Below are positions 1 to 64,000 of a DNA stretch of 64,000 bases, one piece after another; position 1 is the stretch's first letter; each line of letters starts with the position of its first letter. Under the pieces are notes generated by a model. That model searched no databases. It saw only the letters and a program-made list of their open reading frames with translations, and was not told where the DNA came from. The DNA is from Myxococcales bacterium (lineage in GTDB: Bacteria; Myxococcota_A; UBA9042): positions 1-64,000 of the forward strand of contig JAGSHB010000012.1 in NCBI GenBank assembly GCA_023954815.1, read 5' to 3'. The position numbers were made by a program, and so were the translations under genes.

Positions 1-96
1 AAGTACCACCGCTTCACGCTCGATGACCGGCAGACGATGACCTGCAAGCGGCTATTTCAGGATGACTCAGGTTGGACGCCCGTCAATCGCGGGTAG
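1..96 (+). CDS. Possible 3' end of an unidentified gene entering from the left edge
   Basis: The first frame is open from base 1 to a TAG at 94-96 and gives 31 residues (begins KYHRFTLDD, ends TPVNRG). Third codon positions are mostly G or C, as in the real genes of the window, so a coding tail is plausible. It would overlap the 3' end of the convergent membrane-protein gene by 30 bp. Too short to assign a family, and it could be chance. Confidence 0.35.
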   Translation, partial: KYHRFTLDDRQTMTCKRLFQDDSGWTPVNRG

Positions 97-1476
97 CTGG
101 CTCGGAGGTTGAATTTTCGGCAGAATTGCTGGGGATGGGCTTGGCGCGACGCCGGTTTCGCTTGCGGACTCCCCTTCGCGCTGAGGGCGGAGAGACTCCG
201 AGATAGCGGCGAGTACGAAGAGAAACCAAGCCTCCTTTTGGACCACGGCTGACGATGCGATGGCGTTGACCGCGAACGCTGTGATGCCAGCCACCAAGCC
301 AGCGCCGTACAATCGAAGGGTCGGATCCGTCGACCGCAACGTGCGGATTGCCGCAAGCTGGCCACGAAAGTAGAGATACAGCAGCAACAATAGCGCTGGA
401 ATCCCGTAACTATCCGCCGTGCGAAGATAGGTGGAGTGCGTCACCGTCACGCGGCCGTAGTCGCGCCCACGCAGCAAAGCGACGCCTGCGCGTCCGCCGC
501 CCAAAACGGGCCGCTCCGCAATTTGACTCAATGACTCGAGCGCTAGCTCCCGCCGATGAGAATCCTTCACTTTCACGGCCTGACCGGTATCCCGATCCAC
601 CTGCACCGTACCCGTCATGCGACGCGTGTAGGACTCGGGCGCCAGATTGATCGCAAAGACGGTCACGACTCCAACCACAGCCAGTGCTGGCACCAAGCGT
701 TTTGACGTAAAAATCATGGCCGCGGTGAAGGTCAAGATTCCCGCGATAGCCGCGATACTTCCGCCGCGAGATGCCGTGGCGAACAGGACGTACACAAACG
801 CCGGCGCGCCGGAGACGGCGAGCCAACGCTGCCAACGAGCCGTCCCCGCATCAAAGATGAGAAAGAGGGTCGGAAACAGCCACACCATGGACAGAGAGAT
901 ACTCTTGTTGGGCTGATTGGCGATACCGCCGGCACGGATGACGTGCATCGATTGCAGGGCCGACCAGCCTACTTCGTTCCATACGTGAGCGGCCATCCAG
1001 AACTGGCCGATAATCAAAACCACAGCTAAGGAACGCAGACTGCTGATGTCCGTGACCAGTTGGCGCGCCATGATCACGGTCAATGCCACGCCACCGAGGG
1101 CCATGGGCGTGTCAAACATCGGGAAGTCGCTCGCCAACTCCGATATCGCGACAAGCATGGTCGTCAGCAACAACGGTAAGGCTAGCCAGCTATCCACGGC
1201 CCGCAGCTTGACGCCGCTGCCGACACGAAAAACACCGAGCCCAAGTAGCGCAATCAATCCGAGCTTGTAGGGCGTGAGCATCAAACCGCCGCCGCCAAGG
1301 GCCTTATTCCAGCCGCTGACGACCACCACTGCACCGAATGCGTAGATCGGACGCCGAATGGCGAGCCACAGGACTGGCGGGCCGACCAGGGCGGCGGCGA
1401 GCAGCTTGGGCTGTCCGAAGGCGATGGCTGCCAAGCCACCGATGGCGAGCGCGATGGTGAGTAAGATAACGAGCAT
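67..1476 (-). CDS. O-antigen ligase / Wzy-type polysaccharide polymerase-like membrane protein
   Basis: A 469-aa, very hydrophobic protein with about ten to twelve predicted membrane segments. A large non-membrane loop lies in the C-terminal half (roughly residues 285-345) and holds VTHSTYLRTADSYG, the pattern of the Wzy_C/O-antigen ligase family where a conserved His sits just before the next helix. Members move or polymerise undecaprenyl-linked glycans at the periplasmic face of the inner membrane. The C-terminus (about 40 residues) is a Ser/Pro-rich cytoplasmic tail. No glycosyltransferase genes are seen beside it, though the left neighbour is cut off. The ATG at 1476 has no strong ribosome binding site. 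Ligase and polymerase cannot be told apart from sequence. Confidence 0.7.
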   Translation of the reverse strand: MLVILLTIALAIGGLAAIAFGQPKLLAAALVGPPVLWLAIRRPIYAFGAVVVVSGWNKALGGGGLMLTPYKLGLIALLGLGVFRVGSGVKLRAVDSWLALPLLLTTMLVAISELASDFPMFDTPMALGGVALTVIMARQLVTDISSLRSLAVVLIIGQFWMAAHVWNEVGWSALQSMHVIRAGGIANQPNKSISLSMVWLFPTLFLIFDAGTARWQRWLAVSGAPAFVYVLFATASRGGSIAAIAGILTFTAAMIFTSKRLVPALAVVGVVTVFAINLAPESYTRRMTGTVQVDRDTGQAVKVKDSHRRELALESLSQIAERPVLGGGRAGVALLRGRDYGRVTVTHSTYLRTADSYGIPALLLLLYLYFRGQLAAIRTLRSTDPTLRLYGAGLVAGITAFAVNAIASSAVVQKEAWFLFVLAAISESLRPQREGESASETGVAPSPSPAILPKIQPPSQLPAIDGRPT

Positions 1477-1532
1477 GAATCGTGTGGTGAAATGGTCCGC
1501 GAGGGTTCAGTTACCAAAGGGGAGTAAAACGA

Positions 1533-3050
1533 TCAATCATTCAATGAGGGTGCGCCGGCATAGGTCAGCGCGACAATCGTCTCGACGTGCGCAGTCTGCG
1601 GAAAGTGATCGACAGGCGTCACCGAGTCGATGAGATAGCCGCCCGCCGTCAACTGGGCCAAATCTCGACCGAGCGCCGTCGGATTGCAGCTCACATAGAC
1701 CAGTCGATGAACCGCCAGCTGGATCAACTGAGCCGATGCTGTAGTGCCGAGCCCAGCGCGCGGCGGATCCACGACAACAGCGTCAGCCACGCCGGCGACA
1801 TCGAGCCCCTGGACCTTGAGCACTGTCGCCACATCTCCGCAATGGAACGTGATGTTCTCGATTTCGTTGCGCTGCGCATTGGCCCGCGCGTTGTCTACCG
1901 CCTCTGGCGATAACTCGATTCCTGTGACCTTCCGTACACGCTGAGCCAAGCACAGCCCGATGGTGCCGGTGCCACAGTACAGATCCAGCACGTGCGCGCT
2001 GCCCTTCTGCTCGCCCAACGCCGCAAGCACGAGGCCATACAGCACCTCCGCCTGAAGTGTATTGGGCTGGAAAAAGGCGCGGGGATGAACTTCGAAGGCC
2101 AAGGGGCGACAGCCAGGCACATGTAGTTGCTCGCGGTAAAACGGCGTGCCGTGGAGCGGCGTGCTCGTCAGCTTGGTGCGTTCGCCGCGCCGAGCGCGGT
2201 GTACCGTCCACCAAAGCGAGCTGATGGTGATGCCCAACTCAGCCGCAGCGGCCAGCAAATCGGCCGAAAAGCGCTGAATCTCCTTGTCGGGCGTGGTCTG
2301 TCCGTCAGCGGTACTGACCTGCTCTCTATCGGCTGTGGTCACTTCGACGAGACGTTCCGCGGTCCGCTTACCTTCGCGGATGGTCAGGGTTCGCAGCCAA
2401 CCCGTATCGCGGCGCTGATCGTGGTGTTGCAGACCGCGCTCCTGGCGAATGCGGCGGGCCGCAGCGACGAGGTCCATCGCTTCTTTGGAGGCGAGTCTGC
2501 AGTCGTACAGATCCATCACCTCGTAGCGGAACCCCGCCGGGTGCATGCCGAGGGTCTCCTTGCGCTCGTCATCGTCACCGAAGCTAAACTCCATTTTGTT
2601 GCGGTAATACCAGGCGGTAGGAGCCTTCACGGTGTCGGCTATGAGCCCTTCGTCCACCGCTGACAACGCACGCGCCACCATGCTGCGCTTGAGGGTGAGT
2701 TGAGAGGGGTAGTTCAGCGCCTGCAGGCTACAGCCACCGCAGCCGCGTCCCTGTCGATCGTAAGGACCGAAATGGGCGCACGTCGGCGCGATTCGATCGT
2801 CGGACGGTCGCAACAGCGCGGTCAATTGGCCGTCGATCTTGCCCCGGCGCGGCTTTCCTACCGTGGTCTGTACGCGGTCGCCAATCACGGTCGTACGGAT
2901 GGCGACGACATAGTCTCGCGGCAGCCGTTGCGGCCCCACCAAGAGCGATAAATGCCCGGTACCACGGCCCTTGTCATCGACGCCCGTGATCTCAATGTCG
3001 AACTGCTCACCCCAGCGGGGAGCGTGTGGCCAAGCCATCCGGTCTGTCAT
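1533..3050 (-). CDS. TrmA/RlmD-family RNA (uracil-5-)-methyltransferase
   Basis: A 505-aa SAM-dependent enzyme that makes 5-methyluridine in rRNA or tRNA. The N-terminal ~70 residues look like a TRAM RNA-binding domain. They are followed by the four-cysteine iron-sulfur pattern (CAHFGPYD..GCGGCSLQ). The C-terminal Rossmann domain has VLDLYCGTGTIGL (SAM loop), DPPRAGL and VYVSCNPTALGRDL, where the Cys of SCNP is the nucleophile that attacks uracil C6. HPRAFFQPN is the usual family signature before the SAM domain. I chose the ATG at 3050; a TTG four codons upstream (3062) is in frame but less likely. The exact target base (for example 23S U1939 or U747) is not predictable by eye. Confidence 0.88.
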   Translation of the reverse strand: MTDRMAWPHAPRWGEQFDIEITGVDDKGRGTGHLSLLVGPQRLPRDYVVAIRTTVIGDRVQTTVGKPRRGKIDGQLTALLRPSDDRIAPTCAHFGPYDRQGRGCGGCSLQALNYPSQLTLKRSMVARALSAVDEGLIADTVKAPTAWYYRNKMEFSFGDDDERKETLGMHPAGFRYEVMDLYDCRLASKEAMDLVAAARRIRQERGLQHHDQRRDTGWLRTLTIREGKRTAERLVEVTTADREQVSTADGQTTPDKEIQRFSADLLAAAAELGITISSLWWTVHRARRGERTKLTSTPLHGTPFYREQLHVPGCRPLAFEVHPRAFFQPNTLQAEVLYGLVLAALGEQKGSAHVLDLYCGTGTIGLCLAQRVRKVTGIELSPEAVDNARANAQRNEIENITFHCGDVATVLKVQGLDVAGVADAVVVDPPRAGLGTTASAQLIQLAVHRLVYVSCNPTALGRDLAQLTAGGYLIDSVTPVDHFPQTAHVETIVALTYAGAPSLND

Positions 3051-3181
3051 AAAAATCACCAACCTGGGGTACGTTCGACCTGCGACGGAGCCCTATGTGC
3101 ATCCCCACAGGACGTCTGGCGAGCGAGAGTGCGCGTCTAGGGGAAGGCAAGCAAGGACCAAGGCTCCGGGTCGGGCTGGGA

Positions 3182-4423
3182 TCAATCGTCAGTCGAGGGC
3201 TCGATCAGGCAAAACCGTTCTTCATCGAGACCGTAGGGACCCACGCGCAGTTCGATGACGGTATGGAGTGGGATCTCAAGGTGCGGACACTCATGGCGTT
3301 CAACGCCCTTAAAGTAGCCGTAGAGCAGCCGAATCACCGCTTGGTGAGCGACAACCAATACCGGCTGTCGTTGCCGCTCAATCTCCACCAAAACCGGCTC
3401 AAGGCGACCGATCACATCGACGTAACTTTCGCCAGACGGGTAGCGGTATCGCAGCTTATCTGCCTGTCTTGCGGCGAATTCGTCGGGAAACGTCGTTCGG
3501 ATCTCGTCGTACGTCATGCCATCGCAAATCCCGGCGTCGATCTCATTGAGCAGGCGCCACGCCACTGTGCGCATGGTGCCCGCCGTCTGTCGGGTTCGCT
3601 TGAGCGTGGACGTAAACACGACTGGCGTTCGCCCTTTACCTACACGCAGTCGCACAAACTCCGCCAATGCCGCCGGATAGCGCCGCCCGCTCTCGCTGAG
3701 CACCGCATCTCCGCCGATCTGTCCACTCACGTTGAACTCACTTTCCCCGTGGCGGGTCAGCCATACTGGGCGCCCCTCCAGATGTGTGTTCATCAAAAAG
3801 AAGAGGATCTTACTGGGCAGATAGCCGCTGACGCCCTCGACCTCGATACGCCGCCCCACATCGATGAACTTCACGTAACTCGTCTCTCCATCTCCCAACG
3901 GTTCATAGGCGCGCTCATAATGGGCGACACGTTTGCTAAAATCGGCCACGGCTTCATCTACCGGCACGCCTGCATAGTCGGGACTACGGAGCTTCGTCTG
4001 GCGAATGTTGGCAAGGACGAGGGCGGGATCTTCACAGATGGATTCGATGAACAGCATGTGCAGCCCCGCCTGACTCAAGCGCTCGCGGATTCGCGACCGA
4101 CGACGCTTGGTCGTATTGGTGGCGTCGTAAATTCCGACCGCGCCGCCGGCATGCATCCACTGAATCAAGTCCTCCAGGGCCGCGTCGGCCATGGCCTCTC
4201 GCTGGCGTAGACCCTCTGCGTTGTCGGGCGCAAAGAACGACTCGCGGTGATGAGCCCCTAGTCGTGCCCGGCGATAGGCGCCGACGTTGAAGACCCGCGT
4301 GGTCCAGCCCAACCAGCGCAAAAATCGCCCAATTTTGCTAGCGACATAGCTTTTTCCCCGTGCCGGCAGGCCGACGAGCACAACGACGAGTTGTTCGCCG
4401 TCAGGTCTGGAGGGGTCGGTCAT
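3182..4423 (-). CDS. Bifunctional 6-phosphofructo-2-kinase / fructose-2,6-bisphosphatase-like protein
   Basis: A 413-aa protein with the architecture of eukaryotic PFKFB. The N-terminal half is a P-loop kinase domain: GLPARGKS at residues 18-25, then VFNVGAYRR, AIYDATNTT-like GIYDATNTT, and KLRSPDYAG, all in the order of the 6PF2K domain. The C-terminal half is a histidine phosphatase domain starting at LTRHGESEFN with the catalytic His near residue 225 and a second RTRQTAGTM segment. In eukaryotes the product, fructose-2,6-bisphosphate, controls glycolysis; its role in bacteria is not established. A good AGGAG lies 7 nt before the ATG. Divergent from the methionine aminopeptidase gene. Alternative: a kinase-phosphatase acting on another sugar phosphate. 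Confidence 0.82.
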   Translation of the reverse strand: MTDPSRPDGEQLVVVLVGLPARGKSYVASKIGRFLRWLGWTTRVFNVGAYRRARLGAHHRESFFAPDNAEGLRQREAMADAALEDLIQWMHAGGAVGIYDATNTTKRRRSRIRERLSQAGLHMLFIESICEDPALVLANIRQTKLRSPDYAGVPVDEAVADFSKRVAHYERAYEPLGDGETSYVKFIDVGRRIEVEGVSGYLPSKILFFLMNTHLEGRPVWLTRHGESEFNVSGQIGGDAVLSESGRRYPAALAEFVRLRVGKGRTPVVFTSTLKRTRQTAGTMRTVAWRLLNEIDAGICDGMTYDEIRTTFPDEFAARQADKLRYRYPSGESYVDVIGRLEPVLVEIERQRQPVLVVAHQAVIRLLYGYFKGVERHECPHLEIPLHTVIELRVGPYGLDEERFCLIEPSTDD

Positions 4424-4554
4424 CTCGGATCTCCTGCGAGGACGATTGTCGTCTGAAATTCAAGGCAGACGGGCGCCGAGCTTGCCACGTTCGGTGCACC
4501 ATGCCACAACGCGACCCCGTCAATGGACGAATGATTCTCGGATTGGAGAGCGCG

Positions 4555-5472
4555 ATGAGTGGCCCTGGACGTAACGACCCCTGCTGGTGTGGTAGCGGTC
4601 GCAAGTACAAGAAATGTCACCTTTCAAGCGATGACGCTGGCACGACCCAACCTACATTTGGTCGGGCCAGCTCCGCGTCGAAGGCGAACGCACACCTGAT
4701 CTTGGATGCAGCCGCGCGTGACAAGATGCGGGCCGCCTGCAGCTTCAACGCGGAGCTGATGGATTTCATCCGACCGTACGTGCAGCCCGGTGTGCAGACC
4801 GAAAAGCTCGATCAACTGGTGCACGAATACACCCTCGATCATGGCCACACACCGGCCACGTTGGGGTATCACGGCTTCCCCAAGAGTTGCTGCACCAGCA
4901 TCAACCACGTGGTTTGTCATGGCATCCCCGGCGCCCAGGTGCTGGAGGACGGCGACATCGTCAATGTGGACCTGACGACGATCGTCGACGGTTGGTTCGG
5001 CGATCAGAGTGAGACGGTGCTCGTCGGCACCGTGGCCCCAGAGACGCGCAAGCTGGTGACCGAGACGATGGAGTGTATGTACAAGGGTATCGACGCCATC
5101 GTGCCCGGCGGCCGCATCATCGACATCGGCCGGGCCATTCAGAGTCATGCCCACGCCAGCGGCTATTCGGTGGTTCGCGACTACCAAGGCCACGGCATCG
5201 GACGCAGCTTCCACCAAGACCCTGGTGTACCGCACTTTCCCGACTACGAGATGGGCCAGTTCATTGTCGAGCCAGGGATGTGCTTCACCATCGAGCCGAT
5301 GATCAACCTCGGCACCTACCGGACGGCCCTCGATCCCAAGGACGGATGGACGGTGCGCACAGCAGACGGAAAGCTGTCGGCGCAGTTCGAGCATACGATT
5401 TTGATGACGGAATCCGGACCAGAGATCCTCACGCTGACCACCAATGGGCCACAGCGCGGGTTTCGTTTCTAA
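4555..5472 (+). CDS. map: Type I methionine aminopeptidase with N-terminal SEC-C zinc motif
   Basis: A 305-aa enzyme that removes the initiator Met from new proteins in the cytoplasm. Residues 1-22 carry PGRNDPCWCGSGRKYKKCH, a SEC-C type zinc-binding motif also found at the end of SecA, followed by a linker. The peptidase fold follows: GYHGFPKSCCTSINHVVCHG, then the metal ligands in VNVDLTTIVDGWFGDQSET, GHGIGRSFHQDPGVPH, CFTIEPM and AQFEHTI. I chose the ATG at 4555 because GGAG sits 6 nt before it and the SEC-C motif starts four residues in; the open frame extends further upstream. SEC-C map genes are known as a second or sole map in several bacteria. Confidence 0.93.
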   Translation: MSGPGRNDPCWCGSGRKYKKCHLSSDDAGTTQPTFGRASSASKANAHLILDAAARDKMRAACSFNAELMDFIRPYVQPGVQTEKLDQLVHEYTLDHGHTPATLGYHGFPKSCCTSINHVVCHGIPGAQVLEDGDIVNVDLTTIVDGWFGDQSETVLVGTVAPETRKLVTETMECMYKGIDAIVPGGRIIDIGRAIQSHAHASGYSVVRDYQGHGIGRSFHQDPGVPHFPDYEMGQFIVEPGMCFTIEPMINLGTYRTALDPKDGWTVRTADGKLSAQFEHTILMTESGPEILTLTTNGPQRGFRF

Positions 5473-5479
5473 TTCCGCC

Positions 5480-6334
5480 CTACCAGCCAGCGTAACCAGG
5501 AATCTCAGGCACGGACGAGAGCAGTTTCCCGCGAGGATGATCGCGCAGGAAATCCTTTTCCCAATGCGGGGTGAAGTCGTTGACGATGAGCCCGACGCGC
5601 GCACCCATCGCCAGGGGAAGGGCGAGATCCAGCTCGAAGATATCCCCGACCACCATCAACTCCGACCAATCCGCACCAGCCTCGTTGAGCAGCGCTTGTA
5701 GGCAGTCGGCATAGAGACGCCGACGCAGGAGCACAGGACGCCCCAGGCCCGGGAGCGCCATCGACTCGGGGACTTCGGTCCAATCCGGGTCGAGTACGTA
5801 TTTCTGCGCCGAACCGTGCACGCGATCGATCAACCACTGCAGAGGATTGTTCGCCTCGGCCTCACCGCCGAGGACGCGAATCTTGTTCTGCACGGCGTCG
5901 GTGTGACTGTTAGTGACCACGTGGACGGGCTTGTCTTCCATCGACAGCAGGGTCTCCCGCGCACCCTCGCGGAAGGCAACCAGGGTCTTGCGATAGTTGT
6001 ATTTGTAGAGCAGCCCCTCGAGGAGGCGGTTACGCTCCTCCTGCACGAGGAACGCGCCCGCTTCGTCGAAGATATGACGGGCGATCGGCATGATGCGCAG
6101 GTAGGGATCGACTGTCGCCGGAGCGACGATATGCCCGCCGAAGACCCAGCCATGCTCCTGCGGGTTGGCCTGCACCTCGGCTTCGAACGCGTCTGCAAGT
6201 CGGGTGACCTCGGCCAACTCCAACCCGGACAACAGGGCCACATCCTCTAGGCAGCCCTGATGATAGGGCGCGCCCTCCGCTTCCGCGTCGGTGACGGTGC
6301 CGTCGAAGTCTAAAACGAGTAGTCGAGTGGTCAT
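5480..6334 (-). CDS. HAD-superfamily hydrolase
   Basis: A 284-aa haloacid dehalogenase-fold phosphatase-like protein. LVLDFDGTVTDAE at the N-terminus gives motif I with both aspartates. VVTNSHTDAVQNK is motif II (Ser/Thr). VVGDIFELDLALPLAMGARVG is motif III/IV with the metal-binding Asp pair. The cap region between motifs I and II (about residues 20-130) is large and helical. The substrate is unknown. A strong AAGGAGGAG precedes the ATG. It converges with the methionine aminopeptidase gene, with only 7 bp between the stops, and its 5' side is the AT-rich GATC-studded region. Confidence 0.82.
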   Translation of the reverse strand: MTTRLLVLDFDGTVTDAEAEGAPYHQGCLEDVALLSGLELAEVTRLADAFEAEVQANPQEHGWVFGGHIVAPATVDPYLRIMPIARHIFDEAGAFLVQEERNRLLEGLLYKYNYRKTLVAFREGARETLLSMEDKPVHVVTNSHTDAVQNKIRVLGGEAEANNPLQWLIDRVHGSAQKYVLDPDWTEVPESMALPGLGRPVLLRRRLYADCLQALLNEAGADWSELMVVGDIFELDLALPLAMGARVGLIVNDFTPHWEKDFLRDHPRGKLLSSVPEIPGYAGW

Positions 6335-6404
6335 GAGATCTCCTCCTTAGCGGAGCATGCCTGCACATGCGCCCCTGGCATAGGGGGAAAACACCAGAAT
6401 TCAC

Positions 6405-6475
6405 GATCATCTCTGGCGATCGATTATGGATCAGATGTATGATCAATTTTGGATCACTATCGTGATATGCTGATC
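6405..6475. promoter_or_regulatory. AT-rich divergent promoter region with six evenly spaced GATC sites
   Basis: The gap between the HAD gene and the AAA+ regulator gene (6335-6610) contains an AT-rich core. GATC tetramers begin at 6405, 6418, 6429, 6441, 6452 and 6472, so spacings are 13, 11, 12, 11 and 20 bp, close to one helical turn each. Two lie in the palindromic context TGATCA, and TGATCAAT occurs at 6440 and 6471. This suggests an array of operator half-sites or a Dam-type methylation-sensitive region. No -10/-35 pair can be assigned with confidence. Confidence 0.4.
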
Positions 6476-6610
6476 AATAATCGTTCACACTAGGGAAGTC
6501 GTGGTTGCGCAGTATCACACCGGAGCGCGACGGTGCCCAACATGTAAAAGTCCTCTCCATTCGATTTGTGCGCGCCCCACTGGCACTCCCCCCCCCCTCT
6601 CGGAGCCTCC

Positions 6611-8215
6611 ATGTCGCTTTCGCAAGGTCCAGGCGACGGAAATCCGCCCGATGACCAACGGCCGCCGGGACAACTCTCGGCCAGCGATGCCCTCCTGTTT
6701 TCCTTGGGAGAGGCGGTCATCACCGAGATTTCGACGGGTGAGTTGCTGCGTCGCGTCGTGGATGTGCTCACTGAGTCCCTCGCTGCCGACCGCGGCACGA
6801 TCTACGTATTCGACGAAAAGAAAGATGAACTTCGCTCCGTAGCGGCCCACCTACCAGAGCTACCCACGATTCGCGTCCCGATTGGTCAGGGCGTCGCCGG
6901 CTTCGTGGCGCGCAGTCGACAACTGGTCAATATCGACCATGCCAATCGAGACCAACGCTTCTGGAACAACATCGACAAGCGCACCGGCTACGTCACGCGT
7001 TGCATGCTGGCGGCTCCTATCCAGCACAGAGACGGGACCCTGCTCGGTGTCCTACAGCTGCTCAACAAGCGCAACGGCACCTTTACCGGCGAGGATGAGG
7101 ACACGCTCCGACTCTTGTCAGAACAGCTCGCGCAGCTGCTGGAAAAGAGTACGGTCACGGCGACCCTTAAGCGAAGCGCCCTTCCTGAGCTGAGCACCGG
7201 TAGCCGCAAATCCAAACGAGGAAAACTGTCGACCCCAGAAGTCGATGTGGCCGGCGGGTTCAACCACATTATCGGTGCTGGCGCTCAGATCCAGAACGTC
7301 TTTCGCAGCATTCGGCGCGTCGCGCCTACCGATGCCACCGTGCTCGTCACCGGCGATTCGGGTACGGGTAAGGGGCGTGTTGCGCGGGCGCTCCACCACA
7401 ACTCACTGCGTGCGGACGGCACGTTCGTCCATGTTGACTGCGCGTCTTTGCCCGAAGGCGTCATGGAGCGCGAGCTTTTTGGCGCAGAACTGCGCTCAGA
7501 CTCCAAGCCGCCAACGATCAAGCCTGGTCGGGTCGAGTTGGCTGATGGCGGTACCCTCCTGCTCGATGAGGTGGCCGATTTACCCCTGTCGGCGCAGGGA
7601 AAATTGCTGGGTCTGCTCCAACACAAGACGTTCACGCGGGTGCGTGGCTCTACGACGTTGTCGGCTAATATTCGGGTGATTGCGACTACGAATCGCGACC
7701 TGCCGCGGCTCGTGAGCGATGGCCGGTTTCGCGAGGACCTCTACTATCGCCTGCGCGTCGTTCAGATCGAACTCCCGCCGCTGCGTAAACGCGGAATCCG
7801 TGACTTGCGGTTGCTGGTCGACCACTTCCTGGCCAATGCAGCGCGTCGCCATCGCCGGACAGCGCCTCAGATCAACGCTGAGGCGATGCGATGTCTCGTC
7901 AACTATTCCTGGCCCGGCAATGTTCGCGAGTTGGAAAACTGTATTGAATCAGCCGTGATTTTAGCCGACGAGGTCATCTACGCGCACAATCTCCCGCTTC
8001 CTCGCAGCGCCAACCCCCACGCCGGTGCCGATGGTGGCGATCTGGGCAGGCAGGGTGATCTATTCGCACAACAACCCACCATGAGCGAGCTTGAAGCGCG
8101 TTACATCAGCTACCTGCTGAGTCGTCACAAGGGTAATCGCTCGGCCATCGCCGGCGTGTTGGGCATCGGTCGCAACACCTTGCTTCGAAAGATTCGAGGC
8201 TACGGTCTGGAGTAG
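6611..8215 (+). CDS. GAF / AAA+ (bacterial enhancer-binding protein-like) / Fis-HTH transcription regulator lacking GAFTGA
   Basis: A 534-aa regulator. Residues ~30-190 form a GAF sensor domain (LAADRGTIYVFDEKKDELRS, GQGVAGFVARSR, CMLAAPI). Residues ~215-460 are a sigma54-activator type AAA+ domain with Walker A GDSGTGKG at 248-255, Walker B GGTLLLDE and the Arg finger segment FREDLYYRLR. The C-terminus has a Fis-type helix-turn-helix (NRSAIAGVLGIGRNTLLRKI). The L1 loop that contacts sigma54 should read GAFTGA after ELFG, but here the aligned residues 295-300 are RSDSKP without any gap. It may therefore act without sigma54. The ATG at 6611 has GGAG 5 nt upstream; a GTG at 6566 is in frame. 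Its last 16 bp overlap the convergent acyltransferase gene. Confidence 0.85.
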   Translation: MSLSQGPGDGNPPDDQRPPGQLSASDALLFSLGEAVITEISTGELLRRVVDVLTESLAADRGTIYVFDEKKDELRSVAAHLPELPTIRVPIGQGVAGFVARSRQLVNIDHANRDQRFWNNIDKRTGYVTRCMLAAPIQHRDGTLLGVLQLLNKRNGTFTGEDEDTLRLLSEQLAQLLEKSTVTATLKRSALPELSTGSRKSKRGKLSTPEVDVAGGFNHIIGAGAQIQNVFRSIRRVAPTDATVLVTGDSGTGKGRVARALHHNSLRADGTFVHVDCASLPEGVMERELFGAELRSDSKPPTIKPGRVELADGGTLLLDEVADLPLSAQGKLLGLLQHKTFTRVRGSTTLSANIRVIATTNRDLPRLVSDGRFREDLYYRLRVVQIELPPLRKRGIRDLRLLVDHFLANAARRHRRTAPQINAEAMRCLVNYSWPGNVRELENCIESAVILADEVIYAHNLPLPRSANPHAGADGGDLGRQGDLFAQQPTMSELEARYISYLLSRHKGNRSAIAGVLGIGRNTLLRKIRGYGLE

Positions 8216-9066
8216 TGTGTAGAGCAGTCCTTTGATACCGCTTTCGGCGCCGCCCCTGCAACCGGGTCTGCTGCGTTGAGTTCGGCCAATGCACCGCGCA
8301 CCCACGCCTCCGCCTGCTGACGCAGAACTTCGCCATTGTCGCCACGAAGCACGGGCCCCCATGCGGCATGTACGCGCACGCGCGTGCGTCGGAAAAGACC
8401 CAGAAAATGGGGCAAAAAGCTGTCATCACCGACGTAGGGCGCGGCCGTATCAGGATAGTGGAGGGCGACCGGCTGCACGGCGAGATTTGCCTGAACCGCT
8501 GCGTGGAAGATGCCGGGTCGAAAGGGGAGGCACCCAGGTTCAGCCGATGTCGTACCTTCAGGAAAGAGCGCGGCTCGGCCACCGGCTAAAGCACGCTGGG
8601 TCAAGGCGTCACGTGCTGCGCTACGGCTGTCTTTGTCATCCCGGACGACAAATAGCGTGCCTCCTGCGCGAACGGCCCAGCCAATCAGCGGCCAATGCGC
8701 CACTTCCGCTTTGGCGAGCAAGCCGCAGGGTCCGCCGTGCAGCAGCGCCAGCACATCGATATAGGAGCGATGATTCGCTACGACAATGTTGCTATGGTGA
8801 GCCATCTGACCGTGATGTACGATCTCCAATGGCAAAGCGCCGACCACCGCCCGCGCCCAACGGGCGGCATGGCGCTCACCGATGGTGGAATCGTCATGGC
8901 GCACCCGAGCGACCAGGGCCAAGACGCCATGACCGAGCGTCAACGCGCCAAACTGTGAGAGCGCCAGAAAGCCGCGCAGGCGGGTTGGCAGTCGCCTCAC
9001 CAGGGAAGACAGCCGAGCGGACGAGCGCTTAGGTTTTGGGGTGGCGGAAAGGCTGGTCGTGTTCAT
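8200..9066 (-). CDS. plsC: PlsC-like 1-acyl-sn-glycerol-3-phosphate acyltransferase
   Basis: A 288-aa membrane-associated acyltransferase. It carries the family blocks in order: VANHRSYIDVL (the HX4D catalytic motif, residues ~98-103), the GWAVRAGGTLFVVR block, FPEGTTS, and a later PVALHYP block. A hydrophobic stretch near residues 30-60 may anchor it to the inner membrane. It would add the second acyl chain in phospholipid synthesis or modify a lipid such as ornithine lipid. I chose the ATG at 9066, which has GGAGGT 6 nt upstream, over an in-frame ATG at 9087. It overlaps the convergent regulator gene by 16 bp. Confidence 0.85.
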   Translation of the reverse strand: MNTTSLSATPKPKRSSARLSSLVRRLPTRLRGFLALSQFGALTLGHGVLALVARVRHDDSTIGERHAARWARAVVGALPLEIVHHGQMAHHSNIVVANHRSYIDVLALLHGGPCGLLAKAEVAHWPLIGWAVRAGGTLFVVRDDKDSRSAARDALTQRALAGGRAALFPEGTTSAEPGCLPFRPGIFHAAVQANLAVQPVALHYPDTAAPYVGDDSFLPHFLGLFRRTRVRVHAAWGPVLRGDNGEVLRQQAEAWVRGALAELNAADPVAGAAPKAVSKDCSTHYSRP

Positions 9067-9235
9067 CGCGGACCTCCATGTGTCCACGAGTTTCGCGTGC
9101 CCCTATGACTGCCAGGCGACCCTGAGTTGAAATTGGTATGACACCGACAGCCGGCTGCGCCGCAGACGAGCCGAATCGTGGCTTTCTACCCAGAACTTCG
9201 GGCATACCTCAGCATTTTCAGCCAATCGCGACCGG

Positions 9236-9850
9236 CTAGTCACTGATGCTTGGCGTGCGCACACATCGAACAAAGTGCGGTTCGGACTTGAGCGCGTGCC
9301 CGGTTCCTCCGTTTTCAAAGTCGACGCCAAAGGCTTCATGGGCTGCGTTCGGCGCGTAGAGCGTCCGTGTCCAGAATGGTTTGGCTGGGGTCTGGGGGAA
9401 GGCCAGCGTGTCGATGGACGGCGTCGTGGTGAGGCTCAACACAAGCGACTCCAGTTCGTCTTTGTGCGGCAACTTCCAGTCGTCGTACGCGCCCACCACC
9501 AAACTGTCACAGTAGTCGATGGCGTCCTGCCACTTGCGCTTGGTGCTGCTGACCTTGCGCTGCCACATGAGCCCTGTGGCGCTGTCGAAGACCGCATCGC
9601 CCCCATCCTCCCAAACGAAGGAGCCACTTCTCCTATCGCCATAGAGGCTGGAGATGGAGCCGTCGCCATTCGCCCCGCCATCGCACCCCCCAGCACATTG
9701 CCCCGCCGCTTTTGCGCTGACGTCCTCGCCACATCCCGAGCCCCCGAGCCCACAGATGATGGCCAAACCCAACAACGTCGCCGTCGTCGCCGCGCGGCGG
9801 TGCGGGGTGAGCGTGCGTTGCGCCTTCCAAAGGCTCCATCCGATCGTCAT
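9236..9850 (-). CDS. DUF1566 (Lcl C-terminal domain) putative lipoprotein
   Basis: A 204-aa protein with a hydrophobic N-terminal segment (residues ~24-38) ending in GGSGC, a loose lipobox with Cys at 40, then a Gly/Cys-rich linker. Residues ~80-200 match the DUF1566/Lcl C-terminal pattern: FDSATGLMWQ, WQDAIDYCDSL, DWKLPHKDELESLV, FWTRTLY, FVRCVR. Such domains occur in secreted and fimbrial-associated proteins of unknown biochemical function. Probably exported to the periplasm or cell surface. The gap downstream (9067-9235) to plsC holds nothing recognisable. Confidence 0.75.
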   Translation of the reverse strand: MTIGWSLWKAQRTLTPHRRAATTATLLGLAIICGLGGSGCGEDVSAKAAGQCAGGCDGGANGDGSISSLYGDRRSGSFVWEDGGDAVFDSATGLMWQRKVSSTKRKWQDAIDYCDSLVVGAYDDWKLPHKDELESLVLSLTTTPSIDTLAFPQTPAKPFWTRTLYAPNAAHEAFGVDFENGGTGHALKSEPHFVRCVRTPSISD

Positions 9851-9976
9851 GCGTGTCTCCCAGCGCGTACAACATCACCCGCCTGTGCGACGAATTGGCG
9901 CGATCTACGAGACTAAAGGTACACTCCCGGGCCGCAACGCAAAGCCCCGTATTGTTAGGGCTGTCGGAGGAAGCAG

Positions 9977-10474
9977 GTGCAACGTCAACTCATCGTCATG
10001 CGTCACGCAAAGAGTTCTTGGAAATCCAGTACGTTGTCCGATCACGACCGGCCGCTCAATGGCCGCGGGCGGCGGGATGCGCCGCGCATCGCGGAGGCGT
10101 TGGTCGCGCGTGATTGGTGGCCAGATGTGGTGATCAGCAGCGACTCCACCCGAACACGGGAGACGTGGGCGCTCATGGCGGCGGCAGCACATGGCGTCGA
10201 AGCGCCGGCCGTCTTTTTTAAGTCCAGCCTCTACCTCGCAGGGTTCAACGAGGTGCACGCCGAGGCGGCCGGGTGGCGCGACGAATGGCGTCGCGTGTTG
10301 GTGCTCGGTCACAACCCGGGTTGGCAGCACCTGACCGGTCGACTTTCAGGCGTATTTGAGGAGATGACGACCGCCAATGCGGCGCTGCTCTCCGGCGCTG
10401 GTCGACAGTGGCGCAACGCACTGGAAGGCCCCTGGCAACTCGACGGGATCTTGCGCCCGCGCGAACTGGAGTGA
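9977..10474 (+). CDS. sixA: SixA-type phosphohistidine phosphatase
   Basis: A 165-aa histidine phosphatase of the small SixA branch: LIVMRHAKSSW (catalytic His), DHDRPLNGRGRRDAP, SSDSTRTRETW and LGHNPGW with the second catalytic His. In E. coli SixA acts on phosphohistidine of phosphotransfer proteins; the partner here is unknown. The GTG at 9977 has GGAGGA 5 nt upstream and starts just ahead of the conserved beta-strand, so it is preferred. It leads a same-strand run through the DUF4349 proteins to the oligopeptidase, with a 65-bp gap to the next gene. Confidence 0.88.
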   Translation: MQRQLIVMRHAKSSWKSSTLSDHDRPLNGRGRRDAPRIAEALVARDWWPDVVISSDSTRTRETWALMAAAAHGVEAPAVFFKSSLYLAGFNEVHAEAAGWRDEWRRVLVLGHNPGWQHLTGRLSGVFEEMTTANAALLSGAGRQWRNALEGPWQLDGILRPRELE

Positions 10475-10539
10475 GCCAACGCCATCCACGTAGGACATCG
10501 GCTGCGAGCCCGGAGATCCGACGTTTTAGGGAGACTGTG

Positions 10540-11868
10540 ATGCGCGAGATGTCGATCCTTGCTGCCACCCTGACAGTCATGCTGCTGTGCGGATGCGGCG
10601 GCCAGCAATATGTGACGTCCAGTGGCTGGATGAAGCAGAGCCAGCGCCGGAGCGGATCGGCCAGCGCCCAGCACTCGCGAGTCGTTCAGTCACTGAAGAA
10701 GCAGGCGGGCCGGCGCGGCGGGCACACACGCAGCTACTTTTCACGGGTGGAAACAGCGAGCGTGGACACGTCCGCCCAGCCAGTCCAGGCCACCAGCGCT
10801 CGTCCCGCTCCCAAACGTCCGACTTCCAAACGTCCCCCAAGCAAGCGGCGCAAAGCACGGCGACAGACGACACGGAAGGCCCCACCCCAGGTGTCCGCCC
10901 CCAAGCGCAAAGCACGGGCCTATCGGGTCGCGGCCAAAGAGGAGCAACGGACCCAACAGGTGGTCTATCTTGGCTACCTTCAACTGCGCGTTCGCCAGCG
11001 CATCAAGACTCTCGACGCGGTCACGAAGCTGGTTGAAGAGGCGAACGGCTACATCGAACGCGTCGGTCAGCGTACGGTGGTAGTTCGTATTCCCGCCAGC
11101 GATTTTGACGCTACGATGCGACGGTTTGAGGCGCTCGGCCGCGTGACAGCCCGGCGCATCCAAGCGCTCGATGTCAGCGCGCAATTCACCGATCTGGACG
11201 CGCGCCTCGCCGTGGCGGGTGAGTCTCAACGACGGTTGCTGGCGTTGCTGGCGCAAGAGCAAGACGTCAACGAGCGGCTGCGGATCGTCAAAGAGATCAA
11301 ACGCCTGTCCGAGCAGATCGAGTCCATCGAATCCACTCTCGGCACGCTGAGAAATCTGGTCGCTTACTACACCATTACCCTCGATATCATCGGCACCGCA
11401 CAGCACCGTCGCAGCGCCGATCACCGGTCGCCCTTTCCGTGGGTGCGCTCTCTCGTGGATCATCGCATCGTGCATGAGGCCGGCAAAGACACCCTGAGTC
11501 TGTCGGTCGCCAAAGGATTTGTGCGCTTCGAAACCGCCGACAGTTGGCACGCACGGGCCGCCGACACAGCAATCGTGCGCGCCGCGGTGCTGCCCAATGA
11601 GCCAGACGGGTCAACCACATTTTGGCATGCAGCGGTGGCCCATGAACTGAGCGGTCGCAGCGATGTCGCACACGAACAAGGCCAAAGCGGCGGCGTCATC
11701 TGGACGGCGTGGCGCAACCGGGACGTGGAGCCGCGCATCTGGCTGATTGGACTCAAAGTGGTCCGGGGTCAAATCGCCTTGGTAGAGGCATTCTTCCCGA
11801 CCGTCGCCAGCTGGAAACGCCATCGGGCCGCGGTGATTGGGACATTGTCTAGCTTGGAGGTGCGCTGA
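10540..11868 (+). CDS. DUF4349-domain lipoprotein
   Basis: A 442-aa exported lipoprotein: MREMSILAATLTVMLLCGCGG gives a signal with Cys at ~17-19. A basic, proline-rich linker runs to about residue 125. Residues ~140-295 match DUF4349: a YLGYLQLRVRQR strand, the EANGYIERV and VVVRIPASDFD segments, then a long heptad-patterned helical pair (VNERLRIVKEIKRLSEQIES) likely forming a coiled coil. The family is a putative envelope protein often anchored by an extra membrane helix, which is not obvious here. AGGGAG precedes the ATG at 10540. Its TGA overlaps the next ATG by one base, so the two are translationally coupled. Confidence 0.78.
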   Translation: MREMSILAATLTVMLLCGCGGQQYVTSSGWMKQSQRRSGSASAQHSRVVQSLKKQAGRRGGHTRSYFSRVETASVDTSAQPVQATSARPAPKRPTSKRPPSKRRKARRQTTRKAPPQVSAPKRKARAYRVAAKEEQRTQQVVYLGYLQLRVRQRIKTLDAVTKLVEEANGYIERVGQRTVVVRIPASDFDATMRRFEALGRVTARRIQALDVSAQFTDLDARLAVAGESQRRLLALLAQEQDVNERLRIVKEIKRLSEQIESIESTLGTLRNLVAYYTITLDIIGTAQHRRSADHRSPFPWVRSLVDHRIVHEAGKDTLSLSVAKGFVRFETADSWHARAADTAIVRAAVLPNEPDGSTTFWHAAVAHELSGRSDVAHEQGQSGGVIWTAWRNRDVEPRIWLIGLKVVRGQIALVEAFFPTVASWKRHRAAVIGTLSSLEVR

Positions 11869-12572
11869 TGAACGTCCATCTTCGCTGGAACCTCCCCCCC
11901 GTCGCCGTCCTCAGTCTGCTCGTTCCCGGCTTGCTCGTTGTGCTCGCTTGCCCCGTGGAAGCTGGGCCTCCGACGACGTCTCCGCCTCTGCACAAAACGG
12001 CTAAATCGCCGAAGAACCAATCTAAAAGCCAATCGCAACGACAAGCTCGCCACACCGCGCTGAGTGCGTCTCTGGTCATCAAGGTGGCCGATCCGGCGAA
12101 GGTTCGACGCCGCATCCTCAAGCTCATCAAGAAAAGTGGTGGCCACCCCGCCCTGATGACCGACAGTCAACTCAACCTCAAGGTGCCGCCGAAGCAGCTC
12201 AGCGCAACACTGGCGGTGCTGGGCAAGGCAGGCCATGTGCTCGACAAGAAGATGAGCCGCGCTGACATGACCGAACAGATCGCTCGGTTGCGGGGTCGTC
12301 TTCGGAGCAAGACCGCGCTGCTGGCGCGATTGCGCGGTTTCTTGGACGACTCTGGGGTCGGCGCGACACTGAAGATCGAGCGGACCATGCAACAACTGGT
12401 TCGAGAGATAGAAGGGCTGAAAGGGCGGCTTCGCCTCGCGGTCAGCCGCAGCACCATGGCCGACGTGCGCATTCGTTTTCAGTACCGCAACCCCACGCAG
12501 CTGCGCTACGTACGCTCGCCGTTCGGGTGGATTAACTCGGTGGACGTTCACCGCTTCTTGCGGGAGTTCTGA
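11868..12572 (+). CDS. Secreted DUF4349-like paralogue
   Basis: A 234-aa protein with a signal peptide (hydrophobic residues ~12-30, cleavage near VEAG). A low-complexity Lys/Ser/Gln linker follows, then a shortened version of its neighbour's domain: a beta strand ASLVIKVADPAKV, the QLNLKVPPKQLSATLAVLGK block and a paired helical coiled coil with Arg/Leu heptads. It looks like a degenerate or partner copy of the upstream DUF4349 protein. Coupled to the previous gene by TGATG, and only one base from the next. The two may hetero-oligomerise through their coiled coils; that is inference. Confidence 0.65.
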   Translation: MNVHLRWNLPPVAVLSLLVPGLLVVLACPVEAGPPTTSPPLHKTAKSPKNQSKSQSQRQARHTALSASLVIKVADPAKVRRRILKLIKKSGGHPALMTDSQLNLKVPPKQLSATLAVLGKAGHVLDKKMSRADMTEQIARLRGRLRSKTALLARLRGFLDDSGVGATLKIERTMQQLVREIEGLKGRLRLAVSRSTMADVRIRFQYRNPTQLRYVRSPFGWINSVDVHRFLREF

Positions 12573-12573
12573 G

Positions 12574-13026
12574 ATGAACAAAGCCCTCTTGGCGGCCCTA
12601 TTGGTCGTCCTGCCGCTCGCTTGCTCGCCGGTCTACCAGCTTAAAGCTCCGGCGGCGTTCGCTCGCTTCACCACAGGCGATACCAATCGCTGGATCACCG
12701 CCGATGGCGTGCGGATGCGGGTGCGCGAGGTCGACAACGACCCCAAAGCCAAGCTGCCTTTTTGGAAAGAAGCCCTCGGCGGCCACCTCAAGAAGCGAGG
12801 CTACAAACCCAAAGGCAGTCAGGACTTCCAAACGGCGTCACAGCTACCGGCCAGCACGCTCACCTTCCTCCTGCCCCGCGGCAATGGCGACTGGGTCATG
12901 AGCGTCACCCTACTGGTCGCTGGCGATCGCATCATCGTCGTAGAAGTGGTGGGCCTGTGGCAGCGATGGAAGCCCCACGAGGCGGCCCTTCATCAAGCAA
13001 TCGTCGCGTTTTCACCGAGCGAATAG
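12574..13026 (+). CDS. Small lipoprotein, unknown function
   Basis: A 150-aa protein. LLAALLVVLPLACSP gives a clear lipobox with Cys at 17. The mature part has mixed alpha/beta character with AFARFTTGDTNRWITADGVRMRVREVDNDP near the start, and no domain I recognise. The downstream half (LTFLLPRGNGDWVMSVTLLV) resembles a small sandwich fold. It starts one base after the upstream stop, and the oligopeptidase gene follows after 24 bp, so it is probably co-transcribed with both DUF4349 proteins and may work with them in the outer envelope. Confidence 0.6.
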   Translation: MNKALLAALLVVLPLACSPVYQLKAPAAFARFTTGDTNRWITADGVRMRVREVDNDPKAKLPFWKEALGGHLKKRGYKPKGSQDFQTASQLPASTLTFLLPRGNGDWVMSVTLLVAGDRIIVVEVVGLWQRWKPHEAALHQAIVAFSPSE

Positions 13027-13050
13027 CGCGATCCAACTTCCGGAGTTTTC

Positions 13051-15114
13051 ATGACCAACCCTCTGCTTCACCCCCTCCCTTTGCCAGATTTTGCCGCCGT
13101 CGAGGCTGCGCACGTCGCTCCGGCGATGGCGACTGTGCTCAATGAGGTGCGCACCGCGATGGCGTCATTGGAGGAGCGCGCCGCACTGGCCGAGAGTTGG
13201 GAACAGTTGGCGGCGCCGCTCGAAGCCCTCGTCGATCGCCTTCAGACCACCTGGGGCGTGGTGAATCACCTGCTCGGCGTGCGTAATACCGACGCGCTGC
13301 GCACGGCCCACGCGGCGCTGCAGCCAGAAGTTGTTCAGGTGTCCATGGGCATCGCCCAAAGCCTACCGCTGTACGACGCGTGTGTTCGGCTGCGGAAAGA
13401 GGCGACGGATCCGGTCGAGCAACGCCTTCTCGACTGCCATATCCGCGACGCGGCTCACGCGGGTGTAGCCCTGACGGGCGAGAAGAAGGAACGCTTCAAC
13501 GCCATCGCGATGCGCCTCGCAGAGTTGTCGACCCAGTTTTCGAATCACGTGCTTGATGCGACCAAGGCCTGGTCGTTGACCCTGCGCGAACAAGCAGAAG
13601 TAGATGGCCTTCCGACGTCGCTGCGCGCGATGACGGCTCAAGCTGCGAGAGGCGCCGGAGAGGAAGACGCCTCCGCCGAGGCTGGCCCGTGGCGACTGAC
13701 CCTCGATTTCCCGTGTTTCGGCCCCTTTCTCAAGCACAGCAAACGCCGAGACCTGAGGGAGAAGCTCTATCGCGCGTTCATCTCACGAGCCTCCGAGGGA
13801 CAAGGGGACAACGCGCCGCTGATCGCAGAAATCCTGCAACTGCGGCGCGAAAAGGCCCAAATTCTAGGCTTTGAGACGTTTGCCGAGCTGAGCCTTGGTT
13901 CAAAAATGGCTGCAAATGTGGCCGACGTTCGTGGGCTACTGGAGCAACTTCGCGGCAAGAGTATTGATGCGGCGACCGAAGACCTGGCGGAGCTCAACGC
14001 CCTGGCGGCGTCCGAGGGTGCGCCGACTCCCTTGCGCCACTGGGACATTGCCTACTGGTCGGAGCGTCTGCGCGAGCAACGCTTCTCCATCGAAGAGGAG
14101 GCCCTACGCCCGTGGTTGCCCTTCCCGACGGTTCTCAATGGGCTGTTTGCCCTGGCGGGAGAGCTGTTTGACGTTCGTTTTGTCGACGCGACCGCCGAAG
14201 TCAGCCGTTGGCACGACGACGTACGTTATTACCGGGTGTTGAACGCCAGCAATGACGCTGAAATCGCTGGCTTCTACCTCGACCCCTACTCCCGGCCGTC
14301 CGAAAAGCGCGGTGGTGCATGGATGGACGAATGTGTCGGTCGGAGCGCGCGTCTCGGCAGCGGCGGACGGGTGCGATTGCCCGTCGCCTACTTGGTCTGC
14401 AATGGCACGCCGCCAGTGGACGGCGCCCCGTCGCTCATGCGCTTCCGAGAGGTCGAGACCCTCTTTCACGAGTTCGGCCATGGCCTGCAGCACATGCTGT
14501 CGACAGTCGATGATGGCTTGGCGAGTGGCATTCGCAACGTCGAGTGGGACGCAGTCGAGCTGCCCAGTCAATTCATGGAGAACTGGTGCTATCACGGTGC
14601 GACCATGCGGAAATTCAGTGGCCACGTGGACTCTGGAGAGCCGATGCCAGACGAACTCTTCGCGAGTCTCGTCGCTGCGCGGAGCTTTCGTGCAGGTAGC
14701 GCCATGCTCAGGCAGCTCAACTTCGCCCTGACAGACCTCGCCCTGCACCACGAGCATGACCCATCCGGCGCAGAGACAGCGTTCGATGTGCAAGCCACCA
14801 TCTCAGAGACCACATCTATCCTGGCGCCCCTCCCCGAAGACCGCTTCTTGTGCGCATTTGGTCACATTTTCGCGGGCGGCTACGCAGCTGGCTACTACAG
14901 CTACAAGTGGGCAGAGGTCCTCAGCGCCGACGCATTCTCGGCATTTGAGGACGCCGGCTTGGATGACCCAGCAGCCGTGAGAGCGGTAGGCCAACGCTTC
15001 CGCGACACGGTGCTGTCCCTCGGAGGCTCCGTTCACCCGATGGACGTCTTTTCGTCCTTCCGTGGGCGCAACCCGACGACGGATGCTTTGTTGCGACACA
15101 ACGGCTTGGCGTAG
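13051..15114 (+). CDS. prlC: M3-family oligopeptidase A-like metallopeptidase
   Basis: A 687-aa zinc peptidase, the usual size for oligopeptidase A / dipeptidyl carboxypeptidase. The zinc motif is LFHEFGHGLQH, with His473, Glu474 and His477, and the third ligand Glu lies about 28 residues later in NVEWDAVELPSQF. FAGGYAAGYYSYKWAEV near residue 610 is the conserved substrate-binding block of M3 enzymes. No signal peptide, so it is cytosolic and degrades short peptides such as those left by signal peptide or ATP-dependent proteolysis. GGAG lies ahead of the ATG. Last gene of the sixA-to-peptidase run. Confidence 0.9.
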   Translation: MTNPLLHPLPLPDFAAVEAAHVAPAMATVLNEVRTAMASLEERAALAESWEQLAAPLEALVDRLQTTWGVVNHLLGVRNTDALRTAHAALQPEVVQVSMGIAQSLPLYDACVRLRKEATDPVEQRLLDCHIRDAAHAGVALTGEKKERFNAIAMRLAELSTQFSNHVLDATKAWSLTLREQAEVDGLPTSLRAMTAQAARGAGEEDASAEAGPWRLTLDFPCFGPFLKHSKRRDLREKLYRAFISRASEGQGDNAPLIAEILQLRREKAQILGFETFAELSLGSKMAANVADVRGLLEQLRGKSIDAATEDLAELNALAASEGAPTPLRHWDIAYWSERLREQRFSIEEEALRPWLPFPTVLNGLFALAGELFDVRFVDATAEVSRWHDDVRYYRVLNASNDAEIAGFYLDPYSRPSEKRGGAWMDECVGRSARLGSGGRVRLPVAYLVCNGTPPVDGAPSLMRFREVETLFHEFGHGLQHMLSTVDDGLASGIRNVEWDAVELPSQFMENWCYHGATMRKFSGHVDSGEPMPDELFASLVAARSFRAGSAMLRQLNFALTDLALHHEHDPSGAETAFDVQATISETTSILAPLPEDRFLCAFGHIFAGGYAAGYYSYKWAEVLSADAFSAFEDAGLDDPAAVRAVGQRFRDTVLSLGGSVHPMDVFSSFRGRNPTTDALLRHNGLA

Positions 15115-15606
15115 GCGCCGTGGTGGCGGACAGCAGGCGTCAAAGACCTGTCAGGGCGTCGGAATGGCGACATTGTTCGGGCTAGTATTTCCCGACACTT
15201 AGATCAAGCGATCCATACTTCACGAATAATTACAAAAGATTCCGTCAGCCGCCCTCTTTCGGCTGGCGAATGTGATCAGGTTCAAGCCAGGAGAGGGGTC
15301 ACTTCTTTGGGTGAGGCCGACGGCTCGCCAAACGTCGAGTCGCTCATGGCGAAACCCATCCTAACCCTTGTGTTTCACGTCATTATCTGTCAACCAACCG
15401 CGCCGGCGGGCCGTCCGATCGTGATACTGAACGGTGCTCAATCCTCACACCCCGCTCGCCCCCCACAGCACGGGTGATTGCCTGTGGATACAGATCCACA
15501 ACCCTCCGAAAATAAGCATAGAACTCGGAGGCGAACGAGGGGTCATTTCAGCCAAACCAAAAGTCAGGATCTGGCCCGATCTCAAGGAGTTGGCGCTGAG
15601 GGGTCG
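15115..15606. other. Upstream part of the long nrdA leader region, non-coding
   Basis: No convincing gene lies in the 838 bp between the oligopeptidase and nrdA. This part holds a 6-bp-stem hairpin (CAGCCG/CGGCTG near 15246-15265) and three copies of GAGGGGTC at 15293, 15537 and 15598, the first two extended to GAGGGGTCAYTTC. It also has the inverted DnaA-like boxes listed separately. The size and the repeated words suggest a regulatory region for the ribonucleotide reductase genes. The AAGCCAGGAGA word at 15284 resembles part of a B12 box but nothing else of a cobalamin riboswitch was found. Confidence 0.45.
15483..15500. promoter_or_regulatory. Inverted pair of DnaA-box-like sites upstream of nrdAB
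   Basis: TGTGGAT at 15483-15489 and ATCCACA at 15494-15500 form a perfect 7-bp inverted repeat with a 4-base spacer. The left one read on the minus strand is GTATCCACA, one mismatch from the DnaA consensus TTATCCACA; the right one is weaker. E. coli nrdAB is known to have DnaA boxes in its control region, so control by DnaA-ATP linked to the cell cycle is possible. The pair lies about 107-139 bp upstream of the predicted promoter elements. Confidence 0.45.
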
Positions 15607-15655
15607 ACACAACATCTTGTGTTGACACCCCCACCCTCGCCCCAATATCTGTTGT
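15607..15655 (+). promoter_or_regulatory. nrdAB promoter overlapped by two NrdR-type boxes
   Basis: ACACAACATCTTGTGT at 15607-15622 is a near-perfect 16-bp palindrome that fits the NrdR box consensus (ACACWATATATWGWGT) in 14 of 16 positions. A weaker second box (CAATATCT core, 15640-15655) is centred 33 bp downstream, about three helical turns, as is usual for paired NrdR boxes. A -35 element TTGACA (15622-15627) abuts box 1. ATATCT (15645-15650, 17-bp spacer) is the likely -10 and lies inside box 2. NrdR binding would thus block RNA polymerase when dNTP pools are high. No nrdR gene is in this window. Confidence 0.75.
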
Positions 15656-15871
15656 TCTTGTCGGTTATCACCAAAGGCGCCCACGGGTGTCTCGGTCCGC
15701 ACAAATAGAAAGCCCAACTCTGGGCCGTAGGTTTGTGCGCGCTAAAATCGAGAACATGGATCGCTTGTCGGTCCCCCACATGGAGTCGCCGACAACGTCA
15801 TCGTGATTCGCCCTCGGCAACGAGGTCGATCCAAAGCAACCCTCTAGTGACCCGCCCTGAGGGGGCAAGCA

Positions 15872-15895
15872 ACGGAATGCTTCGCGCAATTCCGT
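15872..15895 (+). other. Hairpin in the nrdA 5' untranslated region
   Basis: ACGGAAT (15872-15878) and ATTCCGT (15889-15895) make a perfect 7-bp stem with a 10-base loop, 58 bp before the nrdA ATG. No U-run follows, so it is not a simple terminator; it may be an mRNA-stability or translation element. The stretch 15656-15871 shows nothing else I can support. Confidence 0.4.
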
Positions 15896-15952
15896 AACGG
15901 TCGCGCTCGCTCTACGGACAGCCGCACTGAGTGACAGTAGAACAACAACCTA

Positions 15953-18433
15953 ATGAGATCCCTTGAGATTCAGGAGCCTAGTTTATCGATGGAAGGCATG
16001 ATCGCGATCCCCCAAGTCCCCGGAGCCGCTGGCGACATCATCAACAATGAAGGACAGGAGCTGCTCGCAGCCGCCAAGGCAGCGCCCCCCCTACGCAGCG
16101 TCAAAATCCGGTCAGCGGATGGCGACCTGTTGCTCCTCAAAGGTGAAGACCTCCTCAACCGCGTCGAGCAACTCTTTGACGGCCTCGAGTCGGTCAGCGC
16201 CGATCGCATCGTCCGCCAGACTCTTCGCGGCCTGTACGACGGTTGCCCCGAGAACGAAGTCGAGCAGCTACTCATTCGCAATTCGGCCGCTTTGGTGCCG
16301 GAAGAGCCGGAATACAGCTTCGCCGCCGCGCGCATTTTGGACCAGGTCATCGTCGCCGAAGTGCTGCAGCAGAACATCATCACCTTTGGCGATTGTATCC
16401 GCGTGGCCCACGAAAACGGGCTCATCGCCGACCACGTCGCCGCCTTTGTTGCGGGACACGCCGAAGAGTTGGACGCGACCTTGCGGCCCATGCGTGGGCG
16501 CCTCTTTGGCTACTTCGGCCTGCAGACGGTGTACGACCGCTACCTGCTCAAGCACCCGCAGACCCGCGCTGTCATCGAGATGCCGCAGTACTTCTTCATG
16601 CGCGTCGCTTGTGGTCTCGCCCGCAATATCGGCGAAGCCATCGAGATGTACGACCTCATCAGTAAGCTGGACTACCTGCCCAGCTCGCCGACTCTGTTCA
16701 ACTCGGGGACCCGGCACATGCAGATGTCGAGCTGCTACCTGCTCGACTCGCCAGCCGATGAGCTCGACGCCATCTACAGCCGCTACATGGACATCGCGCA
16801 GCTATCGAAGTTCTCCGGCGGCATCGGTGTCGCCTACCACCGGGTGCGCTCGCGCGGCTCGCTGATTCGCGGCACCAATGGCCACTCCAACGGCATCGTC
16901 CCGTGGCTGAAGACCCTCGATAGCTCCGTCGCGGCGGTCAATCAGGGCGGCCGTCGCAAGGGCGCTTGCTGCGTCTACTTGGAGACCTGGCACGCCGACA
17001 TCGAGGAGTTCCTGGAGCTGCGTGAAAACACGGGCGACGAAGCGCGTCGTACCCACAACCTCAACCTGGCCAACTGGATCCCCGATCTGTTCATGAAGCG
17101 GGTCGAAGAAGGCGGTACGTGGTCGCTGTTTTCCCCGGACGCCGTGCCGACATTGACCGATCTGTGGGGCGAGCGCTTCGAGGCTGCCTACGAAGCCGCC
17201 GAGGCCGAAGGGTTGTTCGATCGTCAGGTGCCCGCGCGCGAGCTGTACGGCCGCATGATGCGTGCCTTGGCGCAGACCGGCCAGGGCTGGATGACCTTCA
17301 AGGACGCCTGCAATCGCACGGCGAACCAGACGGCCAACCCGGAGAACGTGGTCCACAGCTCGAATCTCTGCACCGAGATCATCGAAGTGACCAACGACGG
17401 TGAAACGGCGGTCTGCAACCTCGGTTCGCTCAACTTGTCGCGCTTTGTGACAATGGATGGCGAACTCGACTACGAGCGTTTGGCCGATCGCGTCGCCGTC
17501 GCGGTGAAGTACCTCGATCGCGTCGTCGACATTAACTACTACCCCACGGATGCAGCGAAGAACTCCAACCTGCGTTGGCGCCCGGTCGGTCTCGGTGTCA
17601 TGGGCCTGCAGGACGTGCTGTTCAAGCTGCGTCTGCCCTTCGATAGCAGCAAAGCCAAGGACATCTCGACCCGTCTGCAGGAAGAGGTCTACTACAACGC
17701 CCTGAGCACCTCGTGTGACCTGGCCGCGAAGTACGGCGCCCACACGTCGTTCTCGGAGACCCGTGCGGCTCGCGGCGAGTTGCAGTTCGATTCGTGGGGC
17801 ATCACCCCCACCGATGAAGCCCGTTGGGACCTGCTCCGTCAGCGCATCGTGCGTCACGGCCTGCGCAACAGCCTGCTCATCGCCATCGCACCGACCGCAA
17901 CCATCGCGTCCATCTCGGGCTGCTATGAGTGCATCGAGCCCATGGTCAGCAACCTGTTCAAGCGCGAGACGCTGTCGGGTGACTTCCTCCAGATCAACAC
18001 CTACCTCGTCGCTGATCTCAAGCGGATGGGGCTGTGGACGGATGAGGTTCGCGAGGCCATCAAGCGCGGCAACGGGTCGATCCAGCACATCGAGGAGATC
18101 CCAGCGGAGGTGCGTCACCTGTACCGCACGGCCTGGGAGCTTTCGCAGAAGTACCTCATCGACATGGCTGCCGCGCGCGGAGCCTTCATCGACCAGAGTC
18201 AGTCCCTGAATCTGTTCATGGAGACGCCGACCATCGGCAAAGTCAGCTCGATGTACATGTACGCCTGGAAGCAGGGTCTGAAGACGACCTACTACCTGCG
18301 CTCGCGGCCGGCGACCCGCATCCGTCAGACCACCAGCGATCACAAGCTGCCTGGCGTCAAAAAGACCTATACGGCGGAAGAAGCGCTCGTTTGCAGCTTG
18401 GAAAATCCCGAGTACTGCGAAGCCTGCCAGTAG
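15953..18433 (+). CDS. nrdA: Ribonucleoside-diphosphate reductase, class I, alpha subunit
   Basis: An 826-aa catalytic subunit that reduces ribonucleoside diphosphates to deoxy forms. Residues ~40-135 form an ATP-cone (VKIRSADGDLLLLKGEDLL... SADRIVRQTLRGL), the allosteric on/off site. The 10-stranded barrel carries the N-terminal redox Cys (MSSCYLLDSP), then N471-L-C473-T-E475 with the thiyl-radical Cys, and the partner Cys in AVCNLGSLNLS. The tyrosine pair for radical transfer is in KTTYYLRSR. The C-terminal EYCEACQ holds the CxxC that is re-reduced by thioredoxin or glutaredoxin. All key residues are present. The ATG at 15953 has a poor Shine-Dalgarno; starts at 15989 or 15998 are possible. 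Followed by nrdB. Confidence 0.95.
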   Translation: MRSLEIQEPSLSMEGMIAIPQVPGAAGDIINNEGQELLAAAKAAPPLRSVKIRSADGDLLLLKGEDLLNRVEQLFDGLESVSADRIVRQTLRGLYDGCPENEVEQLLIRNSAALVPEEPEYSFAAARILDQVIVAEVLQQNIITFGDCIRVAHENGLIADHVAAFVAGHAEELDATLRPMRGRLFGYFGLQTVYDRYLLKHPQTRAVIEMPQYFFMRVACGLARNIGEAIEMYDLISKLDYLPSSPTLFNSGTRHMQMSSCYLLDSPADELDAIYSRYMDIAQLSKFSGGIGVAYHRVRSRGSLIRGTNGHSNGIVPWLKTLDSSVAAVNQGGRRKGACCVYLETWHADIEEFLELRENTGDEARRTHNLNLANWIPDLFMKRVEEGGTWSLFSPDAVPTLTDLWGERFEAAYEAAEAEGLFDRQVPARELYGRMMRALAQTGQGWMTFKDACNRTANQTANPENVVHSSNLCTEIIEVTNDGETAVCNLGSLNLSRFVTMDGELDYERLADRVAVAVKYLDRVVDINYYPTDAAKNSNLRWRPVGLGVMGLQDVLFKLRLPFDSSKAKDISTRLQEEVYYNALSTSCDLAAKYGAHTSFSETRAARGELQFDSWGITPTDEARWDLLRQRIVRHGLRNSLLIAIAPTATIASISGCYECIEPMVSNLFKRETLSGDFLQINTYLVADLKRMGLWTDEVREAIKRGNGSIQHIEEIPAEVRHLYRTAWELSQKYLIDMAAARGAFIDQSQSLNLFMETPTIGKVSSMYMYAWKQGLKTTYYLRSRPATRIRQTTSDHKLPGVKKTYTAEEALVCSLENPEYCEACQ

Positions 18434-18540
18434 CACCCCTGCGGCACCGCATTCCCTGGTGAGTGCGGTGCCGGTGCGTGCCCCTGCGGCATCCCGCCTA
18501 TCGACCCAAACCCCACGTGACCCTCGAAGGAGCCCCGCTC

Positions 18541-19539
18541 ATGCTGCTCGATCCCGGATTTGATCTCACCCTGCGCCCGATGAAGTACCCGGCGTTCTAC
18601 GAGATGTACAAGAACGCCATCAAGAACACGTGGACCGTAGAAGAGGTCGACTTCTCGACGGACGTCATGGACATCCGGGACAAGCTGCTGCCGTCTGAGC
18701 AGCACATGCTCAATCGCCTGGTGACGTTTTTCGCGACGGGAGACTCCATCGTCTCGAACAACCTCGTGCTCAACCTCTACCAGCACATCAACTCCCCCGA
18801 GGGGCGGATGTACCTGTCCCGGCAGCTGTATGAAGAGGCGTTGCACGTGCAGTTCTACCTGACGCTGCTCGACACCTACCTGCCCGACATCGAAGAGCGC
18901 GAGGCGGCGTTCGCGGCTGTACACAACATCCCCTCGGTGAAGAAGAAGGCCGACTTCTGCTTTAAGTGGATCGACAGCATCCACGAGCTGTCGGTGCTGC
19001 GGACCAAGGAGGATCGCAAAGAGTTCCTTTTGAACGTGATCTGCTTTGCAGCCTGCATCGAAGGCCTGTTCTTCTTCGGCGCGTTCGCCTACGTCTACTT
19101 CCTGCGGACCAAGGGCCTGCTCAACGGTCTGGCCGCCGGTACCAATTGGGTGTTCCGCGACGAGAGCTGCCACATGGGCTTTGCCTTTGAGGTTGTGCGA
19201 ACGGTGCGCGAAGAGGAGCCGGACCTCTTCGATGTGGACCTGCAGCTGCGGATTCGCGAGATGATCCAAGAGGCCGTGGCTTGCGAGCTGCAGTTCGCAG
19301 AGGATTTGCTCGGTCAGGGCGTGCCTGGTCTGTCTTTGGTGGACATGCACACCTACCTGCAGTTCGTCGCCGATCAGCGTCTGGTCGATCTCGGCCTCAA
19401 GCCGCTCTACGGCGCCAAGAACCCCTTCCCCTTCATGGAGCAGCAGGACGTGCAGGAGTTGACCAACTTCTTCGAGCGTCGTGTGAGCGCTTACCAGGTC
19501 GGTGTGAGCGGTGAGGTCAGCTTCGACGAGGCATTCTAG
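18541..19539 (+). CDS. nrdB: Ribonucleoside-diphosphate reductase, class I, beta subunit
   Basis: A 332-aa ferritin-like protein that makes and stores the radical for NrdA. Metal ligands are in the expected order: Asp68 (ATGDSIV), Glu99 and His102 (EEALH), then Glu in CIEGLFFF and the Glu/His pair of DESCHMGF. Tyr106, four residues after His102, matches the radical tyrosine of class Ia/Ib enzymes, so this is an oxygen-dependent tyrosyl-radical type rather than the Phe-containing class Ic. AAGGAG lies 8 nt before the ATG at 18541. The 107-bp gap to nrdA has no terminator, so the two are probably one operon. Confidence 0.94.
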   Translation: MLLDPGFDLTLRPMKYPAFYEMYKNAIKNTWTVEEVDFSTDVMDIRDKLLPSEQHMLNRLVTFFATGDSIVSNNLVLNLYQHINSPEGRMYLSRQLYEEALHVQFYLTLLDTYLPDIEEREAAFAAVHNIPSVKKKADFCFKWIDSIHELSVLRTKEDRKEFLLNVICFAACIEGLFFFGAFAYVYFLRTKGLLNGLAAGTNWVFRDESCHMGFAFEVVRTVREEEPDLFDVDLQLRIREMIQEAVACELQFAEDLLGQGVPGLSLVDMHTYLQFVADQRLVDLGLKPLYGAKNPFPFMEQQDVQELTNFFERRVSAYQVGVSGEVSFDEAF

Positions 19540-19542
19540 CCC

Positions 19543-20478
19543 GTGGCGAGCGCTCTGCGGCCTTCTACGGCCCCTTCAAGCCGGACTGGGCATCCTTGGC
19601 TCTCCCTGATGGTGATGACAGTGCTGGCGGGCACCAGCGTGGCTTGCCAAGAGCAGCCGCTGGACGCCGCAGCCCCCAAATTGCCTATCCCCAATACCCT
19701 TCCCGCGCTCAATCCGACACCGGTCGCATGGTCGGTGGCGAGGCGCGCACGCATGCTGCACGAAGACGGCGAGAAGGCGTTGTTGACAGGGCAGTTCAAA
19801 GACGCGCTCAGCCACCTGACGGGTGCCGTTCAATTGGACCCCAGTCGCATTGAAGCCCGGCTTGCCCTGGCGCGGCTGTACGCAAAAGCCGGGCGGAGCA
19901 GCGTGTCGCTCACTTTGTTGGAGTCCATGGTCGCCAAGGACTGCGGCGGCTGCGTCGAGGCGCTGCAATTTGCGAAAGCCGATCCGCTCTTTGTACCCAT
20001 TTGGCAACATCGAAGAGGTCAGGCGCTGGCAGAGAAGCTGCCCACCGCGGCGCTGCCGTGGGAGCGCTGGGTTGAGCAGACCAGCCATAGCTTTGCCGAT
20101 GGCATTGGGCGTGAGCTGCCCAAGGTCGTTCATGCGCAGATCGGCTTCGAGTTGGTGCGCTCCTGCCCGGACTGTTCCAACCCCGATCGCCGCAAGCCGG
20201 AGCGACGTCGCCTCTTCGGTGCCCGTATTGCCGTCAAGCTGGCCAGTCGCTTCAACACGACGCAGAAGCGTTTCGGTGGGGTCAACTTGATTGTGGGCGC
20301 AGCGCATACGCGCAAAGGACGCTGCGTCATTTGGTCCGTTCCGAGCCCCGTTCCTGTCGGGCAAGCCGCGCTCAGAGAGCTCTGTTTTCGCCCGCTGACG
20401 CCGACCCGAGCAGCGCTGACGAAGATCGACGTGGTCTACGGCCAGAGCGTCGTGGACGCAGCTAAGAAATCTCCCTAA
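19543..20478 (+). CDS. TPR-type lipoprotein of unknown function
   Basis: A 311-aa protein starting (GTG) three bases after nrdB. MVMTVLAGTSVAC gives a lipobox with Cys about 35 residues from the GTG; the true start may be one of the ATG codons at 19609-19615, which would shorten the lead to a normal signal peptide. Residues ~70-140 contain two TPR-like helical repeats (AWSVARRARMLHEDGEKALL, GAVQLDPSRIEARLALARLYAKAG). The C-terminal part is Cys-containing (SCPDCSNPDRR) and of unknown fold. The link to nucleotide reduction is not obvious and may only be read-through. Confidence 0.6.
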   Translation: MASALRPSTAPSSRTGHPWLSLMVMTVLAGTSVACQEQPLDAAAPKLPIPNTLPALNPTPVAWSVARRARMLHEDGEKALLTGQFKDALSHLTGAVQLDPSRIEARLALARLYAKAGRSSVSLTLLESMVAKDCGGCVEALQFAKADPLFVPIWQHRRGQALAEKLPTAALPWERWVEQTSHSFADGIGRELPKVVHAQIGFELVRSCPDCSNPDRRKPERRRLFGARIAVKLASRFNTTQKRFGGVNLIVGAAHTRKGRCVIWSVPSPVPVGQAALRELCFRPLTPTRAALTKIDVVYGQSVVDAAKKSP

Positions 20479-20505
20479 ACGCCAAATATTCTAGCGGAAG
20501 ACGCG

Positions 20506-21057
20506 CTACTCGCCTGGATTGACGGCCCGAAAGGTCGGATGCGTCTCGAGGACGCAGTTGTCCTTCGTCGCCTTTGGGTCGCCGCGTCCTTCGTAAACGT
20601 ACGTCGAATAGACGCCGTCGCAGTCCAGGTCACCGATGGCAGTGACCTTGTAGCGTGCATCACCGAAACTACCGCTGCCTTCGTAGCTATAGACAAAGCC
20701 TTGCGGCTCCTTGACCTCAATCTCCAGGGCGCGCCAGAGCAGGCGTTCCCAGTCTGTTTTGGCCGGGTCGCAGTGATTGCTCCCCTCGGCTCGGACGCGT
20801 TCATCACAGCAGCTCAGCGCTGGAGTTGAGCGGATCTCGCCGATTGGAAACTGGCATGGCGCCCGCTCAGCGCCGGTGCCCTGGCGTGGCTTGACGTAGT
20901 AGACGTGTGCGCGCTTCGCGATTCGGCCCAAGATGCTCATCGCGTCGGCGCTCTGACGCCTGCGCATCAACGCCGGCCATCCATAAGCAGCCGTAGCGAG
21001 CACCAGGACAAGCAACCCTGCAGCGGCAACCATCCATGTCTTGTTGTCACCCTTCAC
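20506..21057 (-). CDS. Type IV pilin-like protein without a canonical prepilin motif
   Basis: A 183-aa protein. One hydrophobic helix at residues ~9-28 is followed by a pattern seen in pilin-like proteins of this group: RRRQSADAMSILGRIAKRAHVYY, a Trp-Leu segment (DWERLLWRALEIEV), a YSYEGSGSFGDARYKVTAIGDLDCDG block and a Cys pair near the end. The usual G/FTLxE cleavage site with Glu at +5 is missing; the N-terminus is MKGDNKTWMVAAAG. It may be a membrane-anchored relative rather than a processed pilin. The start is GTG with GAGGAG 7 nt upstream. It is convergent with the TPR lipoprotein gene. Confidence 0.6.
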   Translation of the reverse strand: MKGDNKTWMVAAAGLLVLVLATAAYGWPALMRRRQSADAMSILGRIAKRAHVYYVKPRQGTGAERAPCQFPIGEIRSTPALSCCDERVRAEGSNHCDPAKTDWERLLWRALEIEVKEPQGFVYSYEGSGSFGDARYKVTAIGDLDCDGVYSTYVYEGRGDPKATKDNCVLETHPTFRAVNPGE

Positions 21058-21122
21058 CTTGGCTCCTCTTCATCGCACATCAACTGGGCAGTGCACTGAC
21101 TCCGCTATCCTAGAGACCCGGC

Positions 21123-21166
21123 CCAAAACGACAAGCGCCGCACCCGAAAGTCCGGATGCGGCGCTT
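21123..21166 (-). terminator. Rho-independent terminator for the four-repeat lipoprotein gene
   Basis: AAGCGCCGCA (21133-21142) and TGCGGCGCTT (21157-21166) form a perfect 10-bp GC-rich stem with a 14-base loop. Read on the minus strand it is followed by GTCGTTTT, a short U-run. It lies 37 bp past the stop of the gene ending at 21203. Confidence 0.75.
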
Positions 21167-21202
21167 GCCTGTTCGGCTGCTGCGGCGAACCACAGCGACG
21201 GA

Positions 21203-22843
21203 CTATTTGCCGGCGTACACGGCGATCAGCGTGCTGTAGGCGGCGCCCACAACTTTCAGCTTGATCTTGGCGCCGCGCTTGAGCTTGGCGAGCTCACCCT
21301 CGTTGGCCTTGGTGAAGTAGGCCTCGACGCGCGTGCCGCCGAAGCCAGCGGTCGCATCCTTGCAGGTGATGACGCCATGCTTGTCGCCGAGGTTCTTCTC
21401 GGTGCGAAGCAGCGCTTTTTTCTGCGAGCCGATGATCTTCAGCTTCGACACGAATGGCTTGAGGTTGATCTGGCAGGCGATGGCCTTGCCAGCGTACTTC
21501 TTAGGCGACAGGGCGATACGACGCCAATCGCTCTCGCCGCCGGGCTCCACGCCACCACCTTCGATACCGGTGTACACACCCACGAGGCGGTTCGAAACCA
21601 CGCCCCAGATGTTGAACTTGACCTTGGTGTGCGAGGCGATCTTGAGCAGCTCTTCCTTCTTGCCCTTTTCGAAGAACAGCTTGACCGTGACGCTACCGCC
21701 CGAGGCCTGCTTGCACATGAGCGACGCCTTGTAGTCGTCGGTCTTGGGCTTGATGAGTGCGATTGCCTTGCGGTCGAGCATGCCGATGGCGCTGGGCGTG
21801 GGCGATGTCAGGCTCTCGCAGGAGACCTCCTTGCCGATGTGGGGCTTGGGGTCGAGCAGGACGGCTTTCAGATCGCCAGCACCACCACCCTCGATGGCGC
21901 CGCTCTTGACCTCGCCGAACACGCCGACGAGCTGGTTACGCTGGAAACCCTTGATGGTTGCGGTGAACTTGGTCTCACGACCGAGCTTGAGCACCTCGCC
22001 AGCCTTGTCTTTCGGGAAGAAGAGGATGATGCCGACGCTGCCGCCGCGCTTGTCCTCGCAGCGCACGAGCGCCTTCTTGTCAGCCATGCCATCGCCAGCC
22101 TGCTCTGCGGCCTTCTTGTCGAAGCGCTGAACGGCCTTCGGCGTGACCGAGAGCTTGGAGTTGCAGGTGATGGTCTTGCCCTTGAGCTTCTCGGGCCAGA
22201 TGAGGCCGCTCATCAGATCCGGCGCATCCTTGTCGAACATGGATTTGCGCGGCGCCTTCACGATGCCTTTGTACAGACCGACAACCTGGCTGTAGTTCTT
22301 GCCCTTGATCTCGACGTTGACCTGCGTCTCACGGTCGATGTGCAGCAAGTCGCCCTTCGTGCCCTTGGGGAAGAAGGTCTGAACCGGCGTGCTCTTGAGG
22401 CCACCCTCTTTGGTGCGGCAGAAGAACGTCGTCCGACGATCGTCGACATCACCCGTGATCATCGCCAGGGCTTTCTTGTCGGAGAACGCGCTGATGGCCA
22501 TCGGGGCAGGCGACAGCAAGTTGCGGCAGAGCAAGGTCTTGCCCTTGAATGACTCGACGTCCTTCTTCACCGCGGCGAAGTCAGCAGCCTCTCCGGCCTT
22601 GACCAGCTTGGGCGGCGGCGGGGCGTCGTCGGCTTTGTCAGCTGCCTTGTCAGCGGTCTTGTCTGCGACCTTGTCAGCTGCCTTTTCGGCTGCTTTTGCG
22701 GCCTCCTTGGCACCTTCGGCCACTTTCTCTTTGATGTTCTCGACGCTCTCTTTGGCCTTACCGCAACCCGTCGAAAGGGCTGCCGCGGCACAGAGGGCCA
22801 TGGCGGGCGCGACGACACGGCGCCAACGCGAATAGTTCAGCAT
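21203..22843 (-). CDS. Lipoprotein with four tandem Cys-pair repeats
   Basis: A 546-aa lipoprotein (LSTGC27 lipobox). Residues 28-75 are a low-complexity helical stalk with AADK repeats. Four domains of roughly 100 aa follow (about 87-185, 205-310, 320-430 and 440-546). Each has GK-x-x-x-C near the start, an LSPxPxAI / DKKAL segment, a second Cys before a GG turn (FFCRTKEGG, VRCEDKRGG, LMCKQASGG, ITCKDATAGFGG), VxxFFPKG, ELLKI-xR-xT, and closes with LVGVYxGI. The spacing suggests small beta-barrels, perhaps OB-like, each closed by a disulfide. I do not recognise a named family. GAGGAT precedes the ATG, and it ends at a good terminator. Confidence 0.72.
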   Translation of the reverse strand: MLNYSRWRRVVAPAMALCAAAALSTGCGKAKESVENIKEKVAEGAKEAAKAAEKAADKVADKTADKAADKADDAPPPPKLVKAGEAADFAAVKKDVESFKGKTLLCRNLLSPAPMAISAFSDKKALAMITGDVDDRRTTFFCRTKEGGLKSTPVQTFFPKGTKGDLLHIDRETQVNVEIKGKNYSQVVGLYKGIVKAPRKSMFDKDAPDLMSGLIWPEKLKGKTITCNSKLSVTPKAVQRFDKKAAEQAGDGMADKKALVRCEDKRGGSVGIILFFPKDKAGEVLKLGRETKFTATIKGFQRNQLVGVFGEVKSGAIEGGGAGDLKAVLLDPKPHIGKEVSCESLTSPTPSAIGMLDRKAIALIKPKTDDYKASLMCKQASGGSVTVKLFFEKGKKEELLKIASHTKVKFNIWGVVSNRLVGVYTGIEGGGVEPGGESDWRRIALSPKKYAGKAIACQINLKPFVSKLKIIGSQKKALLRTEKNLGDKHGVITCKDATAGFGGTRVEAYFTKANEGELAKLKRGAKIKLKVVGAAYSTLIAVYAGK

Positions 22844-23241
22844 GGGATATCCTCATTAGGGGCTCGGCCAGTGGCGCCGGGCTGGTGAATTCGAGACGGG
22901 CGACAGGTACACCTGGGACCGGCTGAGACGTATGGACGGGCGGATGGTTCAACTCTGCAACAATGCTTGTCAAGTCAAGGTTTCGTTGAAAGAGCGAAGT
23001 GAACTAGGAAATCGCCCCAAAATGGATCAATTCGCCGACTGGGAGCGCACTGCAACCGCCCGCCTGCATTCGAAGAGCGTCCGCCTGACCGAATTCACCC
23101 ATCGTTGACGCAGTGTGTCAAAGTTTCTAGGCTCGCGCTCCGAATGGTGGCGAATGGCGCCAACGACGACATGCAGGGCGATCTGGTCACCGTGGCTTTT
23201 CCTACAGCCGCGCGTGAACCGAGACGCCCCAGGAGCGCAAC
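22844..23241. other. Divergent intergenic region upstream of the MDR gene
   Basis: 398 bp between the divergent lipoprotein and MDR oxidoreductase genes. Apart from the 17-bp palindrome at 23105-23121 it holds no gene I can support. A TTGACTTGACA stretch on the minus strand near 22967-22977 could supply a -35 for the lipoprotein gene, but no matching -10 was seen. Confidence 0.4.
23105..23121. promoter_or_regulatory. 17-bp palindromic operator, copy 1
   Basis: TTGACGCAGTGTGTCAA has half-sites TTGACRCA around one central base. It matches copy 2 at 44523-44539 in 16 of 17 positions, differing only at the centre. Its left arm doubles as a -35 element (TTGACG) with TAGGCT 17 bp further on as a weak -10 for the rightward MDR/mcd/ecm genes. 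A dimeric repressor, most simply of the TetR family, would fit. No regulator gene adjoins it. Confidence 0.7.
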
Positions 23242-24405
23242 ATGGGTGAGCGGGCGAGTGCGTGGATCCTTCCCAACTCGGAGAAGGAAAATAAGGGCGG
23301 CAACGACATTCAGATCCAAGAGATCACCCTGCCAGATGTCGGCGAGGACGAGTGCCTTGTCGAGCCGATTTACGGCTGCTGGGAAGGCAACATGTCCCAC
23401 GCCATCGACCGTAAGCCTGTCGATGTAGCGCAGCAACGGGGCGAAGACTTCGTCGTCTTGGGCAACGCCGGCGTCGTTCGCGTGCTGCGGACCGGTGCAA
23501 ACGTGTCGACCGTGACCGAGGGCCAGCACGCGCTGCTGTTCTGCAATGGTGTCTGGGATAAGTGGGGCTACCCTATCAAGATCTTCGGCTATGACGCACC
23601 GGGCTCCATCGGCCTGCTCTCGAAACGGACGGTGTTGCACGAAAAGCAGGTCATCCCGATCCCCGACAACAGCCGCTACACCCTCAAGCAGTGGGCGGCG
23701 TTCTCCTTGCGCTACATCACGGCTTGGTCCAACTGGCAGCAGGCTTACGGCTGCTGGCGCGTGCAAATGACCCAAGAGGACTGCCCTTCCCCCTACGTCT
23801 GGGGGTGGGGTGGCGGCGTCAGCTGGGCGGAGTTGACCCTCGCGCGCTTCTCCGGTGCCAAAGTCACGATGATCAGTGGTAATCCCAAACGCTTGCGCGC
23901 CATCCGTCGTGCCGGCATGAACGCCGTTGACCGTCGCGCGTTCCCCGATTTGGACTATGACTCAGCGCGCTACCGCGGCGACAAGGAGTTCAAGACGCGC
24001 TACCTGGAGAGCGAGCGCGTCTTCCTGCGGACCATTGAAGAGCAGACCGACGGCTTGGGGGTCAGCATCTTCCTCGACTATGTCGGCTCACCGGTGACCC
24101 GGGCGACGATCAAGGCCCTGTCTCGCCAGGGTGTCGTCGCCACAGCTGGCTGGAAGGAGGGCATGAAGATCCAGCATATTCGTGCCATTGAGTGCATCGA
24201 GCGGCACACCCACGTGCACACGCACTACGCACGCTATACCCAAGGCCGAGCGGCGGTGCAATTCGCCGAGAACACCGGGTGGATGCCGGACGATACCGTC
24301 GACATGGACGTGTACGACTTCCAGGAGATCCCCAAGTTGCACGAGGACTACAACTCGGGCCACACCCACTCCTACTTTCCGATTTTCGAGATCAACAAGC
24401 CTTGA
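23242..24405 (+). CDS. MDR-superfamily oxidoreductase, substrate unknown
   Basis: A 387-aa medium-chain dehydrogenase/reductase. The cofactor-binding half contains YVWGWGGGVSWAELTLARFSGAKVTMISGN, which fits the glycine-rich NAD(P)H loop; VWGxxGG and the following IS-x-N-x-K-R resemble crotonyl-CoA carboxylase/reductase. The N-terminal half lacks the usual catalytic zinc ligands and the NYNxxW block of Ccr. Length is shorter than Ccr (about 430). It sits 120 bp upstream of an Mcd-like dehydrogenase and an Ecm-like mutase, so it may supply the enoyl-CoA reductase step, but this is inference from position. AGGAGC lies 7 nt before the ATG. Confidence 0.65.
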   Translation: MGERASAWILPNSEKENKGGNDIQIQEITLPDVGEDECLVEPIYGCWEGNMSHAIDRKPVDVAQQRGEDFVVLGNAGVVRVLRTGANVSTVTEGQHALLFCNGVWDKWGYPIKIFGYDAPGSIGLLSKRTVLHEKQVIPIPDNSRYTLKQWAAFSLRYITAWSNWQQAYGCWRVQMTQEDCPSPYVWGWGGGVSWAELTLARFSGAKVTMISGNPKRLRAIRRAGMNAVDRRAFPDLDYDSARYRGDKEFKTRYLESERVFLRTIEEQTDGLGVSIFLDYVGSPVTRATIKALSRQGVVATAGWKEGMKIQHIRAIECIERHTHVHTHYARYTQGRAAVQFAENTGWMPDDTVDMDVYDFQEIPKLHEDYNSGHTHSYFPIFEINKP

Positions 24406-24525
24406 TTGAGACCGCAGTCGTTGGTCACCGCCCCTCATCAGTGGGGCGGTGACCCCTGCTCGCCGCAAGCGGTGCCCTGAGCGCCAATATTCGCATCACA
24501 ATCTGCTGTCATGGAGTGCCAACCG

Positions 24526-26175
24526 ATGTCTACCGACTCCGCCATCCACGCGGCGCTCAGCCAATGCGAAAGGGCCACCCGCCAACTCATCACGCAGCTC
24601 GCCAAAGCGGTCGAAGACCCCGCAAAACCGGGCCGTCCGTCGACTGCGCTGCTCCATGGGCTCGGTGAAGAGGCCTTCATCCTGGCGCGATTGGTCGCCG
24701 AGGTGCAGGCCGCAGAGATCGTCCTCGGTGCCTTTGCCAAACTGCCGGGCGATGCGCCGCAACGACGCTTGGCTCGCTATGCGGCAGCGCGGGTAGTGCG
24801 CTCTGTGGAGGCGACGCTGGTGCTGGAGTGCCCGACCTGGTGCGGCGGCTCTGACACACGGGTGGAGTTGGATGCGGACACGCGTGCGGCGGTCCTCGCA
24901 GCCAGTGATTCCGCCGTTGTCGCTGGGCTGTCGGACTGGCTCCTGGAGGGCGGCGCCTCTGCCCCGACCTCGTACGCACTCAGCGATGATCATGAGGATA
25001 TTCGCTCCCTGTTTCGTGATTTCGCCGACGGCCAAGTGGCGCCGCTGGCCGAACATATCCACCGCCACGATGCGCTGATCCCGGAAGATCTCATCGCAGC
25101 CTACGGTGAACTGGGCGCGCTAGGCATCACCATCCCCGACGACTACGGCGGCCAGTTCATCGACCATCGCTCCATGGCGCTGGCCACCGAGGAGCTGTCA
25201 CGGGCATCGCTAGGGGCGGGCGGCTCGGTCATCACGCGGCCCGAGATCGCGAGCAAGGCCCTGCTGAAAGGCGGCACGGAAGCGCAAAAGAAGTACTGGC
25301 TTCCCAAGATCGCGAGCGGCAAGGAGATCGTCTCCATCGCTGTCACCGAACCCAACGCGGGCTCCGATGTGGCACGGCTGCGCGTCACGGCCAAACAGGT
25401 CGACGGCGGGTGGGTCATCAACGGCGAAAAGACGTGGTGCACCTTCGCCGGCCGGGCATCCGTCATGCTGGTGCTCGCGCGCACTGGGTCCGTCGAAGAT
25501 CGTGCTCGTGGCCTCACGTTGTTCCTGGTGCCCAAACCAGCGACCAAAGCGCCCGACGACGACCACGCTTTTTCCCACACAGACGGTAAGGGCGGCAGCA
25601 TCTCAGGGCGCGCCATCCCGACGGTCGGCTACCGCGGCATGCACAGCTTCACCGTGTTCTTTGAGAATTGGTTCGTCGCCGACGACCTGCGCATCGGCGA
25701 GCCCGGCGCCGGATTTGGCCTGCAGATGGCTGGCTTCGCAGGCGGCCGAATTCAGACGGCTGCCCGTGCTGTTGGCGTCATGGAGGCAGCCCTGCGCAGC
25801 GCCGTCGCCTACTGCATTGAACGCAAGGTGTTCGGCAGCGCCCTGGCCGACCTGCCGCTGGTACGACGCAAGCTGGTCGACATGGCCGCACGCATCGCGC
25901 TGAGCCGGCAGATGACGTACGCCGTATGCGATGAGATGGACGAAGGCGCCGGCCAAATGGAAGCCAGTTTGGTGAAGCTGCTGGCCTGCCGCGATGCCGA
26001 GACCGTGACCAGAGAAGCCATGCAGCTGCACGGCGGCATGGGCTACAGCGAGGAGTATGCGGTCAGCCGCTACTGGCAAGACGCGCGCGTGTTGTCGATC
26101 TTCGAGGGAGCCGAGGAAGTGCTCGCCATCTTGGTCATCACCCGCAGCCTGCTCCGCGACGCCCTGGCTGGGTAG
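24526..26175 (+). CDS. mcd: Acyl-CoA dehydrogenase, probable (2S)-methylsuccinyl-CoA dehydrogenase
   Basis: A 549-aa flavoprotein. Residues ~1-150 are an extra helical region absent from ordinary ~380-aa acyl-CoA dehydrogenases; Mcd of the ethylmalonyl-CoA pathway has this same extension and length. The catalytic part follows: ITIPDDYGG, VTEPNAGSDVARLR, INGEKTWCTFAGR, GYRGMHSFTVFF, GRIQTAARAVGVMEAA, and LHGGMGYSEEYAVSRYWQDAR with the catalytic Glu527 in IFEGAEE. Mcd would oxidise methylsuccinyl-CoA to mesaconyl-CoA. GGAG lies 8 nt before the ATG at 24526. The ecm-like gene follows after 28 bp. A general branched-chain acyl-CoA dehydrogenase is the alternative. Confidence 0.75.
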   Translation: MSTDSAIHAALSQCERATRQLITQLAKAVEDPAKPGRPSTALLHGLGEEAFILARLVAEVQAAEIVLGAFAKLPGDAPQRRLARYAAARVVRSVEATLVLECPTWCGGSDTRVELDADTRAAVLAASDSAVVAGLSDWLLEGGASAPTSYALSDDHEDIRSLFRDFADGQVAPLAEHIHRHDALIPEDLIAAYGELGALGITIPDDYGGQFIDHRSMALATEELSRASLGAGGSVITRPEIASKALLKGGTEAQKKYWLPKIASGKEIVSIAVTEPNAGSDVARLRVTAKQVDGGWVINGEKTWCTFAGRASVMLVLARTGSVEDRARGLTLFLVPKPATKAPDDDHAFSHTDGKGGSISGRAIPTVGYRGMHSFTVFFENWFVADDLRIGEPGAGFGLQMAGFAGGRIQTAARAVGVMEAALRSAVAYCIERKVFGSALADLPLVRRKLVDMAARIALSRQMTYAVCDEMDEGAGQMEASLVKLLACRDAETVTREAMQLHGGMGYSEEYAVSRYWQDARVLSIFEGAEEVLAILVITRSLLRDALAG

Positions 26176-26203
26176 CGCTCCCGTCCCCCATCCGGAGAAT
26201 CGA

Positions 26204-28123
26204 ATGACCGCTATGAAAAAGCGCAGCCCGTGGATCATTCGCACGTACGCTGGTTTTGGCGATGCGACTGAGAGTAATCAGCGTTTTCGCGACAATCTGG
26301 CTCGTGGTCAGCGCGGATTGTCAGTCGCTTTTGACCTACCGACCCAATGCGGCTTGGACGCAGATGATCCGCTCGCACGCGGTGAGGTCGGTCAGACGGG
26401 CGTGTCCGTCGCTCACCTGGGTGACATGCGGGACTTGTTCGACGAATTGGACCTGTCGGCCGTCAACACCTCGCTGACCATTAACGCCACGGCCCCCTGG
26501 CTCTACGCGATGTATCTGGCCCTGGCCGACGAACGCGGTGTGCCGCGGCAGGTGCTGCGCGGCACCACGCAAAACGACCTGCTCAAGGAATTCGTCGCGC
26601 GTGGGACCTACGTCTTTAGCCCCGACGTGTCTTTTCGACTGAGCACCGACTTGGTCGTCGCCGCCATGACCCACACGCCCAAGTGGAATCCGACCAATTG
26701 CTGCGGTTACCACCTGATGGAATCAGGCGCTGGCCCCGAAGAAGAGGTCGGCTACGCCTTGCTCGGTGCGCTCTTTGTCTTGGAAGCGGTGCGGCCCAAG
26801 CTCGACGACGCGGCCTTCGAACGGGTCGTCAACGCTATCAGCTTCTTCATCAACAGCGGCATCGAGCTCGTGCCCGAGATCGCCAAGGTCCGGGCCTACG
26901 CCAAGCTGTGGCCCGACCTCTGTGAGGAGCGCTATGGTCTGCGCCCCAGATGGCGGGCGGGCTGCCAGGTACGGTCGCTGTCGCTCGCCGCCAAGCAGCC
27001 AGAGATCAACATCGTTCGCATCGCGCTATCGGCTATGCCGGTGCTAATCAGCGCCAATGCCCGCGTGGGCGCTTTGCAACTGCCAGGATTCCGCGAGGCG
27101 CTGGGGCTGCCCGACGAGGCCGAGCAGGTCCTGTCGCTGCGTACCCAACAGGTGTGGATGCATGAGACGGGGATCGCGGACTACCCGGATATTTTCGAAG
27201 GTAGCGTGGTCATCGAGGGGGAGACGTCGCGGATCGAACAGGCTGCCCGCGACATCATCGACGCTGGCCTGACCCAGGGATACACGGCCACCATCGAAGG
27301 CCTCGCTGGCTTGCTGAGTGAACGGATGGCCCAATGGCAGCAAGGGATCGAGTCCGGTACGCAGGTCATGGTCGGGGTCAACCGCTTTGGTGAGGCGCTT
27401 CCGGTGGCGAGAGAGTCCGCCGCCGCCATGCCAACTCCCTCGGACGAAATCGAGCGCGCACGCATAGCTGAGCTGCAATCCTGGCGCGCAGCCCGAGACG
27501 AAAGCGCCTGGTCGGCTGCCCGGGAGACCCTCATCGCCGCCGCCCGCGACGGCAGCAGCCTCATCGAACCCTCCGTGCAGTTCGCCAAAGCAGGTGGCAC
27601 CACCGGTGAGTGGACCAAGGCCTTGCATACCGTGTTTGGCCCCAGATATGCGGCGCCGTTGGGCGTCAGCGGAAGCTCGCTCGGCAGCGCACCGACCCGT
27701 GGCCATGAAGCCGGGCGACGTCGGCGCGTTCTACTCGCCAAGGCTGGCCTCGATGGTCACGTCAACGCACTCCGCCTGCTCGCGGTCGCGCTACGTCAGG
27801 CTGGTTTTGAGGTCGTCTACGCTGGCCCAGCCCAAACACCGGACGCCATCGCTCACGCAGCCGTCTCTGAAGCCGTCGACGTTATTGGCGTGTCGAGTCT
27901 CTCCGGCGCGCATCTGTGGGTCGCCGGCGCCCTGCAGGCCGCCCTGTCAGCGCGCAATGCCGAGGACATTCCGGTCGTCATGGGGGGAATTTTGCCGCCA
28001 GACGACCACGCTGCCCTGACGGATAGCGGCGTTCGCGCCCTCTTTGGCCCTGGGACGCCGCTCCCGGAGATCATCGCTGCCCTCACCGAGCTCTCAGGCG
28101 CAGCGACCAGCCCGATCGGGTAG
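26204..28123 (+). CDS. ecm: B12-dependent acyl-CoA mutase, probable ethylmalonyl-CoA mutase
   Basis: A 639-aa adenosylcobalamin enzyme with catalytic barrel and B12 domain on one chain. The N-terminus (SPWIIRTYAGFGDA, GLSVAFDLPTQCG, ARGEVGQTGVSVAHLGDMR, TINATAPWLYAMYLALA) follows Ecm/MeaA rather than methylmalonyl-CoA mutase, which has INAPA here and a longer N-terminus. The C-terminal domain has the B12-binding DxHxxG region as DGHVNA (D517, H519), with Ala522 in place of Gly, then SSLSG and MGGILPP. It would convert ethylmalonyl-CoA to methylsuccinyl-CoA, the substrate of the upstream gene product. GGAG lies 6 nt before the ATG. Confidence 0.8.
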   Translation: MTAMKKRSPWIIRTYAGFGDATESNQRFRDNLARGQRGLSVAFDLPTQCGLDADDPLARGEVGQTGVSVAHLGDMRDLFDELDLSAVNTSLTINATAPWLYAMYLALADERGVPRQVLRGTTQNDLLKEFVARGTYVFSPDVSFRLSTDLVVAAMTHTPKWNPTNCCGYHLMESGAGPEEEVGYALLGALFVLEAVRPKLDDAAFERVVNAISFFINSGIELVPEIAKVRAYAKLWPDLCEERYGLRPRWRAGCQVRSLSLAAKQPEINIVRIALSAMPVLISANARVGALQLPGFREALGLPDEAEQVLSLRTQQVWMHETGIADYPDIFEGSVVIEGETSRIEQAARDIIDAGLTQGYTATIEGLAGLLSERMAQWQQGIESGTQVMVGVNRFGEALPVARESAAAMPTPSDEIERARIAELQSWRAARDESAWSAARETLIAAARDGSSLIEPSVQFAKAGGTTGEWTKALHTVFGPRYAAPLGVSGSSLGSAPTRGHEAGRRRRVLLAKAGLDGHVNALRLLAVALRQAGFEVVYAGPAQTPDAIAHAAVSEAVDVIGVSSLSGAHLWVAGALQAALSARNAEDIPVVMGGILPPDDHAALTDSGVRALFGPGTPLPEIIAALTELSGAATSPIG

Positions 28124-28245
28124 ACCGCACAGACGAGGTGCGCGCCGCGACTGTTTGGGAAAATGGCGTTTGTCGGCTATTGCTATGACTCGCATCGAGC
28201 CCCGCCCTGCTCGATCCGCACCGCCAAGCTGGCTCGGAGTTATAG

Positions 28246-29172
28246 ATGAGCGAGATCATCATCCCCCCGCCGACCGGTGACTTATCGCAGTCCGATCACG
28301 ACTATCTGGCTGAAGCAGCGGCCTATTTGGAGCGTCCCGGCTTCCTCGTTCGACTCACCAATAAGGTCGGTCGTCCTGCCGAAGCGCTGATCAAACGTCT
28401 GCCCGGACCGGCGAGCAAAATAGTCCTCAGGTCGACGGACAAGGCGCTGCGTGTGGCACTGCGCGCCGCGCTCTTCAGCCTCCCGCGCGGCCAGATCGAC
28501 GTGTCCGACCAGCACGTGCGCGCCCTGCATGCGGCGACCTTCCAATCGGGCGGTCTACACAGCGCAGCGACGTACGTCACAGGATTTACCGGCGGCATGC
28601 TCGGCGCGCCGGCGCTGCCCATCGAACTTCCCGCGACAACGGCCATCATGCTGCGCTCCATCGCCGATATCGCCCGCACCATGGGCGCTGACCTGTCGAC
28701 TGAGGAAGCCCGCCTAGAGTGCTTGGCCGTGTTTGGCCTGGGCAGCTCGGAGGCGCCAGGGGCGGAGATGCGCGCAGCGATGGACGATGGCCAAAACGGG
28801 ATTGAGACCGGCTACTACGCTGTTCGCAGCAGTCTCGCTTCGGCCACGCAAGCAGCTGCGGCCTGGGCGACAACGGCCTCCCCGCAGCAGGTGGCAGCGG
28901 CACTTTCGAAGGGGCGCTCTTCCGCAATTTCAAGATTGGTCGCGGTCATCGCGAGTCGCTTTTCCGTGGTGGTCTCGCAAAAAACGGTGCTGCAGCTGCT
29001 GCCCGTGCTCGGCGCCGCCACAGGAACGGCGACCAACCTCGCGTTCATCGATCATTTCAACCACGTCGCACGCTACCACTTCGGTCTCCGTCTCCTCGAG
29101 CAGCGCTACGGCGCCGACGTTGTGCGCGGGGCCTATCAGCGGCACGCCCTGGCGCTGCCCGCCCCTGAGTAG
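28246..29172 (+). CDS. EcsC-family protein
   Basis: A 308-aa protein of the EcsC family, named after a component associated with the Bacillus Ecs ABC transporter; its biochemical role is unknown. The conserved middle reads GLHSAATYVTGFTGGMLGAPALPIEL, then TTAIMLRSIADIARTMG, ARLECLAVFGLGS, and near the end LPVLGAATGTATNLAFIDHFNHVARYHFGLR. Two short hydrophobic segments could associate with the membrane. A CGGAG precedes the ATG. It starts 122 bp after ecm and its stop lies 17 bp before the first copy of the structured inverted repeat. Confidence 0.82.
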   Translation: MSEIIIPPPTGDLSQSDHDYLAEAAAYLERPGFLVRLTNKVGRPAEALIKRLPGPASKIVLRSTDKALRVALRAALFSLPRGQIDVSDQHVRALHAATFQSGGLHSAATYVTGFTGGMLGAPALPIELPATTAIMLRSIADIARTMGADLSTEEARLECLAVFGLGSSEAPGAEMRAAMDDGQNGIETGYYAVRSSLASATQAAAAWATTASPQQVAAALSKGRSSAISRLVAVIASRFSVVVSQKTVLQLLPVLGAATGTATNLAFIDHFNHVARYHFGLRLLEQRYGADVVRGAYQRHALALPAPE

Positions 29173-29189
29173 ACCGAACGCGGCCCGAG

Positions 29190-29361
29190 CAGCGTGCGGC
29201 GTAATTAGAATTACTGCCCGTGCACACTGCTCGTTTTCTTCATCATTGGGGGGCTAAGAGCGCCCCCAGTCGCGGCGAGCCGCGACTGCCCCATCCCAGC
29301 AGACTGCGATGCAAGTGCGTCCTTCTCCGAAAAATCGAGAACAAGCGCAGTCTGCTAGGCG
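29190..29361 (+). repeat. Structured ~170-bp repeat element, copy A
   Basis: This element begins CAGCGTGCGGCGTAATT just after the EcsC stop and ends at TCTGCTAGG. It contains GTAATT-AG-AATTAC, the strong stem CAGTCGCGGC (29267-29276) / GCCGCGACTG (29279-29288), and AGCAGACTGCG (29298-29308) pairing with CGCAGTCTGCT (29346-29356). The reverse complement of copy B at 32413-32583 matches it at roughly 80 percent by eye, with the hairpin stems best preserved. Sits at the 3' end of a gene, as copy B does. Confidence 0.85.
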
Positions 29362-29396
29362 ACACCCACCCGACAAACCGATCCAGGGAGCATTCC

Positions 29397-29724
29397 ATGC
29401 CCGACAAGGCCATCCAGCTGGCGCCTACACGGTGAATTTGAGCAGCCCTACATGGTGAAGTTGCGGCGCTTTCTGCTTGAGGAGAAGCGTACGCACACTG
29501 TCTACCCGCCCGGCAAGGACGTCTTCTTCGCGCGCAACAGCACGCCCTTTGAGCAGGATCGTGTGGTGATTTTGGGCCAAGCCCCCTATCACGGCGACAA
29601 TCAGGCCCACGAGCTCTGTTTTTCCGTCCGTCGCGGCTTTTGGGGATGCGGCCACATCAGCACCATCAACGACCGGCTCGTCGCCCGCGGTCCAGCGCCG
29701 ATTCAGTGGGAACTCCCGAAATGA
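29397..29724 (+). pseudogene. ung: Decayed uracil-DNA glycosylase gene
   Basis: An intact-looking start (AGGGAG, then ATG giving MPDKAIQL) runs into a stop after 12 codons. One frame over, from about 29413, the sequence continues as [30 protein letters not shown] and [16 protein letters not shown], all typical of family 1 Ung. The water-activating Asp of GQDPYH is Ala (codon GCC at 29581). After LCFSV the frame jumps straight to [10 protein letters not shown] and APIQWELP, which belong to the last 30 residues of Ung, so about 115 residues are missing. A frameshift, a lost catalytic residue and an internal deletion together show a dead gene. Confidence 0.85.
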
Positions 29725-29844
29725 CGGGGCTCTGGCGCAGATTCAACACGGACCTCCCCCTCACTCCTCGCACCAAACGAGGGCGCCAGATCGCCGTAGT
29801 GCAAGCACCCCGGGCCTGTGGCATCGTCTCGCCTGGAGGTCCTG

Positions 29845-31614
29845 ATGTCTGATGCCCCGACCATTCGATTTTGTCCGCAATGCGGCACCGAATCGACTGC
29901 GGCGTATTGCGACAACGACGGCACACGCACCGTTGCGCGGCGTGACTTGGCCGCTGGCACCGCCAAACTCGAAATCGGCCAGGTCGTCAGCGAGCGCTAT
30001 CGCATCACCGGCATGTTGGGGCGTGGAGGCTTCGGTGCGGTCTACGCCGCGGAGCACACGGGCACCGGCCAAGCGATCGCCTTGAAGGTGATGGTGGTGG
30101 GCGACGGCGGCGCGCCAGACGTCGGGGCAGTCCGGCGATTTTATAAAGAAGCGCAGGTCACAGCCCAACTGCGCCACCCCAACACGGTGCGCGTCTTCGA
30201 CGTGGGCCAGACCCACACAGGCGCCCTGTATATCGCAATGGAGCTGCTGCACGGCGACACATTAGAAGAGCGTTTGGTCGCCCAGGCTGCACAAGGCCAG
30301 GTCCTTGGGCAGTGGCCGGCTATCGACATGGCCATCGCCGTGTTGCGCAGTCTCGGCGAGGCCCATAGCCGCGAGTTGGTGCACCGCGACCTCAAGCCCG
30401 CCAACATCATTCTCAGTGAGGTCACGGCGGACGAGGAACCCATTCCGAAAGTGCTCGATTTTGGCATCGCACGGACCCAGGATTCATCGCTGACCGGGCA
30501 AGGTACCGCCCTCGGCACCCCTGCCTACATGAGCCCCGAACAATGCATGGGCGGCAAGATCGATGGCCGCAGTGACGTCTACTCGCTTGGGGTCATCCTC
30601 TACCGATGTGTCACCGGCCGGCTGCCCTTCGACGACAGAAACCCGCTCACCATCATGTACAAACACGCCCACGCGGCGCCGCCGCCCGTCTCAGAAGCGT
30701 CCCGAGTAGCGCTGCAGCCGGGGTTTGTCGCTGTCGTCGAGCGCGCACTCGCCAAGGCGCCGGATGACCGCTTTGCGACCGCGAAGTCTATGCGCAGTGC
30801 CCTGGAGGCCCTCCAGCGGGGGCCGCAGGCCGTCGACTCCTCTCGCACCGAAAAGTACGCCGTGGACCAGCAGCCCGACGCGCTTCCCGCGGGCTCAGAG
30901 ATCGATCATTTTGGCGACACCGTAGCGAGTGACGTCCTGCAAACGAAGAACAAGACGGCACTAACCGCACCGCGCGCGCCCGTCGCAAACCCAGCGACTG
31001 CCCGGGTCGCACCGGTAGCATTGCCCCTGCCCAAGGCCGCCGGCAACACCGAATCTGGTCGCCCGCGAACCAGTACAGGAAAGTGGATCGCGCTGGTATT
31101 CGTCGCTGCAATCATCAGCGCGACAGCCGCCTGGATGGTGTCGGACGGACGCAAGGGCGCCGCGGTGACACCGGTCGCCAAGACCGAGCCGACCACGCCA
31201 AACATTGCTATTGCCGGTGTAGATGCTGGCACAGCGGCTCGGGGCCGCCCCGCTGCAGCCAATGCGCAAGCCGATGCGCAAGCCAATGCAGGCCCGTCAT
31301 CGGATGCAGCCCAGCGTAGCGCGGCGGGCGATGCAGGAAGCGTCAGCGTGGACGCACAGGCGAGCGCAGATGCCGGCGCCGTAGCGCCCAAGAAGCCGGC
31401 ATCTCCGAAGCCAAAGTCGCGCAAAAACGCCAGAAAACTACGCCGACCGCGCGCCAAGCGGATTCGTGTCTCTCCGAAAGAGGCTGCCCCAACACCCAAG
31501 GCCGCGCCGGCTGTCGCCAGACCGACCGTTCCAAAGGCCCCGCCCATTCAGCGCGCCCCTGCGCCTTCGCGAAAGCCTGTCAAAAAGGTGGAGCGCCCCA
31601 TGGAGTTGGATTGA
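29845..31614 (+). CDS. Transmembrane Ser/Thr protein kinase with N-terminal zinc-ribbon-like motif
   Basis: A 589-aa Hanks-type kinase. Residues 9-27 hold FCPQCG...YCDNDG, a short zinc-ribbon-like motif common in myxobacterial kinases. The kinase domain (about 52-320) has LGRGGFGAVY, ATP-binding Lys81 (ALKV), HRDLKPANII, DFGIA and the activation end GTPAYMSPEQ, so it should be active. A membrane helix (WIALVFVAAIISATAAWMV) near residue 420 is followed by an Ala/Asp-rich and then Lys/Pro-rich outer tail. GGAGGT lies 5 nt before the ATG. It is coupled to the next gene and is bracketed by the inverted repeat pair. The targets are unknown. Confidence 0.92.
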   Translation: MSDAPTIRFCPQCGTESTAAYCDNDGTRTVARRDLAAGTAKLEIGQVVSERYRITGMLGRGGFGAVYAAEHTGTGQAIALKVMVVGDGGAPDVGAVRRFYKEAQVTAQLRHPNTVRVFDVGQTHTGALYIAMELLHGDTLEERLVAQAAQGQVLGQWPAIDMAIAVLRSLGEAHSRELVHRDLKPANIILSEVTADEEPIPKVLDFGIARTQDSSLTGQGTALGTPAYMSPEQCMGGKIDGRSDVYSLGVILYRCVTGRLPFDDRNPLTIMYKHAHAAPPPVSEASRVALQPGFVAVVERALAKAPDDRFATAKSMRSALEALQRGPQAVDSSRTEKYAVDQQPDALPAGSEIDHFGDTVASDVLQTKNKTALTAPRAPVANPATARVAPVALPLPKAAGNTESGRPRTSTGKWIALVFVAAIISATAAWMVSDGRKGAAVTPVAKTEPTTPNIAIAGVDAGTAARGRPAAANAQADAQANAGPSSDAAQRSAAGDAGSVSVDAQASADAGAVAPKKPASPKPKSRKNARKLRRPRAKRIRVSPKEAAPTPKAAPAVARPTVPKAPPIQRAPAPSRKPVKKVERPMELD

Positions 31615-32384
31615 ACGTCTCCCCTTGGTCCACCGGTGATCTGCAAGATCTGGTCATCGACGACGACGAAGCCCTGGTCGCCTTGCCGGGGGTCCCATGG
31701 TTAGCGCTCCGCGACGCGCTCACGAACATCGTGTTCTGCTGGCCAGCTGACGTCGATGCCATGGCCGCCGCCTGGGAAGACCTGACGCGGCAGTCGAACC
31801 TCCTCAACTGGCATCCGGCCGACATGCACGAGCTGGTCCGTGGCCCGATCGTGGGCGCCGACGAGCTCTGCCATCTGGCGGTTCATAAGCTGATTTTTCA
31901 GCAGCTCGGCGCTCCGGAAGACTGGCGGAGCTGGCTCTTCGCCGAAGCTGCAGCCTCGGCGACAGACGTGCTGGTACTGGGCGCGCTGCTGGCCGGTCGG
32001 CGCGAAGCGGAGTTTGTGCCCATGCAGCTCGATGTGCTGGGCACCTGTTGGGAGGACGCGGGCCGCTCCCGTGAAGCGCTGGCCGATCAACTGGCCGCAT
32101 TGGCTGTGGACCCGGTGGCTGCGTGGCGTGAGATCGTGGCGCTCATCGAGGACCACATCACCGAACAACTGCCCCTGACAGATTCGCGACGGTCAGCTGC
32201 GGCTTTCGCCGAACGAATTCAATCGCCGTGGGGTCCGGTTCTGCTGCACTTTCAAACGGCTTGGTGGGTCGCTGCCCTGCGCTCGCCAAATCGACAAGGC
32301 CCCGCGCCAAATGGGCTAGCCATCCTCAGAACCACGCTGATGAGCGCCGACTCGCCGCTCGACGCGCTGATCGGCAGCGTCTAA
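31611..32384 (+). CDS. Unknown protein translationally coupled to the Ser/Thr kinase
   Basis: A 257-aa acidic, Ala/Leu/Trp-rich, helical protein with no signal peptide or membrane helix. I recognise no domain. The proposed TTG start (31611) overlaps the kinase TGA as TTGA, with GGAG 5 nt upstream, which supports coupling and a shared function. The protein has several Trp and HEL segments (NWHPADMHELVRGP, WRSWLFAEAAAS), resembling an all-helical effector or regulatory partner. It could be a kinase substrate or adaptor; that is inference. The gene stops 29 bp before copy B of the repeat. Confidence 0.6.
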   Translation: MNVSPWSTGDLQDLVIDDDEALVALPGVPWLALRDALTNIVFCWPADVDAMAAAWEDLTRQSNLLNWHPADMHELVRGPIVGADELCHLAVHKLIFQQLGAPEDWRSWLFAEAAASATDVLVLGALLAGRREAEFVPMQLDVLGTCWEDAGRSREALADQLAALAVDPVAAWREIVALIEDHITEQLPLTDSRRSAAAFAERIQSPWGPVLLHFQTAWWVAALRSPNRQGPAPNGLAILRTTLMSADSPLDALIGSV

Positions 32385-32412
32385 ACGTCAGCGCCCAATC
32401 GCCAGCGTTTGA

Positions 32413-32583
32413 ACCTAGCAGACTGCGCTTGTTCTCGATTTCTTCGGAGACACGCTCCATGGGGCGCAGTCTGCGGGGATGGGGAAGTCGCGGCTTGCCG
32501 CGACTGGGGGCGCTCGTAGCCCCCCAATTGAAAAGGGAACTAGCAGCGTGCTGCGATAGTAATTTTAATTACGCCGCGCGCTG
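32413..32583 (-). repeat. Structured ~170-bp repeat element, copy B (inverted)
   Basis: Inverted copy of the element at 29190-29361. Read on the minus strand it starts CAGCGCGCGGCGTAATT only 7 bp past the stop of the glutamine-amidotransferase gene and ends at TCTGCTAGG. Its main stem is AGTCGCGGC (32486-32494) / GCCGCGACT (32497-32505), and the outer CGCAGTCTGC pair is kept. The loop bases differ from copy A while the stem arms are preserved, pointing to a structure under selection or recent copying. Confidence 0.85.
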
Positions 32584-32589
32584 ATAGAC

Positions 32590-33327
32590 CTACAGCTGGT
32601 CGCGCCCTTCCAGCACCATGCGCGCAAACCGATAGAGCAGGTTCGTCGCGTGGGGAGACGGACGCAGACTGGTGAGTACCGGGTCTTCTGACTCCGGTCC
32701 GACCAACCCACCGTAGTTCTCGATGTAGCGCATGTAGCGCAGCCGGTTGCCGTGAATGTCGAGCTCTGGGTGAAACTGGGTCGCCCAAACTGGCTTGTCT
32801 TCGACCACAAGCGCCTGCACTTCGGCCAAAGCACTCTCGGCCAGCTTCTTCGTGCCGACGGGGGTGTTCAAGATGCGATCGTTGTGACCCTGCTGGGCAA
32901 AAAACGATGGCGGTAAGACACCAAAAAGCTCGCATTCCTGCGCTTCGGCGGTCACAACCACCTCATAGGTGCCGACCTCTCGGTTCTCGGGGTCGTGGAT
33001 CACGTCCTCACCGAGCGCGCGCCCCATGAGCTGCAGCCCAAAGCACACCCCAAAGGTCTTGCGGCCACGACCGACGAGCTCTTCGCGAATCAACTGAGCG
33101 GCGTCGTGCACCCACTGCTGCTCACCGCTGGCGGAGTAGGCGCCCGATCCACCGATCAACACCGCCGCGTGACGGTTGAGGGTGTCCGCATCAGGGGAGC
33201 CTTCAATCAAGTTCCACGTGTGGATTTCGTCGCGGGTCACGCCCATGGCGCGGGCGAAACTCTGCCACTCGTGTTCAGCCATCGGATCGTCGTGATCCCT
33301 GGCCTGCAGCAACAAGAATGGCTTCAT
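32590..33327 (-). CDS. Class I glutamine amidotransferase-like protein, paralogue 1
   Basis: A 245-aa single-domain amidotransferase fold. The nucleophile Cys is in FGVCFGLQLMG and the catalytic His and Glu in ATQFHPELD, so the triad is complete. LIGGSGAYS near residue 60 is the oxyanion strand region. Its family (GMP synthase glutaminase-like, stand-alone) usually hydrolyses gamma-glutamyl amides for a partner, or degrades gamma-glutamyl compounds; no synthetase partner lies beside it. It starts MKPFLLLQAR, shared with the neighbour paralogue. The stop is 7 bp from the structured repeat. Confidence 0.82.
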   Translation of the reverse strand: MKPFLLLQARDHDDPMAEHEWQSFARAMGVTRDEIHTWNLIEGSPDADTLNRHAAVLIGGSGAYSASGEQQWVHDAAQLIREELVGRGRKTFGVCFGLQLMGRALGEDVIHDPENREVGTYEVVVTAEAQECELFGVLPPSFFAQQGHNDRILNTPVGTKKLAESALAEVQALVVEDKPVWATQFHPELDIHGNRLRYMRYIENYGGLVGPESEDPVLTSLRPSPHATNLLYRFARMVLEGRDQL

Positions 33328-33405
33328 CGATGGCCCCTATCTCATAGTGGCGGCGCCCGCCTGCGTGGGGGCTGTCGCGCCTTCATGGTCGTTGTCGCGA
33401 CGCCC

Positions 33406-34167
33406 TCACAGGCCCAGCGACTCCAACTCTCGTTCGTGTGCCTCAACCCAGCGCGCGAACAGCGCGAGGAGAAGTGAGGCTTCATCGGAAGGCCGGAGCC
33501 CCTTCAGAAACGGGTCATCATCGACGCTGACGTCAACCCAGCCGGGTGCATAGAGCGCCCGGTAGTGAACGTATCGCGTCCGAAGATCATCGATCCCAAG
33601 CTCCGGGTGAAACTGCGTCGCCCAGATTGGCAAATGACCGACCCGGAAGGCGTGTACAGGGCAATCCGGTGTCGACGCAAGCAATCTTGCACCCAAAGGC
33701 AACGCTGCGGCCCGATCGTGGTGGCCAACTTGGGCACTAAATAGCGCCGGCAGATGAGAGAAGAGCGGATCGTCCCGGCCCGATTCGCCCAGCTTGAGGT
33801 CGTAGGTGCCCATCTCAGTGTTGGCGTAGTCGCGAATCATGCGGCCGCCGATCGCGAGCACCAGGATCTGAAAACCGAAGCACGAAGCAAACGTCGCTTT
33901 GCCTGGCAGCACCAATTCACGGCGCACCCACTCGACCAATCGACCGATCCACGGATCGCGATCGAGGACAGAGTAGTCGCCCGAACCGCCCATCAACACT
34001 GCGCTGACGCCTTTGAGTTCGTCGCGCGTAGGCAACCTATCGGTTGCGTTGACCACGACCAGATCATCCGCGCCCAGCCCGATCGCCCCCCGAAAACAGG
34101 CGATTTCGTGCTCGAGCATGGGATCGTCTTGATTCCGGGCCTGCAGGAGCAGAAAGGGGCGGCGCAA
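33406..34167 (-). CDS. Class I glutamine amidotransferase-like protein, paralogue 2
   Basis: A 253-aa paralogue of the adjacent gene. The motifs are FASCFGFQIL (nucleophile Cys), LMGGSGDYS and ATQFHPELG (His, Glu). I chose the TTG at 34167 because AGGAGG lies 4 nt upstream and the product then starts MRRPFLLLQAR, in line with the neighbour's MKPFLLLQAR; the open frame extends to a GTG at 34242 without a good ribosome site. The two genes are 78 bp apart, same strand, probably a tandem duplication that has diverged. Confidence 0.8.
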   Translation of the reverse strand: MRRPFLLLQARNQDDPMLEHEIACFRGAIGLGADDLVVVNATDRLPTRDELKGVSAVLMGGSGDYSVLDRDPWIGRLVEWVRRELVLPGKATFASCFGFQILVLAIGGRMIRDYANTEMGTYDLKLGESGRDDPLFSHLPALFSAQVGHHDRAAALPLGARLLASTPDCPVHAFRVGHLPIWATQFHPELGIDDLRTRYVHYRALYAPGWVDVSVDDDPFLKGLRPSDEASLLLALFARWVEAHERELESLGL

Positions 34168-34389
34168 AGATCCTCCTCGCCCGTATGCCGGGCTCTGCTC
34201 ATCATGGAGCCCCTGCGAGGCAGCGTCCACCCCGTGGCTCACACCGAATCACTTCCCCGTGCGTCGGAACAAAACGGAGGGCCAGGTTATTTGCTCACGT
34301 GAGCGGTTATGGCCATGGCTCTTGCTTGCAGGCACACTCACCAGACTTCGGCGGCAATCCCACTGTTCGCACGCCCCATCGGAGGCCCA

Positions 34390-36276
34390 ATGAATCCACG
34401 TTCTCGGCTGCGCGTCGCCGCATGTGCCGCCCTGTTGTGTTCCCTGGTCGCGACCTCCGCGTGGGCTGCCAAGGGCATGCCACCGAACATCGACTCGCGT
34501 GACCTGCGCCCCGGCATGAAGGGGTACGGGCTCACGGTGATGCGCGGGCAAAAGATCGAGCGCTTCCAGATCGAAGTTATCGGCGTGCTCTACAACAAGC
34601 TGCCCGGCCAAGACATGATCTTGGTGCGGTGTGCGGGCTTGAACTTGGAGCATTCCGGGGTCATCGCTGGCATGAGCGGCAGCCCGGTGTTCATCAAGGG
34701 TCCACGCGGCAAGGATCTGCTGGTCGGCGCGGTCTCCTATGCCTTTCCGTTCAACAAGGACCCTGTGGCGGGGGTCACGCCGATCAAGAACATGTGGCCG
34801 GAGCTCGATCGCCCGCTGCGCCCTGTTCCGAAACCTCAGCAGATTTTGATGCCGGGGTCGCGGCGCGGCAAGCGCAGCAAACGGCGGCGGCGGCGGCGAC
34901 GGCGCTCCTCGCTCTATCCGAACCTGAACATCGAGGCGGCGCCTGTGAGTGAGCAGCCGCAGCGCACCACGCAGCTGCCGGGCGGGCTCGATCCCTCACG
35001 CATGCAGCCGATCGCGATGCCCCTGTCTGCGTCTGGCTTTCACCCCGATCTGATGAAGGAAATGCAGACGGCGTTCAACCCGCTGGGCTTTGGTCCGGTT
35101 CAGGCTGCTGCGGTTGGAGCGACAGCCGCCGGCGGGGCTATCAACCCGAAAAGTGAGCCTTTTCGTCCGGGATCAGCGATTTCTCTGAGCCTCGTGCGCG
35201 GTGATATGAACATCGCTGGCGTGGGGACGGTGACCTGGGTTCGCAAGAATAAGTTCATCGCGTTTGGCCATCCCTTCCGCGGCGCTGGCCAAATTCACTT
35301 GCCTGTCGGCGGCGCGCACATCGTGTGGGTGACGGCATCCCAGGTGAACTCGTTCAAGATGGGCGTGCCCCTAAGCCCGCTCGGCGTGCTCGATCAAGAT
35401 CGCCTGCCCGCCGTCGCCGGGCGCATCGGGCCGAAAGCGGCGATGATACCGATGCAGGTTCGCGTGCGCGGTAAGGGCGGCGGCACGGACCGCACTTGGA
35501 AAGTGGAGATCGTGGACCAGCCCAAGTTCTTCCCGCTGGCCGTTTCGATGGTCCTAGGCAACGCGCTGCGGGTCAGTGAGCCGATCGCGCAAAATGCCTG
35601 GGCGACCATGAAGCTGACGTTTGAGCTGGAGGGCGGCTACAAACCGCTGGTCTTCGAAGACAAGTTCGTCAGCCTCGGCGGCAGCGCGGGCCTGTACCGG
35701 GTCCGTGGCCTCGCCAAACGCGTCGCTAAGGCGCTGGTGAGCAATGGTTTCAAGCGGATCCGCACCAAGTCCATCAAGGCTGAGTTTCAGGTCGAACAAG
35801 GTCGGCCCATGGCATTCCTGGAGGCGGTGAAGGTCGACAGCGACACCGTCCACGTGGGCGATTCACCGACCCTGCGGGTGCAATTCCTACGGCCCAACAA
35901 AAAGTCGGTGACAGTGAAGCTGAAGCTGCCCAAGATTCCAAAGGAGCTCGCTGGCGGCAAGATTCGCGTCTGGATCGGATCGGCGAACCGCAAGCCGCTA
36001 GAGCGCCCGCAACCTCAGGATGAAAACGACATCTTGGACTCCATGCGGGCGTACCAACCCAGCAATCGGTTGGTGGCTGTGCTGACGCTCCCCGGTCGCA
36101 GCTGGATGACCCGGGGCGAGCGCCTCGTTGATGTGCCGCCCGGTGTGATGACAGAGATCACGGGTCATCGGCGCAAGATTCGCTTGGGTCGAACGACGCT
36201 ACGCACGACGAAGGACCTCGATTGGGCCATTACGGGATCGGGAACGATCTCGCTGATGGTCGCTGACGATCCGTAG
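34390..36276 (+). CDS. SpoIVB peptidase S55-like secreted protein
   Basis: A 628-aa protein with a signal peptide ending near SAWAAKG. Residues ~30-140 hold SGVIAGMSGSPVF and GAVSYAFPFNKDPVAGVTPI, close to the serine-bearing half of Peptidase_S55 (SpoIVB). A basic run rich in Arg (about 155-175) follows. Residues ~255-310 hold VGTVTWVRKNKFIAFGHPF, which matches the His-bearing half. Thus the two halves come in the reverse order of SpoIVB. The C-terminal ~300 residues are beta-rich and unassigned. The organism shows no other sporulation gene here. GGAGG lies 4 nt before the ATG at 34390. Confidence 0.7.
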   Translation: MNPRSRLRVAACAALLCSLVATSAWAAKGMPPNIDSRDLRPGMKGYGLTVMRGQKIERFQIEVIGVLYNKLPGQDMILVRCAGLNLEHSGVIAGMSGSPVFIKGPRGKDLLVGAVSYAFPFNKDPVAGVTPIKNMWPELDRPLRPVPKPQQILMPGSRRGKRSKRRRRRRRRSSLYPNLNIEAAPVSEQPQRTTQLPGGLDPSRMQPIAMPLSASGFHPDLMKEMQTAFNPLGFGPVQAAAVGATAAGGAINPKSEPFRPGSAISLSLVRGDMNIAGVGTVTWVRKNKFIAFGHPFRGAGQIHLPVGGAHIVWVTASQVNSFKMGVPLSPLGVLDQDRLPAVAGRIGPKAAMIPMQVRVRGKGGGTDRTWKVEIVDQPKFFPLAVSMVLGNALRVSEPIAQNAWATMKLTFELEGGYKPLVFEDKFVSLGGSAGLYRVRGLAKRVAKALVSNGFKRIRTKSIKAEFQVEQGRPMAFLEAVKVDSDTVHVGDSPTLRVQFLRPNKKSVTVKLKLPKIPKELAGGKIRVWIGSANRKPLERPQPQDENDILDSMRAYQPSNRLVAVLTLPGRSWMTRGERLVDVPPGVMTEITGHRRKIRLGRTTLRTTKDLDWAITGSGTISLMVADDP

Positions 36277-36381
36277 ACCGACTTGGCGTGCACGCGCCTG
36301 TGAGTGGCGACAACGCCAGAACTCACCTCGCAAACACTCCCCTGCCCACTGCGGCCAATGGCGCCGCGACAGGAACGACAG

Positions 36382-38376
36382 ATGACAGCAAGCAAGCTCT
36401 CACGCCGAGGCCAAATCTCCATCGCGCTATTGGTATTGGCGGCGCTCTTTGGTGCTTCCGTGGCCATGGCCGCCCTCCCCCGCGATTGGCACTTCGCCAG
36501 CGGCCGTGACTTTGCCCGCGGCAAGCTCAGCGGCCTCGCGCTCCACCAAGAGACGGGGCTCACCGTCGCCCCAGGGGTCAAACGCACCGGCGTCGACGCC
36601 GAGCTGATCCATTGCTGGGCAAGGGATGGTCGCAAGCTGTGGCTGGGAACGGGTCTGTCAGCCAAAGTCTTCGTCGTCCAGGGCGGCAAGGCCAAGATGG
36701 TGGCGAAACTCCCCGGCGTCCTGGTCGGAAGTTTGGTGCCGGACGGCAAAGGTGGCGTGTTCGCGGGCACGGTCGGCCGCGGCAAGGTCATGCGGGTCAG
36801 TGCCAGCGGCAAAGTCGAGGAAGTTGTGCGCCTCAAGGGCGTCCGGCACATCTGGTCGCTGCTCATCAAGGACGGCACGCTCTACGCAGGCACCGGTCGT
36901 GGCGGCGGCGTTTTCGCCATCGATCCAGCTGCCAAGACGGCGAAATTGTATGCAGAGACCGGCGCCGAGCACGTCATGACCCTCATCGCTGATGGGGACG
37001 CCATCATCGCCGGCACGAGCGACGCCGCTACCCTGGTGCGCATCACCGGTGAGAAAAAGGCGCAGGCCATCGCAGGCTTTCCTGGCGTTGAAGTCCGCAG
37101 CGTGACCCGTCTGGGCAAGGCCCTGTACGTCGCGGTCAACGGCGGCAATACGGCAGCGGCGCTTTCGCGCTTGCGGGCGACGCGGCGGCGGCCAGGCGGC
37201 AAAGGCAAGATCGCTGTGCGTCGGAAAAAGCGGAAAAAGCGCGCGATTCGTGGCGGCAAGGGCGCGGTCTGGGTTCGTCATGACGACGGTCGCATCAACC
37301 GACTGTTCATCTCGCCCAATGGCATGCTGACGGACATCGGCGCCTCCGGACAGGGCGTCGTCGCGGGCACCATCGCTGGCGGCCGTGTGGTGATTGGCGA
37401 CCTGCAGGGCAACGTCATGAGCCTATTCGATCTCGACGAGACCCAAGTGCTCGGCATCGAGATGGGCGCCAAGGGGCCGAAAACCCTCATGACCGGCAAG
37501 GGCGCGGCGGTCTACAGCGTCGGTGGCGCTGCGAAGAACCCCACGTACACCACCGAGGTCTTGCGGGCCGGCGGGGTGACGCGCTGGGGCCGTATCGCGG
37601 CTGGCGGCAGCGGTAGCCTCATTGTGGAGACCCGCAGCGGCTACTCCAATCCCCCGAGTGACACCTGGAGCCCTTGGCAACCCTTGGCCAACGAGCGCAG
37701 CCAGAGCCCAGCGGCGAGCTACCTGCAGGTCCGCGTGCGCTTTGCCAGCCCGGACGCGCGTCTGTGGGAGCTGCGCATCTTTCGTCGGCCCTTCAACCGG
37801 GCGCCGTCCATCAAGCGCCTGACCATCAAGCCCAACAAGAAGCTGCGTACCCTGCGGGTGACTTGGAGCGCGAAAGACCCGGATGGCGGCCGCCTTGGCT
37901 ACATCCTGACCTACCGTAAGCGCGGATCGACCCAGTGGCTGATGCTGCACGACCGCTTCTACGCCAAGACCTCGATGACTCTGTCGCCAAGGGACATGCC
38001 CGATGGCTGGTACGAGCTCCGTGTCGAGGCCACCGACGCCCCCAACAACACGCCGTCGGAGGCGTTGCGCACAGCTCTGATCAGCAAGCCCTTCTTGGTC
38101 GATCAGGGCCGTCCCGACGTCAGCGCCCAGGTGCGCGACGGCATGCTGACGGGCGTAGCGGCCGACCGGGTGTCAAACATCGTGCGCGTGGTGGTGTCGT
38201 TCGACGGCGAGCCGGCGGTGCTGGCCCGTTGTGGTGACAACATCTGCGACGGTCGGCAGGAGGCCTTCGAGCTGAAGCTGCCGCCGGACCTGCTCAAGGG
38301 TCGTCATACGCTGCTGATCCAGGCGACTGATGAGGCCGGCAACACGGGCGTTCAGCGCTTGGTCATCGGTAAGTAG
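36382..38376 (+). CDS. Secreted beta-propeller-like protein with C-terminal fibronectin-like domains
   Basis: A 664-aa exported protein (signal peptide, hydrophobic residues ~11-31). Residues ~60-420 show repeated blades such as RKLWLGTGLSAKVFVV, GGVFAGTVGRGKVMRV, GTLYAGTGRGGGVFAI and DAIIAGTSDAATLVRI, typical of a seven-bladed propeller. A strongly basic insert (residues ~266-293, many Arg/Lys) interrupts it. The C-terminal ~230 residues look like two beta-sandwich domains (IKRLTIKPNKKLRTLRVTWS; DATDAPNNTPS). The function is unknown, possibly ligand or surface binding. It follows the S55-like gene by 105 bp and may be co-transcribed. Confidence 0.7.
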   Translation: MTASKLSRRGQISIALLVLAALFGASVAMAALPRDWHFASGRDFARGKLSGLALHQETGLTVAPGVKRTGVDAELIHCWARDGRKLWLGTGLSAKVFVVQGGKAKMVAKLPGVLVGSLVPDGKGGVFAGTVGRGKVMRVSASGKVEEVVRLKGVRHIWSLLIKDGTLYAGTGRGGGVFAIDPAAKTAKLYAETGAEHVMTLIADGDAIIAGTSDAATLVRITGEKKAQAIAGFPGVEVRSVTRLGKALYVAVNGGNTAAALSRLRATRRRPGGKGKIAVRRKKRKKRAIRGGKGAVWVRHDDGRINRLFISPNGMLTDIGASGQGVVAGTIAGGRVVIGDLQGNVMSLFDLDETQVLGIEMGAKGPKTLMTGKGAAVYSVGGAAKNPTYTTEVLRAGGVTRWGRIAAGGSGSLIVETRSGYSNPPSDTWSPWQPLANERSQSPAASYLQVRVRFASPDARLWELRIFRRPFNRAPSIKRLTIKPNKKLRTLRVTWSAKDPDGGRLGYILTYRKRGSTQWLMLHDRFYAKTSMTLSPRDMPDGWYELRVEATDAPNNTPSEALRTALISKPFLVDQGRPDVSAQVRDGMLTGVAADRVSNIVRVVVSFDGEPAVLARCGDNICDGRQEAFELKLPPDLLKGRHTLLIQATDEAGNTGVQRLVIGK

Positions 38377-38562
38377 CGCGACCTGGGCCACTTGCTGTAG
38401 TGGCCGCCAGCAGGCCGCCTAGAGGCCGCCAGCAAGCCGATGGGGCGCAGCCCCCACTAGTATGCCTTCATGCCTGTCGAACGTGCCTACGGGCCGTAGA
38501 GGGCCCAATCCGGCCGTTTGGGGTCCCCAAAATGAGCAAATATGCCCCGGCGCGACGGGCTG

Positions 38563-40113
38563 CTAGTTCAACCCCAACAGGGCGGTGATACCGACCGTAA
38601 TCGTGGGAATCAGGATCGCCGCCGCGACGATGGCGAATAAGCCGCGCTTGGCCAGCTGCATCCGAGTCAGCTTGCTCACGGCGAAGACGATGGCGCTGGA
38701 GTCAGTCGATTGCGGCAAAAGCACAGCCACCGACGAGGCCATGCCGACGCTCAGACAGGACGCGACTGGCGAGACGTTGATCTGCTGGGCGGAGACCACG
38801 GCCAGGGGGCACAGCACGGCGGCGGTCACAGTGTCGCTGGCAAACTGCGTCATCACTAACGCTGTCACCGTCATCAGCATCGTCAACCCGATCTGTGACT
38901 CGACGCCCAGGCCCTTCACCGCGAGGTGTCCCAGCCACTGCGACAGCCCGGTATCGATGCTCTGGTGGCCCAGGGCGAGACCACAGCCGAGCAGGAGCAC
39001 CACGTCCCAGTTGATGGTCTTGGCCTCATCCCAGGTCAGCAGCGGCTCAGAACGATGTTTCGTCAGTGGATTGCGCTTGCGACCGGCCGGCGCCGCAAAG
39101 AGCAGCGCGGCCCCCAGCAAGGCGATGACACCGGGCGGCAGCGCTGTGGTCACCGCTCTGGTCGTTGGGCTGTTGAGCCCGGTAGCGAGCGCCACCAAGC
39201 CGGGCAACCACCAGAGCAGCAAGCACAGGGCGATCACCAGGGCTAGCACGGCCTGCCCTCGATCGAGCCCCCACAGCGCGGGGACGGTATCGGGTAGCCG
39301 CAACGCCTTGGTCGTCGGGGAGCGCCGATCCGCTTGCGGCGAGGTACGCAAGTCACCGTGCACGACCTTGACGCCATCGGGCCCCAGCACCATGCCCGAG
39401 AGCGCGAGCCAGAGGCCCATCATCGCAGCCGTCACGGGCAGGGCGACCAGGGTCCAGTGCAGCAGCGGCACGGAGCGGCCGTCGTACTGTGAAATAGCGG
39501 CCAGCGCCACGAGATTGGCTGGCACGCCGACGGCCGTAATCATCCCGCCAATATTGGTACTCCAAGACACCGCCAGCAGCGCCAAGCGCTCAAAACGCAG
39601 ACCGAAGCGCTCGGCTTGGTCGCGCACCACAGGCACCAGCATCGACGCCACCGAGCGGTTCGGTGCAAACGACGACAGGACGTAGGCCACCACAGAAAAG
39701 GCGCGCACCAGGGTCGTGAGGGTCGTGCGACCACGGGGAAAGAGCGCTGCGGCAACGGCGCGGTCGAGTCGGCGACGACTTGCACCCTCATTGAGAAAGG
39801 CCGCACCCAGAAAAAGAAACACCACGGGATTGGCGAAGGGCGCGAACATCTCGTGGGGCGTCGCAACGCCGAGCATCACACCGACGGCAGGAGCGGCGAG
39901 CGCGGTGATACCGAGCGGCAAAGCTTCGGTCAGCCAGAGGATGAGGGTGCCCGTGATCAGGGCCATGAGCGCCGCGGCCGGATGCGACATATTGTCGGGG
40001 CGCAGGAGCCACACCACAGCAGCCAAAGCGGGCGCCAAAACCAGGCCAACTCGCCGCCAGCGGGCAGCCAGTTTGAGCTGTGCAGGGCTCAGAAAACCCT
40101 CGATCGCTGGCAT
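38563..40113 (-). CDS. DASS/SLC13-family anion symporter
   Basis: A 516-aa inner-membrane protein with about 11-13 hydrophobic segments. LWLTEALPLGITALAAPAVGV, NPVVFLFLGAAFL, FAPNRSVASMLVPV and STNIGGMITAVGVPANLVAL are the usual blocks of the divalent anion:sodium symporter family, and a second inverted half has FASDTVTAAVLCPLAV. It likely imports C4-dicarboxylates, sulfate or a related anion with sodium; the substrate cannot be read from sequence. GGAGGT precedes the ATG. It converges with the beta-propeller gene; the 186-bp gap between their stops has short GC-rich direct repeats (GGCCGCCAGCA twice) but no clear terminator. Confidence 0.85.
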   Translation of the reverse strand: MPAIEGFLSPAQLKLAARWRRVGLVLAPALAAVVWLLRPDNMSHPAAALMALITGTLILWLTEALPLGITALAAPAVGVMLGVATPHEMFAPFANPVVFLFLGAAFLNEGASRRRLDRAVAAALFPRGRTTLTTLVRAFSVVAYVLSSFAPNRSVASMLVPVVRDQAERFGLRFERLALLAVSWSTNIGGMITAVGVPANLVALAAISQYDGRSVPLLHWTLVALPVTAAMMGLWLALSGMVLGPDGVKVVHGDLRTSPQADRRSPTTKALRLPDTVPALWGLDRGQAVLALVIALCLLLWWLPGLVALATGLNSPTTRAVTTALPPGVIALLGAALLFAAPAGRKRNPLTKHRSEPLLTWDEAKTINWDVVLLLGCGLALGHQSIDTGLSQWLGHLAVKGLGVESQIGLTMLMTVTALVMTQFASDTVTAAVLCPLAVVSAQQINVSPVASCLSVGMASSVAVLLPQSTDSSAIVFAVSKLTRMQLAKRGLFAIVAAAILIPTITVGITALLGLN

Positions 40114-40260
40114 GGTGACAACCTCCAGCGGCAGGGTACGGGAGCGGAGATCGGGCGTCGAGATGGGGGGAGAGCGGCGAAGGTGCTGATGCGGGGCCAG
40201 GCGATTGTGATCCCTGTGATGGCGCTATTGCACGCTAACGTGACAGTGCCTACGCGATAG

Positions 40261-40698
40261 CTATGGCGTGTCGAAGCCGCACATCTGACAGGGCTTGGGT
40301 CCCAGACGATTGGCGTGCAGCCACTCAGGCGGCCGCGGCAACTCACAACGCTCACACGTGAAGAACCGGGCCTTGCGCGCCACGATGGCTGCATCGATCA
40401 GGTGCTGCATCATGATTTTGGCGGCGCCGAGATCGTCGGGCAGACGGGCCCACGGCAGCGCCACGAGGGTCTCGTCGACGAGCACGGGCTTGGCACCCCA
40501 CCACTTCTGCGCGTACAGACCGACGCGCACCGCCGCTGAATTGAGCCGCAACGCCACTAGGCCCGGGTCGCCACCGACCAGCAGCACACTGCCGCCAGCC
40601 GCCGCGATCCGTTCGACAGGCATAGGCAGCAGCGCCTGAATCCAGGGCTCAGCGTTGTCTTGGCCCCACTTCGGCGGATCCGGCTCGGCGCGTACCAC
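40261..40698 (-). CDS. Small protein with C-terminal zinc ribbon, in the fad operon
   Basis: A 145-aa protein starting (GTG) three bases after the FadJ-like gene stop, so it is translated from the same message. It has an N-terminal Ala/Val-rich Rossmann-like stretch (GGSVLLVGGDPGLVALRL) and a four-Cys zinc ribbon at the end (CERCELPRPPEW...KPCQMC). Zinc ribbons of this shape are found in acyl-CoA associated OB-fold partner proteins and in many other settings; here it lacks an OB fold. No known family recognised. A structural or regulatory role in beta-oxidation is an inference from position only. Confidence 0.55.
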   Translation of the reverse strand: MVRAEPDPPKWGQDNAEPWIQALLPMPVERIAAAGGSVLLVGGDPGLVALRLNSAAVRVGLYAQKWWGAKPVLVDETLVALPWARLPDDLGAAKIMMQHLIDAAIVARKARFFTCERCELPRPPEWLHANRLGPKPCQMCGFDTP

Positions 40699-40701
40699 CG
40701 A

Positions 40702-42912
40702 CTAGCCCTCGTTGCCGTAGAACGTGGCGCCACTGTCGGCCATATCAGCCAAGATCTTCGCCGGGGCGAAACGCTTGCCGTAGCGCAGCTCGAGCGCACG
40801 CAGGCGAGCGGCGACATTGCGCGCGCCGTGACGGTCGACGTAGCGGAAAGGCCCACCTTCGAAGGGCGGGAAGCCGATGCCGAACACCGCGCCGAGGTCA
40901 CCGGACTCTGCGTCCATCAAGATGCCTTCTTCCTTGCAGCGCGCTGCCTCATTGGCCAAGGCCAACACCAGGCGCTCTCCCATCTCATCGAGATTGGCGA
41001 CCCGCGTCTCGCGACCGTTGGGCATGTGGTCGTAGACCGACTCGTCGATGACCTTGTGGCCCTTGACCGTCTTCGACTTGCCGTCCTCGTAGATGAAAAA
41101 GCCCTTGTCAGCCTTGCGACCGAGACGCCCCTCTTCCAAGAACTTGGCGATGTTGTCCGGCGGGAACTCCATGTGGCCGCTGTAGTGCGCCTGCATGGTA
41201 TCGAGCACCTTCTGGCCGACATCGATGCCCACTTCGTCCATGAGCGTGATGGGTCCGACGGGGAAACCAACACGCGTCGCCGCTTCGTCGATGTCCTCAA
41301 TCGCGTAGCCCTCGATCAGCATGAAGGTGGCTTCGACCATGTACGGCGCCAGGACACGCGTGGTGTAAAAACCGGCGCAATCCCGCACAACGATGACGTG
41401 CTTGCCCATCTTCCGCGACAGCTTGCAGATGGTCTTGGTGACCTCCGGGGACGTCTTGTCGGTGATGATGACCTCGACCAGCGGCATCTTCTCAACGGGG
41501 CTGAAAAAGTGCATGCCGATGACCCGCTCGGGGTGCTTGGCCTTCGCCGCGATCTCTCCGATGGGTAGCGCAGAAGTGTTGGTCGCGAAGATGGCGTCTT
41601 TGCGGGTCACACGCTCGATGTCCGCGATCATCTGATGCTTCAGACCGACCTTTTCGAGCACCGCTTCGATGACCACATCCGCCTGACCGAAGCCGGCGTA
41701 GTCGATGCCGCCGGAGAGCCTGCCCATGCGCTGCTGCACACCACCGGCGTTGTAGCGCTTCCGACGACGGGCCTTGCCGTAGACCTTCTTGGCGTAACCG
41801 AGACTCGTACCGATCGCCTCGTGGCGCAGGTCCTTGAGACGCACGGTCACGCCCTTGTCGGCCAGCACGGTCGCGATGCCGCTGCCCATGAGCCCCGCGC
41901 CGAGCATGCCCACGTGCTGCACATCGCGCGCTTTGACGTCAGCGGTATCGGGACCATCGTTCTTCTTCAGGGTGGTGATGCAGTGAAACAGGTGCCGCAA
42001 GCCCTTGGACTCTGGGGTCAACAGCAGCGAACCAAATGCTTTGGACTCGGCCTCGTAGGTGCCAGCAGCGACCACGTCGAGGATCTTCAATGGCGCGGGG
42101 TAGAGCCCCTTGCTCTGCGACATGACCTTCTTGCGGGCTTCCCGCAGCACAACCATACGACCCAGGGCGTTGCGCTCGAGCAGCAGCTCCTGCACCTCGG
42201 CCTGCATGTCCTGCTTCTTCTCTTTGGGGCCTTTGCCAGCTGCGAGATCGGCGGCCAACTTCTTGGCGGCGCTCATCAGCTGATTGTGGGGCACCGCGAG
42301 ATCGGCGAGGCCGAGCTTCACAGCCTTTGCCGGACGGATGTTCTTGCCGGTGAGCATCATGTCGAGCGCACCAGTCAAGCCGATGAGCTCGGGCAGACGC
42401 ACCGTACCGCCAGCGCCAGGCAACAGACCCAGCTGCACTTCGGGGAGCGCCAGCTTGGTCTTCGGGTGCAAGCTCACTACGCGGGCCGTGCAGGCCAACG
42501 CCAACTCCAGACCGCCACCGAGGCAATCACCGAAGATCGCGGCGACAGTGGGCACGCCAAAGCTCGCGATACGGTCCATGGCCTGCTGGCCCTGATGACT
42601 CAGCTCGGCGCCGCGCTCCGACGAGGTCACGCCGTTGAGGTCACCGATGTCGGCACCTGCGATGAACCCAGCCTCTTTTCCAGAGGTGATCACCAGCGAG
42701 CGCAGGTTGGCGTCCGCACGGGCTGCCTCAAACACCGTCTCGAACTTGGGCATCAGGTCGACGCTCAACGTGTTGACCTTCTGGCCAGGCACATCGATGA
42801 CGATGACGCCAACGCCGTCTGCATCGCTGCCCTCGTAACGCAGGGCCGGGGCCGGCTGCTGAGGAAGTTCCATCTGTTTCGGGGCTGTGGGCGTGGCCGA
42901 TTGCAAAGTCAT
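40702..42912 (-). CDS. fadJ: FadJ-like enoyl-CoA hydratase / 3-hydroxyacyl-CoA dehydrogenase
   Basis: A 736-aa bifunctional beta-oxidation enzyme. Residues ~30-210 are a crotonase domain with FIAGADIGDLNG and GDCLGGGLELALAC, LPEVQLGLLPGAGGT carrying the two catalytic Glu. A linker follows, then the NAD-binding domain (VGMLGAGLMGSGIATVLADKG) and HFFSPVEKMPLVEVI, catalytic His included. Two C-terminal dehydrogenase helical domains end it (CAGFYTTRVLAPYM; VGFPVGPITLMDEVGIDV). It hydrates trans-2-enoyl-CoA and oxidises the 3-hydroxyacyl-CoA. I chose the ATG at 42912, with GGAGGAA upstream, over the longer frame. It pairs with the upstream thiolase. Confidence 0.92.
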   Translation of the reverse strand: MTLQSATPTAPKQMELPQQPAPALRYEGSDADGVGVIVIDVPGQKVNTLSVDLMPKFETVFEAARADANLRSLVITSGKEAGFIAGADIGDLNGVTSSERGAELSHQGQQAMDRIASFGVPTVAAIFGDCLGGGLELALACTARVVSLHPKTKLALPEVQLGLLPGAGGTVRLPELIGLTGALDMMLTGKNIRPAKAVKLGLADLAVPHNQLMSAAKKLAADLAAGKGPKEKKQDMQAEVQELLLERNALGRMVVLREARKKVMSQSKGLYPAPLKILDVVAAGTYEAESKAFGSLLLTPESKGLRHLFHCITTLKKNDGPDTADVKARDVQHVGMLGAGLMGSGIATVLADKGVTVRLKDLRHEAIGTSLGYAKKVYGKARRRKRYNAGGVQQRMGRLSGGIDYAGFGQADVVIEAVLEKVGLKHQMIADIERVTRKDAIFATNTSALPIGEIAAKAKHPERVIGMHFFSPVEKMPLVEVIITDKTSPEVTKTICKLSRKMGKHVIVVRDCAGFYTTRVLAPYMVEATFMLIEGYAIEDIDEAATRVGFPVGPITLMDEVGIDVGQKVLDTMQAHYSGHMEFPPDNIAKFLEEGRLGRKADKGFFIYEDGKSKTVKGHKVIDESVYDHMPNGRETRVANLDEMGERLVLALANEAARCKEEGILMDAESGDLGAVFGIGFPPFEGGPFRYVDRHGARNVAARLRALELRYGKRFAPAKILADMADSGATFYGNEG

Positions 42913-43014
42913 GGCAATTCCTCCGTGCGCAAGGTGCGCAGTGGCATCATGTGGGCAGGGCTCGCAGCGCTCATCGTCCGAAAAATCGGGGCGCTGGCGG
43001 GCCAACAGCTACGG

Positions 43015-44475
43015 CTAGCGCGCGCGCTCAAGCACCATGGAGGCACCAAGGCCGCCGGCAGCGCAGACACTCGCGAGACCCAGCTCTCCGTCCGTGTGCG
43101 CCAGGATGTCGAGCATCTGGGTCAGGATGCGGCCGCCAGTAGCGGCGAAAGGATGGCCGTACGCCAACGAACCGCCCCAGATATTGAGCTTGCTGCGATC
43201 GACTTCACCAACCGCACCGGACAGTCCCAGCTCATCTGAGCAGAACTTGGCGCTGTTCATGAGCTTGATGTTGCTCAGCACCTGAGCCGCGAAGGCCTCG
43301 TGAATCTCGACCGTGTCGATGTCGCCCAGGGTCACACCGGCTTTCTTGAGCGCACCCGGCACCGAGTAGACGTTGCCGAGCAGCAGGTTGACCCGTGGGT
43401 CGAGCGCGGCGAACTCCCAGCTGCGCACAAAGCCCATCGGCTTGAGACCGAGCTCTTTGGCCTTGGACTCCTTCATCAGCAACACGCAGGCAGCACCATC
43501 GGTGAGCGCGCTAGACGTCGCGGCGGTGATCGAGCCGTTCTTCCGATCGAACGCCGGCCGCAGACGGGCGAGCTTCGCCGGATCCATGCTGCTGCGGATG
43601 AGGTTGTCTTCCGTCGCGATGCCCTTCGGCGTCTGCACCGACATCATCTCGCCGGCAACCCAGCCTTCCGTGGTCGCCTTGTGGGCGTTGGCGTGACTCG
43701 CCAGGGCGAATTCTTCCTGATCAGCACGCGCGATCTCGAAGTTCTGCGCCATCAACTCGGCGTGCTGCCCCATGGTCTTGCCGGTGTAGCGCTCGGCGAT
43801 CGCAGGCGGCGAGGGCAGCAGATCCAGCGGATTGAGCTGCGCCAACGTCTGGACCATGCTCAGGCCCTTGGCCTTCTGCGCCTTCTTGAGCACGTCGATG
43901 ACACGCTTCTTGTGCACCACGGGCGCGTGACTGGTGACATCCACACCGCCGGCCAAAACGACCTCGCGCTCACCCGTTAGGATCATCTGCGTAGCGCTGG
44001 CGACCGACTGGAGCCCCGTCGCGCAGGCACGGCTGACGGTAAATCCAGGGATCCGGTACTGCGAGAGGTTCAGCGCGATCTCGCGGGCGACGTTGGGCGC
44101 CGTCGGGACCGAAATCACCGTGCCCCAGACGATCTCGTCGAGCTGATCCATCGGAAAATCGAGTCGGAACAGCAGCTCGCGAGCCACCTGGGTGGAGAGC
44201 TCGACCGGATCGACGTCGTTGAGGGTCGACCACGACTTCGCGAATGGAGAGCGCAGACCCGCCACGATCGCCACGCGATCTACTTTTGCGGTCGTCTTAC
44301 GCGTCGCGCGGGGCTTGGTCGCTTTCTTCGGCGCAGCGGCCTTCTTTGGCGCAGCCTTCTTCGGCGCAGCCTTCTTCGGCGCAGCGGCTTTCTTCTTCGG
44401 CGCAGCCTTCTTCTTGGGAGCGGCGGCCTTCGCAGATGCGGCCGGGGTTTCGGTCTTGTCGGTTGGCGTAGCCAT
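43015..44475 (-). CDS. fadI: Acetyl-CoA C-acyltransferase (thiolase) with Lys/Ala-rich N-terminal tail
   Basis: A 486-aa thiolase; the catalytic part starts near residue 65. The nucleophile Cys is in SRACATGLQS, His in AYGHPFAATGG, and the second Cys in CAAGGLGASM. It cleaves 3-ketoacyl-CoA. Residues ~15-60 are made almost only of Ala, Lys and Pro in repeated AAPKK units, like histone-H1-type tails or PHB-granule phasin-like sequences, and this is not part of the thiolase fold. The underlying DNA (about 44300-44440) is a repeat of GGCGCAGC-type units. The ATG at 44475 has GGAGGT 5 nt upstream. First gene of the fad operon; the palindromic operator lies 48 bp upstream. Confidence 0.9.
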   Translation of the reverse strand: MATPTDKTETPAASAKAAAPKKKAAPKKKAAAPKKAAPKKAAPKKAAAPKKATKPRATRKTTAKVDRVAIVAGLRSPFAKSWSTLNDVDPVELSTQVARELLFRLDFPMDQLDEIVWGTVISVPTAPNVAREIALNLSQYRIPGFTVSRACATGLQSVASATQMILTGEREVVLAGGVDVTSHAPVVHKKRVIDVLKKAQKAKGLSMVQTLAQLNPLDLLPSPPAIAERYTGKTMGQHAELMAQNFEIARADQEEFALASHANAHKATTEGWVAGEMMSVQTPKGIATEDNLIRSSMDPAKLARLRPAFDRKNGSITAATSSALTDGAACVLLMKESKAKELGLKPMGFVRSWEFAALDPRVNLLLGNVYSVPGALKKAGVTLGDIDTVEIHEAFAAQVLSNIKLMNSAKFCSDELGLSGAVGEVDRSKLNIWGGSLAYGHPFAATGGRILTQMLDILAHTDGELGLASVCAAGGLGASMVLERAR

Positions 44476-44522
44476 CAGAACCTCCAGCACGGAAATCTCG
44501 TGCGCAGGTGGTTCTGACGTTT

Positions 44523-44539
44523 TTGACGCACTGTGTCAA
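44523..44539. promoter_or_regulatory. 17-bp palindromic operator, copy 2
   Basis: TTGACGCACTGTGTCAA, the partner of the site at 23105-23121. On the minus strand it reads TTGACA at its left end, a perfect -35, with CAGAAC 17 bp downstream as a weak -10, which would put transcription about 30 nt before the thiolase ATG at 44475. An occupied site would cover the promoter, so repression of fadI-fadJ is the simplest reading. Confidence 0.75.
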
Positions 44540-44640
44540 GACGCGTTAGAGCCGTGCCTTCCTAAGGTTGCGAGCCCTCAGCGACTATCGGTTCGCGATC
44601 GCGTCATCATTTTGTGTCGACAGCGGCCAGAACCACCCCA

Positions 44641-44684
44641 AAACGACCAACGGGCCCGGGACTTGAAAAGGTCCACGGGCCCGC
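44641..44684 (-). terminator. Rho-independent terminator for the OmpA/TSP3 gene
   Basis: CGGGCCCG and CGGGCCCG (44652-44659 and 44677-44684) pair, with GGAC/GTCC inside, giving about 12 bp of stem with one bulged base and an 8-base loop. On the minus strand GGTCGTTTT follows, a short U-run that also matches the ending of the terminator at 21123. It lies 21 bp past the stop of the gene at 44705. Confidence 0.75.
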
Positions 44685-44704
44685 CAGTTCGTTGTCAATT
44701 GCGA

Positions 44705-46255
44705 CTACCGACCCGGACGGGGTGGCGCGGTCGCGATCTTGAAGAGCACGCGCTCATTGGCCTTCTTGGCCTTGCGACCACGACCCTTCGCGACGGGCTC
44801 CTCGCCACCGTGCGGCACGATGACGAAGCGATTCGCGTCGATGCCAGCGTCCACGTAGAAGGCAACGATCGCCTTGGCGCGCTTCTCGGACAGCTTCTTC
44901 AACTTCTTCGCCCTGCCACGTGTGTGCGTGTGCACGTGGACCTCGATCTTCAGATCTTCGCGCTCGAGCAACAACTCCAACAGCGACTCGAGGACCTTGT
45001 TGGCCGACTTATTGAGCTTGGCGCGGCGGAACTTCAGCCCCTTGACCGGACCACTGAACATCGGAGCGATGTGCGCTGGCATGTTCTCGGGGCAGCCGTC
45101 GTCGTCCTTGAAGTTGTTCTTGTCTTCAGCCTTGTTCGGGCATTTGTCCTTCGCATCGGGGATGCCGTCGCCGTCGTTGTCGGGGTCGGGGCAACCATCG
45201 GTGTCCTGGTAGCGATCGCGATCTTCAGCCTTGTTCGGGCAGCGATCTTTCGCGTCCGGCACACCATCGCGATCGTTATCCAGATCGGGGCAACCGTCTG
45301 AGTCCTTGAAGCCGTCCTTGTCCTCGGCCTTGTTCGGGCACTTGTCCTTCGCGTCAGGGACGCCGTCACCGTCATTGTCGAGGTCGGGGCAGCCATCGTT
45401 GTCCTTGAAGCCGTCCTTGTCTTCTTTGGCGTTCGGGCAACGATCGGCGTTGTCCGGTACGCCATCGGCGTCGTTGTCGATCTCTGGGCAACCGTCAGTG
45501 TCCTGGAAGCCGTCACGATCTTCTGGGCGCTTGGGGCATTTATCCTTGTCGTCTGGTACGCCGTCGCCATCCGTGTCTTGGTCCGGTCCACCAAATGCGT
45601 AGGACAAGCCAATGGATACTTCGAAGTTCTGTGCAGCGCCGTGCTCGATCTTGGGCTGGTCTTCAAGGGGCTTGCCGGCAGCGTCACGCTCGAATTCATC
45701 CGGCCGAGCGGAGCTGACGATCCAGCGTGCGTCGAGGCGGGCGAAGAGGCGAAATCCAAGCTGATACTGCGCGCCCACACCGACCAACAAAGCGTCGTCG
45801 GTGTCGACTGGCTCAACGTATTTCTTGGCGGCCTTGAGCTCCTTTGCCGTCTTGCCTGTCGACAGGCGCATCTGGCCGTAGCCAGCCGTCACGAAGGGGC
45901 GGAGCGCCTGCCCTGGCATCAGGGTGTAGCGCGCGAGCAGGCGGTAGTTGTGCAGGGTCGCTTCCTGGACTGGCGCCCGCGGCAGCTCGGTCGAGGTCAT
46001 GGCGTATTCGGCGTCGAGCGACACGGTCTCGATCAGCGGGTAGCTCACCCGTAATCCCATGAGCAGACCGCCCTTTGGAATGTCGTCGGGGAAGTGGGCG
46101 TTGCCGAGGCCGTTGACCTCATCGAGGCTCAGGAAGCCCAAGGTGACGCCGACCTGCGCCCGACGGGCCCAAGGCTGTTTCGCCTCGGCGAATCCAGGCG
46201 CGATGAGCACGACCACCGCGAGTGCGGCGAGCAGCGATTTGGTGGCGTGAATCAT
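44705..46255 (-). CDS. OmpA-family outer-membrane protein with thrombospondin type 3 repeats
   Basis: A 516-aa protein. A signal peptide (residues 1-24, FAEA) is followed by an OmpA-like membrane beta-barrel domain (~25-195). Five calcium-binding TSP3 repeats of the form NDGDGVPDAKDKCPNKAED lie at about 200-370. The C-terminus (~400-516) is an OmpA-type peptidoglycan-binding domain with LSEKRAKAIVAFYVDAGID and NERVLFKI. It would tie the outer membrane to the wall, with Ca-stiffened repeats spanning the gap. I chose the ATG at 46255. Ends at a good terminator. Confidence 0.9.
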   Translation of the reverse strand: MIHATKSLLAALAVVVLIAPGFAEAKQPWARRAQVGVTLGFLSLDEVNGLGNAHFPDDIPKGGLLMGLRVSYPLIETVSLDAEYAMTSTELPRAPVQEATLHNYRLLARYTLMPGQALRPFVTAGYGQMRLSTGKTAKELKAAKKYVEPVDTDDALLVGVGAQYQLGFRLFARLDARWIVSSARPDEFERDAAGKPLEDQPKIEHGAAQNFEVSIGLSYAFGGPDQDTDGDGVPDDKDKCPKRPEDRDGFQDTDGCPEIDNDADGVPDNADRCPNAKEDKDGFKDNDGCPDLDNDGDGVPDAKDKCPNKAEDKDGFKDSDGCPDLDNDRDGVPDAKDRCPNKAEDRDRYQDTDGCPDPDNDGDGIPDAKDKCPNKAEDKNNFKDDDGCPENMPAHIAPMFSGPVKGLKFRRAKLNKSANKVLESLLELLLEREDLKIEVHVHTHTRGRAKKLKKLSEKRAKAIVAFYVDAGIDANRFVIVPHGGEEPVAKGRGRKAKKANERVLFKIATAPPRPGR

Positions 46256-46638
46256 GCGGCGAACTCCAGCGATGAGGTTTCCGCGACAGGACTGCATCTG
46301 AGATGAGCAGAGACGTTCGCGGTGGCCTACCGTACCCCACCTTCACGGGACCAGCCAAGCCCCCCCCGAGTCGTCGTTCAACGACCTAATTTTCCAGCCA
46401 GACCGGCGAGCGCTTCGTAGACGTGCAGGTGTCGGGTGTCCATGCGACATGCGTCACCGACCCCATCGCGCAGCATCTGTGACGAGCGCGCCGTGTGAGG
46501 TCAAACGGGATGACCGCAATCATGAAGATAGGTGAGGTCCGCGTTTACCGAGCCCATCGAACCGAGCGCTCGATCGCTTGTGGCCCGCGCGTCATCTGCC
46601 CTTCCTGTCGGTCTGTTGGTTCTGGTAGCTTCTGGGCT
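46256..46638. other. Divergent intergenic region, no gene seen
   Basis: 383 bp between the divergent OmpA/TSP3 and IPT lipoprotein genes. It has a short GTCGT/ACGAC inverted repeat near 46370-46385 and a run of seven to eight Cs near 46360. I see no convincing ORF, promoter pair or structured RNA. The frame of the right-hand gene is open from 46495, so a longer N-terminus cannot be excluded. Confidence 0.35.
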
Positions 46639-49600
46639 ATGAATCGGCCCCGTTCCAACACCGTGCACAAATCTATGAGCTGCCGGCTCGCTGTATCGCG
46701 GCTGTGTTGGCTGCTGCTGCTGCTGGGCATCATGTCAGGTTGTGCGTCTCCGGGCTCGGAGGAGGTGGCCAGAGACGCTGGCGCCGCCGACGCAGCTGCC
46801 ACAGATGCAGCCGGTGGGCTCGACGCAGATCAACCCCCCGGGGGCGACGCCGTTGGTGACCAATCAGACGGCACCGCGACACCTGTCGTCAGCAAGCCGT
46901 TGATTCTGACCGTCGCCCCGGAGACAGGCTCCTCGTCTGGATTGACCGAGGTCGAGATCACTGGGATCGGCCTGGGCACCGCTATCGGGGTCTATTTCGA
47001 CGAATCCCCAGGCATCGATCTGCAAGTGCTCGATGACTACACGCTGCGTGTACAGAGTCCGCCTCGGAAACCGGGATTTGTCGATGTGACGGTGCGGATT
47101 ACCGATCTCGAGGGCAACGCCTCGGAGATCTCGCTGCCACTGAGCTTTCGCTACCTGGCCGATGTGCAAGTTCATAGCGTCTCGCCCAAGGCGGGCCCCC
47201 ACAACGGCGGCTCCCTGGTGACGGTGACCGGCAACGGGTTCACGCCGACAACGGCCTTCATTTTCGGTGACCGCCTCGCGATCGACCCCCTAGTGCTCGA
47301 CGAGTTCACGGCATCGATGCACACGCCGCCAGGTCCGGTGGGCAGGGTCGCGGTGAGCGCAGGCAACGCAGACGGCGCCGCGACCTTGAAGAACGCGTAT
47401 GAGTATACCGGCGCATCGACCTTGAAGTGGGTGGCGCCAGCCACGAGTCCAATCGGTGGCGGAACGACCTTGCGTGTCCATGGCACGGCGCTGGGTGGTA
47501 CCGGCAGCGCGGTGAGCATTATGGCCCCGTCAAAAACCGACCAGAACAAGCTAAAACCCTACAACGCTGGGATTTTGGCTGTCGCAAAGGATGGTTCGTG
47601 GCTCGACATCAAGGCGCCAGCGATCATGAGTTCCGGCGCATTCGATCTGGTCTACACGCGCAAGGGCAAAGCGCTGACACTGGCCAAGGGGGTCACGTAT
47701 ATCGGCGCGACCGACCCAGCCACGGGCAAGCAATGGAACAATGCCGTGGTGGGCCTGTCGCCCGCGAGCGCCCCGGTTAATGTGGCCAAGGACGTCGCTA
47801 TTGTCGTTGTGGGCCCAATCGCACGGCAGACCAACGGCCAAGTCGAAGTCCGGTTGTCGAGTTCCAAGGTTCCGGTGCTCTGGCATGACGTGGGCACCCA
47901 GGGACCGGGGCAGCAAAGCGCGACCATTGTGGTGCGGCTCGGCCCTGCCACTTGGACGGTCCTACCCACCAAGGCCAGCATTCGCGTGGACGTAGGCTAC
48001 GAAGACGCGACAGGTGTGGGTGCGTTCACATGGCTGCCGCCTATCCCGAAGATCGTCAAGGTGACCCCGAGCCTACTGAGTACGGCTGGCGGCAGTCCGT
48101 TCACGGTGCATTGGGGGCCCAAAGCTGTCGGTTTTGGGGCCGTGGTTGGCGTCCGCATCGGCGCGCTGTTTGCGACCAGCATCAACCCGGGCCTGCCGAG
48201 CAAACACGCCGCAATGACGGTCTCCGGCCTGGCACCCAAGGGCAGTCCTGGGCCTGCCGATGTGCAGCTGATCTTGGGCAATGGCACCGCGATTGCGGCC
48301 AATGCCGTCCAATTTGGCGGCGGTGTTCCCAAGGTGGCGGCGATCACGCCCGGGCGCGGTGCGGTCGCTGGCGGCAGTTTGGTCGATCTCATCGGTTCGG
48401 GGCTGAGCGACCTCGATCGCGTGTTCATCGGCGACAAGCAGGTCAAAGACTTGAAGGTCATCCATCCGGGACTAGCGCGATTTCGGACGCCGCCCGGCAA
48501 GCCAGGGCCCGCGACTCTGATGGCGCGGTACACCAATGGAAACCAGCAGACGCTCGCGCAGGCCTACATCTACTTCGATCCGGTGGCAGGCAACTACGGC
48601 ACTTGGGGTGAGCCCATCGACCGGGACGTCAATGTCACGGTGATGCAGAGCAATATGGGCGGCGGACGGGTGCCCGATGCGACGGTCGTGGTCGAGCGCG
48701 GGGAACAGGTCTGGACAGGTGTGACCGACAAGAACGGCCAAGTGGTGATCAGCGCACCGAATCTGACGGGCCCGGTCACCGTCTCGGCAGCCAAGCCCGG
48801 CTACACGGCCGCCTCCGTCGTCAAGGTCGGCGTGCGCAACGTCACGGTGCGCTTGCGCAAAGCGACAGCGCCCCCGCCGAGCAGCGGGACTGGGGAGCCC
48901 CCGCCGGGAAACAAGCCCGATCCGTTCCCAGACGGTGTGATCAACGGCACGGTCAGCAATTCAGCCAAGTACACTCAGCTACCAATGGGCGACTGCAAGA
49001 CACAGCCCGCGGTCGGCGGCAACTGCAAACCCTGCACCACGGCAAAGGAGTGTTTCGCCGGACAAACCTGCGAGTTGCTCCGGGACCCCCTGCAAGGGTT
49101 CGACCTCGGGGCAGGCGGCAACGCCATTCCAGGCGCGACCCCGGTCACACAGACAAACGCCGATCCGCAGCGCTATTGCATGAGCGACTGCCTCAAAGAC
49201 ACGGATTGTCCTGGTGATTTCGAATGCCGCGCAATCGGTCTGACCACCGGCGCGCCCCTGTATCGCTGTACGCCGCGCATCGGCTTTGCTCAGACGCGAT
49301 GTGAGACTAGCTCGCCGTCCATGTGGGGTGGAAACCCAAAGCCAGGAGCGGGATTCATCGCCAATGACGCGGGCAAGTTTAGTATCGCCAGCCGTCTCGG
49401 AGATGTCGCCGTCTATTGCCGGTCGGGCTACGTCGAGAAGGGCTCTGGGCAGTTCATCCCTCTGATGTTGGGCGTCACGCGGGGCATCCACGTGCTGCCC
49501 GGCGCGACCGTCAACGATGTGAAAGTCACCCTAACGACCCCGATGACCCGAACAGTTCGCGTACGTCTCGACCGCATCCCCATGGGCGACGATGTCATCG

Positions 49601-51198
49601 GGTTTAAGCGCTACATGGTCGCTGCGCTCTATCTCGAGACGGAAGGCTACATTCAAATGGCCGATGTCGAGACCACGCTGCGCACCGATGTGATCTCGCT
49701 GCCGCGGCAACCCTGGTCCCTCAAGGGTGCGCTGTCGACGATTCGCTACGATATGTACGGCGGCCTATCCAACCCCTTGGGCGGCTCGCCAGTATCCATC
49801 GCAGCGAGGGAAGACGTTCGCCCAGCAGACGCCGACCACTTGGCGTGGTGGCCAAAGAAGGAAGGAAAGCCGCTCAAATCTGACGCTTGGTCCGTGCCCA
49901 CCAACGCCATGGCAACGGACGGCTACACGACGGTCGCCGTCGGAGATCGCGGCTGGATCGGCGTGTGGGGTGGCACCGCATTCACGCAGCAAGCGACACC
50001 GACGCAACACGATCTGTATTCGGTGTGGATGGCGCCGGGCGCCAGTGGGGACGGATGGGCTGGCGGCGAGCGCCAGACCTTGTTGCGCCGAAACAACGTC
50101 ACGGGGTGGCAAGCGTACCCGTCTCCCGTAGCGCAACCACCAGCGGGATCGCCGCCAGATGCCGGAAGAATCAGGGCGATCGCGGGTCGATCAGCGGATG
50201 ATGTGTGGCTGCTGACAGGCCGTAACGAGCTGTACCACTGGGACGGGAAGGCGTGGTCGAGCGCCTTTGCGGGCCCGCTCGCCCCGCCGAAGTCCAAACC
50301 CAATACGTGGGGGGCATGGCAGGAGCTGCCACGCTTGCGCGCGATGCACCACATGGCCGACGGGGCGCTGATCGTCGTCGGAGATGGCGGCTATCTCGTG
50401 CGGGGCTACTTCAAGAACGGCAAGCTGTCCTGGCAACTGATTGCAAGCGGCACGAAACATGCACTCTACGCCGTGTGGGGTATCTCCAGCGCGGACTTCT
50501 GGTTCTGTGGCGATGCCGGCACGCTGCGTCGGTACAGCGGCGGAACCACGACCCCGGTGGATACTGGCACGCTGCTCCCGTTATATGACGTGACCGGCAC
50601 ACCGAACGGCGTTCAGGCGGTCGGCGGCCTCGGCGCCTGGGTAGAAGTGGCGCTGGACGGCAAAGTCACCAACGTGTCGATCGACAAGCTCTCGGTCGAT
50701 CTGATGGCGGTCGCGCCCTTCCCGGGCGGAGTGGTGGCGGCAGGGCAGCCGATGGTGGTGATGGGGCCCTACTTGGAGCTTCCCTACATCGTCCTGCCAA
50801 AAATCAACGGTCCTATGGGCGACAAGCTCAAGTGGACCGCCAAACCTGGCGTGACACCGACCCTGCACCTCGTCCGCATCACCGACTATTCGTACCGCAC
50901 GCTGTGGGAGCTGTACGTCAAAGGCGATGTGACCGAGGTCGACCTGCCCGACTTTGAAAAGCTGGCCGCATTCAACCCCCTGCCCGGCGGCAAGATGCGT
51001 GTGCGACTGTGGCGAATTTACGCGCCCGGCCTGACGATTGATCACTACAATCACAAGCAGCTAAGTGTGTGGAAGTGGGTCAGCTATGCCTACAATTGGG
51101 TGATGACGAGCCAAGTCACCGATCTGTCGGGTACGAAACTGCCGCCTCCTGGGGTGCCGGGTGGTGGCAATCCGCAAAAACTGCCGGCGTTCCCGTAG
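46639..51198 (+). CDS. Giant IPT/TIG-domain surface lipoprotein
   Basis: A 1519-aa lipoprotein. LLLLLGIMSGC gives the lipobox, then an Asp/Ala-rich linker. At least five IPT/TIG domains begin near residues 85, 174, 260, 469 and 564 (for example VSPKAGPHNGGSLVTVTG). Residues ~655-750 are a carboxypeptidase-regulatory-like beta-sandwich. Residues ~785-890 are Cys-rich (PCTTAKECFAGQTCE; CLKDTDCPGDFEC) and resemble disulfide-bonded cell-surface modules. Residues ~1085-1370 look like a beta-propeller (AVGDRGWIGVWGGTA; DVWLLTGRNELYHWDGKAW). A role in adhesion or binding is likely; no enzyme domain was seen. The ATG at 46639 has a weak ribosome site. Confidence 0.8.
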   Translation: MNRPRSNTVHKSMSCRLAVSRLCWLLLLLGIMSGCASPGSEEVARDAGAADAAATDAAGGLDADQPPGGDAVGDQSDGTATPVVSKPLILTVAPETGSSSGLTEVEITGIGLGTAIGVYFDESPGIDLQVLDDYTLRVQSPPRKPGFVDVTVRITDLEGNASEISLPLSFRYLADVQVHSVSPKAGPHNGGSLVTVTGNGFTPTTAFIFGDRLAIDPLVLDEFTASMHTPPGPVGRVAVSAGNADGAATLKNAYEYTGASTLKWVAPATSPIGGGTTLRVHGTALGGTGSAVSIMAPSKTDQNKLKPYNAGILAVAKDGSWLDIKAPAIMSSGAFDLVYTRKGKALTLAKGVTYIGATDPATGKQWNNAVVGLSPASAPVNVAKDVAIVVVGPIARQTNGQVEVRLSSSKVPVLWHDVGTQGPGQQSATIVVRLGPATWTVLPTKASIRVDVGYEDATGVGAFTWLPPIPKIVKVTPSLLSTAGGSPFTVHWGPKAVGFGAVVGVRIGALFATSINPGLPSKHAAMTVSGLAPKGSPGPADVQLILGNGTAIAANAVQFGGGVPKVAAITPGRGAVAGGSLVDLIGSGLSDLDRVFIGDKQVKDLKVIHPGLARFRTPPGKPGPATLMARYTNGNQQTLAQAYIYFDPVAGNYGTWGEPIDRDVNVTVMQSNMGGGRVPDATVVVERGEQVWTGVTDKNGQVVISAPNLTGPVTVSAAKPGYTAASVVKVGVRNVTVRLRKATAPPPSSGTGEPPPGNKPDPFPDGVINGTVSNSAKYTQLPMGDCKTQPAVGGNCKPCTTAKECFAGQTCELLRDPLQGFDLGAGGNAIPGATPVTQTNADPQRYCMSDCLKDTDCPGDFECRAIGLTTGAPLYRCTPRIGFAQTRCETSSPSMWGGNPKPGAGFIANDAGKFSIASRLGDVAVYCRSGYVEKGSGQFIPLMLGVTRGIHVLPGATVNDVKVTLTTPMTRTVRVRLDRIPMGDDVIGFKRYMVAALYLETEGYIQMADVETTLRTDVISLPRQPWSLKGALSTIRYDMYGGLSNPLGGSPVSIAAREDVRPADADHLAWWPKKEGKPLKSDAWSVPTNAMATDGYTTVAVGDRGWIGVWGGTAFTQQATPTQHDLYSVWMAPGASGDGWAGGERQTLLRRNNVTGWQAYPSPVAQPPAGSPPDAGRIRAIAGRSADDVWLLTGRNELYHWDGKAWSSAFAGPLAPPKSKPNTWGAWQELPRLRAMHHMADGALIVVGDGGYLVRGYFKNGKLSWQLIASGTKHALYAVWGISSADFWFCGDAGTLRRYSGGTTTPVDTGTLLPLYDVTGTPNGVQAVGGLGAWVEVALDGKVTNVSIDKLSVDLMAVAPFPGGVVAAGQPMVVMGPYLELPYIVLPKINGPMGDKLKWTAKPGVTPTLHLVRITDYSYRTLWELYVKGDVTEVDLPDFEKLAAFNPLPGGKMRVRLWRIYAPGLTIDHYNHKQLSVWKWVSYAYNWVMTSQVTDLSGTKLPPPGVPGGGNPQKLPAFP

Positions 51199-51253
51199 GA
51201 TCGCGTACCCCAATCCCCTGTGCGGCGGCCTGTACTCGCCCTCTGGACTCCCC

Positions 51254-52690
51254 ATGACCTCGCCCTTGCGCCACCCGTTGGTCTTCTTGCTGAGCTTCGT
51301 CTGGCTTGTCCCCGCCGCGTGTTTCGCAGCGCAGAGCCAGCCAATTCCCCGGAAAAACGGGAGTGTTGCGAAAAAACAGCTGACGGGGAAACGTCCCACG
51401 TCTGAGCAAACAGGAAAGGAGGCGGACGCAACGGAAGGCAAACCCGTCGACTGGCGCGGTCTCGATCGGATGGATGCCGACGGGCGCACCAAACGCAAAG
51501 ACAAGCCGCCGCCCAATCCGGTGCAGCAGCTGGTGCAAAATGCCCCGTACCGGGTCCATGTGGCGACGACGAACGGCAAGAAAGTCACGATTACCGACGC
51601 CTATACCTTGGAGCGGCGGCGAATCTTCGTTGCGGACGCGATCGTGGGCTACGCATTTTCCTGGGATGGTCACTGGCTCTACATCGTCTCAGGGACGGCC
51701 AATCTCCGAACGGTCCACGCGGTGGCGGTCAACACGGCGAAGGCGCGATCCCTGGGGCGCGTCACCCTGCGCAAGGGAGAGCACGTGGTCGAAGTGCTGG
51801 GGCGCGGCAAAGCCGACGGTGTGTCCGTGGCGGTTGTGATCGCCAGAGGGAAGCCGTGGCAGCTGGGTACCGGTTGCAAGAAAGCACGTAGGGTCCGCCG
51901 CGTTCGCTTTGTGCAGCGGCGGGGAAAATTGGTACGCGAGGCGCTCGAAGGGCCCCATGAACGCAAGTTTCCCTATCGATCACGTCGGGTATCGCCCAAC
52001 ACGCGCTACACGGTTGAGCTGGCGGGCACGTTGAACATTCACGGGCGCTTTGGCGGTGGCGGAAAGGTCGAGCGACTCAATAAGAAGGGTCTGCCTGCCA
52101 ACAGCGGCTCGGTGCGCTGGATGCGGGATAGCCGCGGTGTGTTCGTGATTCATCGTCGCAAGGGTGCTTGCCCGCACCTGCGTGGGCTCGCGACCTTTCG
52201 GCAGCCGCTCAGTCAGTACGCGAGCTGGCGCAGGCAGCGCAATTGGGCGGATTGGCGTGTGCCCGGCGATGTGCAGCTCACCCGCGGCGACCTCGCCCAT
52301 CAGGATCTGTCTTGGTCGCCCGATGGGATGCGCTTGGTGGGCGTGACGGCCAAGGGGGTAGTGCTTGTTGAGCCGGTGATTCGGTACGGCAAGCGAGTCG
52401 CGCTCATCGCGCCGCCATCGACGCTTTGGCCAGCTGTGCGCCCTGGTGTGCGAAGTTTGGTCACAGGTGCGAGTGCGCTACGGCATAGCGAGATCTTGTT
52501 GGAGCAGGGCAATCTCACAGCCGCGAAGGAGCGATTGGCGAAGGCCCCCAAGGGGGTCGAACAAGCGCGTCTGCTCAAGCGGCTGGCGAAATTGCAGCGC
52601 GTGCGTCTGCGCCGTTTGCGTGAATTTGGCCTCGCCCGGCCCCCTGCCCCGATCGCGCCGAGCCCCACCCCTGCGACCCGAGCACCCTAA
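51254..52690 (+). CDS. Secreted protein with TolB-like propeller segments
   Basis: A 478-aa protein with a signal peptide ending near AACFAAQ. After a Lys-rich linker, two or three segments fit WD40-like/TolB propeller blades (YAFSWDGHWLYIVSG; DLSWSPDGMRLVGVTAKG). The C-terminus (~residues 395-450) is helical with repeating Leu/Ala and suggests one TPR-like pair, followed by a Pro-rich tail. I do not recognise a complete family. It follows the IPT lipoprotein by 55 bp on the same strand and could act with it at the cell surface. The start at 51254 lacks a clear ribosome site. Confidence 0.6.
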   Translation: MTSPLRHPLVFLLSFVWLVPAACFAAQSQPIPRKNGSVAKKQLTGKRPTSEQTGKEADATEGKPVDWRGLDRMDADGRTKRKDKPPPNPVQQLVQNAPYRVHVATTNGKKVTITDAYTLERRRIFVADAIVGYAFSWDGHWLYIVSGTANLRTVHAVAVNTAKARSLGRVTLRKGEHVVEVLGRGKADGVSVAVVIARGKPWQLGTGCKKARRVRRVRFVQRRGKLVREALEGPHERKFPYRSRRVSPNTRYTVELAGTLNIHGRFGGGGKVERLNKKGLPANSGSVRWMRDSRGVFVIHRRKGACPHLRGLATFRQPLSQYASWRRQRNWADWRVPGDVQLTRGDLAHQDLSWSPDGMRLVGVTAKGVVLVEPVIRYGKRVALIAPPSTLWPAVRPGVRSLVTGASALRHSEILLEQGNLTAAKERLAKAPKGVEQARLLKRLAKLQRVRLRRLREFGLARPPAPIAPSPTPATRAP

Positions 52691-52857
52691 CCCCGAGATT
52701 GCTGCAGCGCCTTGGACGGCAGAAGTTGTGCAACGTCAGATTTGCGGTGCGACTTGCCCGTCGCTTGGTTGACCGAAACCCACCCCTGGGCTAGACCATT
52801 CGCGACGCGAGCCGGGTTCCCGACCGCGAACATGCAGCCCAATTTGGAGGACCACGC

Positions 52858-54168
52858 ATGAGCACGCTAAAGAGCCGTCTAGCCGAAAAAATCCCAGCCT
52901 GGCGCGACGATGTTCGCTTTCTCGCTAAAGAGCACGGCGATGTCGCGCTCGGAGAAGCCACCATTGGCAAGGCCTTGACCGGCATGCGCGGCCTCAAGGG
53001 ACTGGTTTGCGACACGTCATACCTCGATCCGATGGAGGGCATCCGCTTTCGCGGTTACACCATCCCCCAGGCGCGCGCGGCGCTGCCGGCCCCGGCTGAA
53101 GGCTTGGAGGCCTACCCCACAGGGCTGTGGTTTCTCCTGCTGACGGGCGATCTGCCCACCGCCGACGAGGTCAACGAGCTTGAGGCCGATCTCAAGGCCC
53201 GCGCGAACGTGCCCGCCTACGTCTTCTCTGCCCTGGATGCGCTCCCAAGCGACACCCATCCGATGGTGCAGTTCTCGACCGCCATCACCGTGATGAGCAA
53301 CGAGTCCAAGTTCGCCGCCGCCTACCACGATGGTCTCGGCAAGGGCGACTACTGGGAGCCGACCCTCGAAGACGCGCTCGACCTCATCGCTCGTCTGCCC
53401 GTCGTCGCAGCCTACATCTACCGCCGTACCTACAAAGGTGGTGACCGCATCGACGCCAATCCCGATCTGGATTGGGGCGCCAACTTCGCCCACATGATGG
53501 GTATCGACTCGAAAGAGTACGAAAACCTGATGCGCTTGTACTTGCTCATCCACACGGACCACGAAGGCGGCAACGTCAGCGCGCACACGTCGCACGTGGT
53601 GAGCTCGGCCCTGTCGGACGTCTACCTCTCGGTGGCCGCAGGCATCAACGGTCTCGCTGGTCCGCTGCACGGCCTCGCCAACCAGGAGTGCCTCAAGTGG
53701 ATCAACACGCTGATGGACCACTTCGACGGCAACGTGCCGACCGAAGAGCAGGCCCGCAAGTACGCGTGGGATACCCTCAACGCACGCCGCGTCATCCCGG
53801 GCTTCGGTCACGCCGTGCTGCGCAACACCGACCCGCGCTACGTCGCTCAGCGTGAGTTCAGCCTCGCCAAGGGCATGGGCGACCACCCGGTCGTGGCGAC
53901 TGTCCACCGTCTGTTCGACGTGGTGCCCGGCGTGCTCAAAGAGCATGGCAAGGCCAAGAGCCCGTGGCCCAACGTGGACGCCCACTCCGGCGCGCTACAG
54001 GTCTACTACGGCGTGACGGAAGCTGACTTTTACACCGTATTGTTCGGGGTTTCGCGCGCAATGGGCATCACAGCGCAGATCGTCTGGGACCGCGCGATGG
54101 GCATGAGCCTGGAGCGGCCGAAGTCGGTCACCGTGGCGATGCTGAAGGCTGCGGCTGGCGTCGCGTAA
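52858..54168 (+). CDS. gltA: Citrate synthase, mitochondrial (eukaryotic-like) type
   Basis: A 436-aa citrate synthase. Unlike the common bacterial hexameric type II enzyme, its blocks follow the mitochondrial type: DPMEGIRFRGYTIP, IHTDHEGGNVSAHTSHVV (catalytic His), GLAGPLHGLANQECLKW (second His) and PGFGHAVLRNTDPRY (catalytic Asp). It condenses oxaloacetate and acetyl-CoA at the entry of the TCA cycle. Similar eukaryote-like citrate synthases are known in Geobacteraceae and relatives. GGAGG lies 6 nt before the ATG. A terminator follows 36 bp after the stop. No other TCA gene is adjacent. Confidence 0.93.
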   Translation: MSTLKSRLAEKIPAWRDDVRFLAKEHGDVALGEATIGKALTGMRGLKGLVCDTSYLDPMEGIRFRGYTIPQARAALPAPAEGLEAYPTGLWFLLLTGDLPTADEVNELEADLKARANVPAYVFSALDALPSDTHPMVQFSTAITVMSNESKFAAAYHDGLGKGDYWEPTLEDALDLIARLPVVAAYIYRRTYKGGDRIDANPDLDWGANFAHMMGIDSKEYENLMRLYLLIHTDHEGGNVSAHTSHVVSSALSDVYLSVAAGINGLAGPLHGLANQECLKWINTLMDHFDGNVPTEEQARKYAWDTLNARRVIPGFGHAVLRNTDPRYVAQREFSLAKGMGDHPVVATVHRLFDVVPGVLKEHGKAKSPWPNVDAHSGALQVYYGVTEADFYTVLFGVSRAMGITAQIVWDRAMGMSLERPKSVTVAMLKAAAGVA

Positions 54169-54203
54169 CACCGCGAGTGGGTCAACCGCCTACTAGTGAC
54201 ACG

Positions 54204-54248
54204 AACCCGGCTGAGCCTGAGCGCTCGGCCGGGTTTGTCCCTTTTGTA
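54204..54248 (+). terminator. Rho-independent terminator for citrate synthase
   Basis: AACCCGGC (54204-54211) and GCCGGGTT (54228-54235) form a perfect 8-bp stem, with further GAGC/GCTC pairing inside, then TTTGTCCCTTTTG as an interrupted T-run. It lies between the convergent citrate synthase and gamma-glutamyltranspeptidase genes; only the plus strand has the T-run. Confidence 0.75.
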
Positions 54249-54282
54249 GTGACGCTTTGACAGAGGGACCGGCCTGGACAAC

Positions 54283-56157
54283 TCACTTCGCCGCGGCGCT
54301 GCCCTCTGCGCGGCCATCGCTGACAGCTTCGACGCTGGTAATCACGCCCTTATTTCGGACAATGCGCACCGCCTGCACGTCGCACCAGGGCACCTTGGCC
54401 ACGACCTTGTGACCGCGTTTCTCCAGCGCTTTCCGCCACAGGGCCTCGCCCTTGCCCTCTTCGACCCACACCTCGTCTGGGAACGTCTGGTGGTGCATCC
54501 GCGGCGCGTCGATGGCCGCTAGCAGGGGCTGTTTGGCGATCAGGGTACGCCACGCGACTTGAAACACAGCCGTAGGGATCCGCGTACCGCCGGGAGAACC
54601 AACGATGAGGACCGGCTGGTTGTCTTTGAGGAAGATGGTTGGGGTCATCGACGAGACCGGGCGCGCCCCCGGCCGGAAGAGATTGGCGCGGCTGCCCGCG
54701 AGGCCAAAGGCGTTACTCTCCGTCAGCGTGAAAGAGAAATCGTCGAGCTCGTTGTTAAGCCAGACGCCGCTCTTGGCCGCCAAGATACCGCTGCCAAAGA
54801 GCAGGTTCACCGTGTGGGTCGACGCGATCGCCATGCCATTTCGGTCGATGATCGACACGTGACTGGTGTTGTTGTGGCGCTCCAGTTTGCCGATGGAAGT
54901 CTTGGCGCTCGGGGTCGCACGCTTGGGGTCGAAGGTCTTGCTCAGCTTCTTGCGGACGGCGGCGGGATAGACGTCATCGAGCTTTTCAGCCGGCGTCTCC
55001 GTGTCGCCGCTGAAGGCCAGTCGCAGCTGAAACCCACGGCGCATGGTCTCCGCGAGGGCGTGGGCTGTGTCGGCGCTCTCACTGGGGTTGGGCGCAGCCT
55101 TAGGGGCGAACCGGGCCATGAACTCCGCCATGGCGACCAGCTGCGGTCCACCGGCCGACGGCTGAGGCATGGTGAGGACGGACAGACCGAGGGCGGTGCC
55201 GGTCAATGGCTTACGCCACCTAGGCTTGTAGGCCTTCAAGTCGGCCGCACTCACGTGCCCACCAGCTGCCTTCACCGTGGCGACGATATCGGCCGCAACC
55301 TGTCCCTCGTAGAGCCCCTTTGGCCCTTTTCGTGCGATCTTCTCGAGTGTTTTGGCTAAAGCGGGCTGGCGCAGCACGGCCCCCTTTGTCGGCGCCTTGT
55401 CATGGGCGCCGATGACGGCGCGCGCACTCGGCGATAGCACTTCCCAGGTCTGCTGCGCCGCATCGACGAGCACATCGCCCATCACAAAGCCCTTCGCGGC
55501 GACGCGAACAGCGGGTGCCACCAACTCCTTCCACGGGCGCTTGCCCCAACGCTTGTGCACTTCCCACAGCCCCGCGACATAGCCCGGCACTCCGATGGCG
55601 AGCCCGTGACGTTGGGAGCGTTTAGCCACCGCTTTTCCCTTGTCGTCGAGGTATTGCTTGAGCCGCCCATCTGCCGGTGCCTGCTCGCGAAAGTCGACCG
55701 CATGAGGCGCTTTGCCCGTCCCAGGCCACACGATGGCGAAACCTCCGCCACCGATTCCGGTCGATTGGGGGGTGACGACGGTGAGCATGAAGCTCGCGGC
55801 GACCCAGGCATCCACCGCCGTACCGCCTTTGTCGAGCGCAGCCATGGCTGCAGCGGTTGCCAGAGGATGGGCCGTGGCGACCCCTGCGTTTTTGCCCACG
55901 GCCCGGCGCACAACGGCTGGGGTTGGAACAGGTCGCAGGGCGCTGGCGATCGCGGCGCTCACCGTTGCATTGCTGGCCAAGGCGAGCGCCACCGCTGCGG
56001 CCGTGGCAGCGCTGGGCAGCGGTGCTGCCTCTCCCTTCGAAGACGGCTCTGCGCGCTGGACTGCTACGGGCTCTGTGCCTGCCTGAGTTGGCTTCGGCGC
56101 GCCGCGACAGGAAGCCAGGCCCACAATCAGGAGCGGGACAAGAAGGTGGCGTTGCAT
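54283..56157 (-). CDS. ggt: Gamma-glutamyltranspeptidase, lipoprotein form
   Basis: A 624-aa Ntn-hydrolase. LLIVGLASC gives a lipobox (Cys ~18), then a ~60-residue Ala-rich linker. The large-subunit part has GGTAVDAWVAASFMLTVVTPQSTGIGGGG and FREQAPA with substrate-binding Arg. Autocleavage should occur before Thr in NN-TSHVSIIDRNG, where Thr is the nucleophile that the family requires; SGVWLNNELDDFS and GSPGGTRIPTAVFQV follow in the small subunit. It hydrolyses or transfers the gamma-glutamyl group of glutathione and similar peptides, here anchored in the envelope. Convergent with citrate synthase. Confidence 0.92.
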   Translation of the reverse strand: MQRHLLVPLLIVGLASCRGAPKPTQAGTEPVAVQRAEPSSKGEAAPLPSAATAAAVALALASNATVSAAIASALRPVPTPAVVRRAVGKNAGVATAHPLATAAAMAALDKGGTAVDAWVAASFMLTVVTPQSTGIGGGGFAIVWPGTGKAPHAVDFREQAPADGRLKQYLDDKGKAVAKRSQRHGLAIGVPGYVAGLWEVHKRWGKRPWKELVAPAVRVAAKGFVMGDVLVDAAQQTWEVLSPSARAVIGAHDKAPTKGAVLRQPALAKTLEKIARKGPKGLYEGQVAADIVATVKAAGGHVSAADLKAYKPRWRKPLTGTALGLSVLTMPQPSAGGPQLVAMAEFMARFAPKAAPNPSESADTAHALAETMRRGFQLRLAFSGDTETPAEKLDDVYPAAVRKKLSKTFDPKRATPSAKTSIGKLERHNNTSHVSIIDRNGMAIASTHTVNLLFGSGILAAKSGVWLNNELDDFSFTLTESNAFGLAGSRANLFRPGARPVSSMTPTIFLKDNQPVLIVGSPGGTRIPTAVFQVAWRTLIAKQPLLAAIDAPRMHHQTFPDEVWVEEGKGEALWRKALEKRGHKVVAKVPWCDVQAVRIVRNKGVITSVEAVSDGRAEGSAAAK

Positions 56158-56204
56158 GAAAAGCTCCGAAAAACCGGCCTAAAAGCGCACAAGTAGCTGC
56201 GCAC

Positions 56205-57869
56205 TCATGGTGAAGGGCTGGGTGTGGATTTCAACCGATAAAGCCCAACTTTTAGACGCGTCTGTTGCGGCCACCAGGGAAAGTGGACGTCGCCATGGTG
56301 GGCAAGGTCACGCTCGAACACGGGGTCGATGTCGCCGCGCGCCCACGCCCGCGCGCAAGCTGGCTGCACAAAGGCAACAGGCGGCGCGGCATCCACCGGG
56401 CGATGCTGGGCGTAACAACGGACGCCAAGCAAGACCCAGATGGGCGACTCATCGCTCGCCGTGCCGTCCGGCGGCAGCCGCTTGAGAGCGCGAAGGGACA
56501 GCTGAGCTACGGGGCGTTGAAATCGCCAAAGGGGGTAGTGTCGGCTGACCTTATCAGCGCCCGCGTCGTCGTAGTTCAACCAGTGAAGCGTGCCCCGTTT
56601 GCCAGCCAATTTCGCGGCAGCATCCGCCAGGAGACGGTCCTCGAGATCTGCATTTTCCGGCTGATAGAGCCACGGAACCGTAGCGGCAGCGCTGAGCACC
56701 ACAGCGGCGATCACCCACTTGCGCGGAGCGGCGGGCGCCACCCACACAGCAGCAGCGCAGGCCGCCCACAACGCCAGCCAAGGAGCTTGTAGGCGCGCCA
56801 TGGACACCACGACGGGGTCTGCCATGCCGGGGAGGATGGCGAGCAATCCGAGGGTCAGCGTGAACTTGAGGAGGTTGACCTCGGGCGTGGCCTGCCGGCG
56901 AACCCGCCAAGCAGCGAGCAGCCCGACGCCTGTGAGCACCACCGGAAAAACATGTGGCCAGAGCGCCGCGTTCATCCCCGCGAGCATGGGCGGGACCCGC
57001 AGCACGAACCACGGCGACCATCCCGAGGGCAAGTCTCCCCGGCCGCCGCGCATCATCGCGCCAGTCAACAGCCAGACTATCTGCGGAAGCACGCCCCACA
57101 GCAAAGCCACCAACGGCCCCCTCGCTCGGCGGACCGGCGCGGCCGCGGGGCCGAATGGGCTGCGATGGGCATCGTCAGTATCGCCAGCGACCTCATCGGC
57201 TCTCTGCTGAGAAAACCAGCGTGAAAGGGCCCACGGCGTGATGAGAGACACCAACACGAGCGCGGGCCGAGTGTGGCTCGCAGCGATCCAAGGCGCGACC
57301 GCCAACCAAGCGTAGCCATGGCGCCCAGTGGATAGCCAGCGTGCCCAAAGTCCGGAGCCGATGATCCAGGCCGCAAAGGCGACGACCAACGCTGCCTCAC
57401 TGCGATGATGGCGAATCAGAACGGGGAGTAGCGCAAGCGCCCACGCCACTGCGGGCAACACGCGCGGTTTCGGCAGCCAGGCACGCGCCGCCACTGCGAG
57501 CCCTCCGACAGTGAGCACCCCGACCGTGCCGTTGACGACGGCGATCGCCCGCCCAGGAGACAGCCCCGTCAGCAGATGAAATGGGCGCAACAACCCGATG
57601 AGACCGGCGCCATATTTCGGAATGGGCTGGCCGGCGGCAATGCGACCCACCAGATCCCAGCCTGTGAAGACACGCACCCAATCAAATGGGACCACGAAGC
57701 GGATGAGCGCTGCGACGAGCACAGCAGCGAACCACCAGCGCACCTCCCACTTGGGAGTCGATCGCAAGAGCGCTCGCACATCCGGCAATAGCGTCGCAGC
57801 ACCGACGAAGGTGAAGAACCAGGCGATTGCGCAGACGGCGAGCAGCACATCCTCAATGCTGGCCTCCAT
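56205..57869 (-). CDS. Multi-pass membrane protein, possible GT-C-type glycosyltransferase
   Basis: A 554-aa protein with about 10-12 hydrophobic segments and a small C-terminal soluble part (~430-554). The general layout, a first loop with Asp (VPFDWVRVFTGWDL) and a Pro/Arg-rich interior (ASHTRPALVLVS), is like GT-C lipid-sugar-dependent transferases, but no exact family signature was recognised. The soluble tail has LHWLNYDDAGADKVSRHYP and no known motif. It starts 4 bp after the next gene upstream ends, so it is in one operon with the TPR protein. Confidence 0.5.
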   Translation of the reverse strand: MEASIEDVLLAVCAIAWFFTFVGAATLLPDVRALLRSTPKWEVRWWFAAVLVAALIRFVVPFDWVRVFTGWDLVGRIAAGQPIPKYGAGLIGLLRPFHLLTGLSPGRAIAVVNGTVGVLTVGGLAVAARAWLPKPRVLPAVAWALALLPVLIRHHRSEAALVVAFAAWIIGSGLWARWLSTGRHGYAWLAVAPWIAASHTRPALVLVSLITPWALSRWFSQQRADEVAGDTDDAHRSPFGPAAAPVRRARGPLVALLWGVLPQIVWLLTGAMMRGGRGDLPSGWSPWFVLRVPPMLAGMNAALWPHVFPVVLTGVGLLAAWRVRRQATPEVNLLKFTLTLGLLAILPGMADPVVVSMARLQAPWLALWAACAAAVWVAPAAPRKWVIAAVVLSAAATVPWLYQPENADLEDRLLADAAAKLAGKRGTLHWLNYDDAGADKVSRHYPLWRFQRPVAQLSLRALKRLPPDGTASDESPIWVLLGVRCYAQHRPVDAAPPVAFVQPACARAWARGDIDPVFERDLAHHGDVHFPWWPQQTRLKVGLYRLKSTPSPSP

Positions 57870-57873
57870 GCTG

Positions 57874-59556
57874 CTAGTCCTGTCGGCGGCGCCAACGCAC
57901 CGTGAGGAAGGCGATGGTGGCGAGCAGCAACCCTGCCAGCCCCATCAATGAGAAGCGAAGCCAGTCTGGCAGCAGATCAAACGCATTCGGCAGGCGACCC
58001 GAGCGCATCACCTCGAGCTCCCGATGCATCTTGAACACCTTGGCCGCGCTGTTTTGCCGCCCCTTGGACAGACGCACAAAGGTCTCCAGATCGCGCAAAC
58101 TGCCTTCAAAATCGGTGTTTCGGCGCATCACCGAGCGACAGTAGTAGTAGTCAGGGTCGTTGTGACCGAATGTCTGAAGGGTCTCCAGGCGCGCCTCGGC
58201 TGCCTTCTTGTGGCCGAGATGAAAGTGAGCCATGGCGGTGTACAGGTGGACCCTCGGTTCGCGCGGGAGAACGCTGCGCAATGGGTCGAGATAGCGGATC
58301 ACCGCCCGGAAATCGTCGCGATAATAGCTCGCAGTGCCGACAATGTAGCGAGTCACGACGTCTTTGGGATCACGCCCGAGACGCTCGTGGAACGGGTCGA
58401 GGAAGTCGTCGTCCAGCACTTCTGGTAGCTGCGTCCAAGCCGTGGCCAGCATACCCATGACGCCGGGGAACTGGAGGTCACGCCGGGCGACCTGCTCCCA
58501 CAGTTCCGCTGCCTCGCGATTGCGGAATCCCGCGTGCAGCGCGCCTGCCTTCACGTTGAGTAGCGGCAAGCTCTCGGGCAGCTGCTTGAGAGCCTCATTG
58601 GCGACCTTCAGGGTCTCGGGCCACCTCGAAAGCGCCTCGTTTCCGGCCAGCGCTCGGGTGATCCAAGCTGGCTCACACTTCGGGTCCTTTGCCAGCACCG
58701 CCGAGGCTGTCGCCTGCGCCAGTGAAACCGCCTTCTGCTGACGCAAGACCTCGGCAACCTCAGCCCAGCGACACGGCGCCTTATCCTTTTTCAACCCATC
58801 ACTTGCGGCAGCCTGCGCCGCCTTGGGGTCGAGTCGCGCCAGCGCAATCGCCCAGTCTGGACGGCGTTCTGGCTGTTTTTGGGCTGTAATTTCCAGATCC
58901 GCGATGGCCTTTGCCAGCACCTTCTTACCGCCTTCATCATCACCAGCACGGCGCATCAGGGCGCCCAATCTTGCGCGACGCCCCGGGCCCAACTCCTTGT
59001 CCTTTGCAATCCCAGCGAGCAGGCGCTTGGCCTTGTCCAGCTCTCCGATACCGACGGCATCCCGAACCTGATGCAGCTGGTCGTCCGTGCGCAGGGCCCG
59101 CTTTGATGGCGCCCCGGACTTTCGACGCCGTTCTTTGCCGTCCGACCTCGCCGCCGATCGCCACATGGGCGGCTTTGCTGCGGAGATGTGCTTGGCGATG
59201 AGAGCCAGCTCCGTCTCCTTCCACTCGACCTTTCCGCGGATGACGACGAGCGTCGACGAGCGGGTCACCGCTGGGCCCTTGGCACTGGTGGGATGGCGCA
59301 CGAAGAGTTGACGACCGTCCGCCCAGGTCGCCACGATTTCGGCCTTGTTGATGCGGATGGTCTTGGGAGGCGTCACGCCTGGCGCTTGAAAGAGTTGGGT
59401 CGCGAGCGCCTCTTGGCCAGCGGGCAGAATCAGTTTCGCCGTGTCAGCGATCGCCAGCTGAGGAGCGAGGGTGGTGCACAGCCACAGGGCAACCGCGGGC
59501 AGCAGGGCCATGGAGTTGCGGCGCGGCGCGGACTGCAGCAGCAGAGCTTGATTCAC
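57874..59556 (-). CDS. TPR-repeat protein anchored by a C-terminal membrane helix
   Basis: About 560 aa. A signal-like hydrophobic stretch (MALLPAVALWLCTTLAPQLAIA) is followed by a small beta domain, then many helical repeats across the middle and C-terminal half (for example AKAIADLEITAQKQPERRPDWAIALARLDP, ALHAGFRNREAAELWEQVARRDL, HLYTAMAHFHLGHKKAAEARLETLQTFG). A final helix FSLMGLAGLLLATIAFLTV with RWRRR after it should span the inner membrane, leaving the TPR part outside the cytoplasm. The start is uncertain: I used the GTG at 59556 with AGGA upstream; an ATG at 59511 is equally possible. Partner of the downstream membrane protein. Confidence 0.65.
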   Translation of the reverse strand: MNQALLLQSAPRRNSMALLPAVALWLCTTLAPQLAIADTAKLILPAGQEALATQLFQAPGVTPPKTIRINKAEIVATWADGRQLFVRHPTSAKGPAVTRSSTLVVIRGKVEWKETELALIAKHISAAKPPMWRSAARSDGKERRRKSGAPSKRALRTDDQLHQVRDAVGIGELDKAKRLLAGIAKDKELGPGRRARLGALMRRAGDDEGGKKVLAKAIADLEITAQKQPERRPDWAIALARLDPKAAQAAASDGLKKDKAPCRWAEVAEVLRQQKAVSLAQATASAVLAKDPKCEPAWITRALAGNEALSRWPETLKVANEALKQLPESLPLLNVKAGALHAGFRNREAAELWEQVARRDLQFPGVMGMLATAWTQLPEVLDDDFLDPFHERLGRDPKDVVTRYIVGTASYYRDDFRAVIRYLDPLRSVLPREPRVHLYTAMAHFHLGHKKAAEARLETLQTFGHNDPDYYYCRSVMRRNTDFEGSLRDLETFVRLSKGRQNSAAKVFKMHRELEVMRSGRLPNAFDLLPDWLRFSLMGLAGLLLATIAFLTVRWRRRQD

Positions 59557-59862
59557 GTGTGGGTCCTGGATTCGCCGTAGCGAGTATTTACCGACGGCCA
59601 GGTGCGGCGCCACAACGACCGGTGTCAGCAGCGTCGCGCGGATCTGGCTCGTGCGCAAGATCGCCCGGAAACTCGGCCGTGACGCCGACCGCCCCCTGCT
59701 TCAGAGCGTGTCGAGGCCGGACCGAAGCCCTACCAGAACCCCGCCCACCGTCTTGTAAACACAACAAGTCGAGCGTAGCCTGCGCGCCCTCATTTCAGCC
59801 GTCAGGGCCAAGCGCTCTGCGTCATGAGGCAGACCCAACACCCGACCTGCGAGGAGTTCTCC
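59557..59862. other. Divergent intergenic region, no gene seen
   Basis: 306 bp between the divergent TPR-protein and acyl-CoA dehydrogenase genes. I see no structured RNA and no copy of the TTGACGCA operator. The open frame of the TPR gene extends into it, so its 5' part may be coding if the longer start (59658) is used. Confidence 0.35.
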
Positions 59863-61644
59863 ATGGCCAACACCAGCACAACCGTAGCCGCCGGCGGCGC
59901 GTTCTTGCTCGAGCCAGCCGGCACGCGCCAGATGTTCACCCCCGAGAACTTCGACGAAATTCAGCTGTCGATCGCCGAGCAGGCTGGTCGTTTCATGGAA
60001 AAAGAAGTGATCCCGCAGGAGCGCTACCTCGAGAGCAAGGAAGGCAAAGAAGCTGGCGCGATGGTCGACGTTTTGCGCAAATGCTGCGAGCTCGGTTTTG
60101 CCCTCGTGGAGGTCCCCGAGAAGTTTGGAGGACTCGGTGCCGACAAGCGCACAGCCCTACTTCTATGCGAGAAGCTCGGCTCAAACGGCGATTTTTCCGT
60201 CACGTACGGCGCCCACTCAGGCATCGGCCTGGCCCCCATCTTGCTGTTCGGAACACCGGCGCAAAAGAAGAAATACGCCGAGAAGATCGGCAGCGGCGAG
60301 ATGGTCTCCTGCTACGCGCTATCGGAGCCGGGTTCAGGTTCTGATGCGCTCGCCGCGCGCACAACCGCCGTACTCAATGAGGCCGGCACTCACTACATCT
60401 TCAACGGTACCAAGCAGTGGATCACCAACGCGGCTTGGGCTGACGTCGGCATCGTCTTCGCCAAGGTGGACGGGGACAAATTCACCGCTTTCATCGTCGA
60501 TCGGGAGACGGAAGGCTTCACCACGGGCACCGAAGAGCACAAAATGGGCCTCCGCGGCTCGTCGACCCGACAGTTGATCTTCAATGATGCGGCGATTCCG
60601 GTTGAGAACGTGCTAGGTCAGGTCGGCAAGGGCCATCACGTCGCGTTCAATACGCTCAACCTCGGTCGCTTCAAGCTCGGAGGCAGCACGGTCGGTGGCG
60701 CCAAGCGCGCGCTCGCCGAATCGTTGGCCTACGCGTCGGACCGCAAGCAGTTCCGCACCCGCATTGTCGACTTCGGCACGATCCGCGAGATGGTCGCTGA
60801 CAGCGTGGTGCAGATCTACCTCTGCGAAGCACTCAACTACCGCATCGCCGGTATGATCGACGAGCGCCTCGAAGGCCAGGACCACAGCGATCCACAAGTG
60901 TTGATGAAGGCTGTCGAGGAGTACGTCATCGAGGCGTCCATCTCGAAAGTGTACTCATCGGAGACGTTGGATCGCGTGCTGGACCGGTGCCTGCAGTGGC
61001 ACGGCGGCTACGGTTTCGTCGAGGATTACGCCATCGAGAAGTTCGTCCGTGACGCTCGGGTCAATCGCATCTTCGAGGGCACCAACGAGATCAACCGCCT
61101 CCTGGTGCCGGGCACCTTGATGAAGCGCGTGATGACGGGCCGGCTCGACGCGGAGCAGGGCATCGGCGAGCTCGAAAAACGGCTCGCGACAGGCGACATG
61201 CCTCAGATGCCGGCGGATGAGGGCTTGGCACGCGCCGAGTTTGCGTTGCAGCGGCTCAAGTGGCTTGCGCTGACGGTCTTCCAGGCTGCGACCAGCCACT
61301 ACGGCATCAGCCTCAATGAGCAGCAGGAGGTCCTCGTTGGCCTGTCGAATCTCATCATCGATTGCTACGCCGTGGATTCTGCGATTGGTCGCGCCAAACA
61401 GCAGTCTGGCGGCACCGACGCCGAGGCGGTCTGCAAGATCGCGGCTTTCGAAGCACTCGACCGTGGCGTGGTGGCGTCCTGGCGCCTGATCGAGTCGATC
61501 TTCGACGGCTCCGACGACTTGGAGGCGTGGGCCAATAAGCTCAACCAACTCAGTGCGCACGTGCCGGGTAACCTGATCAAGCTCAAGCGTCAGGTCGCCA
61601 AGGGCACCGTCGACGCGGGCAAGTTCCACCTGTCGAGCTACTAA
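59863..61644 (+). CDS. Long acyl-CoA dehydrogenase (FadE/VLCAD-like)
   Basis: A 593-aa flavoenzyme of beta-oxidation. The catalytic domain (about residues 20-430) has CYALSEPGSGSDA (flavin/substrate loop), FNGTKQWITNAAWADV, and GYGFVEDYAIEKFVRDARVNRIFEGTNE, the catalytic Glu being the one in FEGT. The extra ~160 residues after the catalytic part are helical and match the long C-terminal extension of VLCAD/ACAD9-type and bacterial ~600-aa enzymes. Substrate chain length is unknown. GAGGAG lies 6 nt before the ATG at 59863. Alone in its operon here, and the palindromic operator was not found upstream. Confidence 0.9.
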   Translation: MANTSTTVAAGGAFLLEPAGTRQMFTPENFDEIQLSIAEQAGRFMEKEVIPQERYLESKEGKEAGAMVDVLRKCCELGFALVEVPEKFGGLGADKRTALLLCEKLGSNGDFSVTYGAHSGIGLAPILLFGTPAQKKKYAEKIGSGEMVSCYALSEPGSGSDALAARTTAVLNEAGTHYIFNGTKQWITNAAWADVGIVFAKVDGDKFTAFIVDRETEGFTTGTEEHKMGLRGSSTRQLIFNDAAIPVENVLGQVGKGHHVAFNTLNLGRFKLGGSTVGGAKRALAESLAYASDRKQFRTRIVDFGTIREMVADSVVQIYLCEALNYRIAGMIDERLEGQDHSDPQVLMKAVEEYVIEASISKVYSSETLDRVLDRCLQWHGGYGFVEDYAIEKFVRDARVNRIFEGTNEINRLLVPGTLMKRVMTGRLDAEQGIGELEKRLATGDMPQMPADEGLARAEFALQRLKWLALTVFQAATSHYGISLNEQQEVLVGLSNLIIDCYAVDSAIGRAKQQSGGTDAEAVCKIAAFEALDRGVVASWRLIESIFDGSDDLEAWANKLNQLSAHVPGNLIKLKRQVAKGTVDAGKFHLSSY

Positions 61645-61731
61645 TCTACGGATTTCACGGTGCGGCGCGTCGAGCAATCGGCGCGCCGCGCGTGGTTTTG
61701 AGGCAGGCTTCGGTTGGGTTCGGCTTGGCGT

Positions 61732-62790
61732 TCAGCCGCGCAACAGTTCCGGCACGAAGGTCACGGGCTGTCGCGACCCAGCAGCGGGGATCCCCTCCCG
61801 AGCCGCGTCGACAAGTGCGTCAAGGTCGCCGGTCGCAGGAAGGCCCATGGATTCGGCCAACCACCGCCGCAGCCGCGCAGGATCGACGCCATCGGCCGCC
61901 AGCTGCTGCACATGAATGGACCGGTTGCGCTTGGCCAACCGCCGGCCGTCGTCTCCCAACACCAGCGGCACATGCGACCAAGTGGGTATGCCGCCCGACA
62001 GCCCGCCATGAGTCAAAATCGCGTCGTACAACGCGATTTGTTGGCCGGTACAGTCGAGCAAATCGTCGCCCCGAATGACCTCGGTCACCCCCATGGCGAG
62101 GTCATCGACCACCACGGCGAACATATAGGCGTAGTGGCCGTCCTTCTTGCGCACCACGAAATCGCCGCTGTCTGAGGGCAAGTGCACCGCTTGCGGCCCG
62201 CAAATTCGGTCCGAGAAGCGGATCGTCTCGCTAGGAACCCGGATTCTCAAGGCGCAACCGAGTCGCCGGCGCTCGAGCCGTAGGGCCTGGGCCCCCTCCC
62301 ACCGAATCGCCGCGCCCTCACCAGCGAACCTGCCCCGACACGTGCCTGGATACGCCCTGCCCTTGTCTTCGGCATGGGGTGCACGGCTCGCCAGCGCAAT
62401 GTCCTTACGTGTGCAAACGCACGGATACACCAGCCCCGCATCAACCAGCTTGCCCATCACTTCGATGTAGAGCTCGCTCCGCGCGCTCTGCAGCACCACG
62501 GCGGGTCGCCCACCAGCGGCCGGCAGGAGCTCGCCTGGGTCCATGCTGCCCAACGTGCCTTCGTCTGGTTCATCCCAGTCGAGTCCCAGCCACAACAGGT
62601 CGGACAACATCGAGGCGAGGTGAGCAGGTGCCCCGGGAAGTAGATCTTCAATACGCAGCAAAACGCGCCCGCCAGCCGCTCGCACCGACAGCCACGCCCA
62701 CAGCAGACTCCGCGCATTGCCAACGTGCAATACACCGGTCGGGCTTGGCGCGAGACGACCGACGACCGTCCCCGCTACGGCGTCCATCAT
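61732..62790 (-). CDS. gluQ: Glutamyl-Q tRNA(Asp) synthetase
   Basis: A 352-aa truncated glutamyl-tRNA synthetase that lacks the anticodon-binding domain. RLAPSPTGVLHVGNARSL holds the HIGH-type motif, LLRIEDL follows, and RRLAKRNRS is the KMSKS-type site. The zinc site of GluQ-RS (CVC followed by Y and C) fits VCTRKD and the AYPGTCRG segment. It glutamylates queuosine at position 34 of tRNA-Asp. I chose the ATG at 62790 because it overlaps the upstream TGA as TGATG, a coupled start; the frame also has a GTG at 62799. It is slightly longer than the usual ~300 aa. Confidence 0.85.
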   Translation of the reverse strand: MMDAVAGTVVGRLAPSPTGVLHVGNARSLLWAWLSVRAAGGRVLLRIEDLLPGAPAHLASMLSDLLWLGLDWDEPDEGTLGSMDPGELLPAAGGRPAVVLQSARSELYIEVMGKLVDAGLVYPCVCTRKDIALASRAPHAEDKGRAYPGTCRGRFAGEGAAIRWEGAQALRLERRRLGCALRIRVPSETIRFSDRICGPQAVHLPSDSGDFVVRKKDGHYAYMFAVVVDDLAMGVTEVIRGDDLLDCTGQQIALYDAILTHGGLSGGIPTWSHVPLVLGDDGRRLAKRNRSIHVQQLAADGVDPARLRRWLAESMGLPATGDLDALVDAAREGIPAAGSRQPVTFVPELLRG

Positions 62791-64000
62791 CAACGGCACT
62801 CTTGTTTGCGGTCCGATGTCGCCTTATTGCACTTGAAGAAGCCAACTGAGCACTTGTCGAGCCAGCTCGCTGTCCCGCCGCAGCTAGGCGGAGCTCCGGA
62901 CCAGCCCTCGTTAGTGGTGAAGCACAAGTTCTTGCACTGACCCGTCGCCCCCCAGCGTTTGTCGGCCTTGGTGTCGCAGTTGTAGTCGTAGCTATTGTCT
63001 CCGCGATGAACCGAGAAGTAGGTGGTCTGGCCGGGGAAGGCCTTCTTGTTCTTGTCGTAGCAATCGCCACCCTTTGTCGCGGTCAACAGGTCCTTTTGGG
63101 CACACAAGCAGACCGCTTTGCCAACGCCCCAGCCGTCCTTGTCCTCGTCTTTGTAGTACGACTTGCAGCCCTGGGCATTGGCTTCGTCTTTGGTGCCGTC
63201 GCAGTTGTTGTCTTCGCCGTCACAGACCTCCTTGGCGCCGGGAAAAATCGCCTTGTTGTTGGGCTTGCAGTCGACTTTGGCGATGGATTTGACGCTCCAC
63301 ACCCCGTCCGGCTTGCACAAGCAACGTGACTTCCCGGCGACCGCGAACCCGTCCTTGTCCGTGTCTTCGTAGTACTTCTCACACCCGGTCGCTCCCTCCG
63401 GGTCCTTGTTCTTGTCGCAGTTGTTGTCTTGGCCGTCGCAGACCTCTTTAGCCCCTTTGTGCACGGTCTTGTCGAGCGGCGCGCAGTCAGTGCTATCCGG
63501 ATCGCCGTCGCCGTCGTCGTCGTCGTCGCAGGCATCGCCCTTCTTGTCACCGTCGGTGTCGGTCTGCTTGTTGTTCTTGGCGAGCGGGCAGTTGTCGGTC
63601 GAATCCATGATCTCGTCGTTGTCGTCATCGGGATCACAGAGGTTGCCCTTGCCGTCTTTGTCGGTGTCGGTCTGATCTTTGCCAGCCTTCAATGGGCAGT
63701 TGTCCTTCGTGTCAGCGATACCGTCGTCATCGTCGTCTGGATCACAGTCGTCGCCCTTGCCGTCTTTGTCGTAGTCCGCCTGTCCGGGGTTGGCGATCAG
63801 CGGGCAGTTGTCCTTTCCGTCTGGTTTGCCATCGCCGTCGTCATCGTCATCGCAGGCGTCTCCGAGCCCATCTTTGTCGGTGTTTTCCTGGTTCTTGTTG
63901 GCGGTCAGCGTGCAGTTATCAGCCAAGTCCAAGACGCCGTCGCCATCGTCATCTGCGTCACACGCGTCGCCACTTTTGTCTTTGTCGGTGTCGGTCTGCT
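62790..64000 (-). CDS. Thrombospondin type 3 / MopE-like metal-binding protein (5' part missing)
   Basis: The frame is open to the right edge of the window, so the N-terminus is missing. The visible 403 codons begin with TSP3 repeats of the form DDDDDGDGKPDGKDNCP, at least five, rich in Asp and Cys. They are followed by two MopE-type motifs with VCDGQDNNCD and VCDGEDNNCDG, then a Cys-rich region ending KCSVGFFKCNK. These repeats bind calcium or copper at the cell surface. Its stop overlaps the GluQ-RS start by one base (TGATG), an odd pairing of a surface protein with a tRNA enzyme. Confidence 0.88.
   Translation of the reverse strand, partial: QTDTDKDKSGDACDADDDGDGVLDLADNCTLTANKNQENTDKDGLGDACDDDDDGDGKPDGKDNCPLIANPGQADYDKDGKGDDCDPDDDDDGIADTKDNCPLKAGKDQTDTDKDGKGNLCDPDDDNDEIMDSTDNCPLAKNNKQTDTDGDKKGDACDDDDDGDGDPDSTDCAPLDKTVHKGAKEVCDGQDNNCDKNKDPEGATGCEKYYEDTDKDGFAVAGKSRCLCKPDGVWSVKSIAKVDCKPNNKAIFPGAKEVCDGEDNNCDGTKDEANAQGCKSYYKDEDKDGWGVGKAVCLCAQKDLLTATKGGDCYDKNKKAFPGQTTYFSVHRGDNSYDYNCDTKADKRWGATGQCKNLCFTTNEGWSGAPPSCGGTASWLDKCSVGFFKCNKATSDRKQECR

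Follow-up and report, generated by a model that had tools for sequence, protein, structure and literature searches.

A myxobacterial lipoprotein with four predicted OB-fold repeats, each carrying a conserved pair of cysteines

One gene in the window (the whole 64,000 nucleotide stretch of Myxococcales DNA that was analysed) encodes a predicted lipoprotein with four repeats of a domain that, judging from the model of one of them, almost certainly adopts the OB fold, a barrel of five strands in which a helix separates strand 3 from strand 4, and in which two cysteines are invariant. The domain is novel as a sequence family, its fold is one already known, and the OB-repeat family that it defines is unnamed and narrowly distributed. 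The reading that we moderately favour is of an envelope-anchored array of four disulfide-stapled OB domains that would hold a surface polymer or a filament component.

An earlier note on this DNA had described a lipoprotein of four repeats on a helical stalk, and most of that description stands. The signal peptide is followed by a lipobox, LSTGC at residues 23-27, that ends in Cys27, and "GCGK" is conserved in all five proteins of the same kind (the A-type, see below); by signal peptide and lipobox the product is classed as a bacterial lipoprotein, its lipidation being predicted. The stalk held up in part, a helix is predicted over about residues 30-60 and the pLDDT there falls below 50. The four repeats of ~100 residues are clear, all six pairwise alignments between them lie 13.8-31.9 standard deviations above the mean of 500 shuffles, none of which scored as high. 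The motifs noted for them have fared unevenly: the GKxxxC start is present in every repeat and the second Cys precedes GG in three, with AG in repeat 4, whilst FFPKG is exact in repeat 1 only (FFPKD, FFEKG and YFTKA elsewhere) and the closing LVGVYxGI has drifted to VVGLYKGI, LVGVFGEV, LVGVYTGI and LIAVYAGK in repeats 1 to 4 respectively.

Comparison with two orthologues (83% and 81% identity) gave 65/46/179 and 81/43/211 differences per codon position and dN/dS of about 0.11/0.62 and 0.12/0.84, and on these alignments the lipoprotein reading frame is under purifying selection. An overlapping ORF on the + strand (21041-22552) was set aside as a shadow because it is the - strand frame that this pattern of selection backs.

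Table 1. Positions in the window of the lipoprotein gene, its parts and its conserved neighbours
Feature	Positions	Strand	Remarks
Four-OB lipoprotein CDS, A-type	21203..22843	-	546 aa, one gene
Lipoprotein signal peptide to lipobox Cys27 (LSTGC), predicted	22763..22843	-	sequence; GCGK conservation
Lys/Ala-rich stalk and Pro linker	22583..22762	-	helix predicted, low confidence
Repeat 1, predicted OB-fold domain	22250..22579	-	Cys106 (22526-22528), Cys142 (22418-22420)
Repeat 2, predicted OB-fold domain	21905..22216	-	Cys227 (22163-22165), Cys262 (22058-22060)
Repeat 3, predicted OB-fold domain	21560..21871	-	Cys342 (21818-21820), Cys377 (21713-21715); modelled alone, pLDDT 89.7
Repeat 4, predicted OB-fold domain	21206..21526	-	Cys457 (21473-21475), Cys494 (21362-21364)
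Pilin-like membrane protein without prepilin motif	20506..21057	-	adjoins lipoprotein gene in 5/5 A-type loci
TPR protein, lipobox-like start, convergent neighbour	19543..20478	+	conserved in 5/5 A-type loci
Terminator-like hairpin between lipoprotein and pilin-like genes	21130..21169	-	folding energy

Fold, cysteines and relation to named families

The suggestion that the repeat is a small, OB-like beta-domain was borne out by a structural model of repeat 3 and by the fold searches made with it. The model, built from 12 rows (the window, L016 and L017), is a confident one (pLDDT in Table 1, pTM 0.81) of an OB-type barrel with the element order H-E-E-H-E-E-H-E-E. The OB folds listed by Foldseek begin at E 0.011 and none reaches 0.001; the best VIA-align match was PolC (3f2c, Z 8.5, rmsd 2.4, 85 aligned) and the OB lipoprotein 3f1z aligned at Z 7.2 (rmsd 3.1, 90 aligned), where three chains among the 998 aligned have Z >= 8 and a Z under 8 can reflect a common arrangement. 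Both listings are mostly OB folds, largely the OB domains of SSB, PriB, polymerases and tRNA synthetases, and the recognised PDB matches, which we take to be OB domains, cover most of the model. A full-length model built from three rows is of low confidence (mean pLDDT 67.8, pTM 0.48; the other four models reached 27.8-32.0), in it all four repeats show much the same strand order, and in each a Cys lies in strand 1 and a second beside the end of strand 2. Matches of TAL effectors to the A2 profile (PDB sequences, E 7e-5 to 0.0017) were rejected as an artefact of summed short helical repeats, because no stretch passed singly and the lipoprotein model is mainly beta.

The cysteines are the most conserved feature of the domain. 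Among 57 hits to the repeat, taken from the window and from 14 other stretches, the strand 1 Cys is invariant in 47/47 and the strand 2 Cys in 50/50 of the rows with a letter at that position, a count that leans towards its own motif as the rows came from an iterated profile that contained them; the next most conserved positions are glycines (41/45 and 46/50). Mature A-type chains have exactly nine cysteines in all five cases, the lipid Cys and two per repeat, and the related B-type proteins have eight after the transmembrane helix in each of the four frames examined, again two per repeat. Their invariance, their even number and their strand positions make it very likely that the two cysteines of each repeat form a disulfide.

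No known family had been recognised in the repeat, and indeed no Pfam, NCBIfam or PHROGs model reached its cut-off for the lipoprotein, nor did a search of PDB sequences with the single lipoprotein give anything at threshold. The closest named family, also among the OB families, is tRNA_anti-like (PF12869), which the earlier note gave as an example of a known domain whose confident match to each repeat would speak against a new one; no such match was obtained. The whole protein scores only E 0.99 and 9.4 bits against it, with a cut-off of 23.5, and hmmscan listed one of 23 single repeats (E 0.039). An alignment by hhalign of the repeat profile with a PF12869 profile, itself built from 21 of the 36 PF12869 matches listed, scored 24.1 (probability 23%) and was in register from strand 3 through the helix to strand 4; none of 100 column shuffles reached that score (maximum 13.1) and the reversed profile gave 10.2, a control in which homology and a shared OB architecture look the same. 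A second pair of alignments (15 PF12869 rows and a 23-row repeat profile) matched at the same place with a probability of 17%. These results, together with 3f1z, which a PF12869-like profile finds at E 1.4e-5 and which is among the fold neighbours of repeat 3, would suit a true but very divergent member of PF12869 that the Pfam model misses. We think this doubtful, although of the alternatives that we considered it is the least so, given the low profile probabilities, the hmmscan scores far under the cut-off, a local match that spans 31-32 columns with a global alignment of 0.8%, and the Cys pair, which is no feature of the aligned PF12869 rows. By sequence the repeat domain is perhaps a remote cousin of PF12869 and not a member.

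With PF12869 and its relative of known structure, KPN03535 (3f1z), the repeats share the OB barrel, and several of the PF12869 rows examined have export or lipoprotein-like starts; the differences are that 3f1z has one OB domain where there are four here, and that the aligned PF12869 rows lack Cys in strands 1 and 2. The OB domains of SSB, PriB and the tRNA-synthetase anticodon-binding region have the same barrel (Z about 7-8), yet identity to them is 2-15% among the matches listed and there is no sequence match; these proteins are cytoplasmic or nuclear nucleic-acid binders. The C-terminal OB domain of NlpE and the BOF proteins (of the YgiW/YdeI kind) are extracytoplasmic OB folds of the envelope, as is proposed here. 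They have a single OB domain per chain, and neither family is among the Pfam or NCBIfam matches listed for the lipoprotein or its repeats. In the open-access literature we found no description of the family, of a four-OB lipoprotein or of the link to Pel described below.

Distribution, two forms and their neighbours

A full-length query matched nine of 89 relatives, and the repeat profile found the domain in nine of the 52 genomes of the class, all within the window's own family (9/22, against 0/30 in the others). Over the phylum the profile matched 11 of 377 genomes, the two beyond the family both weakly. One of these (G253, L048) looks a spurious basic frame. The other (G187; L049, L064) looks real: a 309-aa frame with a lipobox at 5827-6753 (-) of L064, from another family of the phylum, with two repeats that bear the same Cys pairs, and it is possible that this two-repeat form is the older form of the domain. 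No relative was found on plasmids or viral contigs, and a mobile or viral origin was dropped on that ground.

Within the family there are two main forms. The A-type (the window, G002, G003, G009 and G014) is lipid-anchored, and the B-type (G002, G003, G005, G014, G016, G018 and G021) has an N-terminal transmembrane helix in the four frames checked. B-type copies are complete in L057, L058 and L059; those of G005 and G014 are cut or split, G003 has its copy in two frames, and an in-frame stop interrupts the copy of G018. A third kind, with a single repeat, occurs in L063. In a tree of 41 of the 57 repeats (those of at least 85 residues; two fall in no group and single groups have moderate support) the repeats group by position across A and B with three label changes, which is the minimum, where the labels were assigned by hand from the order along the chain; shuffled labels gave a mean of 21.9 and none of 200 shuffles was as low. 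As the repeats cluster by position over both types the four-domain set is older than the split between A and B and has not been homogenised, and we read the four repeats, on this tree, as one old, non-interchangeable array.

The order of genes is the same at all five A-type loci, the lipoprotein gene, a pilin-like gene downstream and then a TPR gene on the opposite strand, and this holds with lipoproteins that are 30-84% identical. Two pilins encoded by the same genome are homologues of the pilin-like protein of the window (E 3.6e-26 and 1.0e-25), and at least one of them starts with the canonical GFTLIEL. The prepilin peptidase motif G/FTLIE at the N-terminus is the mark of type IV pilins, and it is absent from the pilin-like protein of the window, whose N-terminus reads MKGDNKTWMVAAAGLL, and from five aligned orthologues; the protein has lost the cleavage motif and retained its pilin homology and conserved Cys. 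An operon of the two genes is doubtful in the window because a strong terminator-like hairpin separates them (folding energy of the 66 bases from 21115 to 21180, -42.3 kcal/mol, z -5.5); the genes lie closer together in L053 and L054. Nor are they an obligate pair: the pilin-like group is present in 20 of the 22 family genomes (E 1.6e-58 or better), 15 of which have no A-type gene, and at 11 of those 15 loci (L108-L112, L114-L119) a Cys-rich frame lies upstream instead. These frames encode a repeat protein with 42-74 Cys in DDGDxCTxxDxC-like units. No pilin-like neighbour was found at the B-type loci.

On the other side of the A-type gene in the window is a row of genes (23242-28123, +) that presumably encode crotonyl-CoA reductase-like, acyl-CoA dehydrogenase-like and B12 mutase-like proteins, and L051, L052 and L054 have the same row beside their A-type gene. 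Elsewhere the window encodes a small protein (9236-9850, -) that matches the Lcl C-terminal domain family (PF07603, E 1.2e-28).

The B-type gene has a different neighbour. In three genomes (L059, L060 and L061) it lies tail to tail with the gene for PelG, which is found in 17 of the 52 class genomes and in six of the 22 of the window's family. All six carry a B-type gene, which is present in seven of the 22 (p 9.4e-5 when counted by genome and 0.0048 when counted by genus, with sets entered by hand and genomes that are not independent of one another). The Pel cluster and the B-type gene lie on different contigs in G005, G016 and G021, and the stretch of the cluster that was examined held no OB repeat, G018 has a B-type gene and no PelG, and 11 PelG genomes in other families of the class have no OB-repeat domain. 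The Pel-type cluster itself is divergent (L060 3-10353, L135, L134, L136), with two TPR genes, a PelD-like GAF protein, a PelE-like protein, PelF and PelG. Within one family the B-type sister and a divergent version of the Pel polysaccharide secretion system (PelD, E, F and G) occur together, and no Pel component is known to us to contain an OB array. The A-type, unlike the B-type, is not linked to Pel; PelG is present in three of five A-type genomes (p 0.10), and both PelG and the B-type gene are absent from the genome to which the window belongs.

A proposed role and its alternatives

It would seem that the protein leaves the cytoplasm as a lipoprotein and that its lipid anchors it, with a flexible stalk as the tether, and its location in the envelope is very probable. 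Each domain would consist of an OB barrel of five strands, with an additional helix separating strands 1 and 2. The invariant strand 1 Cys is probably linked by a cross-strand disulfide to the Cys close to where strand 2 ends, as would fit an oxidising extracytoplasmic location. One old series of duplications would have given four domains with position-specific identities; these identities have been kept, and therefore each domain is likely to touch a different part of a single extended partner, which the open faces of the barrels would grip. The partner is most likely to be a cell-surface polymer or a component of a surface filament, such as an exopolysaccharide or the neighbouring pilin-like protein, and we propose this tentatively, as somewhat short of an even chance. 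Three links to the envelope surface count towards it: the pilin-like neighbour at A-type loci, PelG beside the B-type gene, and the co-occurrence of B-type and PelG. More generally the repeat domain would work like an extracytoplasmic OB binding domain, both ligand and function being inferred.

The fold neighbours noted above are largely nucleic-acid binders, and an extracytoplasmic lipoprotein that holds DNA or RNA with its basic OB domains, comparable to KPN03535, SSB or RPA-like proteins, has to be weighed. The repeats of the window are indeed basic (net charge +6 to +16, pI 9.5-10.2; mature chain +36), and for KPN03535, a Klebsiella OB lipoprotein, DNA binding was argued to be likely from a pI of 9.4 and a basic patch in its structure report (PMC2954213). 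However the charge is not conserved, being -4 in the mature A-type protein of L053 and -1, -2 and -2 after the transmembrane helix in the B-types of L055, L057 and L058, whereas the cysteines and the four-domain array are retained in these relatives, and a disulfide-stapled protein of the envelope would meet little nucleic acid beyond matrix DNA. As the charge is not conserved we rejected nucleic-acid binding as the main reading and regard it as improbable as a conserved function.

The cysteines themselves raise the case of NlpE, which performs redox sensing, and the disulfides could in the same way sense the state of the envelope and report it to a sensor kinase or a neighbour in the membrane. 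The same structure report finds 3f1z structurally similar to NlpE and also likens it to the BOF proteins (PMC2954213), and there are two cysteines per domain, all invariant. This very lack of variation over 47 and 50 rows fits structural disulfides better than switches, and no kinase gene is common to the neighbours compared at A-type loci, so that a signalling or redox role has in our view just as slim a chance. A narrower role in the assembly or anchoring of type IV pili, in which the lipoprotein would hold the pilin-like protein, itself non-cleavable, and act jointly with it, would account for a neighbour that is kept at five of five A-type loci and is homologous to pilins; against it stand the many pilin-like loci without an A-type gene, most of them with the Cys-rich frame in its place, and the B-type loci without a pilin-like gene, and we consider it unlikely, if less so than the signalling or nucleic-acid readings. 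Holding a surface polymer or filament component is the reading that we retain.

A bolder form of this proposal, which we offer as speculation that is rather unlikely to hold in full, is that tetra-OB arrays are an undescribed envelope module for the handling of polymers, the B-type being an accessory to the divergent Pel exporter that would grip the emerging chain with four non-equivalent domains and the A-type its counterpart at the outer layer, where it may hold polymer or a filament of the pilus kind.

What these data provide is a sequence signature, a Cys in strand 1, another where strand 2 ends and a fixed set of four, for an OB family that is unnamed in the copies of Pfam, NCBIfam and PHROGs that were searched. 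They also provide an example of a repeat array that has long been frozen with position-specific domains instead of being homogenised, and a lead to follow, an envelope OB array whose sister form follows a Pel exporter inside one bacterial family.
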